Below, one piece after another: positions 1 to 64,000 of a stretch of DNA of 64,000 bases. Location: contig JADZEX010000086.1 of assembly GCA_020850355.1 (NCBI GenBank), positions 1 to 64,000 on the forward strand, given 5' to 3'. The notes under the pieces are model-generated. The model did no database searches. It was not told the origin of the DNA and saw only the letters and a program-made list of their open reading frames with translations. Origin of the DNA: Fimbriimonadaceae bacterium. GTDB taxonomy: Bacteria > Armatimonadota > UBA10988. Made by a program: the position numbers and the translations under genes. The stretch's first letter is position 1; every line of letters begins with the position of its first letter.

Positions 1-1
1 C

Positions 2-1132
2 CCGCCGCCGCTGACCGTGACGCTGCGCTGCGCCATCGACGACACCATCGTCAGCGTCAGCGCCGCGGTGCAGTACCGCCGCGCCGACAGCCACTACGGC
101 GAGCAGCGCCAGGTGGTGCAGGTGCAGCCGGCGCTGCAGGCGACGGTGCGGCCGGCGGTGTTGCTGCTGCGCGAGCAGATGGCCAGTTACCCGGTGGCGG
201 TCGACCTGCGCAACACCTCGCAGCGCGACGTCACGGGCACGCTGCGGCTGCTGGCCGGTGAGCGCGAGCTGGCGCGGCAACAGGTCAGCCTGGGCGCTGG
301 CCGGCAGGAGGCGCTGTCGTTGCCGGTGGTGGTGGACGGTCTGACCGCCCCAACCACGGCCAGGCTGGTCTGGCAACCCGCCGACGGCGGCCGGGTGCCG
401 CTGTCGACGGTCCACCGGATCGCCTATCCGCACATCGCCACCCGGCTGCTGCTGACGCCGGCGCAGCTTCGCCTCGTACCGGGCGAGGTGGCGGTCGACC
501 CGGCGGCCCGCGTCGGCTACTTCGCTGGGGCGGCCGACGAGCTGGGCGAGGCGCTCCGCCAGCTCGGTTACCAGCCCCGGTTGATCGACCCGGCGACCTT
601 GGCCGAGCGGTCGGCGCTCGAAGGGCTGACCTGCCTGGTGATCGGCGCGCGGGCCTACGAGACGCAGCCGGAGCTGGTGACTCACAACGCCCGGCTGCTG
701 GCCTGGGTCGCCGGCGGCGGCCGGCTGCTGGTACTCTACCAGCGCCACGCCTACACCCAGGCGAACCTGGCGCCGTTCGCCCTGACGACCGCCACGCCGC
801 ACGACCGCGTGACCGACGAGACCGCCGCCGTGCGGTTGTTGCAGCCCGACCACGCGCTGTTGCGCTGGCCGAATCGCCTTGGCGACGCCGACTTCGCCGG
901 TTGGGTGCAGGAGCGCGGGCTTTACTTCCAGCGCACCTGGGACCCGCACTACACCGCGCTATTGGCCTGCGCCGATGCCGGTCAGGATCCGGCCGAGGGC
1001 GGGCTCCTGACGGCGGCGGTGGAGCGCGGGCAGTACACCTATTGCGGCTACGCGTTGCACCGCCAATGGTCGGCCGGCGTGCTGGGCGCCTGGCGCCTGC
1101 TCGCCAACCTCACCGCCAGCGCCGCGCCCTGA
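2..1132 (+). CDS. PIG-L family deacetylase-type protein, C-terminal part (5' truncated by window edge)
   Basis: The reading frame is open to the first base, so the N-terminus and any AHPDD deacetylase motif lie outside the window; about 376 residues are visible. The first part looks like beta-sandwich linker sequence. The last 200 residues carry a glutamine-amidotransferase/ThuA-like domain with RVGYFAGAADE, then an ARAYET segment, PDHALL, WVQERGLYF and a GYALHRQ end. I recognise this series from the C-terminal extension of large bacterial PIG-L (LmbE-like, zinc-dependent N-acetylsugar deacetylase) proteins. Such proteins are usually secreted. The deacetylase role is inferred from that family, since the catalytic domain is not seen. 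The gene ends just before a small minus-strand ORF. Confidence 0.7.
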   Translation, partial: PPPLTVTLRCAIDDTIVSVSAAVQYRRADSHYGEQRQVVQVQPALQATVRPAVLLLREQMASYPVAVDLRNTSQRDVTGTLRLLAGERELARQQVSLGAGRQEALSLPVVVDGLTAPTTARLVWQPADGGRVPLSTVHRIAYPHIATRLLLTPAQLRLVPGEVAVDPAARVGYFAGAADELGEALRQLGYQPRLIDPATLAERSALEGLTCLVIGARAYETQPELVTHNARLLAWVAGGGRLLVLYQRHAYTQANLAPFALTTATPHDRVTDETAAVRLLQPDHALLRWPNRLGDADFAGWVQERGLYFQRTWDPHYTALLACADAGQDPAEGGLLTAAVERGQYTYCGYALHRQWSAGVLGAWRLLANLTASAAP

Positions 1133-1141
1133 GCCGGCCAG

Positions 1142-1330
1142 TCAGAAGTTGACCACGAACCAGTCGCGCGTGCCGACGCCGGGCGGGCAGCCGTGGCGGC
1201 TGATGTAGCAGTGGCGCAGTTGCCGGCGCACCGTGAGGTGGAAGCCGAGCAGCATGAAGATCCAGATCGGTATCGTCGGCGGGCAGCAGACCGTGCCGAG
1301 CAGCGCGCAGATCGTCAGCAGCAGCATCAT
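1142..1330 (-). CDS. small Cys-containing membrane protein, hypothetical (62 aa)
   Basis: A 62-residue ORF starting with a double Met; CGGAG lies about 8 bases upstream of the first ATG. The N-terminal half is one or two hydrophobic segments (MMLLLTICALLGTVCC, then IPIWIFMLLGF) followed by a basic, His-rich stretch with HCYISRHGC, and it ends WFVVNF. This pattern suits a small one- or two-pass inner-membrane protein with a cytoplasmic basic tail. No family recognised. It converges with the preceding PIG-L gene (9 bases between stops) and diverges from the MocA operon. Being so short in high-GC DNA it could be spurious; the hydrophobic N-terminus and ribosome-binding site argue that it is real. 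Confidence 0.4.
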   Translation of the reverse strand: MMLLLTICALLGTVCCPPTIPIWIFMLLGFHLTVRRQLRHCYISRHGCPPGVGTRDWFVVNF

Positions 1331-1528
1331 GGTACGACTCCGCGGTTGCCCGAGACGGAACTTCGCGACGCAACCGACTATCGCAGGAAACTTTCCGCTG
1401 GCGCCGGGCGGTTCCAGGGCCGGCCAAAGCGATCCGGCTGGCAGGCGGTGCGCGGCGGCAGGAGTCGACCGGCGCGGCGCGAAGCGCCCTGCCAGCGCGG
1501 TGACGGCCGCGGCGGTGGAGAGGTGGCG

Positions 1529-2824
1529 ATGGCGCAGACTCCCCTTTCGAGGCGGACCTTTGTGGCGCGCAGCGCGGGTGCGGCAGCCGGAGCGATGGCC
1601 TTCACGGTGGTCCCCAGCTTTGGGCAGACCCCGCCCAGTGAGCAGTTGACGCACGCCGTGATCGGCTGCGGCGGCATGGGCATGGGGCACCTCAACGGGA
1701 TCATCAAGCCCGATGCCCAGGCGCGCCTGCTGGCCGTCTGTGACGTTGACCAGAACCGCCTGGCCAACGCGCTGAAGGCGGGTGGCGACGGCGTGGAGGG
1801 GTACAGCGACTGGCGCCGCGTGCTGGATCGCGGCGACATCGACATTCTGCACATCGTCACGCCGCCGCACTGGCACGCGCTGATGAGCGTCGCGGCCGCG
1901 GAGGCGGGGTGCGACATCTGGTGCGAGAAGCCGATGACCCGCACCATCGGCGAGGGCGCCGCGGTGGTCGAAGCGGTCCGCCGCTATGGGCGGGTCTTCC
2001 GGCTGAACACCTGGTTCCGCCTCTACAGTGGCTTCTACGGCCTCGGCTCGCCGGTCAAGCCGCTCAAGCAGTTGGTCGAAAGCGGGTTGCTGGGCTGGCC
2101 GTTGACGGTGCGGATCAGCCGCTTCACGGGGTTCGACTGGAAGGTCAAGGCCTGGAGCGGCCGCACCGACCTGACGCCGCAGCCGGTGCCGGCCGAGCTC
2201 GACTACGACCTGTGGCTGGGGCCGGCGCCCGCCAAACCGTACCACCCGCACCGCGTCCACGGCAGCTTCCGCGGCTACTGGGACTACGACGGCGGCGGGC
2301 TGGCCGACATGGGTCAGCACTACCTCGACCCGGTGCAGTACTTCCTGGGCAAGGACGAGACGAGTCCGGTGGAGGTCGAGGCGTGGGCGCCGTGGCCGGT
2401 CCATCCCGACGCCTGCGGGGTCTGGGGGCGGGTCGAGATGCGGTACGAGGACGACTGCCGGCTGATCCTGGAGTCGGGCGACTGGGGCACCAACGTGACC
2501 GACGGGCAGCCCTACCTGGAAGGGCCGAAGGGCAAGGTCTACCGCGGCTTCCGAACCGATCCGCCGGAGCTGGCCGAGGCCATTCGGGGGCTGCCGGAGC
2601 CGGTCGAGCAGCTCGCCGACTTCAACGTCGCGGTCCGCACACGGCAGCCGTTTGGACTCAACGAGCGCAACGGCAACCGCAGCAACATCCTGGTGCATCT
2701 GGCCAACGCCTCCATTCGAACCGGCCGCAAGCTGCGCTTCGACCCGCGGAGCTGCCGCTTCGTCGGCGATGAAGAAGCCAATCGACTGGTCGACCAGCCG
2801 ATGCGCGCGCCCTGGCACCTGTGA
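1529..2824 (+). CDS. Gfo/Idh/MocA family oxidoreductase with Tat signal
   Basis: 431 residues. ATG 1529 is chosen because GGAGAGG lies 7 bases upstream and the protein then begins with a twin-arginine signal (SRRTFVARSAGAAAGAMAF). A Rossmann nucleotide-binding motif (VIGCGGMGMGH, about residues 44-54) and the family's EKP motif (WCEKPMTR, near residue 133, Lys catalytic) follow; the C-terminal half is the alpha/beta substrate domain. Family members are NAD(P)-dependent dehydrogenases or redox hydrolases acting on sugars and inositols. Exported members with bound cofactor are common in glycan-degrading Planctomycetota and Bacteroidota. It is first in an operon with the HEAT/discoidin/DUF1080 fusion (14-base gap between its stop and the next ATG). 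Substrate unknown. Confidence 0.88.
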   Translation: MAQTPLSRRTFVARSAGAAAGAMAFTVVPSFGQTPPSEQLTHAVIGCGGMGMGHLNGIIKPDAQARLLAVCDVDQNRLANALKAGGDGVEGYSDWRRVLDRGDIDILHIVTPPHWHALMSVAAAEAGCDIWCEKPMTRTIGEGAAVVEAVRRYGRVFRLNTWFRLYSGFYGLGSPVKPLKQLVESGLLGWPLTVRISRFTGFDWKVKAWSGRTDLTPQPVPAELDYDLWLGPAPAKPYHPHRVHGSFRGYWDYDGGGLADMGQHYLDPVQYFLGKDETSPVEVEAWAPWPVHPDACGVWGRVEMRYEDDCRLILESGDWGTNVTDGQPYLEGPKGKVYRGFRTDPPELAEAIRGLPEPVEQLADFNVAVRTRQPFGLNERNGNRSNILVHLANASIRTGRKLRFDPRSCRFVGDEEANRLVDQPMRAPWHL

Positions 2825-2838
2825 GCGAGGAGGCCCCG

Positions 2839-5586
2839 ATGCGTACCGCTGGACGCTCCCTGCTGCTGCTGCTGACCCTGGTCGGCCCGCTGGCGGCGCA
2901 GACCGTCGACGAGTTGCTGGCCAAGCTGCCGGCCCCGGACGCGACCGCCGGGCAGGCCGTGCTGGCCGACCTGACGAAGCTGGGTGCCGCCGCCTACGAC
3001 CAACTGCTGGGCCGCCTGCAACCGGCGGGCGGGGCCGATGCCGCGGCACGGCTGGCGCTCAACGGGCTGGCCTTCCGGGTCACCCGCCCCGGCGCCGAGG
3101 CTGAGCGGCAGGTCTTCGCGGCGGCGTTGCTGCGGGCGCTGGCAGCGCAGACCGACGCCGTGGTGCGGGCCGACCTGCTGGCCTGGCTGCAGCTCGCCGG
3201 CAAGGACGAGGCCGTCCCAGCAATCGGCAAGCTGCTGACCGATCCGGCGCTGGCCGACCCGGCGGCGCGGGCGCTGTTACGGATCGGCGGACCGGCCGTC
3301 GCGCCGGCCTTCCTGGCGGCGCTGCCCGGCGCGTCCGAGCGCGTCCAACTGACGCTGCTGCAAGGTCTCGGCGCGCTGCGCGCGACGGCGGCGGTGCCGG
3401 CCCTGCTATCCGCCGCCGCGAGCCCGATCGCCGATCTGCGGCTGACCGCCTGGGACGCCCTCGCCGAAATCGGCGACCCGCGGGCGCAGGCCGCGCTGGC
3501 GCAGGCTGCGGCGAGCACCGCGAAGTACGAGCGGGCCCGCGGCCTGGCCGCCTACCTGCGCCTGGCCGAGCGCCTCGGCGAAGAGCGCCAGAGCGCGCCG
3601 GCCGCGGCGATCGGTCGCGAAGTCTGGGCCGCCGCGCGGCAGGCCGACCCCGCCGTCGCCAGTCGCGGGTTGGCCACCTTGGCGCTGGTGCTGGGCGAGC
3701 GCGCCCTGCCCGAGCTGCTGGACGGGCTGGCCAGCCCGCTGCCGGAGCTGCGGCAGGCCGCGGCCAACCTGCTGGCTCGCCTGCCGGGCGCCGCCGTCAC
3801 CGCCAAGTTGCTCCCGCTCGCCAAAGAGGGCGACCCGGCCGTGCGGGCGACGGTGCTGACCTTGCTGGGCCGGCGCGGCGATGCCGCGGCCGCGCCGGTG
3901 GTGCTGGCGGCCTGCACCGATGCCGACCCGGCGGTGCGCCGCGCGGCGCTGGCGGTGGCCGCCACTTTGGCCACCCCCGACGCCGTGCAGGCCCTGGCCC
4001 GCGGCGCTGCCACGGCCCCACCGGCCGACGCCAAGGCGCTGCTTGGACTGCTCAAACAGTTGCCCGCCGAGCGGGTCCTACCGCCCTGCGTGGCCCTCTG
4101 GCCGGGCGCCGCGCCGGCCCTGCAGGTAGTCCTGCTCGACCTCTTCGGTGCCCGCGGCGCCGTGGCGCAGCGGCCGCTGGTGGTCGCCGCGCTGACCTCA
4201 CCCGAGGCCCTGGTGCGGCGCGCCGCGGCGAAAGCCCTGGGCGGCGTCAGCGGCCCGGAGCATGTGCCCGACCTGTTGCAGCAGTATCTGGCGGCCGACG
4301 AGGAAGGCCGCGCCGCGCTGCTCGACACCGTGACCCGCGCACTGGCCAAAGAAGCCGACCTGGAGCGGCAGGCCGCCCCGGTGCAGGCCCGCTACGCCGG
4401 CGCCACGGCGGCGCAGCAGGTGGCGCTGCTCGACATCTACGCCGGCCTGGGCGGCGCCAAGGCGATTGAGCAGGTCGCCGCGGCCACGCAGAGTCAGGAC
4501 ACTGCCGTCGCCAAGGCGGCTGGCAGCATCTTGGCCGAGTGGCGCCGCTCCGGCGCTCTCAACATCGCCGAGGGGCGGCCCGCCAAGGCCGATGTCGCGC
4601 AGGAAGGCAACAACTCGCCCGACAAGGCTGTCGACGGCAACGTCGCCGACCGCACGGGCAGCGCCTGGTTCGGCAACCAGACCCCGGCGCATCTCGTGAT
4701 CGACCTCGGCGCGACGGTGCCGGTCGACACCGCCAAGGTCTGGTTCTACTGGGACGGCCGCCATTACCAGTACAGCGTCGACCTCTCGACCGACGGGCAG
4801 ACCTGGCAGACCGTGGTCGATGAGTCCAAGAACAGCACGCCAGCCAGCGCAGGCGGCACGCTCCACCACTTCGACGCCGTGAAAGCCCGCTGGCTGCGGC
4901 TGACCGTGCTCAAGAACAGCGCCAACCAGGCCTGCCACGTGGTCGAGCTGCAGGCCTTCGTGGCCGGCACCGGCCCGCAGCCGCCGGCACCGCCGAAGCC
5001 GGACGAGGACGGCTTCACGGCGCTCTTCAACGGCACCGACCTGAGCGGCTGGATCGGCGCGGTGAACGGCTACGAGGTGCAAGACGGGGCGATCGTCTGC
5101 ATTCCCGAGCGGGGCGGCAAGCTGCTATCCGAGCGGCAGTACGCCGACTTCATCTTCCGGTTCGAGTTCAAACTGACCCCCGGTGCCAACAACGGCGTCG
5201 GCGTGCGCTGCCCGCCCGAGGGCGACGCGGCCTACAACGCGATGGAGATCCAAGTGCTGGACGACACCGCGGAGCAGTACGCCAAGCTACAGCCGTACCA
5301 GTACCACGGCTCGGTCTACGGCGTGGCCGCCGCGCGGAAGGGGTTCCAGAAGCCGGTCGGGCAGTGGAACAGCCAGGAGATCAAGGTGGTCGGCCGGCGC
5401 GTCAGCGTGACCCTCAACGGCGAGCTGGTCGTCGATGTCGACCTGGACGAGGCCGCCCGACCGCAGACGCTGGACCACAAGGAGCATCCCGGCCTGGCCA
5501 ACACCAAGGGCCACCTCGCCTTCCTGGGCCACGGCACGCGGGTCGAGTTCCGCAACCTGCGGATCAAGGACCTCGGCGGTGGGTAG
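2839..5586 (+). CDS. secreted HEAT-repeat / F5-8 type C (discoidin) / DUF1080 fusion protein
   Basis: 915 residues; ATG 2839 follows GAGGAGG at good spacing and gives a clean Sec signal peptide (RSLLLLLTLVGPLAAQ). Residues ~25-570 are a long Ala/Leu-rich array of HEAT-like helical repeats. Residues ~574-712 form a discoidin-type carbohydrate-binding domain (SPDKAVDGNVADRTGSAWF, AHLVIDLGATVPVDTAKVWF, WLRLTVLKN). Residues ~724-913 are DUF1080, the 3-keto-disaccharide hydrolase fold, with FTALFNGTDLSGW, NNGVGVRCPPEGD and MEIQVLDD. DUF1080 proteins are linked to 3-keto-glycoside cleavage or glycan binding, which pairs logically with an upstream MocA-type 3-dehydrogenase. The order helical scaffold, lectin, lyase-like domain is notable. 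The stop overlaps the next gene's start. Confidence 0.88.
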   Translation: MRTAGRSLLLLLTLVGPLAAQTVDELLAKLPAPDATAGQAVLADLTKLGAAAYDQLLGRLQPAGGADAAARLALNGLAFRVTRPGAEAERQVFAAALLRALAAQTDAVVRADLLAWLQLAGKDEAVPAIGKLLTDPALADPAARALLRIGGPAVAPAFLAALPGASERVQLTLLQGLGALRATAAVPALLSAAASPIADLRLTAWDALAEIGDPRAQAALAQAAASTAKYERARGLAAYLRLAERLGEERQSAPAAAIGREVWAAARQADPAVASRGLATLALVLGERALPELLDGLASPLPELRQAAANLLARLPGAAVTAKLLPLAKEGDPAVRATVLTLLGRRGDAAAAPVVLAACTDADPAVRRAALAVAATLATPDAVQALARGAATAPPADAKALLGLLKQLPAERVLPPCVALWPGAAPALQVVLLDLFGARGAVAQRPLVVAALTSPEALVRRAAAKALGGVSGPEHVPDLLQQYLAADEEGRAALLDTVTRALAKEADLERQAAPVQARYAGATAAQQVALLDIYAGLGGAKAIEQVAAATQSQDTAVAKAAGSILAEWRRSGALNIAEGRPAKADVAQEGNNSPDKAVDGNVADRTGSAWFGNQTPAHLVIDLGATVPVDTAKVWFYWDGRHYQYSVDLSTDGQTWQTVVDESKNSTPASAGGTLHHFDAVKARWLRLTVLKNSANQACHVVELQAFVAGTGPQPPAPPKPDEDGFTALFNGTDLSGWIGAVNGYEVQDGAIVCIPERGGKLLSERQYADFIFRFEFKLTPGANNGVGVRCPPEGDAAYNAMEIQVLDDTAEQYAKLQPYQYHGSVYGVAAARKGFQKPVGQWNSQEIKVVGRRVSVTLNGELVVDVDLDEAARPQTLDHKEHPGLANTKGHLAFLGHGTRVEFRNLRIKDLGGG

Positions 5587-7135
5587 GCTGCTGGCGGCCC
5601 TGTTGCTGCTGCCGGCGCTGGCGTCCGCGGCGGTGCAGCGGCCGGCCGCGGGCGAGCTCGACGCGCTGGCCCGCGCGGTCGCGGCGGCGGCCGCGGGCGA
5701 CACCATCGAACTGGCCGCCGGGACCTACCCGCTCAGCGCGATGCTGCGGCTGAAGAGCGGCCTGACCGTCCGCGGGGCCGGCGCGGAGGCCACCAGCATC
5801 ACTCGCCAGGGCGGCCCGCGGGCGGGCCTGCTCGAGCTTCATGGCTGCCACGAGGTCGTGGTCCGTGACCTGACCCTCGACGGCGGCCGTCGGCCGGAGT
5901 GCGCCTACGGCCTGGTGGCGACCGACTCGCAGCGCCTGCGGATCGAGCAGATCGTCGTGAAGCACCTCGCCGGCGAGGGCTGGGGGCCGTTCGGGATCCT
6001 GTTCGTCGGCGACAACCCGACCTGCGCCCGCGGCGTCACCGACAGCCTGATCCGCGACTGCGGGTTCGAAGACATCGGGGTCGGCACCGAGTGGGGCGGC
6101 GCGATCCGCCTGGCCTGGGGCTCCAACCGCAACGAAGTACGCGACTGCCAGATCGCTCAGACTGGCCGCGGCGGGATCTTCGGCGACCACTCCACCGACC
6201 TGGTCGTGCGCGGCAACGAGGTCACCGGCTCCGGTGGCGTCGGGCTGGGGATCGAGTTGTGGGGTGGCTGCCACCGCTCGGTGGTCGAGGACAACGTGAT
6301 CGACCATTGGCTGAGCATCGACGGCGGCCAGTTCACGGCGGTCCGGCGCAACCGCATCGGCACGGCGGACGGCACGTTGAAGTTCCTCGGCCTCGAGTTC
6401 ATCGCCTCGGACGGCGTGGTCAGCGACAACGAGGTTTGGAGCGGCCAGCAGATCGGCCTTTCGGTGAGCAACCAGCCGCCGAAGAACAACGTGCTCTGGC
6501 AGCGCAACAGCGTGGTCGACTGCAACCAATGGGGAGCCCAGTTCCAGGGCGAGACCGGCGGCGCGGCGCGCCACTACTTCTACCGGTGCCGCTTCGAGGC
6601 CAACCGGGCTGGTGACCCCCGGGCGCCGTACCCCAACGACAGCGGGCACGGCTTCCGGACCAACGGGCACTGCCAGGGTTTCGTCTTCGAGGAATGCGAC
6701 TTCCGCGACAACGGCGGGCTCGGCCTGCAGCTCGGCGGCCCGGCGGTGGACCAGGTTGAGCTGCGGCGCTGTCGGATTCAGGGCAACCGCGCGGCGGCGC
6801 TGCGCGGCGGGGTTCAGACGGCCGGGGCGCTGCTCGACCTGAGCGTCGCCGGCAACGCGGGCGATGCTCTGCCGACCTGGCCCGCCTTCGCCACGGCCGC
6901 CCCAGAGCCGCGGATTGCCGGGCCGGCCCGCGTGGCGGTGGGTGAGCCGGCGACCTTCCGGGCGCAGACCGCCGCCCCGGTCGAAGCCTGGCTGTGGGAC
7001 TGCGCCACCGGCATCCCCCAGAACGGCGCCACCGCGACCCACACCTGGACCACGCCCGGCACCTACGAGGTGACGCTGGTCGTCTGGTCTCAAGGCCGTG
7101 GCGGCCGCGCCACGAGCAGCGTGGTGGTGCAGTAG
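5579..7135 (+). CDS. secreted right-handed beta-helix protein with C-terminal PKD domain
   Basis: 518 residues from GTG 5579, which overlaps the upstream stop by 8 bases and has AAGGA 8 bases ahead; this start gives a signal peptide (RLLAALLLLPALASAA). Residues ~30-430 show the parallel beta-helix pattern (TIELAAGTYPL, LKSGLTVRGAG, then many short N-x-I/V turns such as NEVRDCQIAQTGRGGIFG). This fold is shared by pectate lyase-like and other polysaccharide lyases, epimerases and glycosidases. Residues ~442-518 are a PKD domain (VGEPATFRAQT, TATHTWTTPGTYEVTLVV). The catalytic type cannot be told from motifs. It is translationally coupled to the DUF1080 fusion, so the same extracellular glycan process is likely. 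Confidence 0.82.
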   Translation: MGRLLAALLLLPALASAAVQRPAAGELDALARAVAAAAAGDTIELAAGTYPLSAMLRLKSGLTVRGAGAEATSITRQGGPRAGLLELHGCHEVVVRDLTLDGGRRPECAYGLVATDSQRLRIEQIVVKHLAGEGWGPFGILFVGDNPTCARGVTDSLIRDCGFEDIGVGTEWGGAIRLAWGSNRNEVRDCQIAQTGRGGIFGDHSTDLVVRGNEVTGSGGVGLGIELWGGCHRSVVEDNVIDHWLSIDGGQFTAVRRNRIGTADGTLKFLGLEFIASDGVVSDNEVWSGQQIGLSVSNQPPKNNVLWQRNSVVDCNQWGAQFQGETGGAARHYFYRCRFEANRAGDPRAPYPNDSGHGFRTNGHCQGFVFEECDFRDNGGLGLQLGGPAVDQVELRRCRIQGNRAAALRGGVQTAGALLDLSVAGNAGDALPTWPAFATAAPEPRIAGPARVAVGEPATFRAQTAAPVEAWLWDCATGIPQNGATATHTWTTPGTYEVTLVVWSQGRGGRATSSVVVQ

Positions 7136-7136
7136 G

Positions 7137-8093
7137 CTACGCGTCGCCGCAGTCGACCGGCCGGCGTTGCAGCAGCACGACCAGCCAGAGCAGCAGCAGC
7201 GCCGTGCAGAGCAGCCCCCCGTCGACCCCGTAGGCGCCGCCGCTGAGCAGGTCGGGCACGCCGGCGAACTCCGGGCTGGTCAGTTCGGCGACGCCCTGGT
7301 AGGGCACGCCGAGCAGCTCGGGCACCAGCAGCCAGCCGCAGTAGAAGGAGATCGGCGGCCAGAGCGAGCCGTAGACGACCCGCAGCCGCTCCAGCAGCAG
7401 CGCCAGCAGGATCACGTTGCCGCAGGCCAGGGGGCTGAGCGCCGGGATGCGCAGGAAGGGCAGCACGAAGACGACGGTCACCGCCAGCGCCCCGCCGAGC
7501 GGCGTTCGGCGGCGCCACAGCGGCAGCGCCAGACCGTGCGGCAGCAGCAGCCGTGCGCAGGCGCAGCAGAGCACGACGGCCGGGACCGAGGCCAGCACCA
7601 GGGGATCGATCAGCCAGACGCGGATTCGCAGGGCCAGGCTGATGGCGACCTCCCGCAAGCCGCCGCCGTCGCCGGCCAGCACCAGAATCAGCAGCAGCAT
7701 CGCCACCGCTGCCCCGAAGCCTGCCTGCCCGCTGGCCAGCAACACCCGCCCATCAACCCGCAGCCCCAGGGCGCCGAGCGGGTCGCGGCTGCGGACCAGG
7801 GCCAGCAGGACGCTGCCCAGCAGCATCGGGAAGCCCAGCAGGCCGATCTCCTGGACCCGGTCCAGCGACCGGCGCTGCTGCAACAGCCAACCCAGCCGGC
7901 CGGGCGGCACCGCCGCGGGGATCCGCGTCCCGTCGGCGCTGACATGCGGCACCAGCCCGGGCCGCAGATGACTCCGCAGCCGCTGCTGGATCACCACCTC
8001 GCCCGCCGCGAAAACCAGCAGGTAGACCAGCAACGGCAACCACAGCCAGAGCCGTGACGGCGGCGGAGCGGTGGGTTCGGCAGCTATCTGCAT
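7137..8093 (-). CDS. polytopic membrane protein, degenerate CPBP (CAAX-protease-like) family
   Basis: About 318 residues with roughly eight hydrophobic segments. I use ATG 8093; a TTG at 8105 is possible, and neither has a clear ribosome-binding site. The C-terminal third (ERLRVVYGSLWPPISFYCGW) aligns by eye with the CPBP family segment that normally reads R-x-G-S-L-W-x-P-I-x-x-H-x-x-x-N, and a following GGAYGVDGGLL stretch resembles the family's tail. The His and Asn expected of an active CPBP protease are replaced (Tyr/Cys), so it is probably catalytically dead or a divergent relative. CPBP proteins are intramembrane proteases used in prenyl-protein processing or self-immunity. It converges with the beta-helix gene, with one base between their stops. 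Confidence 0.55.
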   Translation of the reverse strand: MQIAAEPTAPPPSRLWLWLPLLVYLLVFAAGEVVIQQRLRSHLRPGLVPHVSADGTRIPAAVPPGRLGWLLQQRRSLDRVQEIGLLGFPMLLGSVLLALVRSRDPLGALGLRVDGRVLLASGQAGFGAAVAMLLLILVLAGDGGGLREVAISLALRIRVWLIDPLVLASVPAVVLCCACARLLLPHGLALPLWRRRTPLGGALAVTVVFVLPFLRIPALSPLACGNVILLALLLERLRVVYGSLWPPISFYCGWLLVPELLGVPYQGVAELTSPEFAGVPDLLSGGAYGVDGGLLCTALLLLWLVVLLQRRPVDCGDA

Positions 8094-8110
8094 GGGCTTG
8101 GCCAAGAACG

Positions 8111-8140
8111 CCCACGGCCCGCCTCGCGGCGGGCCGTGGG
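8111..8140 (-). terminator. hairpin terminator downstream of tRNA-Ala
   Basis: A perfect 12-bp inverted repeat (CCCACGGCCCGC and its complement) with a 6-base loop lies 2 bases beyond the tRNA 3' end. The U-tract after it on the minus strand is poor (CGTTCTT), so the stem strength must do most of the work. It also separates the tRNA from the membrane protein gene on the same strand. Confidence 0.65.
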
Positions 8141-8142
8141 AG

Positions 8143-8215
8143 TGGAGGTGAGGGGATTCGAACCCCTGGCCTCATGAGTGCGATTCATGCGCTCTCCCAA
8201 CTGAGCTACACCCCC
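8143..8215 (-). tRNA. tRNA-Ala(CGC)
   Basis: A complete 73-nt cloverleaf on the minus strand: acceptor GGGGGTG pairs with CACCTCC and includes the G3-U70 wobble that is the alanine identity element; D-arm GCTCAGTTGGGAGAGC; anticodon stem CATGA/TCATG with loop ATCGCAC, giving anticodon CGC (reads GCG codons); T-arm GGGGTTCGAATCCCC. Discriminator base A. CCA is not encoded (next bases CTC), so it must be added by nucleotidyltransferase. GCG is among the common Ala codons in this GC-rich DNA, which fits keeping a dedicated CGC tRNA. Confidence 0.97.
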
Positions 8216-8229
8216 GGTTGGGTCCGCTA

Positions 8230-8258
8230 ACGCTACCACACGCCCGGCGCGGCGTCAA
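8230..8258 (-). promoter_or_regulatory. sigma70-type promoter of the tRNA-Ala gene
   Basis: On the minus strand TTGACG (-35) and TAGCGT (-10) are separated by exactly 17 bases. The predicted start point is about 7-8 bases ahead of the mature tRNA 5' end, as expected for a single-tRNA transcript. Confidence 0.6.
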
Positions 8259-8290
8259 GCAGCACGCTGGCGCTGCGGCGGCCGGGTCGG

Positions 8291-8782
8291 CTACCCCGGG
8301 CCCGCCAGGTCGCGCTTGAGCTGCTCGAAGTCGTCGTACGCGCCGACCTGCCGGGAGTTCTCGCAGATCACCACCCGCGCCTGCAGCTCGGCCGGCAGCT
8401 TCCACTTGCGCACTTGCTCCGCGGCCGGGTCGAGCAGCGCCACGGGCAGGCTCAGCTCGGCGGTCCGGATATAGTCGCGGACCTGCGGCGCGCGGGCCGG
8501 GTCGCCCAGCAGCACCAGGAAGATCTCCGGGCTGTCCTCCTCGCGGGCCTCGTGGTAGGCCTCGGCGAAGGCCAGCAGCCGGGCAGTGTTCTCACTCGGC
8601 TCGCCCGCAGCGGCAGTGGTGGCAAAGAGGATCAGTGCGTTGCCCTTGGTGCGCCGCAGTATTTCGAACGGGTCGCCCTCACGATTCAGCGGCGCCACCG
8701 TCAGCGGCGGCGCCAGCGGCGGCTCGGCTGCCCGCAGCGGCAACAAGGCCAGGAACGCAGCCAGCCCGGTGCGCAAGCGCAT
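8291..8782 (-). CDS. exported thioredoxin-fold-like protein without CXXC
   Basis: 163 residues; ATG 8782 preceded by AGGAG. A short signal peptide (LRTGLAAFLALLPLRAA) is followed by a domain with FEILRRTKGNALILFATTAA near residues 40-60, a helix, then IFLVLLGD, LPVALLDPAAEQVRKWKLP and RVVICENSRQVGAYDDFEQLKRDL. The strand/helix order and the late cis-Pro-like LPAELQARVVI stretch look like the AhpC/TlpA branch of the thioredoxin superfamily, but the usual Cys pair is absent, so a redox role is doubtful. It may be a structural or regulatory relative. It is divergent from the giant GH129-like gene and lies upstream of the tRNA on the same strand. Confidence 0.5.
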   Translation of the reverse strand: MRLRTGLAAFLALLPLRAAEPPLAPPLTVAPLNREGDPFEILRRTKGNALILFATTAAAGEPSENTARLLAFAEAYHEAREEDSPEIFLVLLGDPARAPQVRDYIRTAELSLPVALLDPAAEQVRKWKLPAELQARVVICENSRQVGAYDDFEQLKRDLAGPG

Positions 8783-8877
8783 GATCCGCTCCTGCTGCCA
8801 GTATGGCGCAACCCTCGGCGCCCCGCTTGACGCGGCTGCCGGCAGCAGCGACAGTGCGGTCGGGAGTACAGCACGCG

Positions 8878-11800
8878 ATGCGGTCCGCGCTTTGGCTGGC
8901 CCTCTTGACCCCGCTCGCCGCGGCCCACGGGCAAGTGCTGCGGGAGTGGCGTTACGACGACCCACAGACGCCCTTGCCGCACCCGCAGGGCTGTGAGCTC
9001 CGACGGGTCGACAGCCTGTTGCACGGCGAGTTGCCGACGGCCAACCCGGCGACCTGGCTGTGGCTGCCGGCCGAGCGGGCGCCCGCCCCGCTGGCCCTGG
9101 TGCTGCGCCTTCGCCGCAGCAGCACGCTGCACGGTCGCGGCGAAGTCCACACCCGCACCACCGAGCGCCCCGACCTGGGCTTCCACAGCGTCGTGCGCTT
9201 TGCGCTGCCATCCGACGGGCAATGGCACGAAGTCCGGGTCGCGCTGCCGGCGGTTGGCACTGTGGAACAACTGCGTCTGGCGGTCGGCCAGGGCCCGGGT
9301 TCGTTCGACCTGGCCTGGATCCGTTTGGAGCAGGACCCCTACCCGGCCGCCGAGCTGGCGGGCCATGCCGCGCTGCCCGGCCGGGTCGAACTGGCCGACG
9401 ACGCCCTGGCTGTCAGCATCGACCTGCCGACTCACCGTTGGGAGGTGCTCGACCGGCGCACGCGGCGCCGTTGGGTCGGCGACGGCGGCGGCACCAAGGC
9501 GCTGCTGGTCGGCGCGCGGCAAGTCAACCCGCACGAGGCGCTGCTGGAGCTGTACGACCACAGCGTGCGGGCGCGCTTCACCTGTCGGCTGACCTTGCCC
9601 GAGCCGGGCGTGCTGCGCAGTGAGTTGGACACCCCCGACCAGACCGTGGCGTTCTTTGGACCGAACCAGTACCCGCCGGCCCTGCGCAGTGACCTGCCGG
9701 ACGGGCGGGTGCTGTTCTGTGACCGCTCGGCCGGCGTCTGGGCCGACCAGCGCGACGCTACTTACCGCAACTGGATGTTGACGGTCTACGGCAACACCGC
9801 GACCTGCAACCTGCCGCTGATCGGCGTGCTCAGCGCGAGCACCGGCGAAGGGCTGATGGCGCTGGTCGAGACCCCGACCGACGCCCTCTTTCACCTGGTG
9901 CCCGATGCCGCGCAGCGCTGCTGGCCGCAGATCCACTGGGACGAGTCCCTCGACACCTTCCGCTACCCGCGCCGGCTGAGCTATCACTTTCTGCCCTCCG
10001 GCGGCTACGTCGCCCTGGCCGCGCGGTACCGCGACTATGCCCGCGGCCAGGGGCGGGTGCTGCCCTTCAGCGAGAAGGTCCGCCAGCGGCCGCAGGTCGC
10101 CCGGCTCGCCGGCGCCCCGATCCTGTGGGGCGGTCGCGACGCCTGGCGGATGATCCAGGAAGCGCGCCCCGAAGGAATGCTCGGCGGGCTGCTGGCCAAC
10201 GCCCAGCACGGGCTGTTTGACGACAGCAAGCTGCGCGCGCTGAATGCCCAGGGCTACCTCACCGCGCCCTACGACAACTTCAGCGACGCACTCGACGGGC
10301 CGACCGCGCCCGGCCGCGACCCGGCCGCCGAGGTTGGCCTGCGCCCCCGGCCCGACGCTGGCCCGGCCGGCGGGTGGGAGGACGAACTCCACAAGTACTT
10401 CGTTCGTTCGTCGGCCTTCGCGCGGCGGACCTTGGAGGCCAACCAGCCGCGCGAGCAGGAGCGCTACGGCTACAACGCCTGGTTCATCGATGTCTCGATG
10501 GCCATCAACCTGGGTGAGGACTGGCACCCGCAGCACACCTACGACCGGCGAGCGGACCTGGCCTACCGCCGCGAGTGCTTCCAGTGGCTGCGCGATCGCG
10601 GGTTGGTGGTCGGGACCGAGCACGGCAACGACTGGGGCGTCGACCTGGTCGACTGGACCGAGGGCGCGCTGGGGGGACCGTTCTGGTGGCAACGCACCAA
10701 CGACACCGGTTGGGAGCCCGGCCGGCTGCGGCGGGTCGCCTCGCGCGACGACTACAGCCCGGCCTACCGGCAGTACGGCCTCGGCCTGACCACCCGCGTG
10801 CCACTCTGGCAACTCGTCTACCACGACTGCGTGGTGTCGACCTGGTACTGGGGCGACGCCGCCGACTACCATTACGACGCGGCCCCCGAGGTGAGCGACC
10901 AGAAGGACCTCTGGACGATGCTCTACGGCGGGGCGCCGCTGCTCTGGCGCGCCGAGGAGGGGTATGGCTGGAACCGCCACCGCGAGCGACTGTTGCAGTC
11001 GTACCGCGACACCTGCCTGCTGCACCGTGCCGTGGCCTTCGCGCGGCTGACCGACCACCAGTTCCTCAGCGCCGACGGCGCCCTGCAGCGGACGCAGTTC
11101 AGCAGCGGCCACACCGTGGTGGTCAACTTCGGCGAGACCCCGCAGCCGTACCGTCCGGCGGGCGAGGCGGCCGTGACCTTGGCGCCGCGCGGCTGGTGGA
11201 TCGCCGGACCGGGCCTGCGCCAGTCGCGGCTGCTGGTTGACGGCCAGCCGCTCAAGGAGCTGGTGGCCCCCGACTACCGCGTGCTGGACGCGCCGGCCGG
11301 CGGCAACCTGACCGGGCTGCGGGCGACCGGCCGGGTGGTCGCCTTCCGCACCGCGCCCGACCGCTGGCAGTTGGCCCTGGGCGCCGGACAGACCGTGCAG
11401 GTGCAGCCGACCGAACTAACCGGCTGGTCGCCTGGCACGCCACTGGCGGTGTGGGAACTGGACGACCTGGGCCAGTCGCGGCGGCTGCTGCAGGTCGGCG
11501 ACTGCGGCCAGGGCTGCACCCTGCAGCCAACGGCGACGACACGGTTCTACGCGCTCCAACGCGATCCCGACCCACTGGCCGTGACGGTCTACCCGACCGG
11601 GACGGTGACGGCGGGCGCGCGCGTCCTGCTGGCCGCGCCGACGTCGCAGGCCATGCTGCGCTCCACCCTCGACGGCAGCCCGCCCACGGCGACCTCGCCG
11701 GAGTACCGCGAACCGCTGGAGGTGCCGGCCAGCGCGCAGCTCAGCGCGCAGCTCTTCGCCGGGCGGCAGCCGCTCGGCTTGCCGCGGCACGAGCGACTGA

Positions 11801-13158
11801 GCGTGGTACAGCCGCTCTACAGCTCGCCGCTGCTGCGGGGCGGCGACGCGCCGCAGGCGGTGGACGTGCCGCTGGCCGGCTGCAGCGAGCTGTGGCTGCG
11901 CCTCGGCGATGGCGGCGACCACTGCTGGAGCGACTACGCCGACTGGGCCGAGGCGGCCTTCGTGCGGGCCGACGGCAGCCGCGTCTACCTCTCCGACCTG
12001 CCACCGCTGGTGGCCCGGCAGAGCTACTTCGGACTCGGCCGCGACGGCAATCCGCCGCCGCAGCACCCGCTGCGGATCAACGGCCAGACCTACGCCAAGG
12101 GCCTCGGTTGCTTCGCCGAAGCCGACCTGCGCTACGCCGTGCCGCCCGACGCGCAGCGCTTCGTGGCCACGGTTGGGGTCGACGACCGGGGCAACCCGCC
12201 GGCCGGCTCGCCCGCGGTGCTGCGCGGGTCGGTCACCTTCCAGGTCAGCGGTCTGCGCGGAGCGCTGCGGGCGGCCGTGCAACTGCGGCCCGTCAACCTG
12301 CCCGCGGTCGGCCCCACCGATCGCGACCAGCCACCGATCGCCTGCGAGTTCCAGGCCCCCTGGATGGATGGCCCGGCCCGCCTGCGGCTGCCCGAGGTGC
12401 TGGTCAGCAGCCTCGGCTGCCACTTCGTGGACCATTTGCTGCCCGGCCCCAACGCTCTGCGACCGTTGCACCAGCCGGTGGCCTATCCGGTCTGGCAACA
12501 GGACGCCGCCAGCGGGGCGCTACGGTACGACCGCCTGCTGCCCGAAGGCCTGGAGTTCGGCTGCACCGTGACGCCGCAGGTCGATGGCCTCGACCTGGAG
12601 TTCCGTGCCACCAACCGCACCGCGGCGCCGATCACCTGGCTCAGCGCCAACGCCTGCCTGCAGTTTCACCAGGTCCCGCTGCTGCACGCCCGCTACGACC
12701 TCGACCGGCTGCTGGTGCTGCGCGACGGGCGGCTGCAGCCGCTGGGCAACACCACCCCGACCCCGGCCGAGCGGCAGACCACGCAGCCCTGGCTGCACCT
12801 GCTCAGCCGCCGCGGCCTGCAGCGCTACACCGGCCCGCGCGACCTGGGCAGCTCCTGGCTGGTCGACCAGGTGGCCGACGACACCAACCTGATGGCGGTC
12901 GCCACGGCCGACGGCCAACACCTGGTGGGCTACACCTGGGAGCTGCCGCCCGACGTGTTGATGAGCAACTGCGGCTTCCCGTGCCTCCACACCGGCCCCG
13001 GTGTGGCCCCGGCAATCGCCAGCGGCGCCACCTGGACCGTGCGCGGGCGGATCTACCTGGTTCCGGGAGACCGCGACGCCCTGGTGGCCCGCTGCCAGCG
13101 CGACCAGGCAGCCTGGGCAGCGAGGGGCACCGCCGGGCGTCCGGACGCAGCACACTAG
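8878..13158 (+). CDS. giant secreted GH129/GH101-like glycosidase with NPCBM-type domain
   Basis: 1426 residues; ATG 8878 chosen for the signal peptide (MRSALWLALLTPLAAAHGQ) and GGGAG upstream. After a beta-rich N-terminal sandwich (~20-380) comes a TIM-barrel region (~390-760) with YNAWFIDVS (Asp538) and VGTEHGNDWG (Glu581), then PLWQLVYHDCVVSTWYWGD. This resembles the endo/exo alpha-N-acetylgalactosaminidase clan GH129/GH101, where an Asp nucleophile and a Glu acid/base sit in such positions. Beyond it are a chitobiase C-terminal-like domain (~905-985, STLDGSPPTATSPEYREP), an NPCBM-like lectin domain (~990-1140, INGQTYAKGLGCFAE) and a ~270-residue C-terminal beta-rich domain of unknown role. 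Probably removes alpha-GalNAc or related residues from mucin-like glycans; the family call is moderate. Confidence 0.72.
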   Translation: MRSALWLALLTPLAAAHGQVLREWRYDDPQTPLPHPQGCELRRVDSLLHGELPTANPATWLWLPAERAPAPLALVLRLRRSSTLHGRGEVHTRTTERPDLGFHSVVRFALPSDGQWHEVRVALPAVGTVEQLRLAVGQGPGSFDLAWIRLEQDPYPAAELAGHAALPGRVELADDALAVSIDLPTHRWEVLDRRTRRRWVGDGGGTKALLVGARQVNPHEALLELYDHSVRARFTCRLTLPEPGVLRSELDTPDQTVAFFGPNQYPPALRSDLPDGRVLFCDRSAGVWADQRDATYRNWMLTVYGNTATCNLPLIGVLSASTGEGLMALVETPTDALFHLVPDAAQRCWPQIHWDESLDTFRYPRRLSYHFLPSGGYVALAARYRDYARGQGRVLPFSEKVRQRPQVARLAGAPILWGGRDAWRMIQEARPEGMLGGLLANAQHGLFDDSKLRALNAQGYLTAPYDNFSDALDGPTAPGRDPAAEVGLRPRPDAGPAGGWEDELHKYFVRSSAFARRTLEANQPREQERYGYNAWFIDVSMAINLGEDWHPQHTYDRRADLAYRRECFQWLRDRGLVVGTEHGNDWGVDLVDWTEGALGGPFWWQRTNDTGWEPGRLRRVASRDDYSPAYRQYGLGLTTRVPLWQLVYHDCVVSTWYWGDAADYHYDAAPEVSDQKDLWTMLYGGAPLLWRAEEGYGWNRHRERLLQSYRDTCLLHRAVAFARLTDHQFLSADGALQRTQFSSGHTVVVNFGETPQPYRPAGEAAVTLAPRGWWIAGPGLRQSRLLVDGQPLKELVAPDYRVLDAPAGGNLTGLRATGRVVAFRTAPDRWQLALGAGQTVQVQPTELTGWSPGTPLAVWELDDLGQSRRLLQVGDCGQGCTLQPTATTRFYALQRDPDPLAVTVYPTGTVTAGARVLLAAPTSQAMLRSTLDGSPPTATSPEYREPLEVPASAQLSAQLFAGRQPLGLPRHERLSVVQPLYSSPLLRGGDAPQAVDVPLAGCSELWLRLGDGGDHCWSDYADWAEAAFVRADGSRVYLSDLPPLVARQSYFGLGRDGNPPPQHPLRINGQTYAKGLGCFAEADLRYAVPPDAQRFVATVGVDDRGNPPAGSPAVLRGSVTFQVSGLRGALRAAVQLRPVNLPAVGPTDRDQPPIACEFQAPWMDGPARLRLPEVLVSSLGCHFVDHLLPGPNALRPLHQPVAYPVWQQDAASGALRYDRLLPEGLEFGCTVTPQVDGLDLEFRATNRTAAPITWLSANACLQFHQVPLLHARYDLDRLLVLRDGRLQPLGNTTPTPAERQTTQPWLHLLSRRGLQRYTGPRDLGSSWLVDQVADDTNLMAVATADGQHLVGYTWELPPDVLMSNCGFPCLHTGPGVAPAIASGATWTVRGRIYLVPGDRDALVARCQRDQAAWAARGTAGRPDAAH

Positions 13159-13179
13159 GCTCGGATGGTGGAGTTGAGC

Positions 13180-13431
13180 ATGGCGAGTGTCAGCATCGAG
13201 CTACCGGTGGACGCCTGTTCGGCGCTGCGCCTCGATCCAGAGGCGTTCGTCCAGGAGATGCGCGTGGCCGCGGCGGTTAAGTGGTACGAGCGCCAGCAGG
13301 TCTCGCAAGCCAAGGCGGCCGAGATCGCCGGGCTCTCGCGCGCCGAGTTCCTGGATGCCCTCGGGCGGTATGGCGTGACGCCGTTCCAGTACACCGCCGC
13401 GGAGATCGTCGCTGAGGCAGGGCATGGCTGA
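13180..13431 (+). CDS. UPF0175 family antitoxin
   Basis: 83 residues. ATG 13180 is preferred over ATG 13165 because GGTGGAG sits 6 bases ahead of it. The sequence VSIELPVDACSALRLDPEAF, then EMRVAAAVKWYERQQVSQAKAAEIAGLSRAEFLDALGRYGV, is the typical UPF0175 form: a short strand, then a helix-turn-helix-like region for DNA binding. UPF0175 proteins are predicted antitoxins of PIN-domain toxins. The gene overlaps the DUF3368 PIN gene by 8 bases, the standard two-gene arrangement, and such pairs usually autoregulate. Confidence 0.88.
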   Translation: MASVSIELPVDACSALRLDPEAFVQEMRVAAAVKWYERQQVSQAKAAEIAGLSRAEFLDALGRYGVTPFQYTAAEIVAEAGHG

Positions 13432-13915
13432 GCACTGGGTGCTGGACGCCTCGCCACTGATCAGCCTCGGTCGAATCGGGTACGGGTCGTGGCTGCCGCA
13501 ACTGGCCGACGAGGTTGTCACGCCCGCGGCCGTCGCGGCCGAGGTCCTGGCGGGGCCGGCCGACGAAGCCCGGCAGCTCGTCGCCACCGGCAGCATCGCC
13601 GTGGTCCAGGCGCCGCCAGCGCCGCCTGCGCTGCTGGCCTGGGACCTCGGCGCTGGGGAGACGGCGGTGTTGGCCTACGCGCTCTCGCACCCGGGGGCGA
13701 CGGTGATCTTGGATGATGGCCCAGCCCGGCGGTGCGCCAGGGCACTGGGAGTCCCGCTCAAGGGAACCCTCGCCATCGTCATCCTGGCGAAGCAACAGGG
13801 GCTGACCGTCTCCGCCTCCGCGGTGCTGCACCAACTGCGGGCCAGGGGCTTCCGGCTGGATGACGCCACCGTCGCCCAGGCGCTGCGCGCCACGGTCAAC
13901 GAGCCCTGGCCGTAG
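13424..13915 (+). CDS. DUF3368 PIN-domain toxin
   Basis: 163 residues starting at ATG 13424 inside the antitoxin's 3' end. The PIN nuclease acidic residues are visible: Asp in WVLDASPLISLGRI (N-terminal), Glu in AAVAAEVLAG, and Asp/Glu in WDLGAGETAVLAYAL and VILDDGPARRCA. The ending KGTLAIVILAKQQG then LLHQLRARGFRL-like helices match DUF3368. PIN toxins are Mg-dependent RNases that cut tRNA or other RNA; here the partner UPF0175 protein would hold it inactive. Length is standard. No prophage or transposon genes surround the pair, so it is an orphan chromosomal toxin-antitoxin module between two carbohydrate-related giants. Confidence 0.87.
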   Translation: MAEHWVLDASPLISLGRIGYGSWLPQLADEVVTPAAVAAEVLAGPADEARQLVATGSIAVVQAPPAPPALLAWDLGAGETAVLAYALSHPGATVILDDGPARRCARALGVPLKGTLAIVILAKQQGLTVSASAVLHQLRARGFRLDDATVAQALRATVNEPWP

Positions 13916-13933
13916 CCCGCGCGAGGGCTGCGG

Positions 13934-16900
13934 TCAGCCCGGCAGCCGCCCGACTCGACCGTCCGGCCCCAACAGCGTGAGTCGGCCGTCCGGGCCATAG
14001 ACTGCACCGCTCGCCCGGCCGTTGACCTCCTGGGCGGTGCGGAGGTCGGGGTGGAGCCGCAGCAGGCGGTCGGCCAACACGGCGGCGAGCTCACCCGACC
14101 GCGCGGCGACGGCCTGCACCGGCTGGCCCAACCAGCGTTGTGCCCGGACGCTGCCGTCGGCGGCCAGCACCACCAGGAAGCCGTCCTCTTGACCGAGCAC
14201 CACCTCTCGTTGCCCGTCGCCGTCCAGGTCGGCCGCGGCGGCGCTGGTGACCGGTCCGCTGAGGTAGCGCCAGGTCACCTCGCTGCGCCGCAGATCCACC
14301 GCGGCCACGCCGCCGTCGGTGACGCAGATCGCCGCCGGCTGGGGTTCGCGCCAGGCCTCCAGCAGGACCGTCCGACCGCCCGGCACGCCCAGCACCGCGC
14401 GCCGCTGCAGCCGCCCGTCGAGCAGGCTGAGGCCGCCCCAGATGCCGGCCGAGAGGGTCTCCTCAACGCCGTCAGCGGTGCCGTCGAGGCCCTGCGCGAG
14501 GGTCGCGGTCTGATAGGCCGAGCCGCCAAAGACCCACTTCAGGATCTGTCCCTGCGGTGAGACGAAGGTCTGCAAGTGGTAGTTGCCCACCAGGATCAGC
14601 GGCCGGCCGGCCGAGTCGTGCAGCGTGCCGACCGACCAGCCGGTCGGGCAGTCGGCGTTGGCTGCCGCCGTCGGCAACAGGTCACAGCGCCAGACCTCGC
14701 TGCCATCGGGGCGGAGGCAGTAGAGGTTGGCGTCGCGAGCGGTCGCCAGGAGGTGCGGCCCGCCGGGCAGCAGGTCCGGCGCGACCGTCACGTCGGTCAG
14801 GTAGGCGGGCATCTGCCGCCGGCAGCGCAACTCGCCAGCCAGTGTCGTGATTAGCAGCTCGCCCGCCTCTGACCAGCGCAGCAGCTCCGGCTGGCCATCG
14901 CCATCACTGTCGGCCAGCCGCCACGAGTTCAGGCGCGCCGTGCCGGGCTGCACGCCGCGTACCGTCAGCTCCCGCGCGGTGAGCCCCTCCGGCCACTGCG
15001 CGGCGGCGAAGGTGAGCCGGACCTGCCGGGCGGACTCGCCGAGTGCCTCCGAGCGCCAGCGGCGGAAGGCGAAGACGATGCCCTTGTGCAGGTCCTCATA
15101 GACCAGGTCGGCCCGGCAACTGACCTGCCGACGGCGCTGGTCGGCCTGGAAGCCATCGTTGCTGCAGACCACCTCGATCCGGCGCGGAGCGGGCGCCGCG
15201 GCGGCCTCCGGCCGCGCGTTCTGGGACGCGGCCAGAGCCGCGATCAGCTCGAGGCTACCGACCGGCTGCGGTTCGCGCAGGTCGATGGTCAGGTTGACCG
15301 TCTGCCCCGCAGGCCAGGCGACCGCCGCGCCGAGCACCCGGTCGACCAGCGCTGGCAGGCTGCCGCTGCCGGCCGGATCGGCGGACAGCAGGGGGGCGTC
15401 GATCAGCGGCGCCAACGGGCTGAAGCCGGGACCGTGGGTGGCCAGCGCCGGCGCCTCGGCGGGCCCCGCTGCCGCGCCGACCGGCGCGGTCTGCTCCCAC
15501 AGCCGCTGCAGCGCCTGGCGCATCGCGGCGGTGGTCTCGCCGTGGGTGCCCCGCACCGGCGCGCCCGCAAACTGCCACTCCGCGGCTCCGGCAACGGCCC
15601 AGTGGGTGGCCACTGCCAGCAACCGGCCGGCCGCCGCGAAGGGGCCGATCCGCAACGTCTCCCCTGCCAGCGCCGCCGCCACCAAGACCAGTCGTCCGTC
15701 GCTGCCGTGCAGCAGCAGCGCCCGTTCGCCGAGGGCGCGGGCCTCCCAGATGGTCGGCCGCTGCGGCCCCTGCACCGTCACCGCGGTGCGCCAGGCCAAC
15801 GTGGCGCCGGGCTGGTCAGGCAGCGGCTGCATCTGCCGCAGCAACGTGCTGACCGCCGCGCCGCGGTCATCGCGTTCGCGCGAGAGGCGCCACGGACTGG
15901 GCTCGACCGTCTGCAGGCGGCAGCTCTCCAGCCCGGCCGTGAGCACCACATGGGGCCCCTCGGCCCGCGCCGCGCAGGGCGTCCGGAAGGTGGCGACCAC
16001 CACCCGCTCGCCGGCAGTCTCGCGCCGCGCCAGGTCTAGCAGCACGACGCCGACCTGCGGCAGCCAGGCCAGGTGGCGGGTCCAGGTGACGCCCGCCGCG
16101 TCGCTCAACCGCGTCACTGCCAGGGGCAGCCGTGGATCGGGCTGCAGTGCCAGCAGCTCCGCCGCCGCCGGCAGCACGCCGCTGCCCCGGCCGGCGGTCG
16201 CGTGCAACGCGGTGCGGTGCAGGTTGCCCTGGCGGGGGCAGTTGGCGTGCAGCCAGGTATGGCCCAGGTCGGCGTAGCGGACGATGCTGTTGGCGTCGTC
16301 GGGTCGGACGTTGTCGGCCAGCGGGGTGACCCAACCCTGGAGCAGCAGGTAGCCGTCCCGCGGGTCCCAGCCGTCGCGGCAAGTGAGCTTCTCGAAGCAG
16401 CGCTCCAACGGCGGCGTGGCGAGACGCTGCCCGGTTCGTTCGGCGGTCGCTCGGTCGCGGGCGGCACGCTCCCAACGGTACGCTCCCAACGGCACCACCG
16501 CGGCCCCCAGCGGCTCGCGCGGCGGCGCCGTGGTCGACGGCACGGCAAACGTGCGGGCCCCGCCCAGGTCGCGGCCGACCGCCCACATCCCGGCGCCGCT
16601 GGGTTGCGACTGCGCCAGCCCCAGCCAGCCGAACTGCGGCTCCGCAGCCGCCGCCGCGCGGAAGACGTAGCTGTTGGGCATGGCGAACGTCAGCATCCCG
16701 GGACGGCACTCCTCGTAGGTCCCGTCGCCCGCGTAGGCGCCCTGGCTGTCGGTGGCCGCCAGCGCCCGCCGGGCCGCCCACGGGAGCTGTTGCCGCCACC
16801 AGTCCTCGCGCTCCAGCAACCAGCACCAATCGATCAGCGTCTGCGGCGCGTAGTAGCTTGGGATCCCGCAGCCGTCGTCGTGCCAGGTCTGCAGGGCGTT

Positions 16901-17827
16901 CTGCCAGTAGTCCCTGACCTCGCCCCACCAGCGCTCCAGCAACGCCGCCGCCGCGGCATTCGGCCGGCCCCGCCGCCGCAGCAGCTCAACCGCCAGGCCG
17001 AAGCAACTGGTACCCATGATCTGGTGCCGGCCACCGATCTCCCGACCGGCGCGGCCGCGCCAGTACTCGCGTTCGGTCGCCAGCAGGGTCAGCAACAACG
17101 CCTGGTCGAGCCGCTGCACCTCGGCTGCCGTGCAGACCGGCGCGTCCTGCAGCAGGCAGTACTCCCGCACCTTGGCTTCAATGCCGTAGTCGCCCAATGC
17201 CGCATACCCGGTCTGCGGGTCGGCCGCCCCCAACAGCGCCGCGACCGCCTGCCGGGCCGCGGCCTGGTCGCCGCGTAGGAACCAGCGCTGGCCCGGCGTG
17301 GCGCCGCCCGGTCCACTGCCGGGCTGGACCTCCAGCAGCACGGGCAGCTCGCCAGGCGTCGCGGCAGCCACCCGCGCCGTCAGCGCCGCCAGCGCGGCCA
17401 CCCGCCCGGCGGGGCTGCTCGCTTCGCACGTGACCACCGCCGAGCCGACGCCCCAGGGCGCCGCGCTGCTGCGGAGCGTCCAGCCGTCACCGCCTGGGTA
17501 GATCAGGTCGCCGAGCGCCAGATAGCGCCCGTAGAGACTCCAGAGTGCCAGATTGTCGGCCAGTTGGCCGACCACCACCACCGTGCCGCGGCGCAGCTCC
17601 GGCAGCCAGCGCCAGGTGCCCGGCACGACCGCCGCGGTGGGCGACAACCAGCGGGCCTGGCCGCCCGCCCGCCGGACCGCCGCCAGCAAGTCGCCGACTT
17701 CGGTCTCCAGCGGCGCCACCACCGTTACCGCCTCCAGCGACACCGCCGCGGCCCACTCCCGCGGCTGCATTGCCGGCTCGCCCTCGGCGGCCAGCAGCAG
17801 CACGCAAGCGCACCAGACTCCGGTCAT
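13934..17827 (-). CDS. giant secreted lyase-like / beta-propeller protein
   Basis: 1297 residues from ATG 17827, with GGGAGGG upstream and a signal peptide (TGVWCACVLLLAAEGEP). Residues ~25-190 are an alpha/beta domain with LADNLALWSLYGRYLALGD and YPGGDGWTLRSS, which I recognise from the N-termini of large secreted polysaccharide-active proteins. Residues ~220-420 are helical, rich in Trp/Tyr and likely an alpha/alpha toroid; then a beta region with YADLGHTWLHANCPRQG, suggestive of heparinase II/III- or alginate-lyase-like enzymes. From ~960 the protein becomes a PQQ/FG-GAP-type propeller (RLADSDGDGQPELLRW, LDGDGQREVVLGQEDGFLVVL). Catalytic residues cannot be fixed. Divergent from the DEAD-box gene and convergent with the toxin gene. 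Confidence 0.6.
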   Translation of the reverse strand: MTGVWCACVLLLAAEGEPAMQPREWAAAVSLEAVTVVAPLETEVGDLLAAVRRAGGQARWLSPTAAVVPGTWRWLPELRRGTVVVVGQLADNLALWSLYGRYLALGDLIYPGGDGWTLRSSAAPWGVGSAVVTCEASSPAGRVAALAALTARVAAATPGELPVLLEVQPGSGPGGATPGQRWFLRGDQAAARQAVAALLGAADPQTGYAALGDYGIEAKVREYCLLQDAPVCTAAEVQRLDQALLLTLLATEREYWRGRAGREIGGRHQIMGTSCFGLAVELLRRRGRPNAAAAALLERWWGEVRDYWQNALQTWHDDGCGIPSYYAPQTLIDWCWLLEREDWWRQQLPWAARRALAATDSQGAYAGDGTYEECRPGMLTFAMPNSYVFRAAAAAEPQFGWLGLAQSQPSGAGMWAVGRDLGGARTFAVPSTTAPPREPLGAAVVPLGAYRWERAARDRATAERTGQRLATPPLERCFEKLTCRDGWDPRDGYLLLQGWVTPLADNVRPDDANSIVRYADLGHTWLHANCPRQGNLHRTALHATAGRGSGVLPAAAELLALQPDPRLPLAVTRLSDAAGVTWTRHLAWLPQVGVVLLDLARRETAGERVVVATFRTPCAARAEGPHVVLTAGLESCRLQTVEPSPWRLSRERDDRGAAVSTLLRQMQPLPDQPGATLAWRTAVTVQGPQRPTIWEARALGERALLLHGSDGRLVLVAAALAGETLRIGPFAAAGRLLAVATHWAVAGAAEWQFAGAPVRGTHGETTAAMRQALQRLWEQTAPVGAAAGPAEAPALATHGPGFSPLAPLIDAPLLSADPAGSGSLPALVDRVLGAAVAWPAGQTVNLTIDLREPQPVGSLELIAALAASQNARPEAAAAPAPRRIEVVCSNDGFQADQRRRQVSCRADLVYEDLHKGIVFAFRRWRSEALGESARQVRLTFAAAQWPEGLTARELTVRGVQPGTARLNSWRLADSDGDGQPELLRWSEAGELLITTLAGELRCRRQMPAYLTDVTVAPDLLPGGPHLLATARDANLYCLRPDGSEVWRCDLLPTAAANADCPTGWSVGTLHDSAGRPLILVGNYHLQTFVSPQGQILKWVFGGSAYQTATLAQGLDGTADGVEETLSAGIWGGLSLLDGRLQRRAVLGVPGGRTVLLEAWREPQPAAICVTDGGVAAVDLRRSEVTWRYLSGPVTSAAAADLDGDGQREVVLGQEDGFLVVLAADGSVRAQRWLGQPVQAVAARSGELAAVLADRLLRLHPDLRTAQEVNGRASGAVYGPDGRLTLLGPDGRVGRLPG

Positions 17828-17885
17828 CGCGGCCCTCCCGGTCCATCTGGCGCCCTGGTTCGTGGCACGCGCCGCAATCCTGCCC

Positions 17886-17914
17886 TTGCCAGCTAACCGC
17901 GAGGCGCCTACACT
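17886..17914 (+). promoter_or_regulatory. sigma70-type promoter for the DEAD-box helicase
   Basis: TTGCCA and TACACT are separated by 17 bases. The predicted transcript would start near 17921, leaving an untranslated leader of about 160 bases before the GTG start at 18082. Leaders of this length are often regulatory in cold-inducible RNA helicases; no recognised riboswitch is seen in it. Confidence 0.5.
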
Positions 17915-18081
17915 AGAGGCAGTGAATAGCGGACGCGCAACCGCCGAACAACCCGTCCACCGATCCCCTATCCAACTCTCGCGCGTTGATGTGCGCAACG
18001 GTTCGTGGCCCGAGGCCACGGGAACCGCTCGGCGCGGACGAGCAGGCTGGTCGCTGGACCTGACCGAGAAAGCTCAACCCT

Positions 18082-19314
18082 GTGACTTCGTTTGAGTCCC
18101 TGGGCCTCCACGAGGCCCTGCTTCGCAACGTGGCCGCCGCCGGCTACGAAACCCCGACCCCGATCCAAGTGCAGGCCATCCCGCCGTTGCTTGAAGGCCG
18201 TGATCTGCTCGGCTGCGCGCAGACCGGCACCGGCAAGACGGCCGCCTTCTGCCTGCCCTTGCTGCAGCGCCTGCTGCACACCGCCAAGCCGAATCGCCGG
18301 GCCTGCGTCGGGCTGATCCTGACCCCGACCCGCGAACTCGCCGCCCAGATCGGCGACAACCTGGCGGTCTATAGCCGCGGCCTGCAGGTCAGCCACACCC
18401 TGGTCTACGGCGGCGTCGGCTATGCTCCGCAGATCAAGTCGCTGCAGCCCGGCTGCGACCTCGTCGTGGCGACGCCTGGGCGGCTGCTGGACCTGCTGCG
18501 GCAACGGATGATCCGCCTCGACCAGGTCGAGTTCCTGGTCCTCGACGAGGCCGACCGGATGCTCGACATGGGCTTCATCCACGACATCCGCGCGGTCCTC
18601 GCCGCGCTGCCGGAGCAGCGCCAGACGATGTTCTTCTCGGCCACCATGGCCGGCGGCGCCGAGCAACTGGCGCAGAGCATCTTGCACGACCCGGTGCAGG
18701 TGGCGGTCGCCCCGTCGGCGACGCCGATCGAGCTGGTCGAACAGCGCCTGATGTTCGTCGATCCCGCCAACAAGCGCGCCCTGCTGGGCGAACTGCTGCG
18801 CGACGAGAGCGTCGAGCGGGCGCTGGTCTTCACCCGCACCAAGCACGGCGCCAGCCGCCTCGCCAGGGCGATGATCCACGTCGGCAAGGGCGTCGAAGCG
18901 ATTCACGGCGGGATGACCCAGTCGGCCCGCACGCGCGCCCTGCAGGACTTCCGGGACGGCAAGATCCGCGTCCTGGTGGCGACCGACGTGGCCGGCCGCG
19001 GGCTCGATGTCGAGGGCATCTCACACGTCTACAACTACGACCTGCCGCAGGAGCCCGAGGCCTACGTCCACCGCATCGGCCGCACCGGCCGCGCCGGCGC
19101 GGGCGGGGTGGCGGTCAGCTTCTGCAGCTTCGAAGAGTTCGACGACCTGCGTGGCATCGAGCGCCTGATCCAGACGCAGATCACCGTCGTCGAGGAGCAG
19201 CCCTACCACGCCGACCACCTCCACGGCATGATGCGCCGCCCGGCCAACCGCCCCAGCATTCGGGGCAGCCAGCCGACCAACCGCTTCACGCGCCGGCGGG
19301 CCTTCGGGCGGTAG
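18082..19314 (+). CDS. DEAD-box ATP-dependent RNA helicase (RhlE-like)
   Basis: 410 residues from a GTG start. All helicase motifs are present in order: Q motif (FESLGLHEALLRNV...TPIQVQAIP), motif I AQTGTGKT (residues 46-53), Ia PTRELAAQ, GG, TPGR, motif II DEAD (155-158), III SAT, then the second RecA domain with RALVFTRTKHGA, VATDVAGRGLDVEG and HRIGRTGRAG. The short basic tail (PANRPSIRGSQPTNRFTRRRAFGR) is typical of RhlE/CsdA-class enzymes that remodel structured RNA in ribosome assembly and mRNA decay at low temperature. It has its own promoter and a strong terminator, so it is monocistronic. Confidence 0.95.
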   Translation: MTSFESLGLHEALLRNVAAAGYETPTPIQVQAIPPLLEGRDLLGCAQTGTGKTAAFCLPLLQRLLHTAKPNRRACVGLILTPTRELAAQIGDNLAVYSRGLQVSHTLVYGGVGYAPQIKSLQPGCDLVVATPGRLLDLLRQRMIRLDQVEFLVLDEADRMLDMGFIHDIRAVLAALPEQRQTMFFSATMAGGAEQLAQSILHDPVQVAVAPSATPIELVEQRLMFVDPANKRALLGELLRDESVERALVFTRTKHGASRLARAMIHVGKGVEAIHGGMTQSARTRALQDFRDGKIRVLVATDVAGRGLDVEGISHVYNYDLPQEPEAYVHRIGRTGRAGAGGVAVSFCSFEEFDDLRGIERLIQTQITVVEEQPYHADHLHGMMRRPANRPSIRGSQPTNRFTRRRAFGR

Positions 19315-19340
19315 GGCCAGCAACCCACACCACCAGCACC

Positions 19341-19371
19341 CCGGGGCGCCCGCCAACAGCGGGCGCCCCGG
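19341..19371 (+). terminator. intrinsic terminator after the DEAD-box gene
   Basis: A perfect 13-bp GC stem (CCGGGGCGCCCGC and its complement) with a 5-base loop, 27 bases after the stop codon and followed by TCATTT. It closes the helicase transcript before the RelE/UvrD fusion gene. Confidence 0.75.
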
Positions 19372-19509
19372 TCATTTGCAGACTGACCGCACTCCTGCTG
19401 CTCGTGCCGCCCGGCGGCGGCGTGATGGCTCTCCCCAGGCATCGCGCAGGAAGGGCACGGCTCTTGGCCAATACCCACTGCGACCCGATCGGGCGCAGTG
19501 GAGGGTACC

Positions 19510-22500
19510 GTGCTGGCGTGCGCATTCCATGAGCACTTCTTCAGATGCTGGCCCGCGGTCAAGCAACGCGAGCTGCAACGCCGGACCGTCGGGTGCATCA
19601 TCGACCTGGCCTCTGGCAAGCCGCCGGCTGGAGCAGGGGTCAAGAAGCTACGGGCACCCGGCGATGTGTGGGAGGCGCGCGTCGACGACGCGCATCGCCT
19701 GCTGTTTGGACGTGCCGACGACGGGTTGCTGCTGCTGTGGGATGTCGTCCAGCATGACCGAGTGAATCGGGTCGCCAGGTTCCGCCGGCTGCACGATGGT
19801 GCGCCACAATCCGACCCCCTGGACCTCGTCCAGCCCGACAGCCAAGTCGGTGACCAGGCCTGGCCGACGGCCGCCGCCACGTCCGTGCTGGGCGCCTCAC
19901 TCAGCCAACGCCGTTGGCCGCGGCTGTACCGCTACCCCGGTCGAATGCACACCGGTGACCTGTTGCAGTGGTTGGACGGCAGACCGCGCGAGGCCGAACT
20001 GGTCCTCACCAGAGAGCAAGAGGTCGCCTCGGCGCTGCCGGCGCCGGTCGTCTTGCTCAACGCACCACCCGGGTGCGGCAAGACCAGCGTGCTGGTCCAT
20101 CGGCTCGCCCGCTGCCAACTCGCCGGAGGCACCAATCTTGTCTATGTGACTTGGCTCGCCGAGCTGCGGGACCATGCCCAAGGCCTGTGGGCCGACCTGG
20201 TCTCCGAAGCGGGACGAACCGGCCTCGAAACGCCTTCGTTTCTGACCTATCCGGAGCTGTGCCAGGAGCTCATCGTCCGGGCCGGGCTCGATCCGTTGCC
20301 GGGCAGCGTCATCACGGCTCGGGAGGTCCGCGCCTGGTTCGACGAGCGGTACCGCTCGTCCGCGGTGTCCTTCGATCTGGTGTGCGCGGAGATTCGCGGG
20401 GTGATCAAAGGCCTCCGTCGCGCAGGTGACCTCGACTCTCCGCTCCTGAGCGAAACAGACTACCTGGAGTTGCCTGACTGGCGGGTGATGGCCCGCCGGG
20501 CCGACCGGCAGCGGATCCACAGCATCGCCCGCCGCTACCAGGAGCGGCTGCGGAAGGAAGGGCAGTATGACGAGATGGATGCGGCGCGCCATGCGCTGCA
20601 GGCCCTTGACCGGCTCCGCGCCGGCGGGCATCCCCCGGTGGGCGGGCTCTTCTGTGACGAGGTGCAGGATCTGACCGAGGTCCAGCTTGAGCTGTTGCTG
20701 GCGCTTTGGCAGGGCCCTCCCGCCGAGCTGGTGTTGGCAGGCGACGAGCACCAGATGATCTACCCGTCGGCGTTCCGGTGGGATAGCCTCTATGAGCAGA
20801 TCCGCAGCATCGCACCACAGGTCGCGATCGAACGGCCCGCGCTAGAGATCAGTTTCCGCAACTCGCCGACCATCCTCCGGGCGGCAGACCGCGTCGTGCG
20901 CTCCGCAAAGCAGCAACTGCTGGCCGAGCTGCGCGTTCGCTCCGCCGCAGGCCCGCTGCAGGACCACCTGGACGGTCTGGCCGCCGGGACGGATGATGCG
21001 CTCCGAGTGGTCTGCCGGCCGGCGGCGGCCCTCCTGCAGGAGTTGGCCGCCGAACCGGGGCGGCCCGATTGGGTCGTGCTCGCGACCGCGGACGAAGCTC
21101 AACCGCTGCGCGAAGCTCTGGCCGCCAGCAGTACGCGGCCGAATTGGCTGGTTTCCACCACCGAACGTTGGAAAGGGCGCGAAGCGCTGGGCGTCGTGCT
21201 CTGGCGCCCGTGCGGCTCGAATGGCCGCCTCACCGACGTCCTGGGGCATTGGTCACGACCCGATTCGGTCGGTGCTCACTCGGCGCCAGGCGCTTTCGAG
21301 GTGCTCAACGAGCTCAACCGCTTGTACGTCCAGCTCACCCGCGCCCAGCGCCATGTTGTCGTGCTGGAAGACGGGCCTGGCGGGGCCCTGCTGGCGGCGC
21401 TCTGCCAGGCCGCGCCATTCGAACCGGGACAGCCGTGGCTACCGCCCGCCTTGGCCCCGCACCTGGCGACCGACGCCTGGTTGGCGTGGGCGCGACACCT
21501 GGAGGCTGACGGACTGTACGCCGAGGCGGGCGAAGCCAACTCGAACGCCGGTGACGACAACGGCTTCTGGCGCTGCGAAGGCGCTCAACAGCGCGATCTG
21601 GGGAACCTGGCAGAGGCTATCAGCCTGTTCGAGCGCGCGTCCGCCTGGCCGGAGGCCGCGGCCTGCTGTGAGGCGGCCCACCGGTGGGCGGACGCGGCCA
21701 GACTGTGGGAGGCGGCCGGCGAACGCCAGCACGCGGTCCGTTGTTCGGCGGCCGCAGCGCTGGAGTTCGAGGCCCGTGGCGACTGGGAGAACGCCGCCAC
21801 AGGGTGGGAAGCGGCCAATGAGCCGGAGCGAGCAACACGGTGTCGACAAGTCGCCGCGGCCCAGGCTGCCGAGACAGCCGAGGCTCGTGGCGACTGGGAA
21901 GAGGCGGCCAGACTGTGGGACGCTGCCGGTGAGCCTGCGCGAGCAGCCCGGTGTCATCAAGCGGCCGCGGCCCAGGCAGCCGAGGCCCGTGGCGACTGGG
22001 AAGAGGCGGCCAGACTGTGGGACGCGGCCGGTGAGCCTGCGCAGGAAGCCCGGTGCCGACAAGCCTCCGCGGCCCAAGCTGCCGAGACAGCCGAGGCCCG
22101 TGGCGACTGGGAAAAGGCAGCCAGGCGATGGGTAGAAGCCCGGCAGCCTGCGCGGGCAGCCCGGTGCCGACAAGCCTCCGCGGCCCAGGCAGCCGAGGCC
22201 CGTGGCGACTGGAAAGAGGCGGCCAGACTGTGGGACGCGGCCGGTGAGCCTGCCAAAGCCAACCGGTCTAGGGTAATCCTGGCAGCGCTGGCCGCCGAGA
22301 ACCTCGGACACTGGGAGGACGCCGCCAAGCTATGGCATCAGGCCGGCGAGCCGGCCAAAGCCAACCGGTCTAGGGCAATCCCGGCAGCGCTGGCCGCCGA
22401 AAACCTCGGACACTGGGAGGACGCCGCCAAGCTATGGCATCAGGCCGGCCGGCCGGCCAAAGCCATCCGGTGCCGGACAGCCGCCGCAGCGCTGGCCGCC

Positions 22501-23151
22501 GAGAACCTCGGTCACTGGGAAGGCGCCGCCAAGTGGTGGGCGCAGTCCGGCGAGACGCCGAAAGCCGAGCAATGCTGGGCGTTAGCCGCAGCGGCCACGG
22601 AGCAGCTCGGACACTGGGCGGACGCCGCCAGGCAGTGGGAGCAGGCCGGCGAGAGACCGAAAGCCATGCACTGCTGGGCGTTAGCCGCAGCGGCAACGGA
22701 GCTGCGCGGTGACTGGGAAGACGCCGCCAGGCATTGGGAGCAGGCCGGCGCGCTGGTGAAAGCCTTCAGGTGTCGGGCAAATGCCGCAGCGCTTGTGGCC
22801 GAGCACCTCGGTGACTGGGAAGACGCCGCCAGGCAGTGGGAGCAGGCCGGCGACCGTTCGCGCGCTGCACGTTGCTGGGCCTCCCTTGCTGTGGCGGCGG
22901 AGCAACTCGGTGACTGGGCGGACGCCGCCAGGCGGTGGGAGCGAGCGGGCGAGCCGGCCAAAACCACCAGGTGCCGGGCAGCCGCCGGCGCCCAGGCGGC
23001 CGAGGACAGCGGTGATTGGGCTGCCGCCGGCCGGCGGTGGACCGACGCTCGCGAGCCAGAGAAGGCCAGGACGGCGTACAGGAAGGCCGGGCTGCCGAGG
23101 CAGCCGAGGCCCGTGGCGACTGGGAAGAGGCGGCCAGACTGTGGTGGCTAG
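19510..23151 (+). CDS. RelE-like / UvrD-family helicase / TPR-like tandem repeat fusion protein
   Basis: 1213 residues from GTG 19510 (GGAGG five bases upstream; an in-frame GTG at 19498 is also possible). Residues ~1-90 resemble the RelE/ParE-type domain found at the N-terminus of some UvrD helicases: VKKLRAP, WEARVDDAHRLLF, LLLWDVVQHDRVNRVARF. The helicase has Walker A GCGKT (188-192), DEVQD (383-387), GDEHQMIYPS (motif III), SFRNSPTILRAAD (IV), WKGREALGVVLW (V) and VQLTRAQRHVVVLED (VI), so superfamily-1 ATPase/helicase activity is likely intact. From ~698 to the end run about 13 tandem 33-34-residue helical repeats of the form ARGDWEEAARLWDAAGEPARA. DNA repair, defence or RNA-related roles are possible; no proven function. 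The repeats continue out of frame beyond the stop. Confidence 0.82.
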   Translation: MLACAFHEHFFRCWPAVKQRELQRRTVGCIIDLASGKPPAGAGVKKLRAPGDVWEARVDDAHRLLFGRADDGLLLLWDVVQHDRVNRVARFRRLHDGAPQSDPLDLVQPDSQVGDQAWPTAAATSVLGASLSQRRWPRLYRYPGRMHTGDLLQWLDGRPREAELVLTREQEVASALPAPVVLLNAPPGCGKTSVLVHRLARCQLAGGTNLVYVTWLAELRDHAQGLWADLVSEAGRTGLETPSFLTYPELCQELIVRAGLDPLPGSVITAREVRAWFDERYRSSAVSFDLVCAEIRGVIKGLRRAGDLDSPLLSETDYLELPDWRVMARRADRQRIHSIARRYQERLRKEGQYDEMDAARHALQALDRLRAGGHPPVGGLFCDEVQDLTEVQLELLLALWQGPPAELVLAGDEHQMIYPSAFRWDSLYEQIRSIAPQVAIERPALEISFRNSPTILRAADRVVRSAKQQLLAELRVRSAAGPLQDHLDGLAAGTDDALRVVCRPAAALLQELAAEPGRPDWVVLATADEAQPLREALAASSTRPNWLVSTTERWKGREALGVVLWRPCGSNGRLTDVLGHWSRPDSVGAHSAPGAFEVLNELNRLYVQLTRAQRHVVVLEDGPGGALLAALCQAAPFEPGQPWLPPALAPHLATDAWLAWARHLEADGLYAEAGEANSNAGDDNGFWRCEGAQQRDLGNLAEAISLFERASAWPEAAACCEAAHRWADAARLWEAAGERQHAVRCSAAAALEFEARGDWENAATGWEAANEPERATRCRQVAAAQAAETAEARGDWEEAARLWDAAGEPARAARCHQAAAAQAAEARGDWEEAARLWDAAGEPAQEARCRQASAAQAAETAEARGDWEKAARRWVEARQPARAARCRQASAAQAAEARGDWKEAARLWDAAGEPAKANRSRVILAALAAENLGHWEDAAKLWHQAGEPAKANRSRAIPAALAAENLGHWEDAAKLWHQAGRPAKAIRCRTAAAALAAENLGHWEGAAKWWAQSGETPKAEQCWALAAAATEQLGHWADAARQWEQAGERPKAMHCWALAAAATELRGDWEDAARHWEQAGALVKAFRCRANAAALVAEHLGDWEDAARQWEQAGDRSRAARCWASLAVAAEQLGDWADAARRWERAGEPAKTTRCRAAAGAQAAEDSGDWAAAGRRWTDAREPEKARTAYRKAGLPRQPRPVATGKRRPDCGG

Positions 23152-23390
23152 CCAAGGAGCCTGCGCGAGCAGCCCAGTGCCAACAGGCCGCCGCAGCCCA
23201 GGCAGCCGAGGCCCGTGGCGACTGGGAAGAGGCGGCCAGACTGTGGGACGCTGCAGGTGAGCCTGCGCGGGCAGCCCGGTGCCAACAAGCCTCCGCGGCT
23301 CAGGCCGCCGAGACAGCCGAGGCCCGTGGCAACTGGGAAGAGGCGGCCAGACTGTGGGGGGTAGCCAAGGAGCCTGCGCGAGCGCTCAAG
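21601..23390 (+). repeat. tandem ~99-108 bp coding repeats (TPR-like)
   Basis: About 16 units, each encoding a two-helix repeat (W..AA..W..AGEP..A..C...AA..A). Units between ~21760 and 22260 and units after ~23094 are nearly identical at DNA level: a 54-base stretch at 21971-22024 recurs exactly at 23197-23250. The intervening units (22260-23090) are more diverged (AENLGHWEDAAKLWHQAG, AEHLGDWEDAARQWEQAG). Near-identical units flanking diverged ones indicate recent recombination or slippage within the array. Confidence 0.85.
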
Positions 23391-23432
23391 TGTCGACTAT
23401 GGGGCGCGTGGCGGCGTTTCTGGGCGAGCTAG
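23094..23432 (+). pseudogene. out-of-frame continuation of the tandem-repeat array
   Basis: Three further repeat units (AEARGDWEEAARLWWLAKEPARA; the same type with DAAGEPARA; and ARGNWEEAARLWGVAKEPARA) are encoded in the frame offset from the UvrD fusion, then RLWGAWRRFWAS and a stop, about 112 residues. There is no start codon with a ribosome-binding site of its own. A -1 (or +2) shift near 23085-23094 would join it to the upstream protein after TAYRKAG. It is either the former C-terminus cut off by a frameshift, the product of ribosomal frameshifting, or a recombination product. Its 3' end overlaps the convergent minus-strand gene by 4 bases. Confidence 0.6.
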
Positions 23433-23785
23433 GCCGTTACGGTGCCGCTGCTGCCGACGGTGACGGTGACGGTGACGTTGCGCGGCCACATGTACTCGCG
23501 GCAGACCACGATGGCGTTCAGCTCGTAAGTCCGAGGCGGCAGGCCAGTGAACTGGTAGTTGCCTTGGGCATCGGTGGTGGTGCTGGCCGGGTACTGGCCG
23601 TTGACGGCGCGGCAGTCGACGGTGACGTCGGGTACCCCGGTCCCAGCATCGGGGCCGTCGGCCCAGACCACGCGACCCTGGATGTCGGATCCTGGGATCA
23701 GGGCCGCCGGCGCGCTCTCGAGCAGCCGCAACACGACGGCTGGGGCGAGCCAACTCCAACGCACTCCTGGGCGAACTGCTTTCAT
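23429..23785 (-). CDS. carboxypeptidase regulatory-like (Ig-fold) domain protein
   Basis: 118 residues; ATG 23785 overlaps the stop of the preceding gene (ATGA) and has GAGGAG upstream. A hydrophobic N-terminal stretch (WSWLAPAVVLRLL) is followed by a single beta-sandwich of the CarboxypepD_reg/transthyretin type: DIQGRVVWADGP, GVPDVTVDCRAVNG, TDAQGNYQFTGLPPRTYEL. Such domains act as adhesion or structural modules in secreted proteins. It is the last gene of a three-gene operon with two secreted repeat-rich proteins. Function unknown. Confidence 0.65.
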   Translation of the reverse strand: MKAVRPGVRWSWLAPAVVLRLLESAPAALIPGSDIQGRVVWADGPDAGTGVPDVTVDCRAVNGQYPASTTTDAQGNYQFTGLPPRTYELNAIVVCREYMWPRNVTVTVTVGSSGTVTA

Positions 23786-25401
23786 CGCACGGACTCCTCG
23801 GTCGGGCGCCAGGCGGCGCGGCGAACTGCGACGAGCTGGGTCGTGTCGGGCTGGCCGACCACGGCGATCTGCAAGGGAGCGGTCCACGGCCCAAGCGGCA
23901 GGGGGCTGCAGAGGTCCAAGTGGAGGGTGAGCTGGCAGGTCAGGTCGCGGGTCCGCCACTGGTGGTCGAGGCGGACCGTCAGACCGGCGGCCGGCAGGTC
24001 GGTCTGCAGGGCCAACGGCCGGGCTGCGGTGATGGTCAGCGTGGGCAGCGGCGCCCCGGGCGGCAAACAGGCCGGCAGGTCAAGGTGGTCGGCCGAGACG
24101 GTGAAGGCGGCCTGTTGCAGGGCGGCCTGCTGGGCCAGGGCGGCCTGGGCGTCGGCGACCAGGCCTTCGAGCCCCTCACCGCGGAGCGGTTGGGCGAGGG
24201 CGCGGTAGCGCTCGACGGTGCGGGCGTGCTGCGCCAGGGCGGCCGCCCGGTCGCCGCGGGCAGTCGCCAGCCGGGCCCGCAACGACTCCAGGGCGACTTC
24301 GACCTGATCCGCGTAGCGCCCACTGAAGCGGGTCTGGAGCAGCCGGTCGGCGGCGTCGAGCTGCCCGGCCGCGAGCAGGCGCTGGGCCTGGTCGAAGATC
24401 GCCAGGCCGGTCGCCCAGCCGTAGCCGTACTGCGGCACTTTGGCGTAGCAGCCATCGGCGGCGGCGGACTGGCCGGCGGCGTGGTAGTCGCGGGCGGCCT
24501 CGATCTGGTAGTTGGCACAAGTGGCGGCGTCGCGGCTGTACTGGCCGACCCGCAGCCAGGTCTCGGCAGCGGCGGCGCGGCGCTGGACGCGGCGGTGGTA
24601 GACCACCAGCAGTTCCAGCTCCAGCACGGCCCCCGGCGGTCGCGGGGTGGGCCCGCTGCGCAGCAACTGCTCGAGCACCGCGACGCAGCGGCCGTCGCCG
24701 CGGCGGGCCAGCCAACCGGCGTAATGGAGGGCCAGGCTCCGCGGCGTTGGCTCGCCCGGCGGCGCGCTGCCGTCGGGCGCCACCAGCAGGCTGACCAACT
24801 CGTCGCTCCAAGGGTCGCCCCAGGGCTGCACCCGCCGGCGGGCCAGCTCCTGGCGGACGCGCGCCAGCGGCAGCGACGTCAAGGCGGCGCGCAGCGCCGG
24901 GGTGTCCTCCCCGGCCTGCAACCGGACCGGCGCCAGCGCCGCGCTCAGCGCCGCGCCGGGCGGCGGCAGGACAGGAGCGGGCGCGGCGACGGCGATGGGC
25001 TGGAGCTTCGGTGGCGCCGGCCAGGTCAGTCCGGGAACCGGCCCGGCAGCCACCGAGTCTGGACTGGTCGGCCCCGGCAGGTGGACCGGCGGCACGGCCA
25101 GGGAGCGGGGCCCAGTGACGCTCAGCGCGGCGGGCGCGGCGGCGATCAAGGCGCCCAGGTCCAGCCGCACGGCACCGCTGCCGAGCGCCCGCAGGTCGGC
25201 CGGGCGGCTGGCGCCGACCGGGGCGGCCGCGGCGCGGATCCCGGCTGCCAGGCTGGTCTGATCCAGCCCGACCGGATGCAGCGCGCGAGCCACCGCGGCG
25301 GGAATGCCGGCGGGATCGTAGCAGATCGGCACGTCGGGGTCGTAGCCCCGCGCCAGGCCCGGCAGGGCCACCGCACAGCCCGCCAGCAGGGCCAGCTTCA
25401 T
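23782..25401 (-). CDS. secreted helical-repeat protein, hypothetical
   Basis: 539 residues from ATG 25401, which overlaps the upstream stop by 4 bases. A signal peptide (MKLALLAGCAVALPGLARG) is followed by ~120 residues rich in Pro/Ala, then helical TPR-like sequence (AAAETWLRVGQYSRDAATCANYQIEAARDYHAAG, read in parts: QIEAARDYHAAGQSAAADGCY, RLLAAGQLDAADRLLQTRF, RARLATARGDRAAALAQHARTV) and a C-terminal beta-rich domain (PTLTITAARPLAL, LTCQLTLHLDL). No catalytic motif. Likely an extracytoplasmic scaffold working with the two co-transcribed neighbours. Confidence 0.6.
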   Translation of the reverse strand: MKLALLAGCAVALPGLARGYDPDVPICYDPAGIPAAVARALHPVGLDQTSLAAGIRAAAAPVGASRPADLRALGSGAVRLDLGALIAAAPAALSVTGPRSLAVPPVHLPGPTSPDSVAAGPVPGLTWPAPPKLQPIAVAAPAPVLPPPGAALSAALAPVRLQAGEDTPALRAALTSLPLARVRQELARRRVQPWGDPWSDELVSLLVAPDGSAPPGEPTPRSLALHYAGWLARRGDGRCVAVLEQLLRSGPTPRPPGAVLELELLVVYHRRVQRRAAAAETWLRVGQYSRDAATCANYQIEAARDYHAAGQSAAADGCYAKVPQYGYGWATGLAIFDQAQRLLAAGQLDAADRLLQTRFSGRYADQVEVALESLRARLATARGDRAAALAQHARTVERYRALAQPLRGEGLEGLVADAQAALAQQAALQQAAFTVSADHLDLPACLPPGAPLPTLTITAARPLALQTDLPAAGLTVRLDHQWRTRDLTCQLTLHLDLCSPLPLGPWTAPLQIAVVGQPDTTQLVAVRRAAWRPTEESVR

Positions 25402-26510
25402 GGCTGTTCCTCCCGCTGCAACTCGGCTTCGAACTCGGCCAGCGGGTTGGCGCCCTGGCCGCTGGCGTGGAACTCCAGGAAGGCATTGGCCCGCACCAGG
25501 CAGAGGTCGTGAGCCTTGAAGCAGCGCGCCAGGTGGCGCAGCGCCCGAGCGGCGTAGTAGGGGTTCTGCTGACCGGCGCGTTGCAGCAGCTTGCGCGCCT
25601 CGCTGACCGCCCCGGCCAGGCGGCCGGCGTAGAGTAAGACGTTGAGCCGGGCCTCGGAGTCGCTCTGGGCGGCCTCCAGCAGGGCGGCGGGCGGGCCGCA
25701 GTCGAAGACGGTGATCGCGCGGAGCGGATTTGGCGCGGCGCGGTCCTCTTGCGCCAGCGCGAAGCGCCGCGCCTCACCAGGTCCGTGCGCCGCGGTCAGA
25801 CCGGCGGCGACCAGCTCGACGGACTCCTGCACCACGGTGGCCTCGAAGTCGCCCAACAGGTAGTGCAGCTTGGCGGCCTGCAACTGCACCGTCTGGTCGC
25901 CCTGGTCGCGGGCCAGGTCGTAGACCGCGCGCAGGAAGCCGCGGTCGCCCAGCATCCAAGGCGAGCGCGCGACATCCTGCCGGGCCTGCGCCAGGCCGGC
26001 CGTCGGCTGGCCCTCGGCTCGCAGCAGTTGCAGCCGCAGGATCCAGAGGTTGAAGCCGAGGTAATGGTCGACCGACAACTGCTCGCCGAGCACCGCGAAC
26101 GCCGCGGTGAGGCGTTGCTGCGCCAGCGGCAGGTCGCGATCGGCCAGCGCCTGCCGCACCAGGCCGGCCGCCCCGAACGCGTAGTAGTCCGGCGACTGGG
26201 TGAACGACTCCGTGGCGCGCCGGTAGATCGCCAGCCGTTGACCCGGCTCCTGGAGCTGGCCGGAAACGTACCCGTTGATCATCACGGCGGCGCTGCGGGC
26301 GTAGGGGAAGTCGGCGGGATGGGCCCGCAGGAACTCCTCCAGCGTGCCGATCGCCGCCAGCGGGTTGTGTTGCTCCGCGGCGACTTCGGCCCGCTCCTTG
26401 CAGAGCAGCCATTCCTTCTTCAGAGCCGGCGAGGTGTTCGCCGGCGGCGCCGCCAGGCTCGCCAGAGCCAAGCTGACGAGTGTCAACCCACCCAGCACTC
26501 CGCCGCGCAT
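25398..26510 (-). CDS. secreted TPR-like repeat protein, hypothetical
   Basis: 370 residues. ATG 26510 is favoured because it gives a signal peptide (GGVLGGLTLVSLALASLAAP), AGGAG lies upstream and a promoter sits at the right distance; longer in-frame starts would put the hydrophobic core inside. The mature part is made of helix pairs with TPR character (NPLAAIGTLEEFLRAHPAD, PGQRLAIYRRATESFTQSPDYYAFG, ARKLLQRAGQQNPYYAARALRHLARCF). TPR proteins mediate assembly of complexes. First gene of the operon; its stop overlaps the next start. Confidence 0.6.
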   Translation of the reverse strand: MRGGVLGGLTLVSLALASLAAPPANTSPALKKEWLLCKERAEVAAEQHNPLAAIGTLEEFLRAHPADFPYARSAAVMINGYVSGQLQEPGQRLAIYRRATESFTQSPDYYAFGAAGLVRQALADRDLPLAQQRLTAAFAVLGEQLSVDHYLGFNLWILRLQLLRAEGQPTAGLAQARQDVARSPWMLGDRGFLRAVYDLARDQGDQTVQLQAAKLHYLLGDFEATVVQESVELVAAGLTAAHGPGEARRFALAQEDRAAPNPLRAITVFDCGPPAALLEAAQSDSEARLNVLLYAGRLAGAVSEARKLLQRAGQQNPYYAARALRHLARCFKAHDLCLVRANAFLEFHASGQGANPLAEFEAELQREEQP

Positions 26511-26546
26511 CGGATCGTCTCCTGCTCGGCGTTCCACCCATCGGGA

Positions 26547-26576
26547 GACATACCACGCCAGGCTAGCAGCCGTCAA
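26547..26576 (-). promoter_or_regulatory. sigma70-type promoter of the three-gene secreted-protein operon
   Basis: On the minus strand TTGACG and TATGTC are separated by 18 bases, placing the start point near 26540, about 30 bases ahead of the ATG at 26510. Confidence 0.5.
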
Positions 26577-26673
26577 GAGCAACGCCCGACGAACTGAGTG
26601 GTTGTTAGTATGAGCCTAGTGTCTGCTTAGAACTGGTAGGTCGCGTTCTGAGGCTCTGGCGGCGCTTGTCGTG

Positions 26674-26709
26674 GAGCGGGTTGCCGGCGGCGAGCCGGCC
26701 GGCCCGCTC
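26674..26709. promoter_or_regulatory. GC-rich hairpin in the divergent intergenic region
   Basis: Nested inverted repeat: outer arms GAGCGGG/CCCGCTC (7 bp) and inner arms GCCGGC/GCCGGC around a 5-base loop. It lies just upstream of the HelY promoter, so it may be an operator, a barrier to read-through, or neutral. Confidence 0.3.
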
Positions 26710-26721
26710 CCCACCAACTCC

Positions 26722-26750
26722 TTGCCGCGCCGCCGTCGCTCCGGTACCAT
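26722..26750 (+). promoter_or_regulatory. sigma70-type promoter of the HelY-like helicase
   Basis: TTGCCG and TACCAT are separated by 17 bases. The predicted start near 26757 leaves about 43 bases before the GTG start. Confidence 0.45.
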
Positions 26751-26799
26751 GGGGGCGGTGGGGCGCCGGCGGTGGTGCCGGGGCTGACCGGGGGAATGC

Positions 26800-29187
26800 G
26801 TGCGTTATCGCGAGATTGAGCTGGATGCGTTTCAGGTCGCCGCGATTGAGGCGATCGAGCGGCATGACACGGTGATCGTGGCGGCTCCGACCGGGGCCGG
26901 CAAGACCGTGATCGCCGAGTACGCCATCGAGCGGTACCTGGCGACTGGTCGCCGGATCATCTACACGGCGCCGGTCAAGGCGCTCAGCAACCAGAAGTTC
27001 CGGGACTTCTCGGCGGCCTGGGTCGACCAGATCGGCATCGTCACGGGCGATGTCAGCATCAACCCGACGGCGCCGGTGCTGATCATGACCACCGAGATCT
27101 TCCGCAACACGGTCTTCGACGACCCGGCGCGGCTGCACGACGTGGAGTACGTGATCCTCGACGAGATCCACTACATCAACGACATCCAGCGCGGCACGGT
27201 GTGGGAGGAGTCCCTGATCTTCGCGCCGCCGCACATCGGGTTCATCTGCCTCAGCGCGACGATCCCCAACCTCGACGAGTTTGCCGACTGGATCCGCGAG
27301 ATCCGCCCGCAGCTCAACACCGCGGTGGTTGTCGAGCAGCACCGCCCGGTGCCGTTGGAGCATCACCTGTGGGTTCCCGGCGCGGGCGAGGCGACCTTGA
27401 AGGACGTCCGCCGACTGAGCGATTCGGCCGCCAGCAAGGGCCGGCGGCTGCGCCCGCACGAGGCGAAGCGCGTGCTGGGGGCGGGCCAGCGCGATCCCTC
27501 GGGGACCGGCGACATCGTCGCCCACCTCGAACACCTCAACCGGCTGCCCTGCCTCTACTTCTGCTTCAGCCGCGCCGCCTGTGAGCAGAATGCGCGGCGC
27601 TATGCCGAACACGAGCTGCTCAGCGAGGCCGAGCAGGCGCGGATGCTGGAGCTGTTTGACACGCTCTCGCAGCAGTTCGGCCTGGCCGAGGACGCCGCCG
27701 CGGCGCGGTTGCGGCCGCTGGTCGGGCAGGGCACGGCGTTCCACCATGCCGGCATGTTGCCGATGCTCAAGGAGGTCGTCGAGCGGCTCTTTGCAACCGG
27801 GCTGCTGAAGCTGCTGTTCACCACCGAGACCTTCGCCGTCGGCGTCAACATGCCCGCCGCGACGGTGGTCTTCGAGAGTCTCGAGAAGTACGACGGGGTC
27901 GACACCCGCTACCTGCTGACCCGCGAGTACCAGCAGATGGCCGGCCGCGCCGGCCGCCGCGGGATCGACGAGGTGGGCTACATCTACGCCCGGATCGACC
28001 CGGCGCAGGCGGTGCCCGAGGAAATCGAGCGGATCGTCACCGGCGCCGTCGAACCGACCGAGAGCCAGTTCAACCTCAGCTACGCCAGCATCCTGAGCCT
28101 CTGGCAGCGCTATGGCGAAAACGTCTTCAGCGTCGTCGAGATGAGCTTCGCCAACTTCCAGAACAGCACCCGGCTGCGCGAGCTGGAGGCCGACCTGGCC
28201 GACCTGAAGGCCGAACCCCAGCCGGCGATCGACTGCCTCAAGAACGAGCCGAAGAGCATCCGCCGGTACCTCGCCTCGCAGGAAGAGCTGCGCCGCGCCA
28301 AGAACCGCGCCGACGGCGAGCGCCGCCGGGTGGAGCGCCGCTGCAGCGGACGCAAGCAGCAGCGGCAACTGGCCCACGAGCTGCGGCTAATCGAGGATCC
28401 GATCCAACGGCTCGAAGAGAAGGTCCGCGGCAGCCTCTGCCACACCTGCCAGCGCAAGAAGACCTGCAGCCAGCAGCAGCGGGCGATCAACACCCACTAC
28501 GAGCAGATTGACGATGGCGAGCGGCAGATACTGCGGATCCGGCACCACCACCGCGACCAGATCGCCAAGCGCCTGGCGGTGCTCCGCGAGTTCGGCTATC
28601 TCGACGAGCAGGGCCTGACGGCGAAGGGCGATATGGCGGCCTCGCTGTACGGTTTCGAGCTGCCGATCACCGAGCTGTTCTACGCCGGCTTCTTCGAGAA
28701 CATGAGCGAGCAGGAGATCGCCGCGCTGATGGTCGCGGTGGTCTTCGAGAGCAAGCGCACCACCTGGTACGCCGCGATCGACAACGCCGAGTTGAAGATG
28801 TACCTCCGCGAGGCGGCCCTGGTGATCCGCGAGATCGAACGCCGCGAAGTCGAACTCGGCATCGAGGGCGGCCTGGAGTCGCTCGACGAGAGCCTCACGA
28901 CGACCACCCTGGCATGGATGGACGGCGTGGCGCTGGACGAGCTGACCGCGGTCACCGACGCCAGTGGCGGCGATGTCGTGCGGACGCTGCGCCACGCGGT
29001 CGATCTGTTGCGGCAGTTCCGGCGGTCGCTCGACCAGCACCCGCTGCTGCGGGACAAGATCGACCTCTGCATCCGCCTGCTCCGCCGCGACGAGGTCGAT
29101 GCCGAGCGCCAGCTCCGGCTCGGCCACGCCATCGACCGCGCCGCCGACGTGGCCCGTACAGCGGCGCCGTTGGTCGAGCCGAGCTGA
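26800..29187 (+). CDS. Ski2/Mtr4-like DExH-box helicase (HelY type, DSHCT domain)
   Basis: 795 residues from GTG 26800 with GGGGGA upstream. Motif I APTGAGKT (29-36), Ia APVKALSNQKF, DEIH box (121-124), SATIPN, then FCFSRAACEQNARRYAE, HHAGMLP, TETFAVGVNMPA and the Ski2 motif VI QMAGRAGRRG (near 380). Residues ~440-560 form the helical insertion with LCHTCQRKKTC (Cys547, Cys550, Cys556), a possible zinc site; the C-terminal DSHCT domain ends the protein (LDESLTTTTLAWMDGVAL). Ski2-like enzymes unwind RNA 3'-5' and feed exonucleases; bacterial HelY proteins are known in actinobacteria and cyanobacteria. Monocistronic; convergent with the next operon. Confidence 0.93.
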   Translation: MRYREIELDAFQVAAIEAIERHDTVIVAAPTGAGKTVIAEYAIERYLATGRRIIYTAPVKALSNQKFRDFSAAWVDQIGIVTGDVSINPTAPVLIMTTEIFRNTVFDDPARLHDVEYVILDEIHYINDIQRGTVWEESLIFAPPHIGFICLSATIPNLDEFADWIREIRPQLNTAVVVEQHRPVPLEHHLWVPGAGEATLKDVRRLSDSAASKGRRLRPHEAKRVLGAGQRDPSGTGDIVAHLEHLNRLPCLYFCFSRAACEQNARRYAEHELLSEAEQARMLELFDTLSQQFGLAEDAAAARLRPLVGQGTAFHHAGMLPMLKEVVERLFATGLLKLLFTTETFAVGVNMPAATVVFESLEKYDGVDTRYLLTREYQQMAGRAGRRGIDEVGYIYARIDPAQAVPEEIERIVTGAVEPTESQFNLSYASILSLWQRYGENVFSVVEMSFANFQNSTRLRELEADLADLKAEPQPAIDCLKNEPKSIRRYLASQEELRRAKNRADGERRRVERRCSGRKQQRQLAHELRLIEDPIQRLEEKVRGSLCHTCQRKKTCSQQQRAINTHYEQIDDGERQILRIRHHHRDQIAKRLAVLREFGYLDEQGLTAKGDMAASLYGFELPITELFYAGFFENMSEQEIAALMVAVVFESKRTTWYAAIDNAELKMYLREAALVIREIERREVELGIEGGLESLDESLTTTTLAWMDGVALDELTAVTDASGGDVVRTLRHAVDLLRQFRRSLDQHPLLRDKIDLCIRLLRRDEVDAERQLRLGHAIDRAADVARTAAPLVEPS

Positions 29188-29194
29188 CGGGCAG

Positions 29195-30346
29195 CTACGG
29201 CCCCGCCAGCCAGGCCGCGCCGGCCGCGCCGAACTCCGGCGTGCTGGGCAGGCGGCCGTGCTGTTGGCGGAACTGCCTCACCCACTCGCGTGCCCAGGCG
29301 TAGAAGCGCTGGTGCGTGAAGTAGATCGGCTGCCGCTGGTTCTGGTCGTCGATCATCCAGAAGCCCCGCTGCCGACCGTCCTGCAGCTCGTTGTTGTACA
29401 ACTCCCAATACAGACAGAACGGCACGCCCCAGGCCAGGGCGGCCCGCAGGAAGGTCCGCGACCGAGCGTCCTGCTCGGCCGGCGAGTGCCGCTCGGCGGG
29501 GAAGCCATACTCGCCGATGAAGACCCGCCGGCCTGGTACCCCGTCCTTCGGCGGCAGCTTGCCGGCGAGGTAGTCCAGGCATGGCGCCGGATCCAGGCCG
29601 GCGTCGTAGGCCGAGTAAGAGACGAAGTCGATGCTGGTCTGCGGGAGCACGTCGTTGGTGACCGTCCGGCGGCCGGCCATCGCCAGCTTCACGAGGTTGA
29701 CCTCGCAGTAGCCCCAGACCGCGACATCCTGGTGCGGCACTTCGCGTTTGGCGTCGTCGATGGCGCGCTGGCGGGTGTTCAGCCAGGCGACCATCCCGGC
29801 CACCGCCGCGGGCGTGATGCTGTCGTCGGACTTCGTGTCGTAGCCGCGGCGGAGGTGCCAGTCGCCCTCCCAGTGGCCCAGGTAGAAGCTCTTCCCCGTG
29901 CCGTTGTAGGTCCGCAGCAGATGCACCGCCAGATCATGGATCTCGCGGTACTCGCGGGCCTGGGCTTCGTCCGAGTAGCCCCGGTCCCACCAGCCGCCGC
30001 CGAAGGTGTAGGCCCACAGCACGTAGTTGGCGAAGGGCAGGTCGAAGACCGCGCGGTGCGTCGGCTCGTCGCGCACCAGGGTGGTCAGGTCGCTGACCCG
30101 CGGGTCGGCGGCCGGCACGTTGGCGTTCGGCTTGCCGTGGTAGTCGCGCCCGATCTTGAACTTGATCACCGCCGCGCCGAGCTGCTGGTTGACCTGGGCG
30201 GTCTCCCAGAGCATCGGATCGCCGGTGAACTGGTAGGCCCCGCCGATGGCCTGCGTGCCCAGCACCGTGTTGTAGCGCGCCAACTCGTCCACCGGAGCGT
30301 CTCCCGCCACGCGGATCGCCCAAAGCAGTCCCAGCAGCAGGTGCAT
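29195..30346 (-). CDS. secreted TIM-barrel glycoside hydrolase-like protein
   Basis: 383 residues from ATG 30346 with GGAGGG four bases upstream; a short hydrophobic N-terminus (HLLLGLLWAIRVAG) suggests secretion. Features in order: AYQFTGDPMLWETAQ, IKFKIGRDY, HDLAVHLLRTYNGTGKSFYLGHWEGDW (in parts), VWGYCEVNLV, DFVSYSAYD, and FIGEYGFPAER late in the sequence, then YWELYNNEL. The HWEGD and GEYGFPAE Glu residues fit the acid/base and nucleophile positions of a clan-A (GH5/GH39-like) glycosidase. Substrate unknown. Last gene of a five-gene operon; 12 bases separate it from the EamA stop. Confidence 0.6.
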   Translation of the reverse strand: MHLLLGLLWAIRVAGDAPVDELARYNTVLGTQAIGGAYQFTGDPMLWETAQVNQQLGAAVIKFKIGRDYHGKPNANVPAADPRVSDLTTLVRDEPTHRAVFDLPFANYVLWAYTFGGGWWDRGYSDEAQAREYREIHDLAVHLLRTYNGTGKSFYLGHWEGDWHLRRGYDTKSDDSITPAAVAGMVAWLNTRQRAIDDAKREVPHQDVAVWGYCEVNLVKLAMAGRRTVTNDVLPQTSIDFVSYSAYDAGLDPAPCLDYLAGKLPPKDGVPGRRVFIGEYGFPAERHSPAEQDARSRTFLRAALAWGVPFCLYWELYNNELQDGRQRGFWMIDDQNQRQPIYFTHQRFYAWAREWVRQFRQQHGRLPSTPEFGAAGAAWLAGP

Positions 30347-30358
30347 CCGTCCCTCCGG

Positions 30359-30793
30359 TCAGTGCTTCCAGGCCATCACCACGACCCCCAGACCGACCAG
30401 CCCGATGCCCAGCCATTCCCGCGGCAGGGGGCGTTCCCGCAGGAAGAGCACCGCAAAGCACGCCACCAGCAGCACGCTGAGCTTGTCGACCGGCGCCACC
30501 AGCGAGGCCGGCCCGAGCTTCAGGGCCCGGAAGTAACAGACCCACGAGGCCCCGGTCGCCAGGCCCGAAAGCACCAGCCAGAACCAGGTCCGCGGCGCCA
30601 GGGCCAACGGATTGCTCCACTGTCCGGTGCCGCGCACGAAGACCGCCAAGGCCACCAAGATCACACCGGTGCGGAGCAGCGTGGCGAGATCAGCACTCAC
30701 CCCGGCCAGCCCGAGCTTGGCGCAGATCGCCGTCAGCGCAGCGCACACCGCCGAGCCGAGCGCCCACCCGAACCACGGCGCGGAAGTAGCCAT
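30359..30793 (-). CDS. EamA-family membrane transporter-like protein
   Basis: 144 residues; ATG 30793 has GGAGGAGG five bases ahead. Four or five hydrophobic helices (WFGWALGSAVCAALTAICAKLG, in parts; DLATLLRTGVILVALAVFV; TWFWLVLSGLATGASWVCYF; LSVLLVACFAVLFL; WLGIGLVGLGVVVMAW) with the family signature FRALKLGPASLVAPVDKLS. It is a single-domain EamA (half-size DMT) protein, which would dimerise in the inner membrane. Substrate unknown; relatives move small metabolites. Within a polycistron whose other members handle glycans and thiol redox. Confidence 0.85.
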   Translation of the reverse strand: MATSAPWFGWALGSAVCAALTAICAKLGLAGVSADLATLLRTGVILVALAVFVRGTGQWSNPLALAPRTWFWLVLSGLATGASWVCYFRALKLGPASLVAPVDKLSVLLVACFAVLFLRERPLPREWLGIGLVGLGVVVMAWKH

Positions 30794-30805
30794 CAGAGCC
30801 TCCTC

Positions 30806-30834
30806 CCAGAAAAAGGGTCCTGACCCCTTTGGGG
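30806..30834. repeat. REP-like palindromic element, copy A
   Basis: An imperfect palindrome built on GGTCCTGACCCC flanked by A/T runs, lying directly after the stop of the downstream-facing gene (30835) and before the EamA ribosome-binding site. The same core recurs three times at 40.5-40.6 kb. Confidence 0.7.
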
Positions 30835-31449
30835 CTACCGCAGGTCGACGTTGGGGGGCGTTTCGTAGGCCGCGCCGATGGTGCAGAGGGTGTCGAGGAC
30901 CTCGGCGAAGAGGTCGAAGAGGAGCTTCAGGCGCGCCAGGTCGGTGATCACTCCGACCACCACATACAGCAACACGTCGGTGTCGGGCGGGTAATGGGTG
31001 GCGAAGTAGCCTTCGTGGTCCTGCACGCTGAGGACCAGGTCGGGTTGCGCGGCGACCAGGGCGCGCAGGTTGGCATTGGCGAAGAGCTGCCGCACGCGTT
31101 GCTCGTCGGTGCCTTTGATCACGTAGCCCTCGTCGAACCCGGGGTCGCCGATCTCCAGGTCCTGCATGCCGAACCACTTGGCCACGCCGGTCAGCAGCCC
31201 GGCCCGTTGGATGCTGAAGCGGAAGCCCTCGGGGTTGACGTAGGGCGCCCGCAGGCGGGTGTAGGTGACCGAGGACTTGCCGGTCGAGACGGTGTAGGTG
31301 TCGAGGGTGATGGTCCAGGCTTCGTGGGTCGCTTCGACCTTGGAGCCGTTCCAGAACCCGCCGGCGACGAACCGGGCGCCGGTCTCGGCACACAGTTGCT
31401 GCCAGATCTCGTCGCGGCTGGGGCCAAACAGCTTGCGCAAGAAACTCAT
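30835..31449 (-). CDS. conserved hypothetical protein (204 aa)
   Basis: Starts ATG 31449 with GGGAGGA upstream. Begins MSFLRKLFGPSRDEIWQQL, then ARFVAGGFWNGSKVEA, WTITLDTYTVSTGKSSVTYTR, RAPYVNPEGFRFSIQR, and later HEGYFATHYPPDTDVLLYVV and LFAEVLDTLCTIGAAYE. I recognise the pattern as a widespread uncharacterised cytoplasmic family of about 200 residues, but know no function for it. No signal peptide, no membrane helix. Sits 18 bases after the YpdA-like gene. Confidence 0.75.
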   Translation of the reverse strand: MSFLRKLFGPSRDEIWQQLCAETGARFVAGGFWNGSKVEATHEAWTITLDTYTVSTGKSSVTYTRLRAPYVNPEGFRFSIQRAGLLTGVAKWFGMQDLEIGDPGFDEGYVIKGTDEQRVRQLFANANLRALVAAQPDLVLSVQDHEGYFATHYPPDTDVLLYVVVGVITDLARLKLLFDLFAEVLDTLCTIGAAYETPPNVDLR

Positions 31450-31467
31450 CGCGTCCTCCCGCGCTGG

Positions 31468-32457
31468 TCAGCGCGTCTGACCGTAGTGCTCGACGATCGG
31501 CGCTCCGTGGGTGCGGCCGTTCTCGATGAAGATCTCATTGCCGATGTTGCCGGCGCAGATGCAGCCGGCGACATAGACCCCCGGCACGTTCGAGAGGTGG
31601 CTGACGGGATCGACCACCGGCCGCTTGCTCTGCGGGTCGTAGCTGACCCCGAGCTGGTCGAACAGCTCCAGCAGCGGTTCGTAGCCGGTGAGGGCCAGCA
31701 CGAAGTCGGTCGGCACCCGGAGCGGCCGGTCGTCGCCCAGGCGCAACAGCACGTTGGTCGGCTCGATGCATTCGACCACCGACGGCAGCAGCGCCTGGAT
31801 CGAACCTTCCCGAATGCGGTTCTCGAGGTCTGGCCCGATCCAGTATTTCAGCCCGCTGAAGGCCGGCCGGCGGTACGAGATGGTGACCTGCCCGCCGGCT
31901 CGCCAGACCAGCAGCGCCGCCTCGGCCGCGCTGCCCTTGCCGCCGACGATCAGCACGCGCCGTCCGTGGTAGCGTTCGGGCTCGTCGAAGAAGTGGCTGA
32001 CGTGCGGCAGCTCTTCGCCCGGCACGCCCAGCCGGTTCGGCACGTCGTAGGCGCCGAACGCCAGCACCACGGCCCGCGCGCGCCACTGCGACGGCTGCCC
32101 GACGTGCGACACCGCGCTGACCGTGAAATCGCCGGCCTGGCCTGCGATGCGGGTGACCGTCTGGTAGGTCTCGACCGGCAGTTGCCGCGCCGCGACGACT
32201 CGGGTGTAGTACGCCACCGCCTCCCGCCGGGTGGGCTTGGCGCCGCTGCAGATCAGCGGCACGTCGCCCAGTTCAAGCAGGTCGGGCGTGCTGTAGAAGA
32301 CAAGGTTGGCCGGGAAGCGGCGGATGTTCTCGGCGACCCCGCCCCGCTCCAGCACAACCTGTCGCAGGCCGGCCTGCTGCGCGGCCAGGCTGGTCGCCAG
32401 CCCGCTCGGGCCAGCGCCGACGATCACCAGATCCAGGACGTCCAAGGCACTGCTCAT
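31468..32457 (-). CDS. YpdA-family FAD/NAD(P) disulfide reductase-like protein
   Basis: 329 residues; ATG 32457 overlaps the GHL10 stop (ATGA). N-terminal FAD motif VIVGAGPSGLATSLAA with a following LERGG, central FGAYDVPNRLGVPGEEL, second nucleotide motif VLIVGGKGSAAEAALL, and C-terminal VPGVYVAGCICAGNIGNEIFIENGR. This fits the YpdA family, putative bacillithiol disulfide reductases; no active-site Cys pair of the thioredoxin reductase type is visible, as in YpdA. If the family call holds, the organism may use bacillithiol or another low-molecular-weight thiol. Alternative: an unspecified flavin monooxygenase-like oxidoreductase. Confidence 0.82.
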   Translation of the reverse strand: MSSALDVLDLVIVGAGPSGLATSLAAQQAGLRQVVLERGGVAENIRRFPANLVFYSTPDLLELGDVPLICSGAKPTRREAVAYYTRVVAARQLPVETYQTVTRIAGQAGDFTVSAVSHVGQPSQWRARAVVLAFGAYDVPNRLGVPGEELPHVSHFFDEPERYHGRRVLIVGGKGSAAEAALLVWRAGGQVTISYRRPAFSGLKYWIGPDLENRIREGSIQALLPSVVECIEPTNVLLRLGDDRPLRVPTDFVLALTGYEPLLELFDQLGVSYDPQSKRPVVDPVSHLSNVPGVYVAGCICAGNIGNEIFIENGRTHGAPIVEHYGQTR

Positions 32458-35405
32458 TTCAGCCAGGCGGCCAGCAACTCGGCCTCCGCGGTGGGCATGT
32501 CGGCCGGGCCGCCGGTGTAGCCGGTCATCATGCCGTCCAGGATGACGCGCCCCTGGCCGTAGGTGCCCTCGGCCACGACCGGCCGCCCGGCGGCGTTGGT
32601 CAGGAGCACCAGCGCGTCCTTGGTCACCTGCAGCGTGAGGTGGTCGGCGTAGGCGTGGTCCAGCGTCCAGCCCGCCGGACGGTCGCGGAAGGCGGCGCTC
32701 GCGACGACCGTCTTGGCTTTGGCGTAGCCGTCGCCCCAGCCGAGGGTTGGGAACAGCGCCGGATGGTAGCGCCAGCCGCAGGCGTCGCGGGTCAGCACCA
32801 GGGTGCCGCCGCGCTCGACATAGGTCCGCAGCGCCTCGAACCCGCCACCATGGTAGAGCGGCCAGGGATCCCGCAGTTGCGGCACGATGACGGCCTCGCA
32901 GGCCTGCAGGTGGGCGGCCTCGAAACGGTGCAGCGGGAATGGCGCGAGGCCCTCGAGCTGACCCAGCGCGGCGAGCAACTGCGGGCCGCCGATGCCGGGT
33001 TGGTAGACGCCGACGACCAGTCCCGGCCGCGCCGTCTGTGGCACAGCCAGCGTCGCCCGGTAGGCGGCCAGCTCGTCGGGCGTCCAACCATCGAGCAGCG
33101 GGCCGCGCAGCCGCCAGGGCTGCGGCCGCCCGGCCCCGGCCGGCACCGCGGTGCCCTGCAGAACCAGTTGAAACGGCCCCTGCGGCGCCACGAAGAGGCC
33201 GGTGAACTCTGCCCGCGGGCCATCGAGGCCGACCAGCTTGCCGACCTCACCGAGCTCCTGACCGGTCTCGGGGCGGTACAGACTGACGGTGCCGGCCAGC
33301 GACTTGAACTCGTGGCCGAGGGTGCCCAGCCCACGGCCGAGGACCACCTGACAACGCACCGGCGAGCCGGCTGGCACCGCCCCCGGGGAGTCGTGGCGGA
33401 GGATCGCGTCGGGCAGGTTCCAGGTGGCAGTCGGCGTCTGCGTCGCCGGCTGCGCGGCGGTCGCGGTGGCCCCCTGCCGCAGCGCCGCCAGCAGCCCGTC
33501 CAGGTTGGCCGCGTTGCTGCTGAAGAGCACCCACCCATCGGCCCCGACCTGCCGACAGACTTCGACCTGCGCCAGCAGGTCGGCCGGCTCATTGAGCAGC
33601 CAGGCACCGAGGCCCAGAGCGATGCGGGTGGACCCGCCGCACAACGCGACCTGCGTGCGTCCGATGTCGGCGAGGTCCTCCGCGCGGGTGACGTAGTCCA
33701 TCGGCACGACCAGGTCGAGCCAGCCCTCGCGGACCCAGAGCGGCCAGTCTTGCCGGATCAGGTAGCGGTAGACATGGTGATTGCGCCAGACCGCCGCCGA
33801 GAAACAGATCGCCGGGCGGGCGGCGTGCAGGTCGCGGCTCGCGGTGCGCACCACGCGGTTGATGTTCTCCCGCATCCAGTCCTCGTAGGCGCGTTGCAGC
33901 TCGCCATGCCGCACGTCGGCCGGCCACTGCCCGACGCTCTGCCCCGTGGCCCGCTCAAACTCCCGGCGCGAGACCGGGCCGTAGTCGAAGTCCAGGCTCG
34001 GCTCGTCGGTGTACCGGATGTAATCGAGGTGCACCCCATCGACCGCGTACTTCGCGGCGATCTCGTTGATCGCAGCCAGCTCCAGCGCCTCGTTGCGCGG
34101 GTCGCCGGGATTCGCGAAGGGGGCCTCCTGGCCGGTCGGGTCGACGCTGATGCGACCTTCGGTGCGCAGCCGCTCGCGGTAGGCCGCGGGCGACGAGCCG
34201 AGGTGGTAGCAGACCCGCCAGGCGTGCAGCTCGAGCCCGTAGCGGTGGCAGGCCTCCAGCGCTGTGGCGACTTCGTCGCGCTCCTTGGACCACTCCTCCT
34301 GCGGCAAGAGCGCCGAGGGATAGACCGCGCTGCCGCCGCGGGCGACCCGGTAGAAGATCGCGTTGAGCCCGGCGTTCTTGGCCTGCGAGGCGATCTTCGG
34401 CCAGTCCAGCGGGCGGCTGGCGAAAACCCACAGCCCGCGCAGCTCGTGCTCCGGCGAGGCGGCCAACTGGTAGACCAGGCCGCGCGCCTCGTCCGCCACG
34501 CGGCTGTCGAGGGCCAGGATGGTCGGGATCGTCGCCGGATCGGTCAGCGGCGGCAAAGCCCCGGCGCGGACCCCGAGCGAGGCCACCTGTTCGCGCAACT
34601 GCGTCGCCCGGGCCGGGTCGAGGTCCTGCCTCGCGGCCAGCCTGGTCCAGCGCTGCGTCACGCGGTCGACCAGAGCCAGCGTGCGTTGCCGGGCAGCGGC
34701 GCCCACCGGGGTCCACAGCGTCGGTGCCCCCAGGGCGGCGAAGCTGGTCAGCAGCAGGCCCTTGGCCGTCAGGTCGCCGGGCAGCAGGACATGGCCGAGA
34801 AACCAGCCGGCGCTGTTCTCGGTCAGCGCCACCGCCCCGCCGGGACCGGCCGGGTCCCACTCGGCCAGCACCCGGGTGCCGGCCAGCGGCGTCAACTCGA
34901 AGGCGTTCCAGGACGGCTGGGCGAGACTCTCGGGCAGCGCCGGCGCGGCCTCGCGGGCCGCCTGGGTGAAGCGCAGACCACGGTATTCGCCGCCGGGCGG
35001 GGTCTGCAGGCCACCGCGCTGCACGCCCAGCAGCGCCGGCAACTGCTCGCTGCCCGTGCTGAAACAGGCCAGCAGCCGGCCGCCCGCCACGGTGTACTGC
35101 CGCAGCTTGGCGACCTGCGCGTCGTCCAGGCTGTTGTAGGGCAGGACCACCAGCCGCACCCCGGCCAGGTCGGCCACGCTGAAGTCGGCATCGCTGCGCA
35201 GCTCGTACTCGACGCCGACCGCCTGCAGGCAGGCCACCACGCGACTGGCGAAGCCCGCCACGTTCTCACGGGTGGTCGGTTTGGCCGCCGCCAGGCTGTC
35301 GCCGCGCAGGATCACAATCGGCGGGGCCGCCACGGCGGCGCTGCTCAGCAGCAGCAGGGCGAGGGTTGCCAGCCGGTCGACAGAATGTCGCGAGTTCGGT
35401 ACCAT
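32454..35405 (-). CDS. secreted GHL10-family glycoside hydrolase-like protein with flanking GATase-like domains
   Basis: 983 residues from ATG 35405, giving a signal peptide (RLATLALLLLSSAAVAAPP). N-terminal Rossmann-type GATase/ThuA-like domain (VRLVVLPYNSLDDAQVAKL). Residues ~310-640 are the GHL10 barrel: LRGLWVFASRP, AGLNAIFYRVA, YGLELHAWRVCYHLG, YAVDGVHLDYIRYTDEPS (the family's HLDYIRY signature), SAAVWRNHH, LDLVVPMDYVTRA. A beta domain and a second GATase-like domain (CEAVIVPQLRDPWPLYHGG, YVERGGTLVLTRDA) end the protein. GHL10 members cleave bacterial or algal polysaccharides; substrate unknown here. First gene of the operon running to 29195. Confidence 0.85.
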   Translation of the reverse strand: MVPNSRHSVDRLATLALLLLSSAAVAAPPIVILRGDSLAAAKPTTRENVAGFASRVVACLQAVGVEYELRSDADFSVADLAGVRLVVLPYNSLDDAQVAKLRQYTVAGGRLLACFSTGSEQLPALLGVQRGGLQTPPGGEYRGLRFTQAAREAAPALPESLAQPSWNAFELTPLAGTRVLAEWDPAGPGGAVALTENSAGWFLGHVLLPGDLTAKGLLLTSFAALGAPTLWTPVGAAARQRTLALVDRVTQRWTRLAARQDLDPARATQLREQVASLGVRAGALPPLTDPATIPTILALDSRVADEARGLVYQLAASPEHELRGLWVFASRPLDWPKIASQAKNAGLNAIFYRVARGGSAVYPSALLPQEEWSKERDEVATALEACHRYGLELHAWRVCYHLGSSPAAYRERLRTEGRISVDPTGQEAPFANPGDPRNEALELAAINEIAAKYAVDGVHLDYIRYTDEPSLDFDYGPVSRREFERATGQSVGQWPADVRHGELQRAYEDWMRENINRVVRTASRDLHAARPAICFSAAVWRNHHVYRYLIRQDWPLWVREGWLDLVVPMDYVTRAEDLADIGRTQVALCGGSTRIALGLGAWLLNEPADLLAQVEVCRQVGADGWVLFSSNAANLDGLLAALRQGATATAAQPATQTPTATWNLPDAILRHDSPGAVPAGSPVRCQVVLGRGLGTLGHEFKSLAGTVSLYRPETGQELGEVGKLVGLDGPRAEFTGLFVAPQGPFQLVLQGTAVPAGAGRPQPWRLRGPLLDGWTPDELAAYRATLAVPQTARPGLVVGVYQPGIGGPQLLAALGQLEGLAPFPLHRFEAAHLQACEAVIVPQLRDPWPLYHGGGFEALRTYVERGGTLVLTRDACGWRYHPALFPTLGWGDGYAKAKTVVASAAFRDRPAGWTLDHAYADHLTLQVTKDALVLLTNAAGRPVVAEGTYGQGRVILDGMMTGYTGGPADMPTAEAELLAAWLK

Positions 35406-35488
35406 GCACGCAGTGTAGGGGCGTCGGGGACCTCGCGTCAACGACTGGCAGCGCGCCGCCGGCCGCGGCCGGGGCGCCGGAGAATGGT

Positions 35489-36469
35489 GTGTCGGTGAGG
35501 ATCGGCAAGTCGCGTCACGGCGAACGGCTGGGGTTGTTGCGGACGGTCCGGCGGATTGCCACCGCCTGGACCATCGCCGGGCTCAAGACCGTCGCGGCGC
35601 TGCTCCCGGCGCGCTGCGACCGCTGGGTGGCGCGGGGCTTGACGACCGCCGTGCGCTGTCTCGCTCCCGGCCTGGAGCGGCGGATCCACGATCACCTGCG
35701 CTTCGCACTCGGCCGCAGCCACAGCGTCCCTTCGCGGCGGGCCCTGGCGGAGCTGGTGATCGGCAACCTCGGCCGCTTCGCCTCGGAGTGGTTGCGGCTG
35801 GGTCAGCTCGGGCCGGCCGACCTGCGCCGGCGCTCGCGGATCTACGGCCAGATCCATCTCCGCCGCGCGCTCGATGAGGGCCGTGGCGCGTTGCTGGTGA
35901 CGGCCCACTACAGCAACTTCGAATGGTTGGCGGCCTGCTGCGGCGCCTACGGGCTGCACATCACGGTGGTCGCCCGCGCCGGGGACGCCGACCTGATTGA
36001 GCAGGCCGTCAGCGCCACCCGCTCCCAGCACAACATCACTGTTGTCCACAAGCTGGCCTGGCGGCAGGCGCTGAAGGCGTTGCGACAGGGCGGCATCGTC
36101 GGGATGCTGGCCGACCAGGCCGTCAACACCGGCGGCGTGATGGTCGAGTTTCTGGACCACCCCGCGACGATGGCCCCCGGCCCGATTCTGCTGGCCCGCC
36201 AGACCGGCGCGCACCTCCTGCCGGCCTTCGGGACGCGGGACCTGGACGGCCGCATGACCGTCGAGATTCACCCCCGCATCGAGCTGCCCGAGAGCGGCGA
36301 CGAGGAGGCCGATCTGCGGCTCGCCGCGCAGCAGCTCAGCAGCGCCATCAGCGCCCAGATCCGCCACCGCCCCGACGAGTGGTTCTGGATGCACCGCCGC
36401 TGGAAGCCGCCGGTCAAGCTGCGCTCGAACGCCCCGAAGCTGGACCGCGCGCTGCGCGACGATGACTGA
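35489..36469 (+). CDS. LpxL/HtrB-type lysophospholipid acyltransferase
   Basis: 326 residues from GTG 35489 (CGGAG 6 bases ahead). The acyltransferase H(X)4E/D motif is present in VTAHYSNFEWLAA, followed by VVARAGDADLIEQ, LRQGGIVGMLADQAV (typical of the family), MAPGPILLARQTGAHLLPAF and the C-terminal RPDEWFWMHRRWKPP, the standard HtrB ending. These enzymes attach secondary acyl chains to lipid A or acyl chains to other membrane lipids, on the cytoplasmic face of the inner membrane. It implies an outer membrane with lipid A-like lipid. Leads a four-gene cluster with secreted carbohydrate genes, possibly by chance. Confidence 0.9.
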   Translation: MSVRIGKSRHGERLGLLRTVRRIATAWTIAGLKTVAALLPARCDRWVARGLTTAVRCLAPGLERRIHDHLRFALGRSHSVPSRRALAELVIGNLGRFASEWLRLGQLGPADLRRRSRIYGQIHLRRALDEGRGALLVTAHYSNFEWLAACCGAYGLHITVVARAGDADLIEQAVSATRSQHNITVVHKLAWRQALKALRQGGIVGMLADQAVNTGGVMVEFLDHPATMAPGPILLARQTGAHLLPAFGTRDLDGRMTVEIHPRIELPESGDEEADLRLAAQQLSSAISAQIRHRPDEWFWMHRRWKPPVKLRSNAPKLDRALRDDD

Positions 36470-36526
36470 ACGCAGGAGTTCGCCCCGCCCGGACGAAGGC
36501 CCCGGCCGGGCTCTCTGGAGACTCCC

Positions 36527-37474
36527 TTGAAGTACGTCCTCGCGGCACTCGCCTGCTGTCTGGTGCTGCCAGCCGCCAGCGGCGCCGAGCATGATCTGCT
36601 GTTCGTCCGCGGCGGTCGGGTCTACTACTGGCAGCAGGGCGCCAGTTCGTCGTTCCAGGCCATCGCCAACGATCCGGGCTGGACCTACACCCTGCCGACC
36701 TGGGTCGACTACGAGACCATCGCGGTGCTGCGCTACAAGCTCGGCAAGTCGCCGACCTCGCAGCTCGGGCTGATCACCGCGGTCGACCGCTTGCCGGTGA
36801 AACCGTCGCAGATCACCTGGCTGCCCTGGGCCAACGGCGCCTGGTCGATCGGCGCCTGCCCCGAGCACAGCCTGCTGGGCTACACCAAGATTGTCCGGCG
36901 GAAGGGCAGCGACACCGCCACCCTCACTCTCACCGTCGGCCCGCTGAACAGCGAGTTTGGCGACCCGCAGCAGGTCGGCGAGTGCTACGACCCGCCCAGC
37001 GGCTACGGCGACACGCGGCTGCGCTTCAACGAAGAGGGCACCCGCGTGGTGGTGCCGGCCTTCCCGACCGACGTCTCGTCGACCGTCGACCTGTTCGACC
37101 TGGAACGCGGCCAGGTGGTCGACGTGCCGTGGCTCGATTTCGACTGGCTGGCCGCCCGCCAGGCCGGCCCCGAGATCGGCTGCGCGGCGTTCTTCCTGCG
37201 GGACACGATCGCCCTCGGCGCGATGTTGCGGGGGCTCTACCTGTACAGCACCGCGGCCCAGCGGATCCGGCCGCTGGATACCTGGGAGACCGGCCAGGCC
37301 GGGGTCCGGGAGGTCTCGCTGAGCGCCGGGCAGGAGACCATCTACTACGAGGTGCTGGACTACCGCAACGCCAAAGCGACGCCGGAGGTGCGGGCCTACC
37401 ACCTGCCGTCGGGACGCAAGTCGGTGGTCCTGCGCAACGCCAGCCAGCCCGACGCGCGACCGGCCGCGGGGTGA
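36527..37474 (+). CDS. secreted TolB-like beta-propeller protein, hypothetical
   Basis: 315 residues from TTG 36527, which has CTGGAG 6 bases upstream and produces a signal peptide (KYVLAALACCLVLPAASGA). The mature protein is a set of about five beta repeats with motifs LFVRGGRVYYWQQG, LGLITAVDRLPV, ATLTLTVGPLN, RLRFNEEGTRVVVPAF and LYLYSTAAQRI, as in TolB/DPP-type propellers. Binds rather than cleaves, as far as can be seen. Function unknown. Confidence 0.6.
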   Translation: MKYVLAALACCLVLPAASGAEHDLLFVRGGRVYYWQQGASSSFQAIANDPGWTYTLPTWVDYETIAVLRYKLGKSPTSQLGLITAVDRLPVKPSQITWLPWANGAWSIGACPEHSLLGYTKIVRRKGSDTATLTLTVGPLNSEFGDPQQVGECYDPPSGYGDTRLRFNEEGTRVVVPAFPTDVSSTVDLFDLERGQVVDVPWLDFDWLAARQAGPEIGCAAFFLRDTIALGAMLRGLYLYSTAAQRIRPLDTWETGQAGVREVSLSAGQETIYYEVLDYRNAKATPEVRAYHLPSGRKSVVLRNASQPDARPAAG

Positions 37475-37523
37475 GCCGGCAGGTGGGCTGGCCGGCGCCG
37501 CGAAGGCCACTGCGGAGAGCGCG

Positions 37524-38915
37524 ATGCGCCGGACCTGGGCCGTTTGTCTGCTGCTGACCGCCACGGTGAGCGCCGCGCCGGTAGGGAAGAACGTGTCGCC
37601 ACACCAGCTCGTGGATCAGGTGATTGCCGCCACCGCTCCGTTGGCGCATCCGCGCGGGGAGCGGCTGCCGCTCTACCTCTGGTCGCTGATCGGCCTGGGC
37701 ACCACCGACCCGGCCGAGCTGCGCGGCCTCTTGACGCAGCTCGACGCACGGGGGCTGGCCGCCTGCGCCAGTTGGAACCCGGCGCCGGCGGCACGGGAGC
37801 GGAGCCTGGCCAACGCTCTGGCGTTGAGCCGCGTGCAGCAGGAGCTGGGGCTCGACGTCAACATCAGCGCCATCGCCTGCATGTACAGCCTCTGCGACGG
37901 CAGCGCCGCGACGGGCCATGTCGACGCCGCCGGGCAGCCCTTCTTCGACACCTCGCAGGGCGGCCAGCACAAGCTGGGTTGCCCCTTCACGCTCGAGCCC
38001 CGCCTGGCGCCGGTGCGGCAGCAGGTCGAGTACTTCCTGGACGCCTACCGCGCCGCCGGGGTGACCGTCGACTTCATCTTCGGCGACTGGGAAATCGATG
38101 GCCCCTTGGAGTGGAACGCGGGTTGGGCCACCGCCCGACGCTGCGTGCGTTGTCGCGAGCGTCTGCCCCAGATCGACGACTTCACCGCCTACCAACGGCT
38201 CTGCCGCGAGGTCCGCGGGCGGACCCAGCGGATCACCTTCAGCGAGCCAGTGCTGGCGCGCTTCCCCCAGGCGCGGGTCGGCAACTACTCGGTCTACCCG
38301 AACGACGGCTGGCGCTACTGGTACGACTACTTCGAAACCGAGCCGACCGCCGGGCAGCCCTGCCGGCTGGATCACCGCGCCCCGGTGCGACCGTGGCCCA
38401 GCGAGTTTGGCGCCACTGGCTACACCTTCGCGATGCCGGTGATCTACACCTGGTACCGCACCTGGTTCTGGTACGATTGGCCCGACGGCGACTTCCGCTG
38501 GTTCTACAACCTGTTGCAGAATGGCAGCAACGCCGGCCAGCACTGCCCGCCCGGCACGCCGTTGATCAGCTTCGTCCACCGCAGCACCACCTCTCCGCCC
38601 GAGACTCCCGACCCGGCGGTGCAGCTGCTGTCGGTGTGGGCCTACCAGGAACTGCTCTGGCATCTCTTGCTGCGCGGTCACGACGCTCTGTTTCTGTGGA
38701 GCCCGCGCGAGGAAGCGCTGGACGAGGCCGTGCCGTTGCACCAGGTCTACGCCGCGGCGCTGGAGTACCGCGAGTTTCTGAGCGGCGGCACGCCCCTCAC
38801 CTTCGATCTGCCGCAACAGCCGGGCGTGGTGGTCAGCGGGCTGCGCCTGGGCCCGCGCACGCTGCGCCGGATCACCGACTTTGGCACCCGCAGCGGCCGC
38901 TGCGTGGTCGAGTAG
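37524..38915 (+). CDS. secreted protein of unknown function, probable TIM-barrel fold
   Basis: 463 residues, ATG 37524, signal peptide RRTWAVCLLLTATVSAA. Alternating strand/helix segments: ERLPLYLWSLIGLGTT, GLDVNISAIACMYSLCDG, VTVDFIFGDWEIDGPLEW (acidic pair), CVRCRERLPQIDD with a CxxC, ARVGNYSVYPNDGWRYWYD, FAMPVIYTWYRTWFWYDW, GHDALFLWSPREEALDEAV. The strands ending in Asp/Glu suggest a barrel hydrolase; no family recognised. Lies 19 bases ahead of the alpha-galactosidase gene's start. Confidence 0.55.
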   Translation: MRRTWAVCLLLTATVSAAPVGKNVSPHQLVDQVIAATAPLAHPRGERLPLYLWSLIGLGTTDPAELRGLLTQLDARGLAACASWNPAPAARERSLANALALSRVQQELGLDVNISAIACMYSLCDGSAATGHVDAAGQPFFDTSQGGQHKLGCPFTLEPRLAPVRQQVEYFLDAYRAAGVTVDFIFGDWEIDGPLEWNAGWATARRCVRCRERLPQIDDFTAYQRLCREVRGRTQRITFSEPVLARFPQARVGNYSVYPNDGWRYWYDYFETEPTAGQPCRLDHRAPVRPWPSEFGATGYTFAMPVIYTWYRTWFWYDWPDGDFRWFYNLLQNGSNAGQHCPPGTPLISFVHRSTTSPPETPDPAVQLLSVWAYQELLWHLLLRGHDALFLWSPREEALDEAVPLHQVYAAALEYREFLSGGTPLTFDLPQQPGVVVSGLRLGPRTLRRITDFGTRSGRCVVE

Positions 38916-38934
38916 ACCGCCCCGGGAGATGCCG

Positions 38935-40536
38935 ATGGCCGACTGCTGGGAGATCGCTGGCGTCGGGACCATTACGCTGCTCGAGGGTAGCCTGGCCAGC
39001 GGGCAGGCCACGCTGCGGGTCACCCCGGCCACCGAGCACCTGCGCTGGCTGGTCTCCGAACGGAGCATGGGCAACGCCCGGGCGACACTGCCGTTCGGGT
39101 CGGCTGGCAGCAGCTACACCTGGCTGGGCCTGCTCGGTGAGGGCGGCGCCCTGCTGCTGGCGGCGCCGGTGCCATTGCCGGAACTGGCGCAGTTCGTGAT
39201 CAGCGGCGATCACGTCAGCCTGACGGCGCCAGGCGCGGTGCGGCTGGACCACGGGCCCGACGCGACCGCCCTGCTGCTCGAGTATGGTGAGCGCCACCGG
39301 CGGCCGCATCTGCCGGCGCCGATTCGGGGCTGGAACTCGTGGGACGCCTTCAACGCCTCGGTGACCCTCGACGACGTGCTGGACAACGCCCACTGGCTGG
39401 CCGACGACGAGGTGATCGGGCCGCTGGTCAGCCACCTGATCGTGGACGACGGCTGGATGACCAACTGGGGCGAGTGGACCCCCAACGGCAAGTTCCCCGG
39501 CGGGATGGACCTGTTGGCCGAGCGGCTCAACCTGCTCGACAAGATCCCCGGCCTGTGGCTGGCGCCGCTGATGGTCGAGCCGGTCACGCCGCTCTACCAG
39601 CGCCACCCGGAGTGCTTCTTGCGAGACCGCGAGGGGCACCCGTACCTGGTCAACCACGGCTTCACCCGCACCACCTACGCCCTCGACGTCAGTGTCCCGC
39701 GGACCCGCGAGTTTCTGCACCAAACCTTCCGCCGGGTCGCGAGCTGGGGCTACCGGTACGTCAAGCTGGACTTCCTCTACAACCAGGCCGAATGCCTCGA
39801 ACGCGGCGACGCCACCGCTGCCGACCCGGACTGGACCACGACCCAACACATCGCCACGATGCTGCAGATCGCCCGCCAGGAGCTCGGGCCGTTGTGCCAC
39901 ATCCTGGGCTGCAACTACCCCTACGAACTGGGCGGCCAGGGGGTCGACGAGGCACGGCTGACCTGCGACATCGCCAGCTTCCGACAGAATGTCGAGCTCT
40001 GCTATCAGTCGCACAGCGCGCGGTTCCACCTGACCGGCCGCTGGATGGCCACCGACCCCGACTTCGCCGTGGTCCGCGTGCCCGGCGTGACCTGGGACGA
40101 GGGCCCGCTGCCGTTCCACGTCACCCCGGCCTGGAACCGCCACGAGCGGCCCGGCGGCTGGCGGCGCGGGGCCTTCTGGGACGAGGAGCTGATGCGCGTC
40201 GCGCTGACGATGGTGATCCTGAGCGGCGGCAGCGTGATCCTGGGCGACCACCTGCCCCAACTCAACGCCCGCGGCCGCGATTACCTGCGCCTCGCCCTGA
40301 CTTGGGGCGGCGGGCAGCCAGCCTGGCCGCTCGACCTCAGCGGCCACCGCCCCGCGCCCTGCCTCTGGCGCAACGACCGGCTGCTGGCCGCCTACAACCT
40401 CGGCCCAACCCCCCTGCGCCTGCCGCTGCCCGCCGACCTCGCCCTCGGCGACGAACTCTTCACCCACGCCCCCGCCCCGGCCGACACCCTCGCCCTCCCA
40501 CCCGGCACAGCGCAGCTCTACGCGCTCGACCCATAA
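38935..40536 (+). CDS. alpha-galactosidase-like glycoside hydrolase (GH36/GH27 clan)
   Basis: 533 residues; ATG 38935 chosen because GGGAG is 6 bases ahead (ATG 38929 has none). An N-terminal beta sandwich (~1-115) precedes the barrel with PIRGWNSWDAFNAS (the clan's GWNSW), LIVDDGWMTNWGEW, YVKLDFLYNQAE with nucleophile Asp279 and RLTCD with Arg341 and Asp345 (the R-x-x-x-D acid/base motif). No signal peptide, so it should work inside the cell on imported galactosides. The C-terminal part is a small beta domain. Its stop codon lies within a palindromic repeat that may also terminate transcription. Confidence 0.83.
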   Translation: MADCWEIAGVGTITLLEGSLASGQATLRVTPATEHLRWLVSERSMGNARATLPFGSAGSSYTWLGLLGEGGALLLAAPVPLPELAQFVISGDHVSLTAPGAVRLDHGPDATALLLEYGERHRRPHLPAPIRGWNSWDAFNASVTLDDVLDNAHWLADDEVIGPLVSHLIVDDGWMTNWGEWTPNGKFPGGMDLLAERLNLLDKIPGLWLAPLMVEPVTPLYQRHPECFLRDREGHPYLVNHGFTRTTYALDVSVPRTREFLHQTFRRVASWGYRYVKLDFLYNQAECLERGDATAADPDWTTTQHIATMLQIARQELGPLCHILGCNYPYELGGQGVDEARLTCDIASFRQNVELCYQSHSARFHLTGRWMATDPDFAVVRVPGVTWDEGPLPFHVTPAWNRHERPGGWRRGAFWDEELMRVALTMVILSGGSVILGDHLPQLNARGRDYLRLALTWGGGQPAWPLDLSGHRPAPCLWRNDRLLAAYNLGPTPLRLPLPADLALGDELFTHAPAPADTLALPPGTAQLYALDP

Positions 40537-40588
40537 AAGGGGTCAGGACCATTTTCTGGGTACAGAAAATGGTCCTGACCCCTTTTAT
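40533..40588. repeat. REP-like element, two inverted copies forming a 26-bp perfect hairpin
   Basis: Arms 40533-40558 and 40563-40588 are exactly complementary over 26 bases with a 4-base loop (GGTA). Core is GGGGTCAGGACC / GGTCCTGACCCC with A/T-rich ends. The left arm contains the alpha-galactosidase stop codon, so the hairpin would also act as a strong terminator for either direction. Confidence 0.85.
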
Positions 40589-40599
40589 GGCGATGGGCA

Positions 40600-40624
40600 C
40601 AGAAAATGGTCCTGACCCCTTTGC
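40600..40624. repeat. REP-like element, third copy of the core
   Basis: Another CAGAAAATGGTCCTGACCCC copy, direct repeat of the right arm 37 bases earlier, ending 8 bases before the stop of the GH29 gene on the other strand. The core therefore sits at the 3' ends of both converging genes. Confidence 0.75.
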
Positions 40625-40632
40625 TGGCCTCG

Positions 40633-41937
40633 TCAGGCGCCGTAGGCAGCCAGGGCGCGGATCTGGGGCGGGGCGGTGGCGGCGGTGATCCGCAGGCGGA
40701 GGGCTTCGAGGGGGGTGGCGGGGAGGCGGATCAGGCGCTGGTGGCCGATGCATTGGCCGCTGGCGAGGTCTTGCCAGGTGGTGCCCTGACGGCCTGCCAG
40801 GGTGTAGGCGCGGACGCGCTCGCCGTGGGGCAGGTCTTCGCGGAGGGCGACGCAGTGAACGTGCTGCGGGGCTGGCAGTTCCAGCAGCAGTTCGTCGCCG
40901 GTCCCGCTGACGGTGCCCAGGGGGTGGCGGAACTCGCGCTGCACGGCCGCGCCGAAGTCGGTGCAGCGGGCCACGTCGGCCGCGGGGACCTGGCCCTGGT
41001 CGTCGATCACCATCCCCAGCAGCAAGTTGCAGTTGCGGCCGACCGAACGGTAGTAGCGCTCCAGCAGGTGCTCGACGCTGTACAGCGTGTCGTCCTCGCC
41101 AGCCCGCCAGAACCAGCCGCCCTGGAAGGCGCGGTGCTGGTCACGGTTCGGCATGTCGGCCTCGGCTGGGGCCCAGTGGCTGCCAGCGGGGTCGCCGGCG
41201 CCCTCCGGCGGAGCGTCCTCGGTCCCGTCGAAGCGGCCCGCGCGGAGGTTGGTGGTGCTCCAGCAGTTCTCGGGCGCTTCGGCGCGCTCGTTGCCAACCC
41301 AGCGCAGCATCGAGCGGGTGCCCGCGGGCCCCTGAAAGCAGACGGCCTGCGGCTGCAGCTTCCAGAGCAGGTCCAGCACCGCCGGCCCGCCCTGCTGCGG
41401 CGGCAGGGTGCCTCCGTCGAACCAGACCTCGAACAGCGGCCCGTAGCGCGTCCAGAGCTCCGTCAACTGGGTCTCGACGATCTGGTTGTAGCGCTCCTGG
41501 TCGGGCCGCTGGCCGGACAGGACGGTGCCCGGGTTGTCGACCCCGCACCAGGCGTTGCAGGAGGTGCTGTAGTAGAGGCCAGGCCGCAGGCCGTAGCGGG
41601 CGCAGCTCGCGACGAAGTCGCCAACGACGTCACCGCGGCCGCCGCGCCACGGTGAACTGGCCACCGAGTAGTCGTGGGCGGCGGTCGGCCAGAGCGAGAA
41701 GCCGCTGCAGTGCTTCGCCACCAGCACCGCGTAGCGCGCTCCGGCCGCGGCGGCCGTCGCCAGCCACTGGTCGGTGTCCAGGCTGCGAGGCGCGAAGACC
41801 TGTGGCGAGGGGTGATAGTCGCGCTGTTCGCGGAAGCGGTAGCTCGGCTCGAAGACCTGCAGATCGAGGTGGATGATCACCCCGACTTCGCAGTCGGCCC
41901 AGGCGACCTGCTCGGGCGTTGGCAGCACCAGCGGCAT
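40633..41937 (-). CDS. GH29-type alpha-L-fucosidase-like protein
   Basis: 434 residues from ATG 41937 (AAGGAG 7 bases ahead). Features: VGVIIHLDLQVF near the N-terminus, AKHCSGFSLWPT (the place of the family's KHHDGF), GLRPGLYYSTSC, and LFEVWFDGG with Asp174 as the expected nucleophile, then a C-terminal galactose-binding-like beta domain (ELPAPQHVHCVAL). No signal peptide, so it should be cytoplasmic. It cleaves terminal alpha-L-fucose if it follows the family; the changed KHCSGF suggests a distinct subfamily or specificity. Followed 11 bases upstream by a secreted unknown on the same strand. Confidence 0.82.
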   Translation of the reverse strand: MPLVLPTPEQVAWADCEVGVIIHLDLQVFEPSYRFREQRDYHPSPQVFAPRSLDTDQWLATAAAAGARYAVLVAKHCSGFSLWPTAAHDYSVASSPWRGGRGDVVGDFVASCARYGLRPGLYYSTSCNAWCGVDNPGTVLSGQRPDQERYNQIVETQLTELWTRYGPLFEVWFDGGTLPPQQGGPAVLDLLWKLQPQAVCFQGPAGTRSMLRWVGNERAEAPENCWSTTNLRAGRFDGTEDAPPEGAGDPAGSHWAPAEADMPNRDQHRAFQGGWFWRAGEDDTLYSVEHLLERYYRSVGRNCNLLLGMVIDDQGQVPAADVARCTDFGAAVQREFRHPLGTVSGTGDELLLELPAPQHVHCVALREDLPHGERVRAYTLAGRQGTTWQDLASGQCIGHQRLIRLPATPLEALRLRITAATAPPQIRALAAYGA

Positions 41938-41948
41938 CGGCGGCTCCT

Positions 41949-43418
41949 TCAGCGGGTCAGCACGACGGGTTGCAGATCGGCCGGGCCGGTGATCCACCAG
42001 CCAGCTTGCGAGAGCACCGGTGGCAGGTCAGCGATCTGACCGCCCGGCAGCCGCAACACCTGGCCACCGAACTGGAAGGTCAGCGGGTTGTCGCCGGCTT
42101 TGACCAGGTTGCGATCACCGCCGGTGAAGGCGGGATCGGGTGTCAGCCGCCAGACGCTGCGCCCGTTGGCGCGGCAGCCCGTCAGGATCCAGGGCTGGTG
42201 GGCCGGGGTCTTGGCGGTGACCAGTGTGCGGCGGTCGCTGTAGCCGACCAACTGGTTGACCTGGCCGACCAACTGGTCGAGCAACCGCAGATCCTGGTCG
42301 CGGCAGTAGTCGGCGGCTTGCTGGTCCGGCCGCCAGCGGAAGGCCGACCAGCAGAGCAGCGCGTCGGGGCTGCAGAGCGCGGTGTGGAAGACCACCTCCT
42401 GGAAGTAGTCGGTGTTGCCGATGGCGGTGTACGGTGGGCGCTTCTCCGGCGGCTGCGCCTCGAAGTCGCTGACGTAGCCACGCCAGGCGACCCATGGCAT
42501 CAGGGGCACGTCGGGTCGGGCCAAGAGCGCCTCGCGCAGCAGGTTGGTGGCGAACATCGCGCTCCGGTAGGGCCCAAAGCCGTAGGGCCGACCCTCTTCG
42601 ACAACGCCCGCCAGGTAGGTGATCACGCCGTAGACCGAGGGTGACTGGTGAGTCCCGGCGTGCGCGCCGCGGGCGCCGGGAATGTCGCCGACCTCTCGCG
42701 CCCGACCCCAGGCGACCAGCGTCTGCGGCTCGAAGTAGTGCACGCCGTAGTCGCAGCAGCGGACCGCCGGGAAGTGCCGCCGCACGACGTCCAGCAACTG
42801 GCCGTAGGCCTGCGCCGCGAGGTGGTCGCTGTAGCGCCACCAGACATGGGACATCGGCTTGTCGTTGACGATGTCCGCCGCCGACTTCAGCTTCATCGCG
42901 GCCAGCAGCGCGGCGCAGCGGGGATCGGCGGCCACCGCGGCCCAGCGGGCGGCGTTGTTGACATCGCTGCCAGGGCTGTGCTCGGTGTCCAAGATGAAGT
43001 AGTCAAGCTGACCGCCGGCGGCTTTGTAGGCGGCAAAGAACTGGTCGTAGGCGGCCACCGTGGCAGCGCGACCGTGGTCCCACCAGGGGCCCGTGAAGCT
43101 CTCCCCGGCGGCGGTCTTGAGCTGGTCGGCGGGGTGCTTGTAGATCGCCCGGTAGAAGTCCCAGTCGAAGATCACGCGGCGGCCAACGGGCTGCTGGTCG
43201 GTCAGCGCCTTGACCGCGGCGGGGGTCTTGGCATTGCTCTCGCTGAGCCAGACAAACTGCGTGATGTTGGGGTACGGCGACGGGCTCCAGGGATCGTAGG
43301 TCAGCTCTTTGACTCGCCAGGCCAGCACCGGAATCGGCTGCGGCGTGACCTGTTGGCCGCCCGCCGGCTGCAGCAGTACGCCGCTCCACAACACCGCCCC
43401 ACACCAGGATGCGCGCAT
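41949..43418 (-). CDS. secreted protein of unknown function, probable TIM-barrel
   Basis: 489 residues; ATG 43418 with TAGGAGT upstream and a short signal peptide (WCGAVLWSGVLLQPAGGQ). Segments: YPNITQFVWLSESNA, RRVIFDWDFYRAIYK, YDQFFAAYKAAGGQLDYFILDTEHSP, CDYGVHYFEPQTLV, VPLMPWVAWRGYVSDF, EVVFHTALCSPDALLCWSAF and a C-terminal beta region. FDWDF, LDTEHSP and the other strand ends look like active-site loops of a barrel hydrolase. No family recognised. Precedes the fucosidase in the operon, hinting at a shared glycan. Confidence 0.55.
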   Translation of the reverse strand: MRASWCGAVLWSGVLLQPAGGQQVTPQPIPVLAWRVKELTYDPWSPSPYPNITQFVWLSESNAKTPAAVKALTDQQPVGRRVIFDWDFYRAIYKHPADQLKTAAGESFTGPWWDHGRAATVAAYDQFFAAYKAAGGQLDYFILDTEHSPGSDVNNAARWAAVAADPRCAALLAAMKLKSAADIVNDKPMSHVWWRYSDHLAAQAYGQLLDVVRRHFPAVRCCDYGVHYFEPQTLVAWGRAREVGDIPGARGAHAGTHQSPSVYGVITYLAGVVEEGRPYGFGPYRSAMFATNLLREALLARPDVPLMPWVAWRGYVSDFEAQPPEKRPPYTAIGNTDYFQEVVFHTALCSPDALLCWSAFRWRPDQQAADYCRDQDLRLLDQLVGQVNQLVGYSDRRTLVTAKTPAHQPWILTGCRANGRSVWRLTPDPAFTGGDRNLVKAGDNPLTFQFGGQVLRLPGGQIADLPPVLSQAGWWITGPADLQPVVLTR

Positions 43419-43518
43419 CGGCTCGACTCCTACGCTGCCACGTGCTTCGCCACGGCCCGAGGGGGACCTGCGCAGGAGACGCCGCGCGGCTGGCCAAGCG
43501 TGCGGTTGGGAGTTTCGG

Positions 43519-44565
43519 ATGGGCACACTGCGGGTCGGCATCGTCGGGATGGGCATCGGGCGGCCAAATGGGCGGGCCTTCGCGCGCGGGGCGCGGAGCG
43601 CGGTGACGGCGCTGTGCGACCTCGATCCGGCCCGCATGGACGACTTCGCCAAGGAGCTGCCCGCGACGGTGACGCAGTTCACCGACTTCAAGGCGCTCTG
43701 CCGCTGCGACCTGGTCGACGCGATCTTCATCGGCACGCCCAACCAGCTCCACGTGCCGATGGCCCTGGAAGCGGTGAAGTGCGGCAAGCACGTGATGGTC
43801 ACCAAGCCGCTGGCCGACTCGGGCACGGCAGCGCGGAAGCTGGTCGAGGCGCAGGAGGCGGCGGGCGTGGTGGGGATGATGTCCTTGAGCACCCGCTTCG
43901 GGGCGGAGTGCCAGTACCTCGCGGGCCAGGCCCGGGCGGGGCTCTTTGGCGAGCTCTACTACGGCCGTGCGCGGAGCATCCGGCGGAGCGGCATTCCCGA
44001 CTGGAACACCGGCTTCATCGCCCGCGGCGGCGGCGCCTTTCGCGACATGGGGGTCCACGTCCTGGACGCGGCCTGGTACCTGCTGGGCCAGCCGCGGCCA
44101 GCCACGGTGAGCGGGGCCGCGGGCGCCAGGTTCGGGCCGCGGGGTGAGGGCTACTGGGATTTCCGGCGGGTGCCGGAGAGCTTCTCGGCGCAGTACGACT
44201 CCGACGACTACGCTGGCGGGCTCATCCGCTTCGAGAACGGCACCGGCCTGCAAGTGGAGTCCTTCTGGGCCTGCCATCAGCCGGGCGAGCTGCAGATCGA
44301 GCTGTTCGGCACCGCGGCCGGCGCGACGCTGCACCCACTGCGCACCTTCACGACCATCGCCGGCGCGCCGCACGACACCACGGTCAACCTGCCGAAGGGC
44401 CCCGAACCGTGGGATCGGATCGCCGAGCACTTCACCGCCTGCGTGCTGGACGGCGTGCCCTGCGACGCGCCGCTGCGGCACGGCTGGATCGTGCAGGAGA
44501 TGCTGGAAGCGCTGCTCAAGAGCGCTGAGCAGGGCAAGGAAGTGCGCCTGCGCGGCCTCGACTGA
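43519..44565 (+). CDS. Gfo/Idh/MocA family oxidoreductase (cytoplasmic)
   Basis: 348 residues; ATG 43519 with TTGGGAG 6 bases ahead. Rossmann motif LRVGIVGMGIGRPNG, then the family's KPL in VMVTKPLADSG in place of EKP, and GGGAFRDMGVHVLDAAWYLLG in the C-terminal domain, where the His and Asp normally bind the sugar. NAD(P)-dependent oxidation or epimerisation of a sugar or polyol is expected. No signal peptide, unlike the first MocA gene. Leads a plus-strand cluster with a Cys-rich unknown, a lectin/CAP protein and a GH5-like enzyme. Confidence 0.9.
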   Translation: MGTLRVGIVGMGIGRPNGRAFARGARSAVTALCDLDPARMDDFAKELPATVTQFTDFKALCRCDLVDAIFIGTPNQLHVPMALEAVKCGKHVMVTKPLADSGTAARKLVEAQEAAGVVGMMSLSTRFGAECQYLAGQARAGLFGELYYGRARSIRRSGIPDWNTGFIARGGGAFRDMGVHVLDAAWYLLGQPRPATVSGAAGARFGPRGEGYWDFRRVPESFSAQYDSDDYAGGLIRFENGTGLQVESFWACHQPGELQIELFGTAAGATLHPLRTFTTIAGAPHDTTVNLPKGPEPWDRIAEHFTACVLDGVPCDAPLRHGWIVQEMLEALLKSAEQGKEVRLRGLD

Positions 44566-44589
44566 GCGAGTCGACCTGGGAGAACCACG

Positions 44590-45174
44590 ATGCCGACCTA
44601 CGAGGACGGCCGGATTCGCAAGTTCGCGGAGCAGTTGGCGGCGGCTGGCGTCGAGGCGGCGGTGGCCGCCCGGATCCTGGCCGGCGGTGAGGCGCTCGGC
44701 AAGTCGACGCGCGCGGCGGCCAAAGCGGCCTGGTGGCAGGGCGCCATCGAGCGGTTGGAGGCCAACCTCGACCTGCCGACCTGCCGCCGGGTGCGCGAGG
44801 GCTGCGCCTGCTGCCTCGGTGGCAAGCGGCTGCAGGTCTCCCGCGGCATCGCCCGGCAGCACGCCACGCTGGCCGCGCGCGTAGCCGCCGCCAACGCCGC
44901 GCGGTTCGTCTTTGGGCACGCCGTGACGCAGCTCGACGAGCGCCGCTTCGAGGTGCTGTTTGCCCCCCGCGAGCTGCCAGCGCACCGCTGCGTCTGCTTG
45001 ACCCAGGCGGCGCAGCCGGTCGGCGAGCTGTACTGCTACTGCTGCGGGGGGCATGTCAAGCATCACCTGCAGCACGCGCTGGGCGTGCCGTTGACGGTGA
45101 CGGTGACCTCGTCGGCGCTGTCCAGCGGCGGCACCGCGCCGTGTTGCTTCGAGCTGGAGCTGGCCGCCGGGTGA
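44590..45174 (+). CDS. Cys-rich conserved hypothetical protein (DUF6144-like)
   Basis: 194 residues; ATG 44590 with GGGAG upstream. N-terminal helices, then GCACCLGGKR, HRCVCLTQ, LYCYCCGGHVKHHLQHALGV and PCCFELEL. The Cys/His clusters (CxCC, CxC, CxCC, HxxHH) could bind metal, probably zinc or iron-sulfur. I recall a family labelled DUF6144 with CGCC, YCYCCAGHFRHH and CVF motifs at equivalent places; assignment is by memory and needs confirmation. Cytoplasmic, no signal peptide. Its neighbours are glycan genes, 24 bases after the MocA stop. Confidence 0.65.
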   Translation: MPTYEDGRIRKFAEQLAAAGVEAAVAARILAGGEALGKSTRAAAKAAWWQGAIERLEANLDLPTCRRVREGCACCLGGKRLQVSRGIARQHATLAARVAAANAARFVFGHAVTQLDERRFEVLFAPRELPAHRCVCLTQAAQPVGELYCYCCGGHVKHHLQHALGVPLTVTVTSSALSSGGTAPCCFELELAAG

Positions 45175-45220
45175 ACCCGACGGGCCGGCCGAGTGTCCTA
45201 CCTCTGGAGTGAGGTTCGCG

Positions 45221-46915
45221 ATGCCACTGCTGGCCTGGTTGGCGGCCACTGTTCTGGCCTTCGGCCCGCGCTCCGGCCCCGCGCCGGAGACGGTGCATCC
45301 GTTCGAGTTCGCGGCGGCCCAGGGGCGGCTCGACACGGGGCTCTGGGTCGAGCGCGGCGAGAGCATCGAAGTCAAGGCCAGCGGCGCCTGGACGATGTGG
45401 GCCGGGCACTACGGCAAGTCGGACGCCAACGGCCACCGCTTCCGCGTCGGGGTCCACAGTTGGGGCCGTCTGATGGGCCAACTCGGCAGCGGCCAGCCGG
45501 TGGCGATCGGCACGCAGCGCCAGTGGCTGGCCTCCGAGAGCGGCCAACTGGTGCTCTTCCCACACACCGGCGCCTACGGCCTGCGCGGCGGCGACGGCGC
45601 GCTCAAGATCGAAGTGATCGGCGGCCGGCCGGTCAGCGAAGTGCTCTCGAAGCTGGCTGCCGAGGGCACCCAGGTGACCCTGCCGGCGGGCTCCAACGGA
45701 CTGATCACCGACCTCTATGCGTCACCCGACGAAGTGATCCAGATCGACGCCTTCGGCTGGTGGACGATGTTCGACGGCGGCCCGCTGTGGACGGCCGACG
45801 GAGACATCAACCGGCTGGTCGGCAACAGCATCCCGTGGGGCCGGCTGGTGGCGCGCTTCGGCGGACCGACGTTCAGTCTCAGCGAGGATTACGCGATTGG
45901 GCAGAGCCGCGCCATTCGCAGTGGCTTGGGCGGCATCTTGGCGCTCTTCCCGCAGACCGCCGAGTTTGCCGGCCATGTCCGCAGCGGCGAGCTGCAGGTG
46001 GTGGTCCGCGGCGGGCGCCCGGCCACCGCAGCCGACCGGCTGCGGAGCCTGCAACAGACCACCGACCGCGAGCGCTCGATCGCCTTCCTGCGGCTGCACA
46101 AGCTGCGCCACAGCCTCTCCCTGCCGGCGGCCTGGTGCTCACCGGAGCTGATGCGTGCGGCCCAGGCCCACGCCGAATACCTCGCGGCCCGCGGCCAGGA
46201 AAGTCATGCCGAGCAGCCCGGTGAGGCCGGCTTCAGCGCCGCCACGCCGGCGGAGCGAGCCAAGGCCGCCGGCTTCGACGGCAGCGCCGTCACCGAGCTA
46301 ATCCACGGCTACACCGAAGGGCAGCGCGCCATCGATGGACTGTGGGCGACCGTCTACCACCGCATGCCGCTGCTCGACCCGGCGGCGACCGCGATCGGGA
46401 TCGGCATCGCCGGGGGCAAGGCGCCGGTCTGCGTCGTGCTGAGCGGGGTCCCGGCGACGCAGCGGCCCGACATCACCAAGGTGCCCGAGCTGGCCACCTA
46501 CCCGCAGGACCAGCAGGTGCAGATTCCGACCACCTGGAACGGTCTCGAGGAGCCTTCGGCCCTCGCCGCCGACGCCGCGCGGCCGGTCGGCTACCCAATC
46601 TCGGCCACGCTGACCACCACCAACATCCAGAAGGTGCTGGTGGCGCGCCTGGCCGACCTCGATGGCGTCGAGGTGCCGTGCCACCTGCTGGCGCCCGGCA
46701 GCGACCCACAGCAGATGCTCCGCGCCAGCGCCTTCCTGGTGCCACGGGAGCCGCTGAAGCGGCAGGAGACCTACCAGGTGATGGTCCGCCTGGCCGGCGA
46801 GCAGGGCGTCTTCACGAAGCAGTGGCGCTTCACCACCGGCTACGGCAGTACGCCGTTGGCTGGCGATGCGCAGCTCGGCAACCCGTCGAACCCGGCGATT
46901 GTTCTGGGGCGCTGA
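45221..46915 (+). CDS. secreted protein with tandem lectin-like domains and a CAP (SCP/PR1) domain
   Basis: 564 residues; ATG 45221 preferred over GTG 45209 because TGAGG is 6 bases ahead; signal peptide PLLAWLAATVLAFG. Two ~100-residue N-terminal repeats (SIEVKASGAWTMWAG...WGRLMGQLG...LVLFPHTG and VIQIDAFGWWTMFDG...WGRLVARFG...LALFPQTA) resemble LecA/PA-IL-type sugar-binding domains. Residues ~290-420 look like a CAP domain (LHKLRHSLSLPAAWCSPELMRAAQAHAEYLA, in parts, and IGIGIAGGKAPVCVVLSG). A C-terminal Ig-like domain ends it. CAP proteins bind lipids or act in cell-surface processes; a hydrolytic role is not expected. Confidence 0.7.
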   Translation: MPLLAWLAATVLAFGPRSGPAPETVHPFEFAAAQGRLDTGLWVERGESIEVKASGAWTMWAGHYGKSDANGHRFRVGVHSWGRLMGQLGSGQPVAIGTQRQWLASESGQLVLFPHTGAYGLRGGDGALKIEVIGGRPVSEVLSKLAAEGTQVTLPAGSNGLITDLYASPDEVIQIDAFGWWTMFDGGPLWTADGDINRLVGNSIPWGRLVARFGGPTFSLSEDYAIGQSRAIRSGLGGILALFPQTAEFAGHVRSGELQVVVRGGRPATAADRLRSLQQTTDRERSIAFLRLHKLRHSLSLPAAWCSPELMRAAQAHAEYLAARGQESHAEQPGEAGFSAATPAERAKAAGFDGSAVTELIHGYTEGQRAIDGLWATVYHRMPLLDPAATAIGIGIAGGKAPVCVVLSGVPATQRPDITKVPELATYPQDQQVQIPTTWNGLEEPSALAADAARPVGYPISATLTTTNIQKVLVARLADLDGVEVPCHLLAPGSDPQQMLRASAFLVPREPLKRQETYQVMVRLAGEQGVFTKQWRFTTGYGSTPLAGDAQLGNPSNPAIVLGR

Positions 46916-46962
46916 GAGGAACTCCCGCCGACGGCGCCAAGACCACCCGTCCGGAGCTTCCG

Positions 46963-49746
46963 ATGCGTCGTTGGCCGTGCCTGCTGCTGTTCGCTGCCCT
47001 CGCTGCCAGGGCCCAGACCGCGCCGACCCAACCGCCGCTCAGCGCGCTCTGGGGCCTCACCGGCGAGCTATCACTACGGTCCGGCAGCCAGGTGATCGGC
47101 ACCGTCGGCGCGGGACTGTTCGAGGCCGGCTGGGCCTACAAGGGTGCCGCGCCCGACCGCGGCGCCAACCTGCCAGCCCCGCAACGCGGCCTGCGGATCG
47201 CCGGCAGCGCCGGCCCGGTCAACATCGCGGCGACCGCCGAACAGGCTGCCGGGGGACTAACCGCCCGTTACACCTTCACCCCGACGGCCCCGCTGCGGGT
47301 CAACAGCGTCCACGTCAGCCTGCGCCTGCCGGGCACCGTCTGGCGCGGCGGGAGCTTCGGAGCGGCTGGCCGGACGGGCAGCATCCCGCTCGACTTCAAG
47401 AATGTGTCGCTGGCCAGCGGGAACTTCCAGACGTTGGAGCTGGCCACGCCCGGCGGCCTGCGGCTGGCCGTCAAAGCGACCGGCGGCAACAACCTGCTGC
47501 TCCAGGACGACCGGCAGTGGGGCGACGGGTTCAGCGTCCGGGCCGAGCAGTCGGGCGATGCCTTCACCTTCAACCAACCGCTGACCCTCAGCCTGACGAT
47601 CACGACGGAGCCCGCGATGAGCCTCAAGATCGAGGAGCCGGTGACCCTCGCCGCCGGCCCCGAGTGGGTGCCGTTCACCGATCCGCTCGACATCGTGCCC
47701 GGCTCGGCGCTCGACTTCCGCTCGCTTGGCCTGCAGGACGCCCCGGCCGGCCGGCACGGCTGGTTGCGTGTCACGCCGGATGGGCATCTGGCGTTTGAGC
47801 GACAACCCGACCGGCGGGTCCGGCTGTACGGCGTCAACGTCTGCTTCAGCGCCAACGTGCCCGACCACGCGCTGGCCGATCGCGTCGCCGACCGGCTCGC
47901 CGCGCTGGGCTACAACACGCTGCGGATCCACCACTACGAACGCGACCTGGTGGCTCAGGGCGCCGCGGATTCGTTGACCTTCAACCCCGACGCCCTGGAC
48001 CGCTTCGACTACTTCGTGGCAGCGCTCAAGAAGCGCGGGCTTTACCTCACCACCGACCTCTATGTCTCGCGCCCGGTGCGGCCCGGCGAGGTCTATGCCG
48101 AAGGCGGCGAGGCTGGCGAGTACAAGCTGCAGGTGCTGCTCAACCCGCGGGCGCGGGAGAACCTCAAGGAGTTCTGCCGGCGGCTGTTCGGGCGGGTCAA
48201 CCCGTACACCGGGCTGCCGCTGGCCACCGACCCGGCGCTGCCGCTGCTGTCGTTGATCAACGAGGGCAATGCGCTGAACTACCTGGGTGGCCTGAAGGGC
48301 CGGCAGCGGGCCGAGTTCACGGCCGCCTGGAACCAGTGGCTGACGCGCCGCTACGCCACCCGCGCGGCCCTGGCGGCGGCCTGGGGCTCCGAGCTGGCAG
48401 CCGACGAGGACGCCGCGGGCGGGAAGGTCGCCCTGCGCGGCGAGCGGGGCGCGCGGCAGCGTGACCTGACGCTCTACGTCGCCGAGCTGCACCGCGACCT
48501 GCTGGCCGACCTGCGCCGCTTCCTGCGCGACGAGCTGCACTGCCAGGCGTTGCTGACCGACCTCAACGCCTGGACCGAGCGCTGGCCGCTGATGGACGTG
48601 CGGGCCGACATGGACTATGTCGACAACCACAGTTACTGGGACCACCCGGTGTTCCTGGAGCGCGATTGGAGCCTGCCGTCGAAGGGCTGGAGCGGTGGCG
48701 GCAGCGCCGTCGCGGGCGGGGTGCCGCTGCACCTCGACAAGGCCCTCACCCGGCTGGCCGACAAGCCCTTCGGCTTCAGCGAATTCAACTACAGCGCTCC
48801 GAACGCCTTCCGCGGCGAGAGCGGGCCACTCACCGGCGGCTACGGCGCGCTGCACGGCTGGGACGCGATCTGGCGCTTCGCCTACAGCCACAGCCGCGAC
48901 AGCATGGCCGAGGCACGGGCCGGCAACTACTTCGACCTGGCGACCGACCCCAGCACCCTGGCGGCCGACCGCTTCGCGGCGCTGCTCTTCCTGCGCGATG
49001 CCAGCCCGGCCCGTAACAGCGTGGTGGTCACCGCCACGCGCGACGAACTGCGCCAGGGCGGCACGCTCGACATGAACCTCAAACTGAAGTCGCTGGGCCT
49101 GATCTGCCGGGTCGCGACGCGCGTGGACGGGCAACCGCAGCCGGGCGAGACGACGGTCAAGCTGGGCCAGAACCCGACCGCGGCCGAGGTCTTGCAGCAA
49201 CTGCGCCAGGCCGGACGGCTGCCGGCCGACCACGCCAGCGACCCGGGCCGCGGGCTGTGGGTCAGCGACAACGGCGAGTTGCGGCTGGACACCAGCGCGG
49301 CCACCTTCAGCTTCGTGACGGCCCGCAGCGTCGGCCTTTTCAGCGCCCGCGGCGACGCCCCGGCCAGTGCCGGTCCGCTGCGCATCGAGCCGACCGTCGG
49401 CCCGGTTGGCGTTTACGCCGCCAGCCTCAGCGCGGCCCCGCTGGCGACCGCGCCGCGGCTGCTGCTGGCGCACGTGCCGGACGTCCAGAACACCGGCCGC
49501 CGCTTCGCCGACACCGCCCGCCTGACGCTGCTGGCCTGGGGCCAGATGCCCTACCTGGCCCAGGCACTGCGCACGCGGGTCACCCTGGCACTGACCAACC
49601 CCGCCGGCCTGCAGCTCTACGCCCTGGCCGGCGATGGCAGCCGGCTGGGTGAGGTGGCCTGCCAGACCACGACCGGCCTGGCGTTCGACGCGGTCACTCG
49701 CTACGGCGAGCGGGCGGTGATCTACTACGAGGTCGTGCGGCCGTAG
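46963..49746 (+). CDS. large secreted GH5-like (clan A) glycoside hydrolase
   Basis: 927 residues; ATG 46963 with GGAG 7 bases ahead; signal peptide RRWPCLLLFAALAARAQ. An N-terminal beta domain (~20-225) and a linker beta domain (~225-280) precede the barrel, with LYGVNVCFSANVPDH, RLAALGYNTLRIHHYE, LLSLINEGNAL (Glu434, acid/base), DNHSYWDHP and FGFSEFNYSAP (Glu607, nucleophile). A C-terminal beta domain follows. Both Glu residues are at the ends of barrel strands as in GH5/GH42-like enzymes; the substrate cannot be read from the sequence. Its 3' end overlaps the convergent DapA-like gene by 22 bases. Confidence 0.8.
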   Translation: MRRWPCLLLFAALAARAQTAPTQPPLSALWGLTGELSLRSGSQVIGTVGAGLFEAGWAYKGAAPDRGANLPAPQRGLRIAGSAGPVNIAATAEQAAGGLTARYTFTPTAPLRVNSVHVSLRLPGTVWRGGSFGAAGRTGSIPLDFKNVSLASGNFQTLELATPGGLRLAVKATGGNNLLLQDDRQWGDGFSVRAEQSGDAFTFNQPLTLSLTITTEPAMSLKIEEPVTLAAGPEWVPFTDPLDIVPGSALDFRSLGLQDAPAGRHGWLRVTPDGHLAFERQPDRRVRLYGVNVCFSANVPDHALADRVADRLAALGYNTLRIHHYERDLVAQGAADSLTFNPDALDRFDYFVAALKKRGLYLTTDLYVSRPVRPGEVYAEGGEAGEYKLQVLLNPRARENLKEFCRRLFGRVNPYTGLPLATDPALPLLSLINEGNALNYLGGLKGRQRAEFTAAWNQWLTRRYATRAALAAAWGSELAADEDAAGGKVALRGERGARQRDLTLYVAELHRDLLADLRRFLRDELHCQALLTDLNAWTERWPLMDVRADMDYVDNHSYWDHPVFLERDWSLPSKGWSGGGSAVAGGVPLHLDKALTRLADKPFGFSEFNYSAPNAFRGESGPLTGGYGALHGWDAIWRFAYSHSRDSMAEARAGNYFDLATDPSTLAADRFAALLFLRDASPARNSVVVTATRDELRQGGTLDMNLKLKSLGLICRVATRVDGQPQPGETTVKLGQNPTAAEVLQQLRQAGRLPADHASDPGRGLWVSDNGELRLDTSAATFSFVTARSVGLFSARGDAPASAGPLRIEPTVGPVGVYAASLSAAPLATAPRLLLAHVPDVQNTGRRFADTARLTLLAWGQMPYLAQALRTRVTLALTNPAGLQLYALAGDGSRLGEVACQTTTGLAFDAVTRYGERAVIYYEVVRP

Positions 49747-50638
49747 CGGGGGCGCAGCCCACTGGCGCGAAGTGCGGCCTCCACGGCGGACTGCTCGGCG
49801 GCGGTCAGCGGCGCCTGCGGCGGGCGGACCGCGGCGCAGGTCCAGCGGCCGAGGCAGACCAGGCCGTGCTTCATCCGGGCGTGCGGGTCGTGGCCGGGCG
49901 CGTAGCAGGCGCTGGTCAGGGGGTAGAGCCGGTCGTTGACCCGCCGTGCCGCGGGCAGGTCACTGCGCCGCACCGCCGCGGCCAGGTCGACTTGCAGGTC
50001 GGCTGCCAGGCTGCCCAGGCCGGACAGCACGCCGTCGGCGCCGGTGGCCAGGTCCGCCAGCAGCCAGCGGCTGTGGGTCGACCAGACCGCGAGGCCGCGG
50101 TCCAGCGCTCGCAGGCCGCGCAGGTGACGTTCGAAGGTCGCCGGGTCCCCACTGCCCTCTTTGACCGCCACCACCCGCGGCTCGGACGCCAGGGCCAGCA
50201 GGGTGGCGGTCTCGTAACGCGTCTGGTAGAGTGCCAGCGGCAGTCGGCTGGCGGCGGTCACCGCGCGCAGCCGCGCCAAGGCAGCCTCCAGCGCCAGGTG
50301 CGCTGGGTCTGGGGGCGGCATCAGCAGCAGCGCCGCGGCGCCGGCCGCCGTGGCATCAGCCGCCAGCTCACCGACGCTGGTGTCGGCGGTCTCCCGCAGC
50401 GCCGCGATCACCGGCAACGCCGCGCCCACTGCGCCCACCGCGGCCGCGACAATCTGGCGCCGCTCGTCACGGCTCAGCGCACTGTCCTGCCCGGCCGCGC
50501 CATTGACCATCACCGCGCCGACCCCCGCCACCGCCGCCAGGTCGCGCAGGTGGTTGGCCAACTGCGGCCAGTCGATGGCGCCGGTCACCGTGAAGGGCGT
50601 CAGCGCAGCCGGGACGACCGTCTCGCGCGGCAAGACGC

Positions 50639-50642
<4 letters not shown>
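49725..50642 (-). CDS. DapA-like dihydrodipicolinate synthase/N-acetylneuraminate lyase family protein
   Basis: 305 residues; ATG 50642 overlaps the sulfatase stop (ATGA). Class I aldolase barrel with VVPAALTPFT, VMVNGAAGQDSALSRDER (in place of GTTGE), LALYQTRY (Tyr139) and VVAVKEGSGD with the Schiff-base Lys161. Lysine biosynthesis is unlikely given the operon; relatives cleave or form 2-keto-3-deoxy sugars or sialic acid. The altered GTTGE motif also argues against true DapA. Probably handles a keto-deoxy sugar acid released by the glycan pathway. Last gene of the operon. Confidence 0.85.
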
Positions 50643-52237
<1,595 letters not shown>

Positions 52238-52247
52238 CCTGACGCTC

Positions 52248-54827
52248 CTAGCGCGAGCAGCGGTAGATCCCGACGCCGGCCGCCCAGAGCTCGTGGCGGG
52301 CCGCGTCGTAGCGCAAGATCAGCGGCTTGACGTACGGCAGGTCGGCGGTGATCTCCTGCCAGCTCGCGCCGCCGTCGGTGGTCTCGTAGACGCCGCCCTG
52401 GCTGCTGCCATCCCAGGTCACCGTGCTGCACCAGATCCGCTGCGGGTTGTCCGGATCGAGCGCCAGGCCGATCACCTGGCGGCCGTTGTCGGGAAACTTC
52501 GAGACCTGCTTCCAGGTGGTGCCGTGGTCGCTGCTGCGCCAGAGGTTGCGGCCGGGACAGTAGACCGTGCCGTCGGCGGCGATCGCGAGGTTGAAGACCC
52601 AGCTCTCGCTCTTGAAGACGTGCTGCCAGGTGGTGCCCCCGTCGGCGCTCCGCCAGACGCCACCGCCGCTGCCGCTGGCGCCCCAGTAGAGGCGCTGGCT
52701 ATCGGTCGGGTCGACCAGCAAACCGTAGAACACGCGCCGCCCGCCGGGTTGTCCAGGCGACCTGGTCCAGGTCCGGCCGCCGTCGGTCGAGCGGAACAGG
52801 CCGCCGCCCTCACGGCCGTCCGAAGGGTCGCCATCGATGCCCAGGTAGAGCGTCTGCGGCTGGCGCGGATCGGCCGCCAGGGCGCGCGGGTAGCCGGTGC
52901 CCCACATCGTGTTGGCGGTTGGGTTGGTGGCTGGCAGGCCGGCGGTCGTGCGTTGCAGCGTCTGGCCGCCGTCGCTGCTGACGATCACCCGGTTGGGCAC
53001 ACTGTCCCAGGGGCTGCAGGTCGCCACGATCTGGTCGCCGGTCGGGCCCGGGCTGATCGCCAGCCGCCAGTTGTGGCCGCTCAGCTCCCTGTCCCAGCGT
53101 GGCGGCCAAAGCGCCCGCCAGGTCGCCCCGCGGTCGGCGCTGACCAGGGTGCCTTCGTCCATCGCCGCGGCGTAGACCCGGTCACCGCTGAAGCGCAGGT
53201 CGTGGACGCAACTGATGTCGGCGCCGCGCACCGACTCATCCCAGCTCCGCCCGCCGTCGCGGCTGACGCACGGCCGCCAGTTGGCGGCGATCAGCAGCTC
53301 CTGCGGGTTCTGCGGGTTGATCGCCAGGTTGCGCGGCGCGCTCAGCTTGGCGGTCGGCGAGCTTTCGGCCGGCAGCGTCGGGTTGGCTGTGAGATCGGTG
53401 CGGATCTGCGACGAGGTGGTCCAAGTGGTACCGCCGTTGGTCGAGGACAGGAATGCGCCGTCCCAGCCGATCGAGCCAATCAGGCTGACCGCCTGCGGGT
53501 CGCGCGGACTGACCGCCACCTCGTTGACGGCACAGTTGGCCGGCAGGGCCGCCGACAGGTTCTGCCAGGTCTCCCCGCCGTCGACCGAGCGCTGCACCCC
53601 GTCTTTGCCAAAGGCGGCGTAGACCACCTGCGGGTCGCTCGGCGCCGGGGCCACGCTCACGGCGTGGCTCGGTGTCGGCAACGCGGTCCAGCTCTGTCCG
53701 CCGTCACGGCTGCGCAGCACCCCGCGGTCGTCGCTGGCGGCGAAGACCAGCTCTGGCTGGCGCTCCGCCACGGCGATGGCGTGGATCGGCCCGCCCTGTG
53801 CCGCGCCGACCCGCACGTTGCCGTAGGTCGCCACCGCTGGCGCCTTGGCAAACTCCCGCACCGGCTGCGGGCCGGCCGCGGTCTGGTAGTAGAACCGCGT
53901 GAACCGACCGACCGGCGCTTCGTTCATCAACGGGCCGACACAAACGAAGTCGAGGCGGTTGAGCTGGCTCCAGTCCGGGCCGCGATAGGCCGTCACCGCC
54001 TCGGGATGCTGCTTGGCATACTCCGGGTCGAGGCCGAAGTCGGCGGCGGTCAGGACCACTTCGCTCCATGTCTTGGTGCCAAACAGCTCGCGCAGATTGC
54101 GGCTGCGGTAGGCCGCGCCGGTGCTGGCCTTGAGCGTCAGGAAGCAGTCGCGGGGCAGCAGGCCGTCGCCGCGGAAGGTCAGCCCGAAGCCCTGCACGGC
54201 GTCGTTGGTCAGACCGGCCGGGGGCGTGAAGGGGATCCAGTAGCCGCCGTGCCAGTCCCCGGTGACCTTGCCGAACTGCACCCGCAGCGTGCCCGCCGGG
54301 TCGCCCTCGGTCGCTGGCTGATAGCTGAGCTGCCAGCTCTCCCCGCCGTCGTTGCTGCGGTAGACCCGACCGGCCGGGCTGGCCGCCCAGACGACGTTGC
54401 CGCGTTGCGGGTCGACCGCCACGCAGCGCACGCTCTTGCCCTTCTCACCGGTCAGCCGCAGCTCCCGCGGTCCGGTCTGCGGCAGCAGCCGCCACTGCGC
54501 CCCGCCGTCGGTGCTCTTGCAGAGCCCACCAGCGGTCGCGGCGTAGACGGTCTCTGGCGCGGTGCGGTCGCAGGCCAAGCTGAATACGCCGTAGTCGGCC
54601 AGGCCGCGGTTGATCATCTTCCAGGAGCGCCCGCCGTCGGTGCTCTTGTAGACCCCGGCGACATCGCCACCGAGGTAGACCGTGCCGGCCTGCGTCGGGT
54701 GGAACGCCGCTGCGTAGTAGAACCCGCCGCCGCCCCAGCCGGCCCACTGCCAGGTCGGTGGCTCGGCCGCTTGGGCGGTGCCGGCGAGCAGGACGGCCAG
54801 CAAGCACGGCACGGATCGGTTGGTCAC
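52248..54827 (-). CDS. secreted BNR/sortilin-type beta-propeller protein (GH74-like)
   Basis: 859 residues from ATG 54827; signal peptide RSVPCLLAVLLAGTAQAA. About ten BNR/Asp-box repeats (VYKSTDGGRSW, LCKSTDGGAQW, VYRSNDGGESW, VLRSRDGGQSW, FLSSTNGGTTW, LFRSTDGGRTW, VWRSADGGTTW, VYETTDGGASW), as in sialidase-like propellers and GH74 xyloglucanases. The N-terminal GWGGGGFYYAAAFHP stretch is like that of GH74-type proteins, but catalytic Asp residues are not confidently seen. Residues ~190-330 hold a non-propeller insertion. May hydrolyse a glucan or serve as a binding scaffold. Confidence 0.75.
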   Translation of the reverse strand: MTNRSVPCLLAVLLAGTAQAAEPPTWQWAGWGGGGFYYAAAFHPTQAGTVYLGGDVAGVYKSTDGGRSWKMINRGLADYGVFSLACDRTAPETVYAATAGGLCKSTDGGAQWRLLPQTGPRELRLTGEKGKSVRCVAVDPQRGNVVWAASPAGRVYRSNDGGESWQLSYQPATEGDPAGTLRVQFGKVTGDWHGGYWIPFTPPAGLTNDAVQGFGLTFRGDGLLPRDCFLTLKASTGAAYRSRNLRELFGTKTWSEVVLTAADFGLDPEYAKQHPEAVTAYRGPDWSQLNRLDFVCVGPLMNEAPVGRFTRFYYQTAAGPQPVREFAKAPAVATYGNVRVGAAQGGPIHAIAVAERQPELVFAASDDRGVLRSRDGGQSWTALPTPSHAVSVAPAPSDPQVVYAAFGKDGVQRSVDGGETWQNLSAALPANCAVNEVAVSPRDPQAVSLIGSIGWDGAFLSSTNGGTTWTTSSQIRTDLTANPTLPAESSPTAKLSAPRNLAINPQNPQELLIAANWRPCVSRDGGRSWDESVRGADISCVHDLRFSGDRVYAAAMDEGTLVSADRGATWRALWPPRWDRELSGHNWRLAISPGPTGDQIVATCSPWDSVPNRVIVSSDGGQTLQRTTAGLPATNPTANTMWGTGYPRALAADPRQPQTLYLGIDGDPSDGREGGGLFRSTDGGRTWTRSPGQPGGRRVFYGLLVDPTDSQRLYWGASGSGGGVWRSADGGTTWQHVFKSESWVFNLAIAADGTVYCPGRNLWRSSDHGTTWKQVSKFPDNGRQVIGLALDPDNPQRIWCSTVTWDGSSQGGVYETTDGGASWQEITADLPYVKPLILRYDAARHELWAAGVGIYRCSR

Positions 54828-54879
54828 GGGTGGCTCCTCTGGCCCCCATTCCGCACGCGGCGCGGCACTCCTGCGCGCG

Positions 54880-55650
54880 TCAGTGCAGCGGCCAGACCGT
54901 CAGGTGGTCGTACTCGCAGCGCACCGTGTGCGCCATCTGCCGCAGGCCGATCCAGCCGGGGTGGTTCCAGACCGGCCCCCAGGTCTGCCCATCGTCGTCG
55001 AAGCCGACGGCAATCACGTCGTCCACCGCCAGCCGGATCAGGCCGCCCCGCTTGTACAGTCGGACCACCGACCAGGCCTCGGCTGGCGCGGCGGCGATCC
55101 GGTCGGGACCGCTGGCCACCAGCTTGAACCCCTTGTTCTTGCGAACGTTGGCCGAGCCGCGGTCGCCGGCCCAGTCGGAGAGGTGGTAGCCGTTCAGATC
55201 CCCGCTGTGGTACTGCTTGAAGAGCCCATCGCGCGGGGCCAGGGCGGGGTCGAAGACGCTCTCGCCGTGGAGGCCGCGGGTGTTGAAGAAGACGATATTC
55301 AGCCCCTGCTGCCGGTTCTGTGGGCGCAGGCTGAACTCCAGCAAGAAGTCGCCGGGCAGCTCGCGGTCGAGCCAGGCCACCAGGTGGTCGTCCTCGGCGA
55401 CCGAGGTTGGCCCCTGGTGGGTGCTCTCCAGCACCAGCCGACCGTCGGCGATGCTGATCTGCCGGCCGCCCTCCAAGCGCCACTGCGCCAGCTCCGCCGG
55501 ATCGTCGAAGGTCGTGCGCCAGGCAGGATGCTCCCAGTCGACATCGGTCGGGGCGAGCCGCGTGCCGACCGCCGGGTGCGGCGGCGGGTCACCTGGGGCA
55601 GTCAGCAGCAGCGCGGCCAGCGCAGCGGGGGGCAGCATCAGGAGCCTCAT
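54880..55650 (-). CDS. secreted DUF1961 family protein (concanavalin-like fold)
   Basis: 256 residues; ATG 55650 overlaps the sulfatase stop (ATGA). A short signal peptide (LPPAALAALLLTAPGD) is followed by WRLEGGRQISIADGRLVLES, WLDRELPGDFLLEFSLRPQN, GLNIVFFNTRG, NGYHLSDWAGDRGSANVRKN and WIGLRQMAHTVRCEYDHLTVW. I recognise these as the DUF1961 pattern, a jelly-roll/LamG-like glycan-associated domain. No catalytic assignment. Coexpression with sulfatases suggests polysaccharide binding or cleavage. Confidence 0.72.
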   Translation of the reverse strand: MRLLMLPPAALAALLLTAPGDPPPHPAVGTRLAPTDVDWEHPAWRTTFDDPAELAQWRLEGGRQISIADGRLVLESTHQGPTSVAEDDHLVAWLDRELPGDFLLEFSLRPQNRQQGLNIVFFNTRGLHGESVFDPALAPRDGLFKQYHSGDLNGYHLSDWAGDRGSANVRKNKGFKLVASGPDRIAAAPAEAWSVVRLYKRGGLIRLAVDDVIAVGFDDDGQTWGPVWNHPGWIGLRQMAHTVRCEYDHLTVWPLH

Positions 55651-57461
55651 TTCGGGGGTACCCAGGTCAGGGCGATGTCCTTGAGCGTGGCCACGGCCGC
55701 CGGCGCGGTGCCGCCCGCGCGGACGGTCAAGGTCAGCGGTCCGCGGGGCACGGTGACCACGCCGCAACTGATGGCGGTGGCAGCACTCGAGACCGGCTGC
55801 TGCACGGCCTGCCCGACCTGCACGGTGAGCGGAGCACACTGGTCCAGCGCCGTGCCGCGGAGCATGACCTGGTAGCGGCCGGGGTCGCGGCAATCGAGGG
55901 CGTAGCTGGCGCTGTCGCCCGCGGCCGCGAACCCGACGGCGGTTTGACCAACCACCCGGACCCGTCCACTGAGCTGCTGCGCCATCGCCGCGGGCAGCAG
56001 GTTCTGGCCCGGGCGCCGGCCGGTTTCAACGCCTGCGAAGAGCCGGATAGTGGGCATCGCGAAGGCCCGCCCGCTGGCCAGCAGTGCGTCCCACCGTTGG
56101 CGCAAGTCGGCCAGCAGCGCCGCGGTCACCGCCGGCTGCGCCTCGTGCTGGTCCTGGCTCTCGGTCGGGTCGGCCAGGATGTCGTACAGCGCGACCTGCC
56201 CGCCGGGCAGCGCGTGCAGCTTCCAGCGGGGGCCGCGGAGACAGAGGTGATGGTCTTCCAAGCGCAGCGCGCGCGGGTCGGGGATGATCCCGGCGGTGGC
56301 CCGCGGCGAGCCCGGTCCGGCGATCCCCAGCCGCAGCACGGCCGGGTGGTCGTCGACGCTGCTGGCCTGCTCCAGCGCCGGCCGCAGGCTGCGCCCGGCC
56401 AGCGGCTGGTGGGGCTGCGAGTCCGGGGCGATGCCGGCCAGGTCGAGCAGCGTCGGCAGGACGTCCTCGGCGCTGCCGAACTGCGGCCGGTCACCGGGCG
56501 TGACGCGGCCGGGCCAACGCACCAACATCGGCACCCGAATCCCGTTCTCCCAAACGGTCGCCTTGTGCCCGCGCAGCCCGGCCGGGTTGCGGATTCGCCA
56601 GTCCTCCGGACTCAGCGGCTGGCTGGCGGGGTCCTGGTCGGTCATGCCGTTGTCGCTGACCAGGGCGACGATGGTCCGCTCCGCCTGACCCGCGGCGGCC
56701 AGCCCGTCGAGCAACCTGCCAATCGCCGCGTCGAGCTGGGCCAGACTGCCATAACAGGCCGCCAACTGCGGCGACAGCCCCTGCTGCCGGAAGGGCGCGC
56801 TGCACCGCTCGTCGCAGACCCACGGCAAGTGGGGAATGATGTAGGCGGCGGTCAGCAGCCAGGGCTGCGGGCCCGCCCCTTGCACGAACTCCAGGGCCCG
56901 GTCGGTGAGCAGATCGCAGCTCCAGCCGGGCACCGTCTGGACCCCCGCGCGGCTGTTCAGCGGCGGATCGCGATGCACGTAGCCACCGTCGATCACCACC
57001 GCGTCGTCCCAGCCGCGGTGCCATGGCTGCAGCTCCAGCACGCGCGTCGTATCGGCCTTGCCGAGGTGCAGCGTGCGGTAGCCGGCGTGCTGGAACCAGG
57101 CCGGCAGCAGGGTCTCGTCACGCTGCAGGTTGGCCCGTGGTGGGACGCCCCAGACCCCGGTCGAGAGGTGCTCTCGCCCGGTGTAGAGCGCCGCCCGCGA
57201 CGGGGAGCAGGCGGGGCAGACCACGAAGTTGCGGAAGACCGCCGACTCGCTGGCCAGGCGGTCGATCCGCGGCGTCCGCACGACCGGGTTGCCGGTGAAC
57301 CCGAAGTCGCTGTAGCCCTGGTCGTCGGTGATCAGCAGCAGCACGTTCGGCCGCGGCTCGGCGGCCTGGCTGCGGGTCAAGGTCGCCAGCGCCCCGGTCG
57401 CCGCCCACTGCGCAAAGCGGCGGCGGGTCACCCGGCCGGTGCTGCCGTCAGACCGGCTCAT
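55647..57461 (-). CDS. Tat-exported sulfatase (CSPSR) with C-terminal carbohydrate-binding-like domain
   Basis: 604 residues. Tat signal TRRRFAQWAATGALATL, metal motif LLITDDQGYSDFG, FGly motif CSPSRAALYTG with Cys85, GKADTTR and LVSDNGMTDQ. The last ~130 residues (RVRVVGQTAVGFAAAGDSASYAL to the end) form an extra beta domain not found in minimal sulfatases, perhaps for substrate binding. Starts 14 bases inside the 3' end of the MocA gene, so translation is coupled. Target sulfate ester unknown. Confidence 0.92.
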   Translation of the reverse strand: MSRSDGSTGRVTRRRFAQWAATGALATLTRSQAAEPRPNVLLLITDDQGYSDFGFTGNPVVRTPRIDRLASESAVFRNFVVCPACSPSRAALYTGREHLSTGVWGVPPRANLQRDETLLPAWFQHAGYRTLHLGKADTTRVLELQPWHRGWDDAVVIDGGYVHRDPPLNSRAGVQTVPGWSCDLLTDRALEFVQGAGPQPWLLTAAYIIPHLPWVCDERCSAPFRQQGLSPQLAACYGSLAQLDAAIGRLLDGLAAAGQAERTIVALVSDNGMTDQDPASQPLSPEDWRIRNPAGLRGHKATVWENGIRVPMLVRWPGRVTPGDRPQFGSAEDVLPTLLDLAGIAPDSQPHQPLAGRSLRPALEQASSVDDHPAVLRLGIAGPGSPRATAGIIPDPRALRLEDHHLCLRGPRWKLHALPGGQVALYDILADPTESQDQHEAQPAVTAALLADLRQRWDALLASGRAFAMPTIRLFAGVETGRRPGQNLLPAAMAQQLSGRVRVVGQTAVGFAAAGDSASYALDCRDPGRYQVMLRGTALDQCAPLTVQVGQAVQQPVSSAATAISCGVVTVPRGPLTLTVRAGGTAPAAVATLKDIALTWVPPK

Positions 57462-58425
57462 ACTGCAACCTCACCGGCTGCCCACGGTCGGCCGAGGCGC
57501 GGATCCCTTCGTAGAGCACCAGGCTGCGGTACCCCTCGGCGATCGGTGAGCGCACCGGCGTGCCCTCGCGCAGGTGCCGCACAAAGGCCTGCAACTCGGC
57601 CAGGTGCCCCGTGTCGAGGCCGCTGTCGCCAGCGCTGGTGGAGGTCGGCGGCTCGCGCCATTCGCTGGGCTGCCCGTCGACCGTCAGCCGCCAGGAGCTG
57701 CTGTTGTGGAGGCTCAGGGAGTTGCCCCCGCGGGCCGTCAGCTCGACCTCCTCGGTCGGCACGCCAAAGCTCCGGCCGTCGCTCAGGCTGAGACTGCCAA
57801 CCGCGCCGTCGGCGAAGCGCAGGCTGACGGCATAGGCGTCGGGACCCTGGCCGTAGGCGAACACCTCGTCGACCGGACCGCCCAGGTAGCAGGCCAGGTC
57901 GATGATGTGGACGCAGAAGTCGAGCAGGAAGTCGCTCCGCGGGCTGGTGTTGGCGAAGTGGCCGGAGTGGTAGTCGATCGACAGCGTCAGCAGCGCCCCG
58001 GCCGGCAAGCCGTCGAGCCAGCGGCGGGCGCGGTCGTAGCAGGTGGCGTAGCGCTTCTTGAAGGCCGTCATGCAGAGCCGTCCGGCCACCGCTGACGCCC
58101 GCGCCATCGCCAACGCCGCGGCCGCCGTGACGGCCGGGGGCTTCTCGGTGTAGACCGGGTAACCCAGCCCCAGAATCGCGGGCGCCAGCTCGGCATGTTG
58201 CGCCGGACCGATGCAGACGATCACCCCGTCGGGCTGCTCGGCCGCCAGCATTGCGGTCCAGTCCTGGTAGGCCCGTCCGCCGAAGCGCCGGGCCAGCGTC
58301 TCCGCCTTCGACAGCTCCAGGTCGCACGCGCCGACGAGCTGCGCGCCGGCCGCCCCGAGGTAAGGGTAGATCCGCTTGCCAGAGAGGCTGCCGCCGCCGA
58401 TCACCGCGATCCGCGGGTCGCTCAT
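57448..58425 (-). CDS. Gfo/Idh/MocA family oxidoreductase (third copy)
   Basis: 325 residues, ATG 58425. Rossmann motif RIAVIGGGSLSGKR, QPDGVIVCIGP, YTEKPPAVT with the family's EKP Lys, and HIIDLACYLGG in the C-terminal domain. No signal peptide, so cytoplasmic. It would oxidise or epimerise the sugar fragment produced by the sulfatases and glycosidases of this operon. Ten bases after the URO-D-like stop. Confidence 0.9.
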   Translation of the reverse strand: MSDPRIAVIGGGSLSGKRIYPYLGAAGAQLVGACDLELSKAETLARRFGGRAYQDWTAMLAAEQPDGVIVCIGPAQHAELAPAILGLGYPVYTEKPPAVTAAAALAMARASAVAGRLCMTAFKKRYATCYDRARRWLDGLPAGALLTLSIDYHSGHFANTSPRSDFLLDFCVHIIDLACYLGGPVDEVFAYGQGPDAYAVSLRFADGAVGSLSLSDGRSFGVPTEEVELTARGGNSLSLHNSSSWRLTVDGQPSEWREPPTSTSAGDSGLDTGHLAELQAFVRHLREGTPVRSPIAEGYRSLVLYEGIRASADRGQPVRLQYEPV

Positions 58426-58435
58426 GAGAACTCCT

Positions 58436-59611
58436 TCAGGCCACCTCGGCGGTCACCTCGCGGGCGATGGCGGCCCACTCGAAGAGCCGCTCGGGGCGGT
58501 ACTGCACCGTGCTGATGTCCTTCAGATGAATCTCGATCACGCAGCCGCCGGCCTTCGCTTCGAGCAGCCGCTCGCGGAGGTACTGCCGGATGCCCGCCGG
58601 GTCCCAGCTCTCGGTGGCGAAGATCGCCGGGTTCGGCTTCCAGGCGAAGATCGCCTGATTGCCCAGATTCGCCACCGCTTTGGTGAAGTCGACCCACGGG
58701 CTCATCGAGATCTTGCGCAAGTTCGGGAGATTGCGGCGGACCACGTCCACCTTGTGGTGCAGCGGCTCGCAGCAACCGTAGTAGTTGAGACCCCAGCGGT
58801 TGAACCAGCGCCGCTCATGCTGCAACGCAAACTCCTCGTGCATCGCGGGCGAGACCTCGCTGAAGATCTGCGCCGCGCCGATGCCCCACAGCTCGCTGGC
58901 CGGCCGCTCCAGCAGGTCGAGCGCCTCGTACTGCTCCAGTCGCGCCAGCCAGGCGGTCACGAAATGGTCCATCAGGTGATGCACATAGTCCGGGCGCAGC
59001 GCCATGTCGAGCAGGATCTCCTCGACCCCGGTCCAGCGCACCAGCTCGTCCCAAGGGGCGAACCAGAAGCTGCCGGTCTTGCACGGCCGCACCGGCAGCA
59101 GGCCGTCGAAGATGGCACAGCGCGCGTCGTACTGCTGCGCGGTGGCGGCCGCATCGTGGCTGACCTGGGGCGTCAGGATCTTGGCGGCATCGGCTTCCTC
59201 GCGGATCTGAATGTGGTACTCGCGGCTGACCACGTCGCTGGCGTCGTCGGTGCGGGCGACGCGCACGTCTTCGCGGATGCCGAACCCGCTGTCGCGGACC
59301 ACCGCGGGCGAGGCGATGCTGGCGCTGAGCACCGTGTCGTCGCGGTAGTGGCGCCACTTGTAGAGGGTGCGCCGCAGGCCCAGCTCAAGGCCGCGGCAGA
59401 AGCCGTCGGTGCAGTGCAGATCCAGCTCGCCGCTGCCGTTCAGCTCATGCCAGGGCTCCTGGTAGATGTAGACCGGCGGCCGGGCCCACCGCAGGTCGAG
59501 CACCGCGGCCTGCCCGGCAGCGTTGGCAGCATGTTGCGGGTCGGCCGCGGCCACGGCGAGTTGCTCGCCCAGGCCCCGGAGGATGTCGCGGTCGGCGGTC
59601 GGAACTTGCAT
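58436..59611 (-). CDS. URO-D-like (uroporphyrinogen decarboxylase/MtaA superfamily) protein
   Basis: 391 residues from ATG 59611 (GAGG 9 bases ahead). Barrel protein with GSGELDLHCTDGF-like core, FWFAPWDELVRWTGVEEILLD (in parts), LLDMALRPDYVHHLMDHFV, LNYYGCCEPLHHKVDVVRRNLPNLRKISMSPW, in which GCCEPLHHK is the superfamily's Cys/His site, and IFAWKPNPAIFA. Relatives include heme enzyme HemE and corrinoid-dependent methyltransferases MtaA/CmuA. Members that sit in glycan operons are uncharacterised; demethylation of a methoxylated sugar or corrinoid-linked transfer is one guess. Not HemE: key HemE motifs are lacking and no heme gene is near. Confidence 0.78.
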   Translation of the reverse strand: MQVPTADRDILRGLGEQLAVAAADPQHAANAAGQAAVLDLRWARPPVYIYQEPWHELNGSGELDLHCTDGFCRGLELGLRRTLYKWRHYRDDTVLSASIASPAVVRDSGFGIREDVRVARTDDASDVVSREYHIQIREEADAAKILTPQVSHDAAATAQQYDARCAIFDGLLPVRPCKTGSFWFAPWDELVRWTGVEEILLDMALRPDYVHHLMDHFVTAWLARLEQYEALDLLERPASELWGIGAAQIFSEVSPAMHEEFALQHERRWFNRWGLNYYGCCEPLHHKVDVVRRNLPNLRKISMSPWVDFTKAVANLGNQAIFAWKPNPAIFATESWDPAGIRQYLRERLLEAKAGGCVIEIHLKDISTVQYRPERLFEWAAIAREVTAEVA

Positions 59612-59733
59612 CGGCGGAACCTCTACCGGCGAGGCTCTACGCGGTGCAGCGCCCGAACCCTTCCCCGGCACCGCGCCTTGCCCACAAGCACACCCAGTCC
59701 TCGACCGCCGGCCCACCGCGTGCTCCGCCGAGG

Positions 59734-59794
59734 CCCGGTGCCCAGGGCGTTGCCCTGGGCTGGCTTGAGTCGCCCCTGCGGGGCTCCGGATCTC
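59734..59794. repeat. dispersed double-hairpin repeat, copy 1
   Basis: 61-base unit with a perfect 9-bp hairpin (GCCCAGGGC/GCCCTGGGC, loop GTT) and a second hairpin GCCCC-TGC-GGGGC. Direct copy 145 bases later. Lies in the divergent intergenic region, with no coding potential recognised. Confidence 0.75.
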
Positions 59795-59878
59795 GGGCCT
59801 GCCGCAGTGCCCAGCGCCCCCACCAGCTTGTCCTGAGCGCGGCGCAGCCGCTGTGGCCCGCCGCGGGTTCCGACACGG

Positions 59879-59939
59879 CCCGGTGCCCAGGGCGTTGCCC
59901 CGGGCTGGCTTGAGTCGCCCCTGCGGGGCGCCGGATCTC
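59879..59939. repeat. dispersed double-hairpin repeat, copy 2
   Basis: Direct repeat of 59734-59794: same hairpin order, with one mismatch in the first stem (A opposite C) and a 6-bp second stem (CGCCCC-TGC-GGGGCG). I believe such units are common between genes in related GC-rich bacteria, but cannot verify it here. Confidence 0.75.
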
Positions 59940-60074
59940 AACCCCAGCCCCCTGTCCACCCACAGCGACTGGGAGTCAAAGGGCCGTCCGCGGCGCCGGC
60001 GATCGGGGCCAGGGGTAGCCCCGGCAAGAGGAGGTCGCCCGCGGCTGGCGCACATCAACTGGCGGGAGGAGTTG

Positions 60075-60635
60075 ATGGAGCAGCCGAGCCTCGCCACCCC
60101 GCGCCTGTTGCTGCGGCCGTTTGCGTTGACCGACGCTGCGACGGTGCGGCTGCTGGCTGGCGATCCGGCGGTCGCCGACACCACGCTGAACATTCCGCAC
60201 CCCTACCCCGAGGGCCTCGCCGAGCAGTGGATCGGCTCCCACCAGCGGTCGTTCCAGCGCGGCGAGCATGTCCACTTCGCCATCGAGCTGAGCAGCACCG
60301 GCGAGCTGCTCGGGTGCCTCGGTCTGGGCTGCAGCCCGCGCTTCTGCCGCGCCGAGCTGGGCTACTGGATCGGCCTGCCCTACTGGGGTTGCGGTTACTG
60401 CACCGAAGCGGCGACGGCAGTGGTGGAGTACGCCTTCGGCGAACGCCGGCTGCACCGCCTGGTCGCCCGCCACCTGGCGCGCAACCCGGCCTCCGGCCGC
60501 GTGATGCAGAAGCTCGGGATGATCTACGAGGGCACCGCGCGGGAGCATGTCGGCAAGCACGGCGTCTGGGAAGACCTGGTGTGCTACGGCCTGTTGGCCA
60601 ATGACCCCCGGCCAGGGGCGGAGACCGCGCGATGA
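60075..60635 (+). CDS. GNAT acetyltransferase (RimJ/RimL type)
   Basis: 186 residues; ATG 60075 follows GGAGGAG closely. Family features: LATPRLLLRPFALTDAATV at the N-terminus, GELLGCLGLGC, AELGYWIGLPYWGCGYCTEA (acetyl-CoA pyrophosphate loop region), RLHRLVARHLARNPASGRVMQKLGM and EGTAREHVGKHG. RimJ/RimL-like enzymes acetylate protein N-termini, amino groups or small molecules with acetyl-CoA. Cytoplasmic. Its stop overlaps the next ATG by 4 bases, so it is coupled to a deacetylase, an apt pairing by activity though substrates are unknown. Confidence 0.9.
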   Translation: MEQPSLATPRLLLRPFALTDAATVRLLAGDPAVADTTLNIPHPYPEGLAEQWIGSHQRSFQRGEHVHFAIELSSTGELLGCLGLGCSPRFCRAELGYWIGLPYWGCGYCTEAATAVVEYAFGERRLHRLVARHLARNPASGRVMQKLGMIYEGTAREHVGKHGVWEDLVCYGLLANDPRPGAETAR

Positions 60636-61471
60636 ACGTCTTGATGATTGGTGCGCATCCCGACGACTGCGAGATCAAGTCGGCCGGCACGGCGGTGTTG
60701 TTCCGGCAGCTCGGGCATCGCGTGAAGTACGTCTCGGTCACCAATGGGGCGACCGGGCACCAGGAGCAGGGCGGCGTGACCCTCGCCCGGCGCCGCGCCG
60801 CGGAGGCCGCCGCGGTCGCCGCGGTGCTCGGGATCGAGTACCAGGTGCTCGACATCCTGTCCGGCGACCTCGAGGCGACGCTACCCTACCGCAAGCAGAT
60901 GATCGCCCTGATCCGCGCCTTCGAGGCCGATCTGATCTTCACGCACCGGCCCAACGACTACCACCCCGACCACCGCCACACCGCGCTGCTGGTGCAGGAC
61001 AGCGCCTATGTCGTGACGGTGCCGTCGAATGTCCCGCTGACGCCCGCGCTGCCGCGCAACCCGGTGATTGGCTACTTCAGCGACCACTTCCGGCGGCCCT
61101 ACCCCTTCACGCCCGACATCGTCCTCGACATCACGCCGGTCTGGGACCAGAAGCTGCGCGCGCTGCACTGCCACACGTCCCAGATGTACGAGTGGCTGCC
61201 CTACAACAGCGGCCAGCTTGACGAGGTGCCGGCCGACGAGGCGGCCCGGCTGGAGTGGCTGCGGGCCCGCCGCGCACCGGCCGATGCGCAGCGCGCGGAG
61301 GCCCACCCGGAGCTGCTGGCCGAGCTGTACGGCCCGCTGGCCAGCGGCGTGCAGTACGCCGAGGCGTTCGAGGTTTCCGAGTACGGGCGGTCCTTGACCG
61401 CCGCCAACCGCCGCGAGCTGTTCCCGATGCTGCCCGACCCGGCCACCTGGTCGACCGGAGCGCCCGCATGA
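60632..61471 (+). CDS. PIG-L family N-acetylsugar deacetylase-like protein
   Basis: 279 residues. N-terminal zinc motif IGAHPDDCEIKSAG, later FTHRPNDYHPDHRHTA (HPDH, third zinc ligand) and VLDITPVWDQKLRAL with HTSQMYEW, all standard for PIG-L/LmbE-like deacetylases. No signal peptide, so it should act on cytoplasmic N-acetylated sugars or sugar conjugates. Unlike the partial gene at the window start, there is no GATase-like extension. Flanked by ATGA overlaps on both sides (GNAT before, sulfatase-like after). Confidence 0.93.
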   Translation: MNVLMIGAHPDDCEIKSAGTAVLFRQLGHRVKYVSVTNGATGHQEQGGVTLARRRAAEAAAVAAVLGIEYQVLDILSGDLEATLPYRKQMIALIRAFEADLIFTHRPNDYHPDHRHTALLVQDSAYVVTVPSNVPLTPALPRNPVIGYFSDHFRRPYPFTPDIVLDITPVWDQKLRALHCHTSQMYEWLPYNSGQLDEVPADEAARLEWLRARRAPADAQRAEAHPELLAELYGPLASGVQYAEAFEVSEYGRSLTAANRRELFPMLPDPATWSTGAPA

Positions 61472-62793
61472 ACGTGATCGTGATCGTCTGCGACACCTGG
61501 CACATCGACTACCTCGGCTGCTACGGCAACCCCTGGATTGAGACCCCGCAGATCGACCGCTTCGCGACCCGCGCGGTCGCCTTCGACGAGGCCTATCCCG
61601 AGAATCTGCCGACGCTACCGACGCGGACCAGTTGGTGGACCGGCAAGTTCGGCTTCCCGACCCGCCCCTGGGGCCCGTTGCCGCTGGATCAGGTGGTGCT
61701 GCCCGAACTGCTGCACCCGCACCGCATCCACAGCGCGCTGATCAGCGACTGTTACCACATGCACAAACCCGGGATGGGCTACGGCCGCGGCTTCGACGAG
61801 GTGGTCCGGATCCGCGGGCAGGAGTACGACCCTTACATCCCCGCCAGCCAGGCGCCAGTCGACCTGGCCGCCTCGCGCGAGCACTTCGTGCCCGACCTGC
61901 CCGAGGCGGCGCGCTGGGCCGCCAACTTCGAGCAGTACCTGCGCAACCGCAGCGCGGTGCGCTCGCCCGCAGAGACCTACATCGCCCAGGTGATCGACCG
62001 CTCGCTCGACTTTCTGGGCCGTCACGACGCCCGTCGCGAGCCGGTCTTCCTGTGGGTCGACTGCTTCGATCCCCACGAGCCGTGGGACGCTCCCGAGCCG
62101 TGGCGCTCCAAGTACGCCGCGGGCCTGCCGGGCCGGCCGCTGATCGATCCCCTGCCGGGTCGGGTCGGCGAGGTGATCCACGAGGCCGAGTTGCCGTTGT
62201 TGCGCGCCACCTACGCCGGGGAGGTCAGCTTCGTCGACCACCAGGTCGGTCGGCTGTTCAACGCCCTCGAGACCGGCGGCTGGTTCGACGACAGCCTGAT
62301 CCTCTGGCTGACCGACCACGGCGCGCCGCTCGGGGAGCACGGCATCGTGCGGAAGTGTCGACCCTGGCTGCACGAGGAGCTGATCCACACCCCCTGGCTG
62401 CTGCACCTGCCCGGCGACGAACTGGCCGGCACCCGCAGCAACCTGCTGGTGCAGGCCCCCGACCTGCTGCCGACGCTGCTGGACGCCTGCGGGATCGCCG
62501 CGCCAACCGACACGCACGGCTACTCGCTGCTGCCGCAACTGCGCGGCCAGCAGGAGCCGCGCCGCACCGCCGCCTACCTGGGCATGGCGCTCAGCGAGTG
62601 GGCCGTGCGCACCCGCGAGTGGAGCTTCCTGTTGCCGGTCCGCCCGCCGGTGCCCGGCGACCCACCGCGCGGGCCGCAGCTCTTCAGCCGCGCCGACCGC
62701 GCCGAACGCGACAACCTGGTCACCCGCGAGCCGGCCCTGGCGGCCGCGCTGGAACTGCAACTGCGGCGCTTCGTGCAGGGGCTGCCGCGCTGA
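61468..62793 (+). CDS. sulfatase-like hydrolase with Thr at the catalytic position
   Basis: 441 residues. ATG 61468 overlaps the deacetylase stop. N-terminus VIVIVCDTWHIDYLGCYG has the first metal Asp (Asp9). Where sulfatases have C/S-x-P-x-R, this reads T-L-P-T-R (Thr49 to Arg53), then TSWWTGKFGF. C-terminal metal motif LTDHGAPLGEHG is intact and LLHLPGDEL, LPTLLDACGI follow. With no Cys or Ser to convert to formylglycine it cannot be an ordinary sulfatase; Thr is the nucleophile in phosphodiesterase-type members of the alkaline phosphatase superfamily. No signal peptide. Confidence 0.9.
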   Translation: MNVIVIVCDTWHIDYLGCYGNPWIETPQIDRFATRAVAFDEAYPENLPTLPTRTSWWTGKFGFPTRPWGPLPLDQVVLPELLHPHRIHSALISDCYHMHKPGMGYGRGFDEVVRIRGQEYDPYIPASQAPVDLAASREHFVPDLPEAARWAANFEQYLRNRSAVRSPAETYIAQVIDRSLDFLGRHDARREPVFLWVDCFDPHEPWDAPEPWRSKYAAGLPGRPLIDPLPGRVGEVIHEAELPLLRATYAGEVSFVDHQVGRLFNALETGGWFDDSLILWLTDHGAPLGEHGIVRKCRPWLHEELIHTPWLLHLPGDELAGTRSNLLVQAPDLLPTLLDACGIAAPTDTHGYSLLPQLRGQQEPRRTAAYLGMALSEWAVRTREWSFLLPVRPPVPGDPPRGPQLFSRADRAERDNLVTREPALAAALELQLRRFVQGLPR

Positions 62794-62802
62794 GGATCCA
62801 TC

Positions 62803-64000
62803 ATGCCAACGCTCAACCGCCGCCATTTTCTGTCGGCCGGGGCCGCCCTGGCCGGTTCGGCGATGCTGCCCCGCCGCGCTGCCGCGCAAGGCCGCCGCCC
62901 GCCAAACGTCGTCTTCATCCTGGCCGACGACTGGGGCTGGGGTGACCTGAGCTGCTACGGCAACCCAACCTTGCGGACGCCGAACCTCGACCGGCTGGCC
63001 GCCTTCGGCACCCGCTTCACCAACTTCTACGTGGCCGGATCGGTCTGCTCGCCCAGCCGCTGCGGCTTCCTGACCGGCCGCTGCCCGGCCCGCTACGGCG
63101 TCCACGGCCACTTCGCGACCGCCGACCAGAACGCCGCACGGGCAATGCCGAACTGGCTCGACCCGGCCACGCCGACCATCGTGCGGCTGCTCAAGGAGGC
63201 CGGCTACGCCACCGGCCACTTCGGCAAGTGGCACCTCGGCAGCGGGGCCGACGCACCGTTCGTCAAGGACTATGGGTTTGACGAGTGTCGGACCAACGTC
63301 AGTCGTGACAACAACCTGGTCGATGGACCGTCACCGCGGTCGGCCTCGTCGCAGGTGATCTGCGACCATACGATGCGCTTCATCGAGGCGCATCGCAGCC
63401 GGCCGTTCTACGTCAACTGCTGGCTGAACGACGTCCACGCCACGCTCGACCCGTCGTCGGAGCAGCTCGAGGCGGTCAAGAACTGGGGCGTCACCGACAT
63501 CGGGAACAAGACCAAGTACACCACGCCGCAGCAGGTCTACTACGCCGCGGCGATGGATGCCGACAAGCAGATTGGGCGCATCCTCGACAAGCTCCGCGAG
63601 CTGGACCTGATCAACGACACGATCCTGGTCTTCAGCAGCGACAACGGGCCGGAGGACATGGCCATCGGCAATGCTCGCCACAGCGGGGTGGGCAGTCCGG
63701 GGCCGTTCCGGGGCCGCAAGCGCAGCCTTTACGACGGGGGCATCCGAGTGCCGCTGATCGTGCGCTGGATTGGGCACACGCCGCCGGGCAGCGTCGACCA
63801 CGAGACCGTGATCGGCGGAGTCGACTGGCTGCCGACGATTGCCGCGGCGTGCGGCGTGAACGTGCCGGCCGACCTCGCACTGGATGGCCAGAGTCTGCTG
63901 CCAGCGCTGAACGGCGCGCCCACCGCGCGCCAGACACCGTTGCGCTGGGAGTGGCGCTACCGGATCGTCGGGCACCCGTCCAACATCAGCCCGAACCTGG
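62803..64000 (+). CDS. Tat-exported sulfatase (CSPSR), 3' end outside the window
   Basis: 399 residues seen; the frame is open to the last base. ATG 62803 with GAGG 7 bases ahead. Twin-arginine signal NRRHFLSAGAALAGSAM, metal motif FILADDWGWGDLS, FGly motif CSPSRCGFLTG (Cys82), GHFGKWHLG, LNDVHA and VFSSDNGPEDM, all arylsulfatase-like features, then LYDGGIRVPLIV. Sulfate-ester hydrolysis outside the cytoplasm. Nine bases after the Thr-sulfatase-like gene, same operon. A sulfatase-maturase is expected elsewhere on the chromosome. Confidence 0.93.
   Translation, partial: MPTLNRRHFLSAGAALAGSAMLPRRAAAQGRRPPNVVFILADDWGWGDLSCYGNPTLRTPNLDRLAAFGTRFTNFYVAGSVCSPSRCGFLTGRCPARYGVHGHFATADQNAARAMPNWLDPATPTIVRLLKEAGYATGHFGKWHLGSGADAPFVKDYGFDECRTNVSRDNNLVDGPSPRSASSQVICDHTMRFIEAHRSRPFYVNCWLNDVHATLDPSSEQLEAVKNWGVTDIGNKTKYTTPQQVYYAAAMDADKQIGRILDKLRELDLINDTILVFSSDNGPEDMAIGNARHSGVGSPGPFRGRKRSLYDGGIRVPLIVRWIGHTPPGSVDHETVIGGVDWLPTIAAACGVNVPADLALDGQSLLPALNGAPTARQTPLRWEWRYRIVGHPSNISPNL

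Follow-up and report, generated by a model that had tools for sequence, protein, structure and literature searches.

The 64,000-nucleotide stretch of DNA analysed here (the window) encodes a protein of 1213 residues in which a head predicted to adopt the RelE fold is followed by a UvrD/Rep-type helicase motor and a long tail of tandem repeats (Table 1). This combination is recurrent and not unique to the window protein: it is found in a family scattered over at least ten phyla, whose heads share invariant residues and whose tails are highly variable. We tentatively interpret these proteins as single-gene, antitoxin-free ribonuclease machines acting in surveillance or defence, a whole mechanism to which we give slightly less than an even chance; our confidence in the anatomy of the protein is higher. 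RelE toxins are familiar as small, free-standing proteins under the control of antitoxins. An antitoxin-free RelE-helicase family in at least ten phyla, with a Glu-Arg-Arg-His set, would join toxin ribonucleases and chemistry of the RNase T1 type to surveillance or defence by helicases.

Table 1. Features of the RelE-UvrD gene, in window coordinates.
Feature	Position	Strand	Details and basis
Whole coding sequence	19510..23151	+	1213 aa as read; open frame, coding potential by GC3
Likely ribosome-binding site, GGAGG	19500..19504	+	5 bases before GTG 19510; read from the sequence
RelE/YoeB-fold head (predicted), residues 1-96	19510..19797	+	Invariant K45, E55, R57, R63, F66, H82; AF2, Foldseek, alignments of 33 and 35 heads, hhalign to YoeB/RelE
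Low-confidence linker, residues 97-147	19798..19950	+	pLDDT mostly below 50
UvrD/Rep-type SF1 helicase, residues about 148-632	19951..21405	+	Pfam UvrD-helicase 1.9e-12; Foldseek PcrA/UvrD/Rep
Walker A (APPGCGKT), residues 185-192	20062..20085	+	G188, G190, K191, T192 invariant in family alignment
Motif II / Walker B (DEVQD), residues 383-387	20656..20670	+	Invariant in family alignment
Alpha-solenoid tail (predicted), residues about 654-1193	21469..23088	+	Regular 32-37 aa units from residue 697; repeat analysis, predicted structure
Out-of-frame copy of three repeat units past the frame break	23087..23380	+	87.8% identical to 21861-22154; dN/dS about 0.38 in own frame

The gene lies in an open frame of 1217 codons (19498-23151, forward strand). 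We count residues from the GTG at 19510, already chosen in the initial annotation, which appears to be the better start because a GGAGG lies 5 bases upstream. An RhlE-like DEAD-box helicase gene (18082-19314) ends 195 bases before the RelE-UvrD gene, and on the 3' side there are two genes on the minus strand, neither of them matched by Pfam, and a DSHCT (Ski2-like) helicase at 26800-29187. GC3 is 0.76-0.82 in the gene against 0.93 in its neighbours. In a tree the protein sits on a long branch (3.32) and in no starred group, for which reasons we rejected its placement as unsafe. Sequence searches of four further genomes from the class of the window gave no match. The low GC3, the long branch and the lack of a match in these relatives suggest that the gene was acquired from outside.

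The initial annotation had read a RelE/ParE-type domain in the N-terminal ~90 residues, and this was borne out by structure prediction, structural searches and the recurrence of the domain in a family. The AlphaFold model of residues 1-96, built on an alignment of 31 heads (pLDDT 79.7), has the topology beta-alpha-alpha-beta-beta-beta-alpha, and a Foldseek search of the PDB with this model placed YoeB, RelE, RelK, YafQ and ParE toxins at the head of its ranking (E 1.3e-4; target TM 0.72-0.76 for the top five matches). Among the best 50 PDB matches listed, all of the first 28 and most overall are RelE-superfamily toxins or entries annotated to the family (YoeB, RelE, YafQ, ParE, HigB); Cami1, in which RelE is fused to a CARF sensor, ranks 42nd. 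A RelE fold is well supported by the predicted topology and these matches, while the sequence evidence, taken alone, is borderline. Pfam's best name for the isolated head is ParE_like (E=5e-4), but the match scores 20.4 bits and falls below the curated cut-off of 24.4; the YoeB and HigB models match weakly, each to nine of 33 family members. The family motifs named in the initial annotation are real, since 'ARVNRDIRLIF ... VDHHDD' is present in relatives from the same phylum.

Six residues of the head (K45, E55, R57, R63, F66 and H82) are unvarying in all 35 aligned heads (33 in an earlier alignment), although these are no more than 17-33% identical to the head of the window protein. Some of the loci came from a search pattern containing the motif piece VWEARV, but most loci have other letters at this position (e.g. 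VFEARL, IYEARA, VFEGRV) and were detected by way of the helicase motif or the profile. Hence, the invariance is no product of the search pattern. With hhalign, E55, R57 and R63 fall on RelE K52, K54 and R61, while R57, R63 and H82 fall on YoeB R59, R65 and H83, and K45 on YoeB E46. The match of the head profile to YoeB is weak (E 5e-4 pairwise; score 24.1 against a best of 22.4 in 60 column shuffles), and the placement of H82 is exact for YoeB H83 but approximate for RelE R81, within about two residues (the global alignment gives R83). The head shares with the toxins YoeB, RelE and YafQ the fold, the conserved Arg (R65/R61) and the terminal His (YoeB H83); these are free toxins with antitoxins, however, and the window family has Lys at the place of YoeB E46 and an invariant Glu at that of RelE K52.

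The basic catalytic set of RelE (K52, R61, R81 and Y87) is not found in the head, which carries E55, R63 and H82 at or near those places. In RNase Sa2, the base E56 superposes on RelE K52, the acid H86 on R81, and R67/R71 on K54/R61, and RelE lacks equivalents of the catalytic Glu and His of the RNases (Neubauer and colleagues, PMC2807027). By alignment, the head family appears to have the Glu-Arg-Arg-His set of RNase Sa2, with E, R and R at RelE K52, K54 and R61 and the His within about two residues of R81. RNases of the Sa/T1 type differ in being secreted single-domain proteins, and their likeness to the head is drawn by alignment through RelE. The active site of RelE is basic and K52A/K54A mutants are active (PMC2807027), so that position alone does not prove catalysis. 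Because the Glu-Arg-Arg-His set is invariant at catalytic positions, the head is probably an active ribonuclease, and perhaps one that could act without the ribosome. The head had been described as a toxin-like nuclease or a ribosome-binding module; the conserved set argues for the former.

By motifs and fold, the motor is a UvrD/Rep SF1 helicase. The motifs GCGKT, DEVQD, KGREA and LTRAQR, noted as a complete set from the start, are all intact, and Foldseek matches the motor to PcrA, UvrD and Rep (1e-8 to 1e-10), to which it is 12-15% identical in structural alignment. The window protein has the fold and motifs of these helicases, and adds the head and the tail. It is far from their equivalogs in NCBIfam, with 24.9 bits against a cut-off of 1144 for UvrD and a score likewise far below for PcrA. 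The best PADLOC matches of the protein are the GajB and DRT-helicase models (7e-10), and weaker matches of the motor include HelD and UPF1.

The tail is an alpha-solenoid according to structure prediction, as had been suspected. A long helical repeat tail had been described as about 13 units of ~33 residues, and the count now stands at 15 units of ~34. Its units are predicted as helix pairs, alternating ~10 and ~18 residues, and in this they are TPR-like (tandem helix pairs, ~34 residues), although Pfam TPR_16 gives only E=0.012, below its cut-off. A match of the repeats to NCBIfam ANR_neg_reg was judged spurious, reflecting repeat composition. The reading frame breaks at ~23088, and the frame of 22950 is then open to 23432. 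The three out-of-frame units beyond the stop were absent from the initial annotation. Since they follow in another frame, the true or ancestral C-terminus may differ from the one read here. Either the tail end was cut by a recent frameshift or duplication, or there is an assembly error in the array, a choice on which the state of the source genome (117 contigs) bears. With the low GC3 and the lack of a match in class relatives, these units make the gene look horizontally acquired and its tail unstable.

A profile scan gave 50 loci, with more than 25 non-redundant members having all three parts. These come from Cyanobacteria (including two plasmid proteins with the same head, motor and tail), Acidobacteriota/Aminicenantes, Calditrichota, KSB1, Ignavibacteria, Bacteroidota, Bacillota, Fusobacteriota, Spirochaetota, a contig labelled Deltaproteobacteria and a Heimdallarchaeote MAG. 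A single-sequence scan of genome contigs and viral contigs gave no near relatives of the window protein, and no family member was found in phage records or by the profile scan of viral contigs. Within the window's own phylum the family is patchily distributed: a profile match occurs in 17 of 291 genomes, and among those inspected four, from one genus, have intact head and motor. A second UvrD-like protein of the source genome was set aside as a divergent paralogue, its N-terminus lacking a clear Glu-Arg-Arg-His set. No description of the three-part family was found in the open-access literature, and it is apparently unnamed.

Proteins of the family range from 709 to 2801 aa. Within the own-phylum genus the tails are highly unlike: one protein is 2801 aa long and has a period of 13 residues, others have 931-1344 aa, and the 709 aa member has an in-frame stop shortly after the motor. 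All other examined members have a tail, the shortest of about 150 residues (Bacillota). The tail is a fast-changing repeat scaffold that enlarges by tandem duplication between close relatives, and a clear case of such growth. By eye, the tail of the Fusobacteriota member has ankyrin-like repeats.

We searched 113 neighbour proteins of 25 homologues with Pfam and PADLOC and found no recurring antitoxin or defence partner, and no YprA helicase or methylase recurring beside the 25 loci. The surroundings are housekeeping genes, and the idea of a defence island was rejected. The absence of a partner antitoxin, remarked on initially, holds in the window as well: no antitoxin-sized small gene adjoins the RelE-UvrD gene, and the sole toxin-antitoxin-like pair, which belongs to another type, lies at a distance of 5.6 kb. 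In one related genus the gene occupies a conserved chromosomal place, with neighbours that include a beta-CASP/RMMBL RNase. A conserved link to the flanking RhlE and DSHCT RNA helicases was rejected, as they are not kept in class relatives. A related gene of about 210 aa, overlapping the start, is present at three of the Aminicenantes/Acidobacteriota loci.

Fusions of RelE-like domains to helicases are already known (ArmD, CnuH); the present family differs in standing as a single gene, in its solenoid tail and in the invariance of a catalytic-type set. In CnuH of Type II/III-A CoCoNuT, a RelE/Colicin-D-like RTL domain, without detectable sequence conservation with known toxins, precedes an SF1 helicase as it does here, but the motor is UPF1-like, there is an SmpB-like OB domain, and the gene is encoded with a McrB-type GTPase (PMC11090510). 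ArmD of ARMADA Type II is a GajB-like UvrD helicase with an N-terminal RelE-like domain, and its deletion or a Walker A mutation abolishes defence (PMC12458937). By its description, it shares the RelE-like head and the UvrD-type motor with the window protein; it works with ArmA, ArmB and ArmC and no solenoid tail is mentioned (PMC12458937), whereas the window protein is a single gene without ARMADA neighbours. The Type II partners (BrxHII-like and YprA-like helicases, PglX-like methylase) were found neither among the scanned neighbours in the window nor among those at the 25 homologue loci. For Gabija, a GajA partner would be expected next door, and PADLOC gave no GajA-type match among the window neighbours scanned. 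Eukaryotic TRANK1, which combines a helicase with TPR and ankyrin repeats, was weighed as a distant parallel, and literature linking it to the family was not found.

In the mechanism that we favour, the head would be an endoribonuclease of RelE fold, with a Glu-Arg-Arg-His active site of the RNase Sa/T1 type, and would be coupled to a UvrD-like SF1 motor. We infer that the head would cut RNA and that the motor would feed or gate it, tracking along single-stranded nucleic acid and either delivering RNA to the head or relieving its inhibition, while the rapidly evolving solenoid may serve to dock it all on a partner such as the ribosome, RNA polymerase or some other complex. The head could be kept off by its own protein, not by an antitoxin, by analogy with Cami1, whose RelE domain, fused to a CARF sensor, reportedly works without antitoxin. 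Cami1 (PDB 8phj, 8phb), a structural match to the head, likewise has the RelE fold inside a larger protein, but it has a CARF sensor, is ribosome-dependent and has no helicase or solenoid. The likely role would be RNA surveillance or anti-invader cleavage. We counted the ArmD and CnuH precedents, the plasmid-borne members and the patchy distribution in favour of this mechanism, and the lack of recurring defence genes in the 25 homologue neighbourhoods against it. A broader version, in which such one-gene machines across phyla cut without the ribosome through an RNase Sa-type site, stay inactive without an antitoxin and are aimed by an expanding and contracting solenoid recognition arm, is speculative and in our estimate unlikely.

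Some of the evidence would also suit a housekeeping role in RNA surveillance or in quality control of transcription or translation, with the motor clearing stalled RNA or complexes, the head trimming RNA and the tail binding the machinery. The homologues are surrounded by housekeeping genes, the window gene has RhlE-like and DSHCT helicases nearby and adjoins an RNase in the related genus, and HelD and UPF1 are among the weaker matches of the motor. However, so few genomes carry the gene that its function is not a core one, and the two helicase genes are not kept with it in relatives, which makes this role somewhat unlikely. Plasmid-borne members, and a patchy spread with low GC3 that suggests transfer, are in turn what a stand-alone anti-phage helicase akin to ArmD and GajB might show, its head cutting RNA after invader sensing and leading to growth arrest or direct interference. 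ArmD is essential in ARMADA II (PMC12458937), and the best PADLOC matches point the same way. A defence role, as raised at the outset, is plausible by analogy with ArmD, but we rate the stand-alone anti-phage protein unlikely given neighbourhoods of housekeeping genes instead of defence islands, the lack of recurrent YprA helicase or methylase partners, the absence of members from the phage and viral contigs searched, and the genus that keeps the gene at a conserved chromosomal place.

The fold of the motor, closest to the DNA helicases PcrA, UvrD and Rep, would fit a repair or replication helicase that has a RelE-like head for binding, without catalysis, and a tail acting as a scaffold. ParE toxins have the RelE fold yet are not known to be RNases, and ParE_like is the best Pfam name for the head. 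Nevertheless, if the head were not catalytic, it would be difficult to account for a Glu-Arg-Arg-His set that stays invariant across about ten phyla while identity is down to 17-33%, and we hold this reading to be quite improbable. Very unlikely is that the gene is simply an acquired one in decay. The three units out of frame past the stop, the long branch, the low GC3 and the stops inside the matched stretch in two relatives (G183 and G185) would fit decay, but all head and motor motifs are preserved, no stop interrupts the 1213 codons, the break is confined to the final units, and repeat arrays are easily misassembled in MAGs.

Two further observations concern related helicases. Further helicase matches occur on Shigella plasmids, and in Euhalothece and Paraliobacillus a neighbour of the family gene reads, by eye only, as a NERD-like nuclease joined to UvrD.

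Some family members carry tails that differ in their repeats. In the 2801 aa member, the tail runs for approximately 2100 residues and is built of a 13-residue repeat of the DYANAARCYEQAK type that is nearly perfect. The tail of the Heimdallarchaeota member is long and similar in style to that of the window's protein. Read by eye, the Fusobacteriaceae tails combine TPR-like with ankyrin-like repeats, in a layout resembling that of eukaryotic TRANK1, which has TPR and ankyrin repeats.

We also observed genes adjoining family members. At three loci, a gene of approximately 210 aa overlaps the family gene at its start codon and is possibly a partner of it. A protein that by eye reads as a NERD-like nuclease plus a UvrD helicase adjoins the family gene in one cyanobacterium and one Bacillota species. 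Elsewhere in the window, the overlapping UPF0175 and DUF3368 genes resemble a toxin-antitoxin pair of type II in which the toxin is PIN-type. This pair is unrelated to the studied gene, which lies approximately 5.6 kb further downstream.

Features discussed (L, loci with local coordinates; G000, the window's genome; G188, a genome of its phylum; C, contigs)
Feature	Location	Strand	Remark
UvrD-like protein	L098:9114-13415 (G000:C38)		Very divergent; second in genome
Fusobacteriaceae members	L046:2399-5806, L053:7557-10964		
2801 aa member	L093:3930-12335 (G188:C1)		
~210 aa genes	L031:7273-7911, L049:7267-7911, L051:2141-2767		Mutually related; Aminicenantes/Acidobacteriota MAGs
NERD-like nuclease + UvrD helicase	L014:8891-10783, L036:5676-7832		Read by eye
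Heimdallarchaeota member	L026:5230-9945		MAG contig
UPF0175	window 13165-13431	+	PADLOC candidate PDC-S70, paired with DUF3368
DUF3368	window 13424-13915	+	PADLOC candidate PDC-S70, paired with UPF0175

The second UvrD-like protein of the window's genome has long N- and C-terminal regions, and its gene is overlapped by a downstream gene with a weak match to neutral ceramidase.
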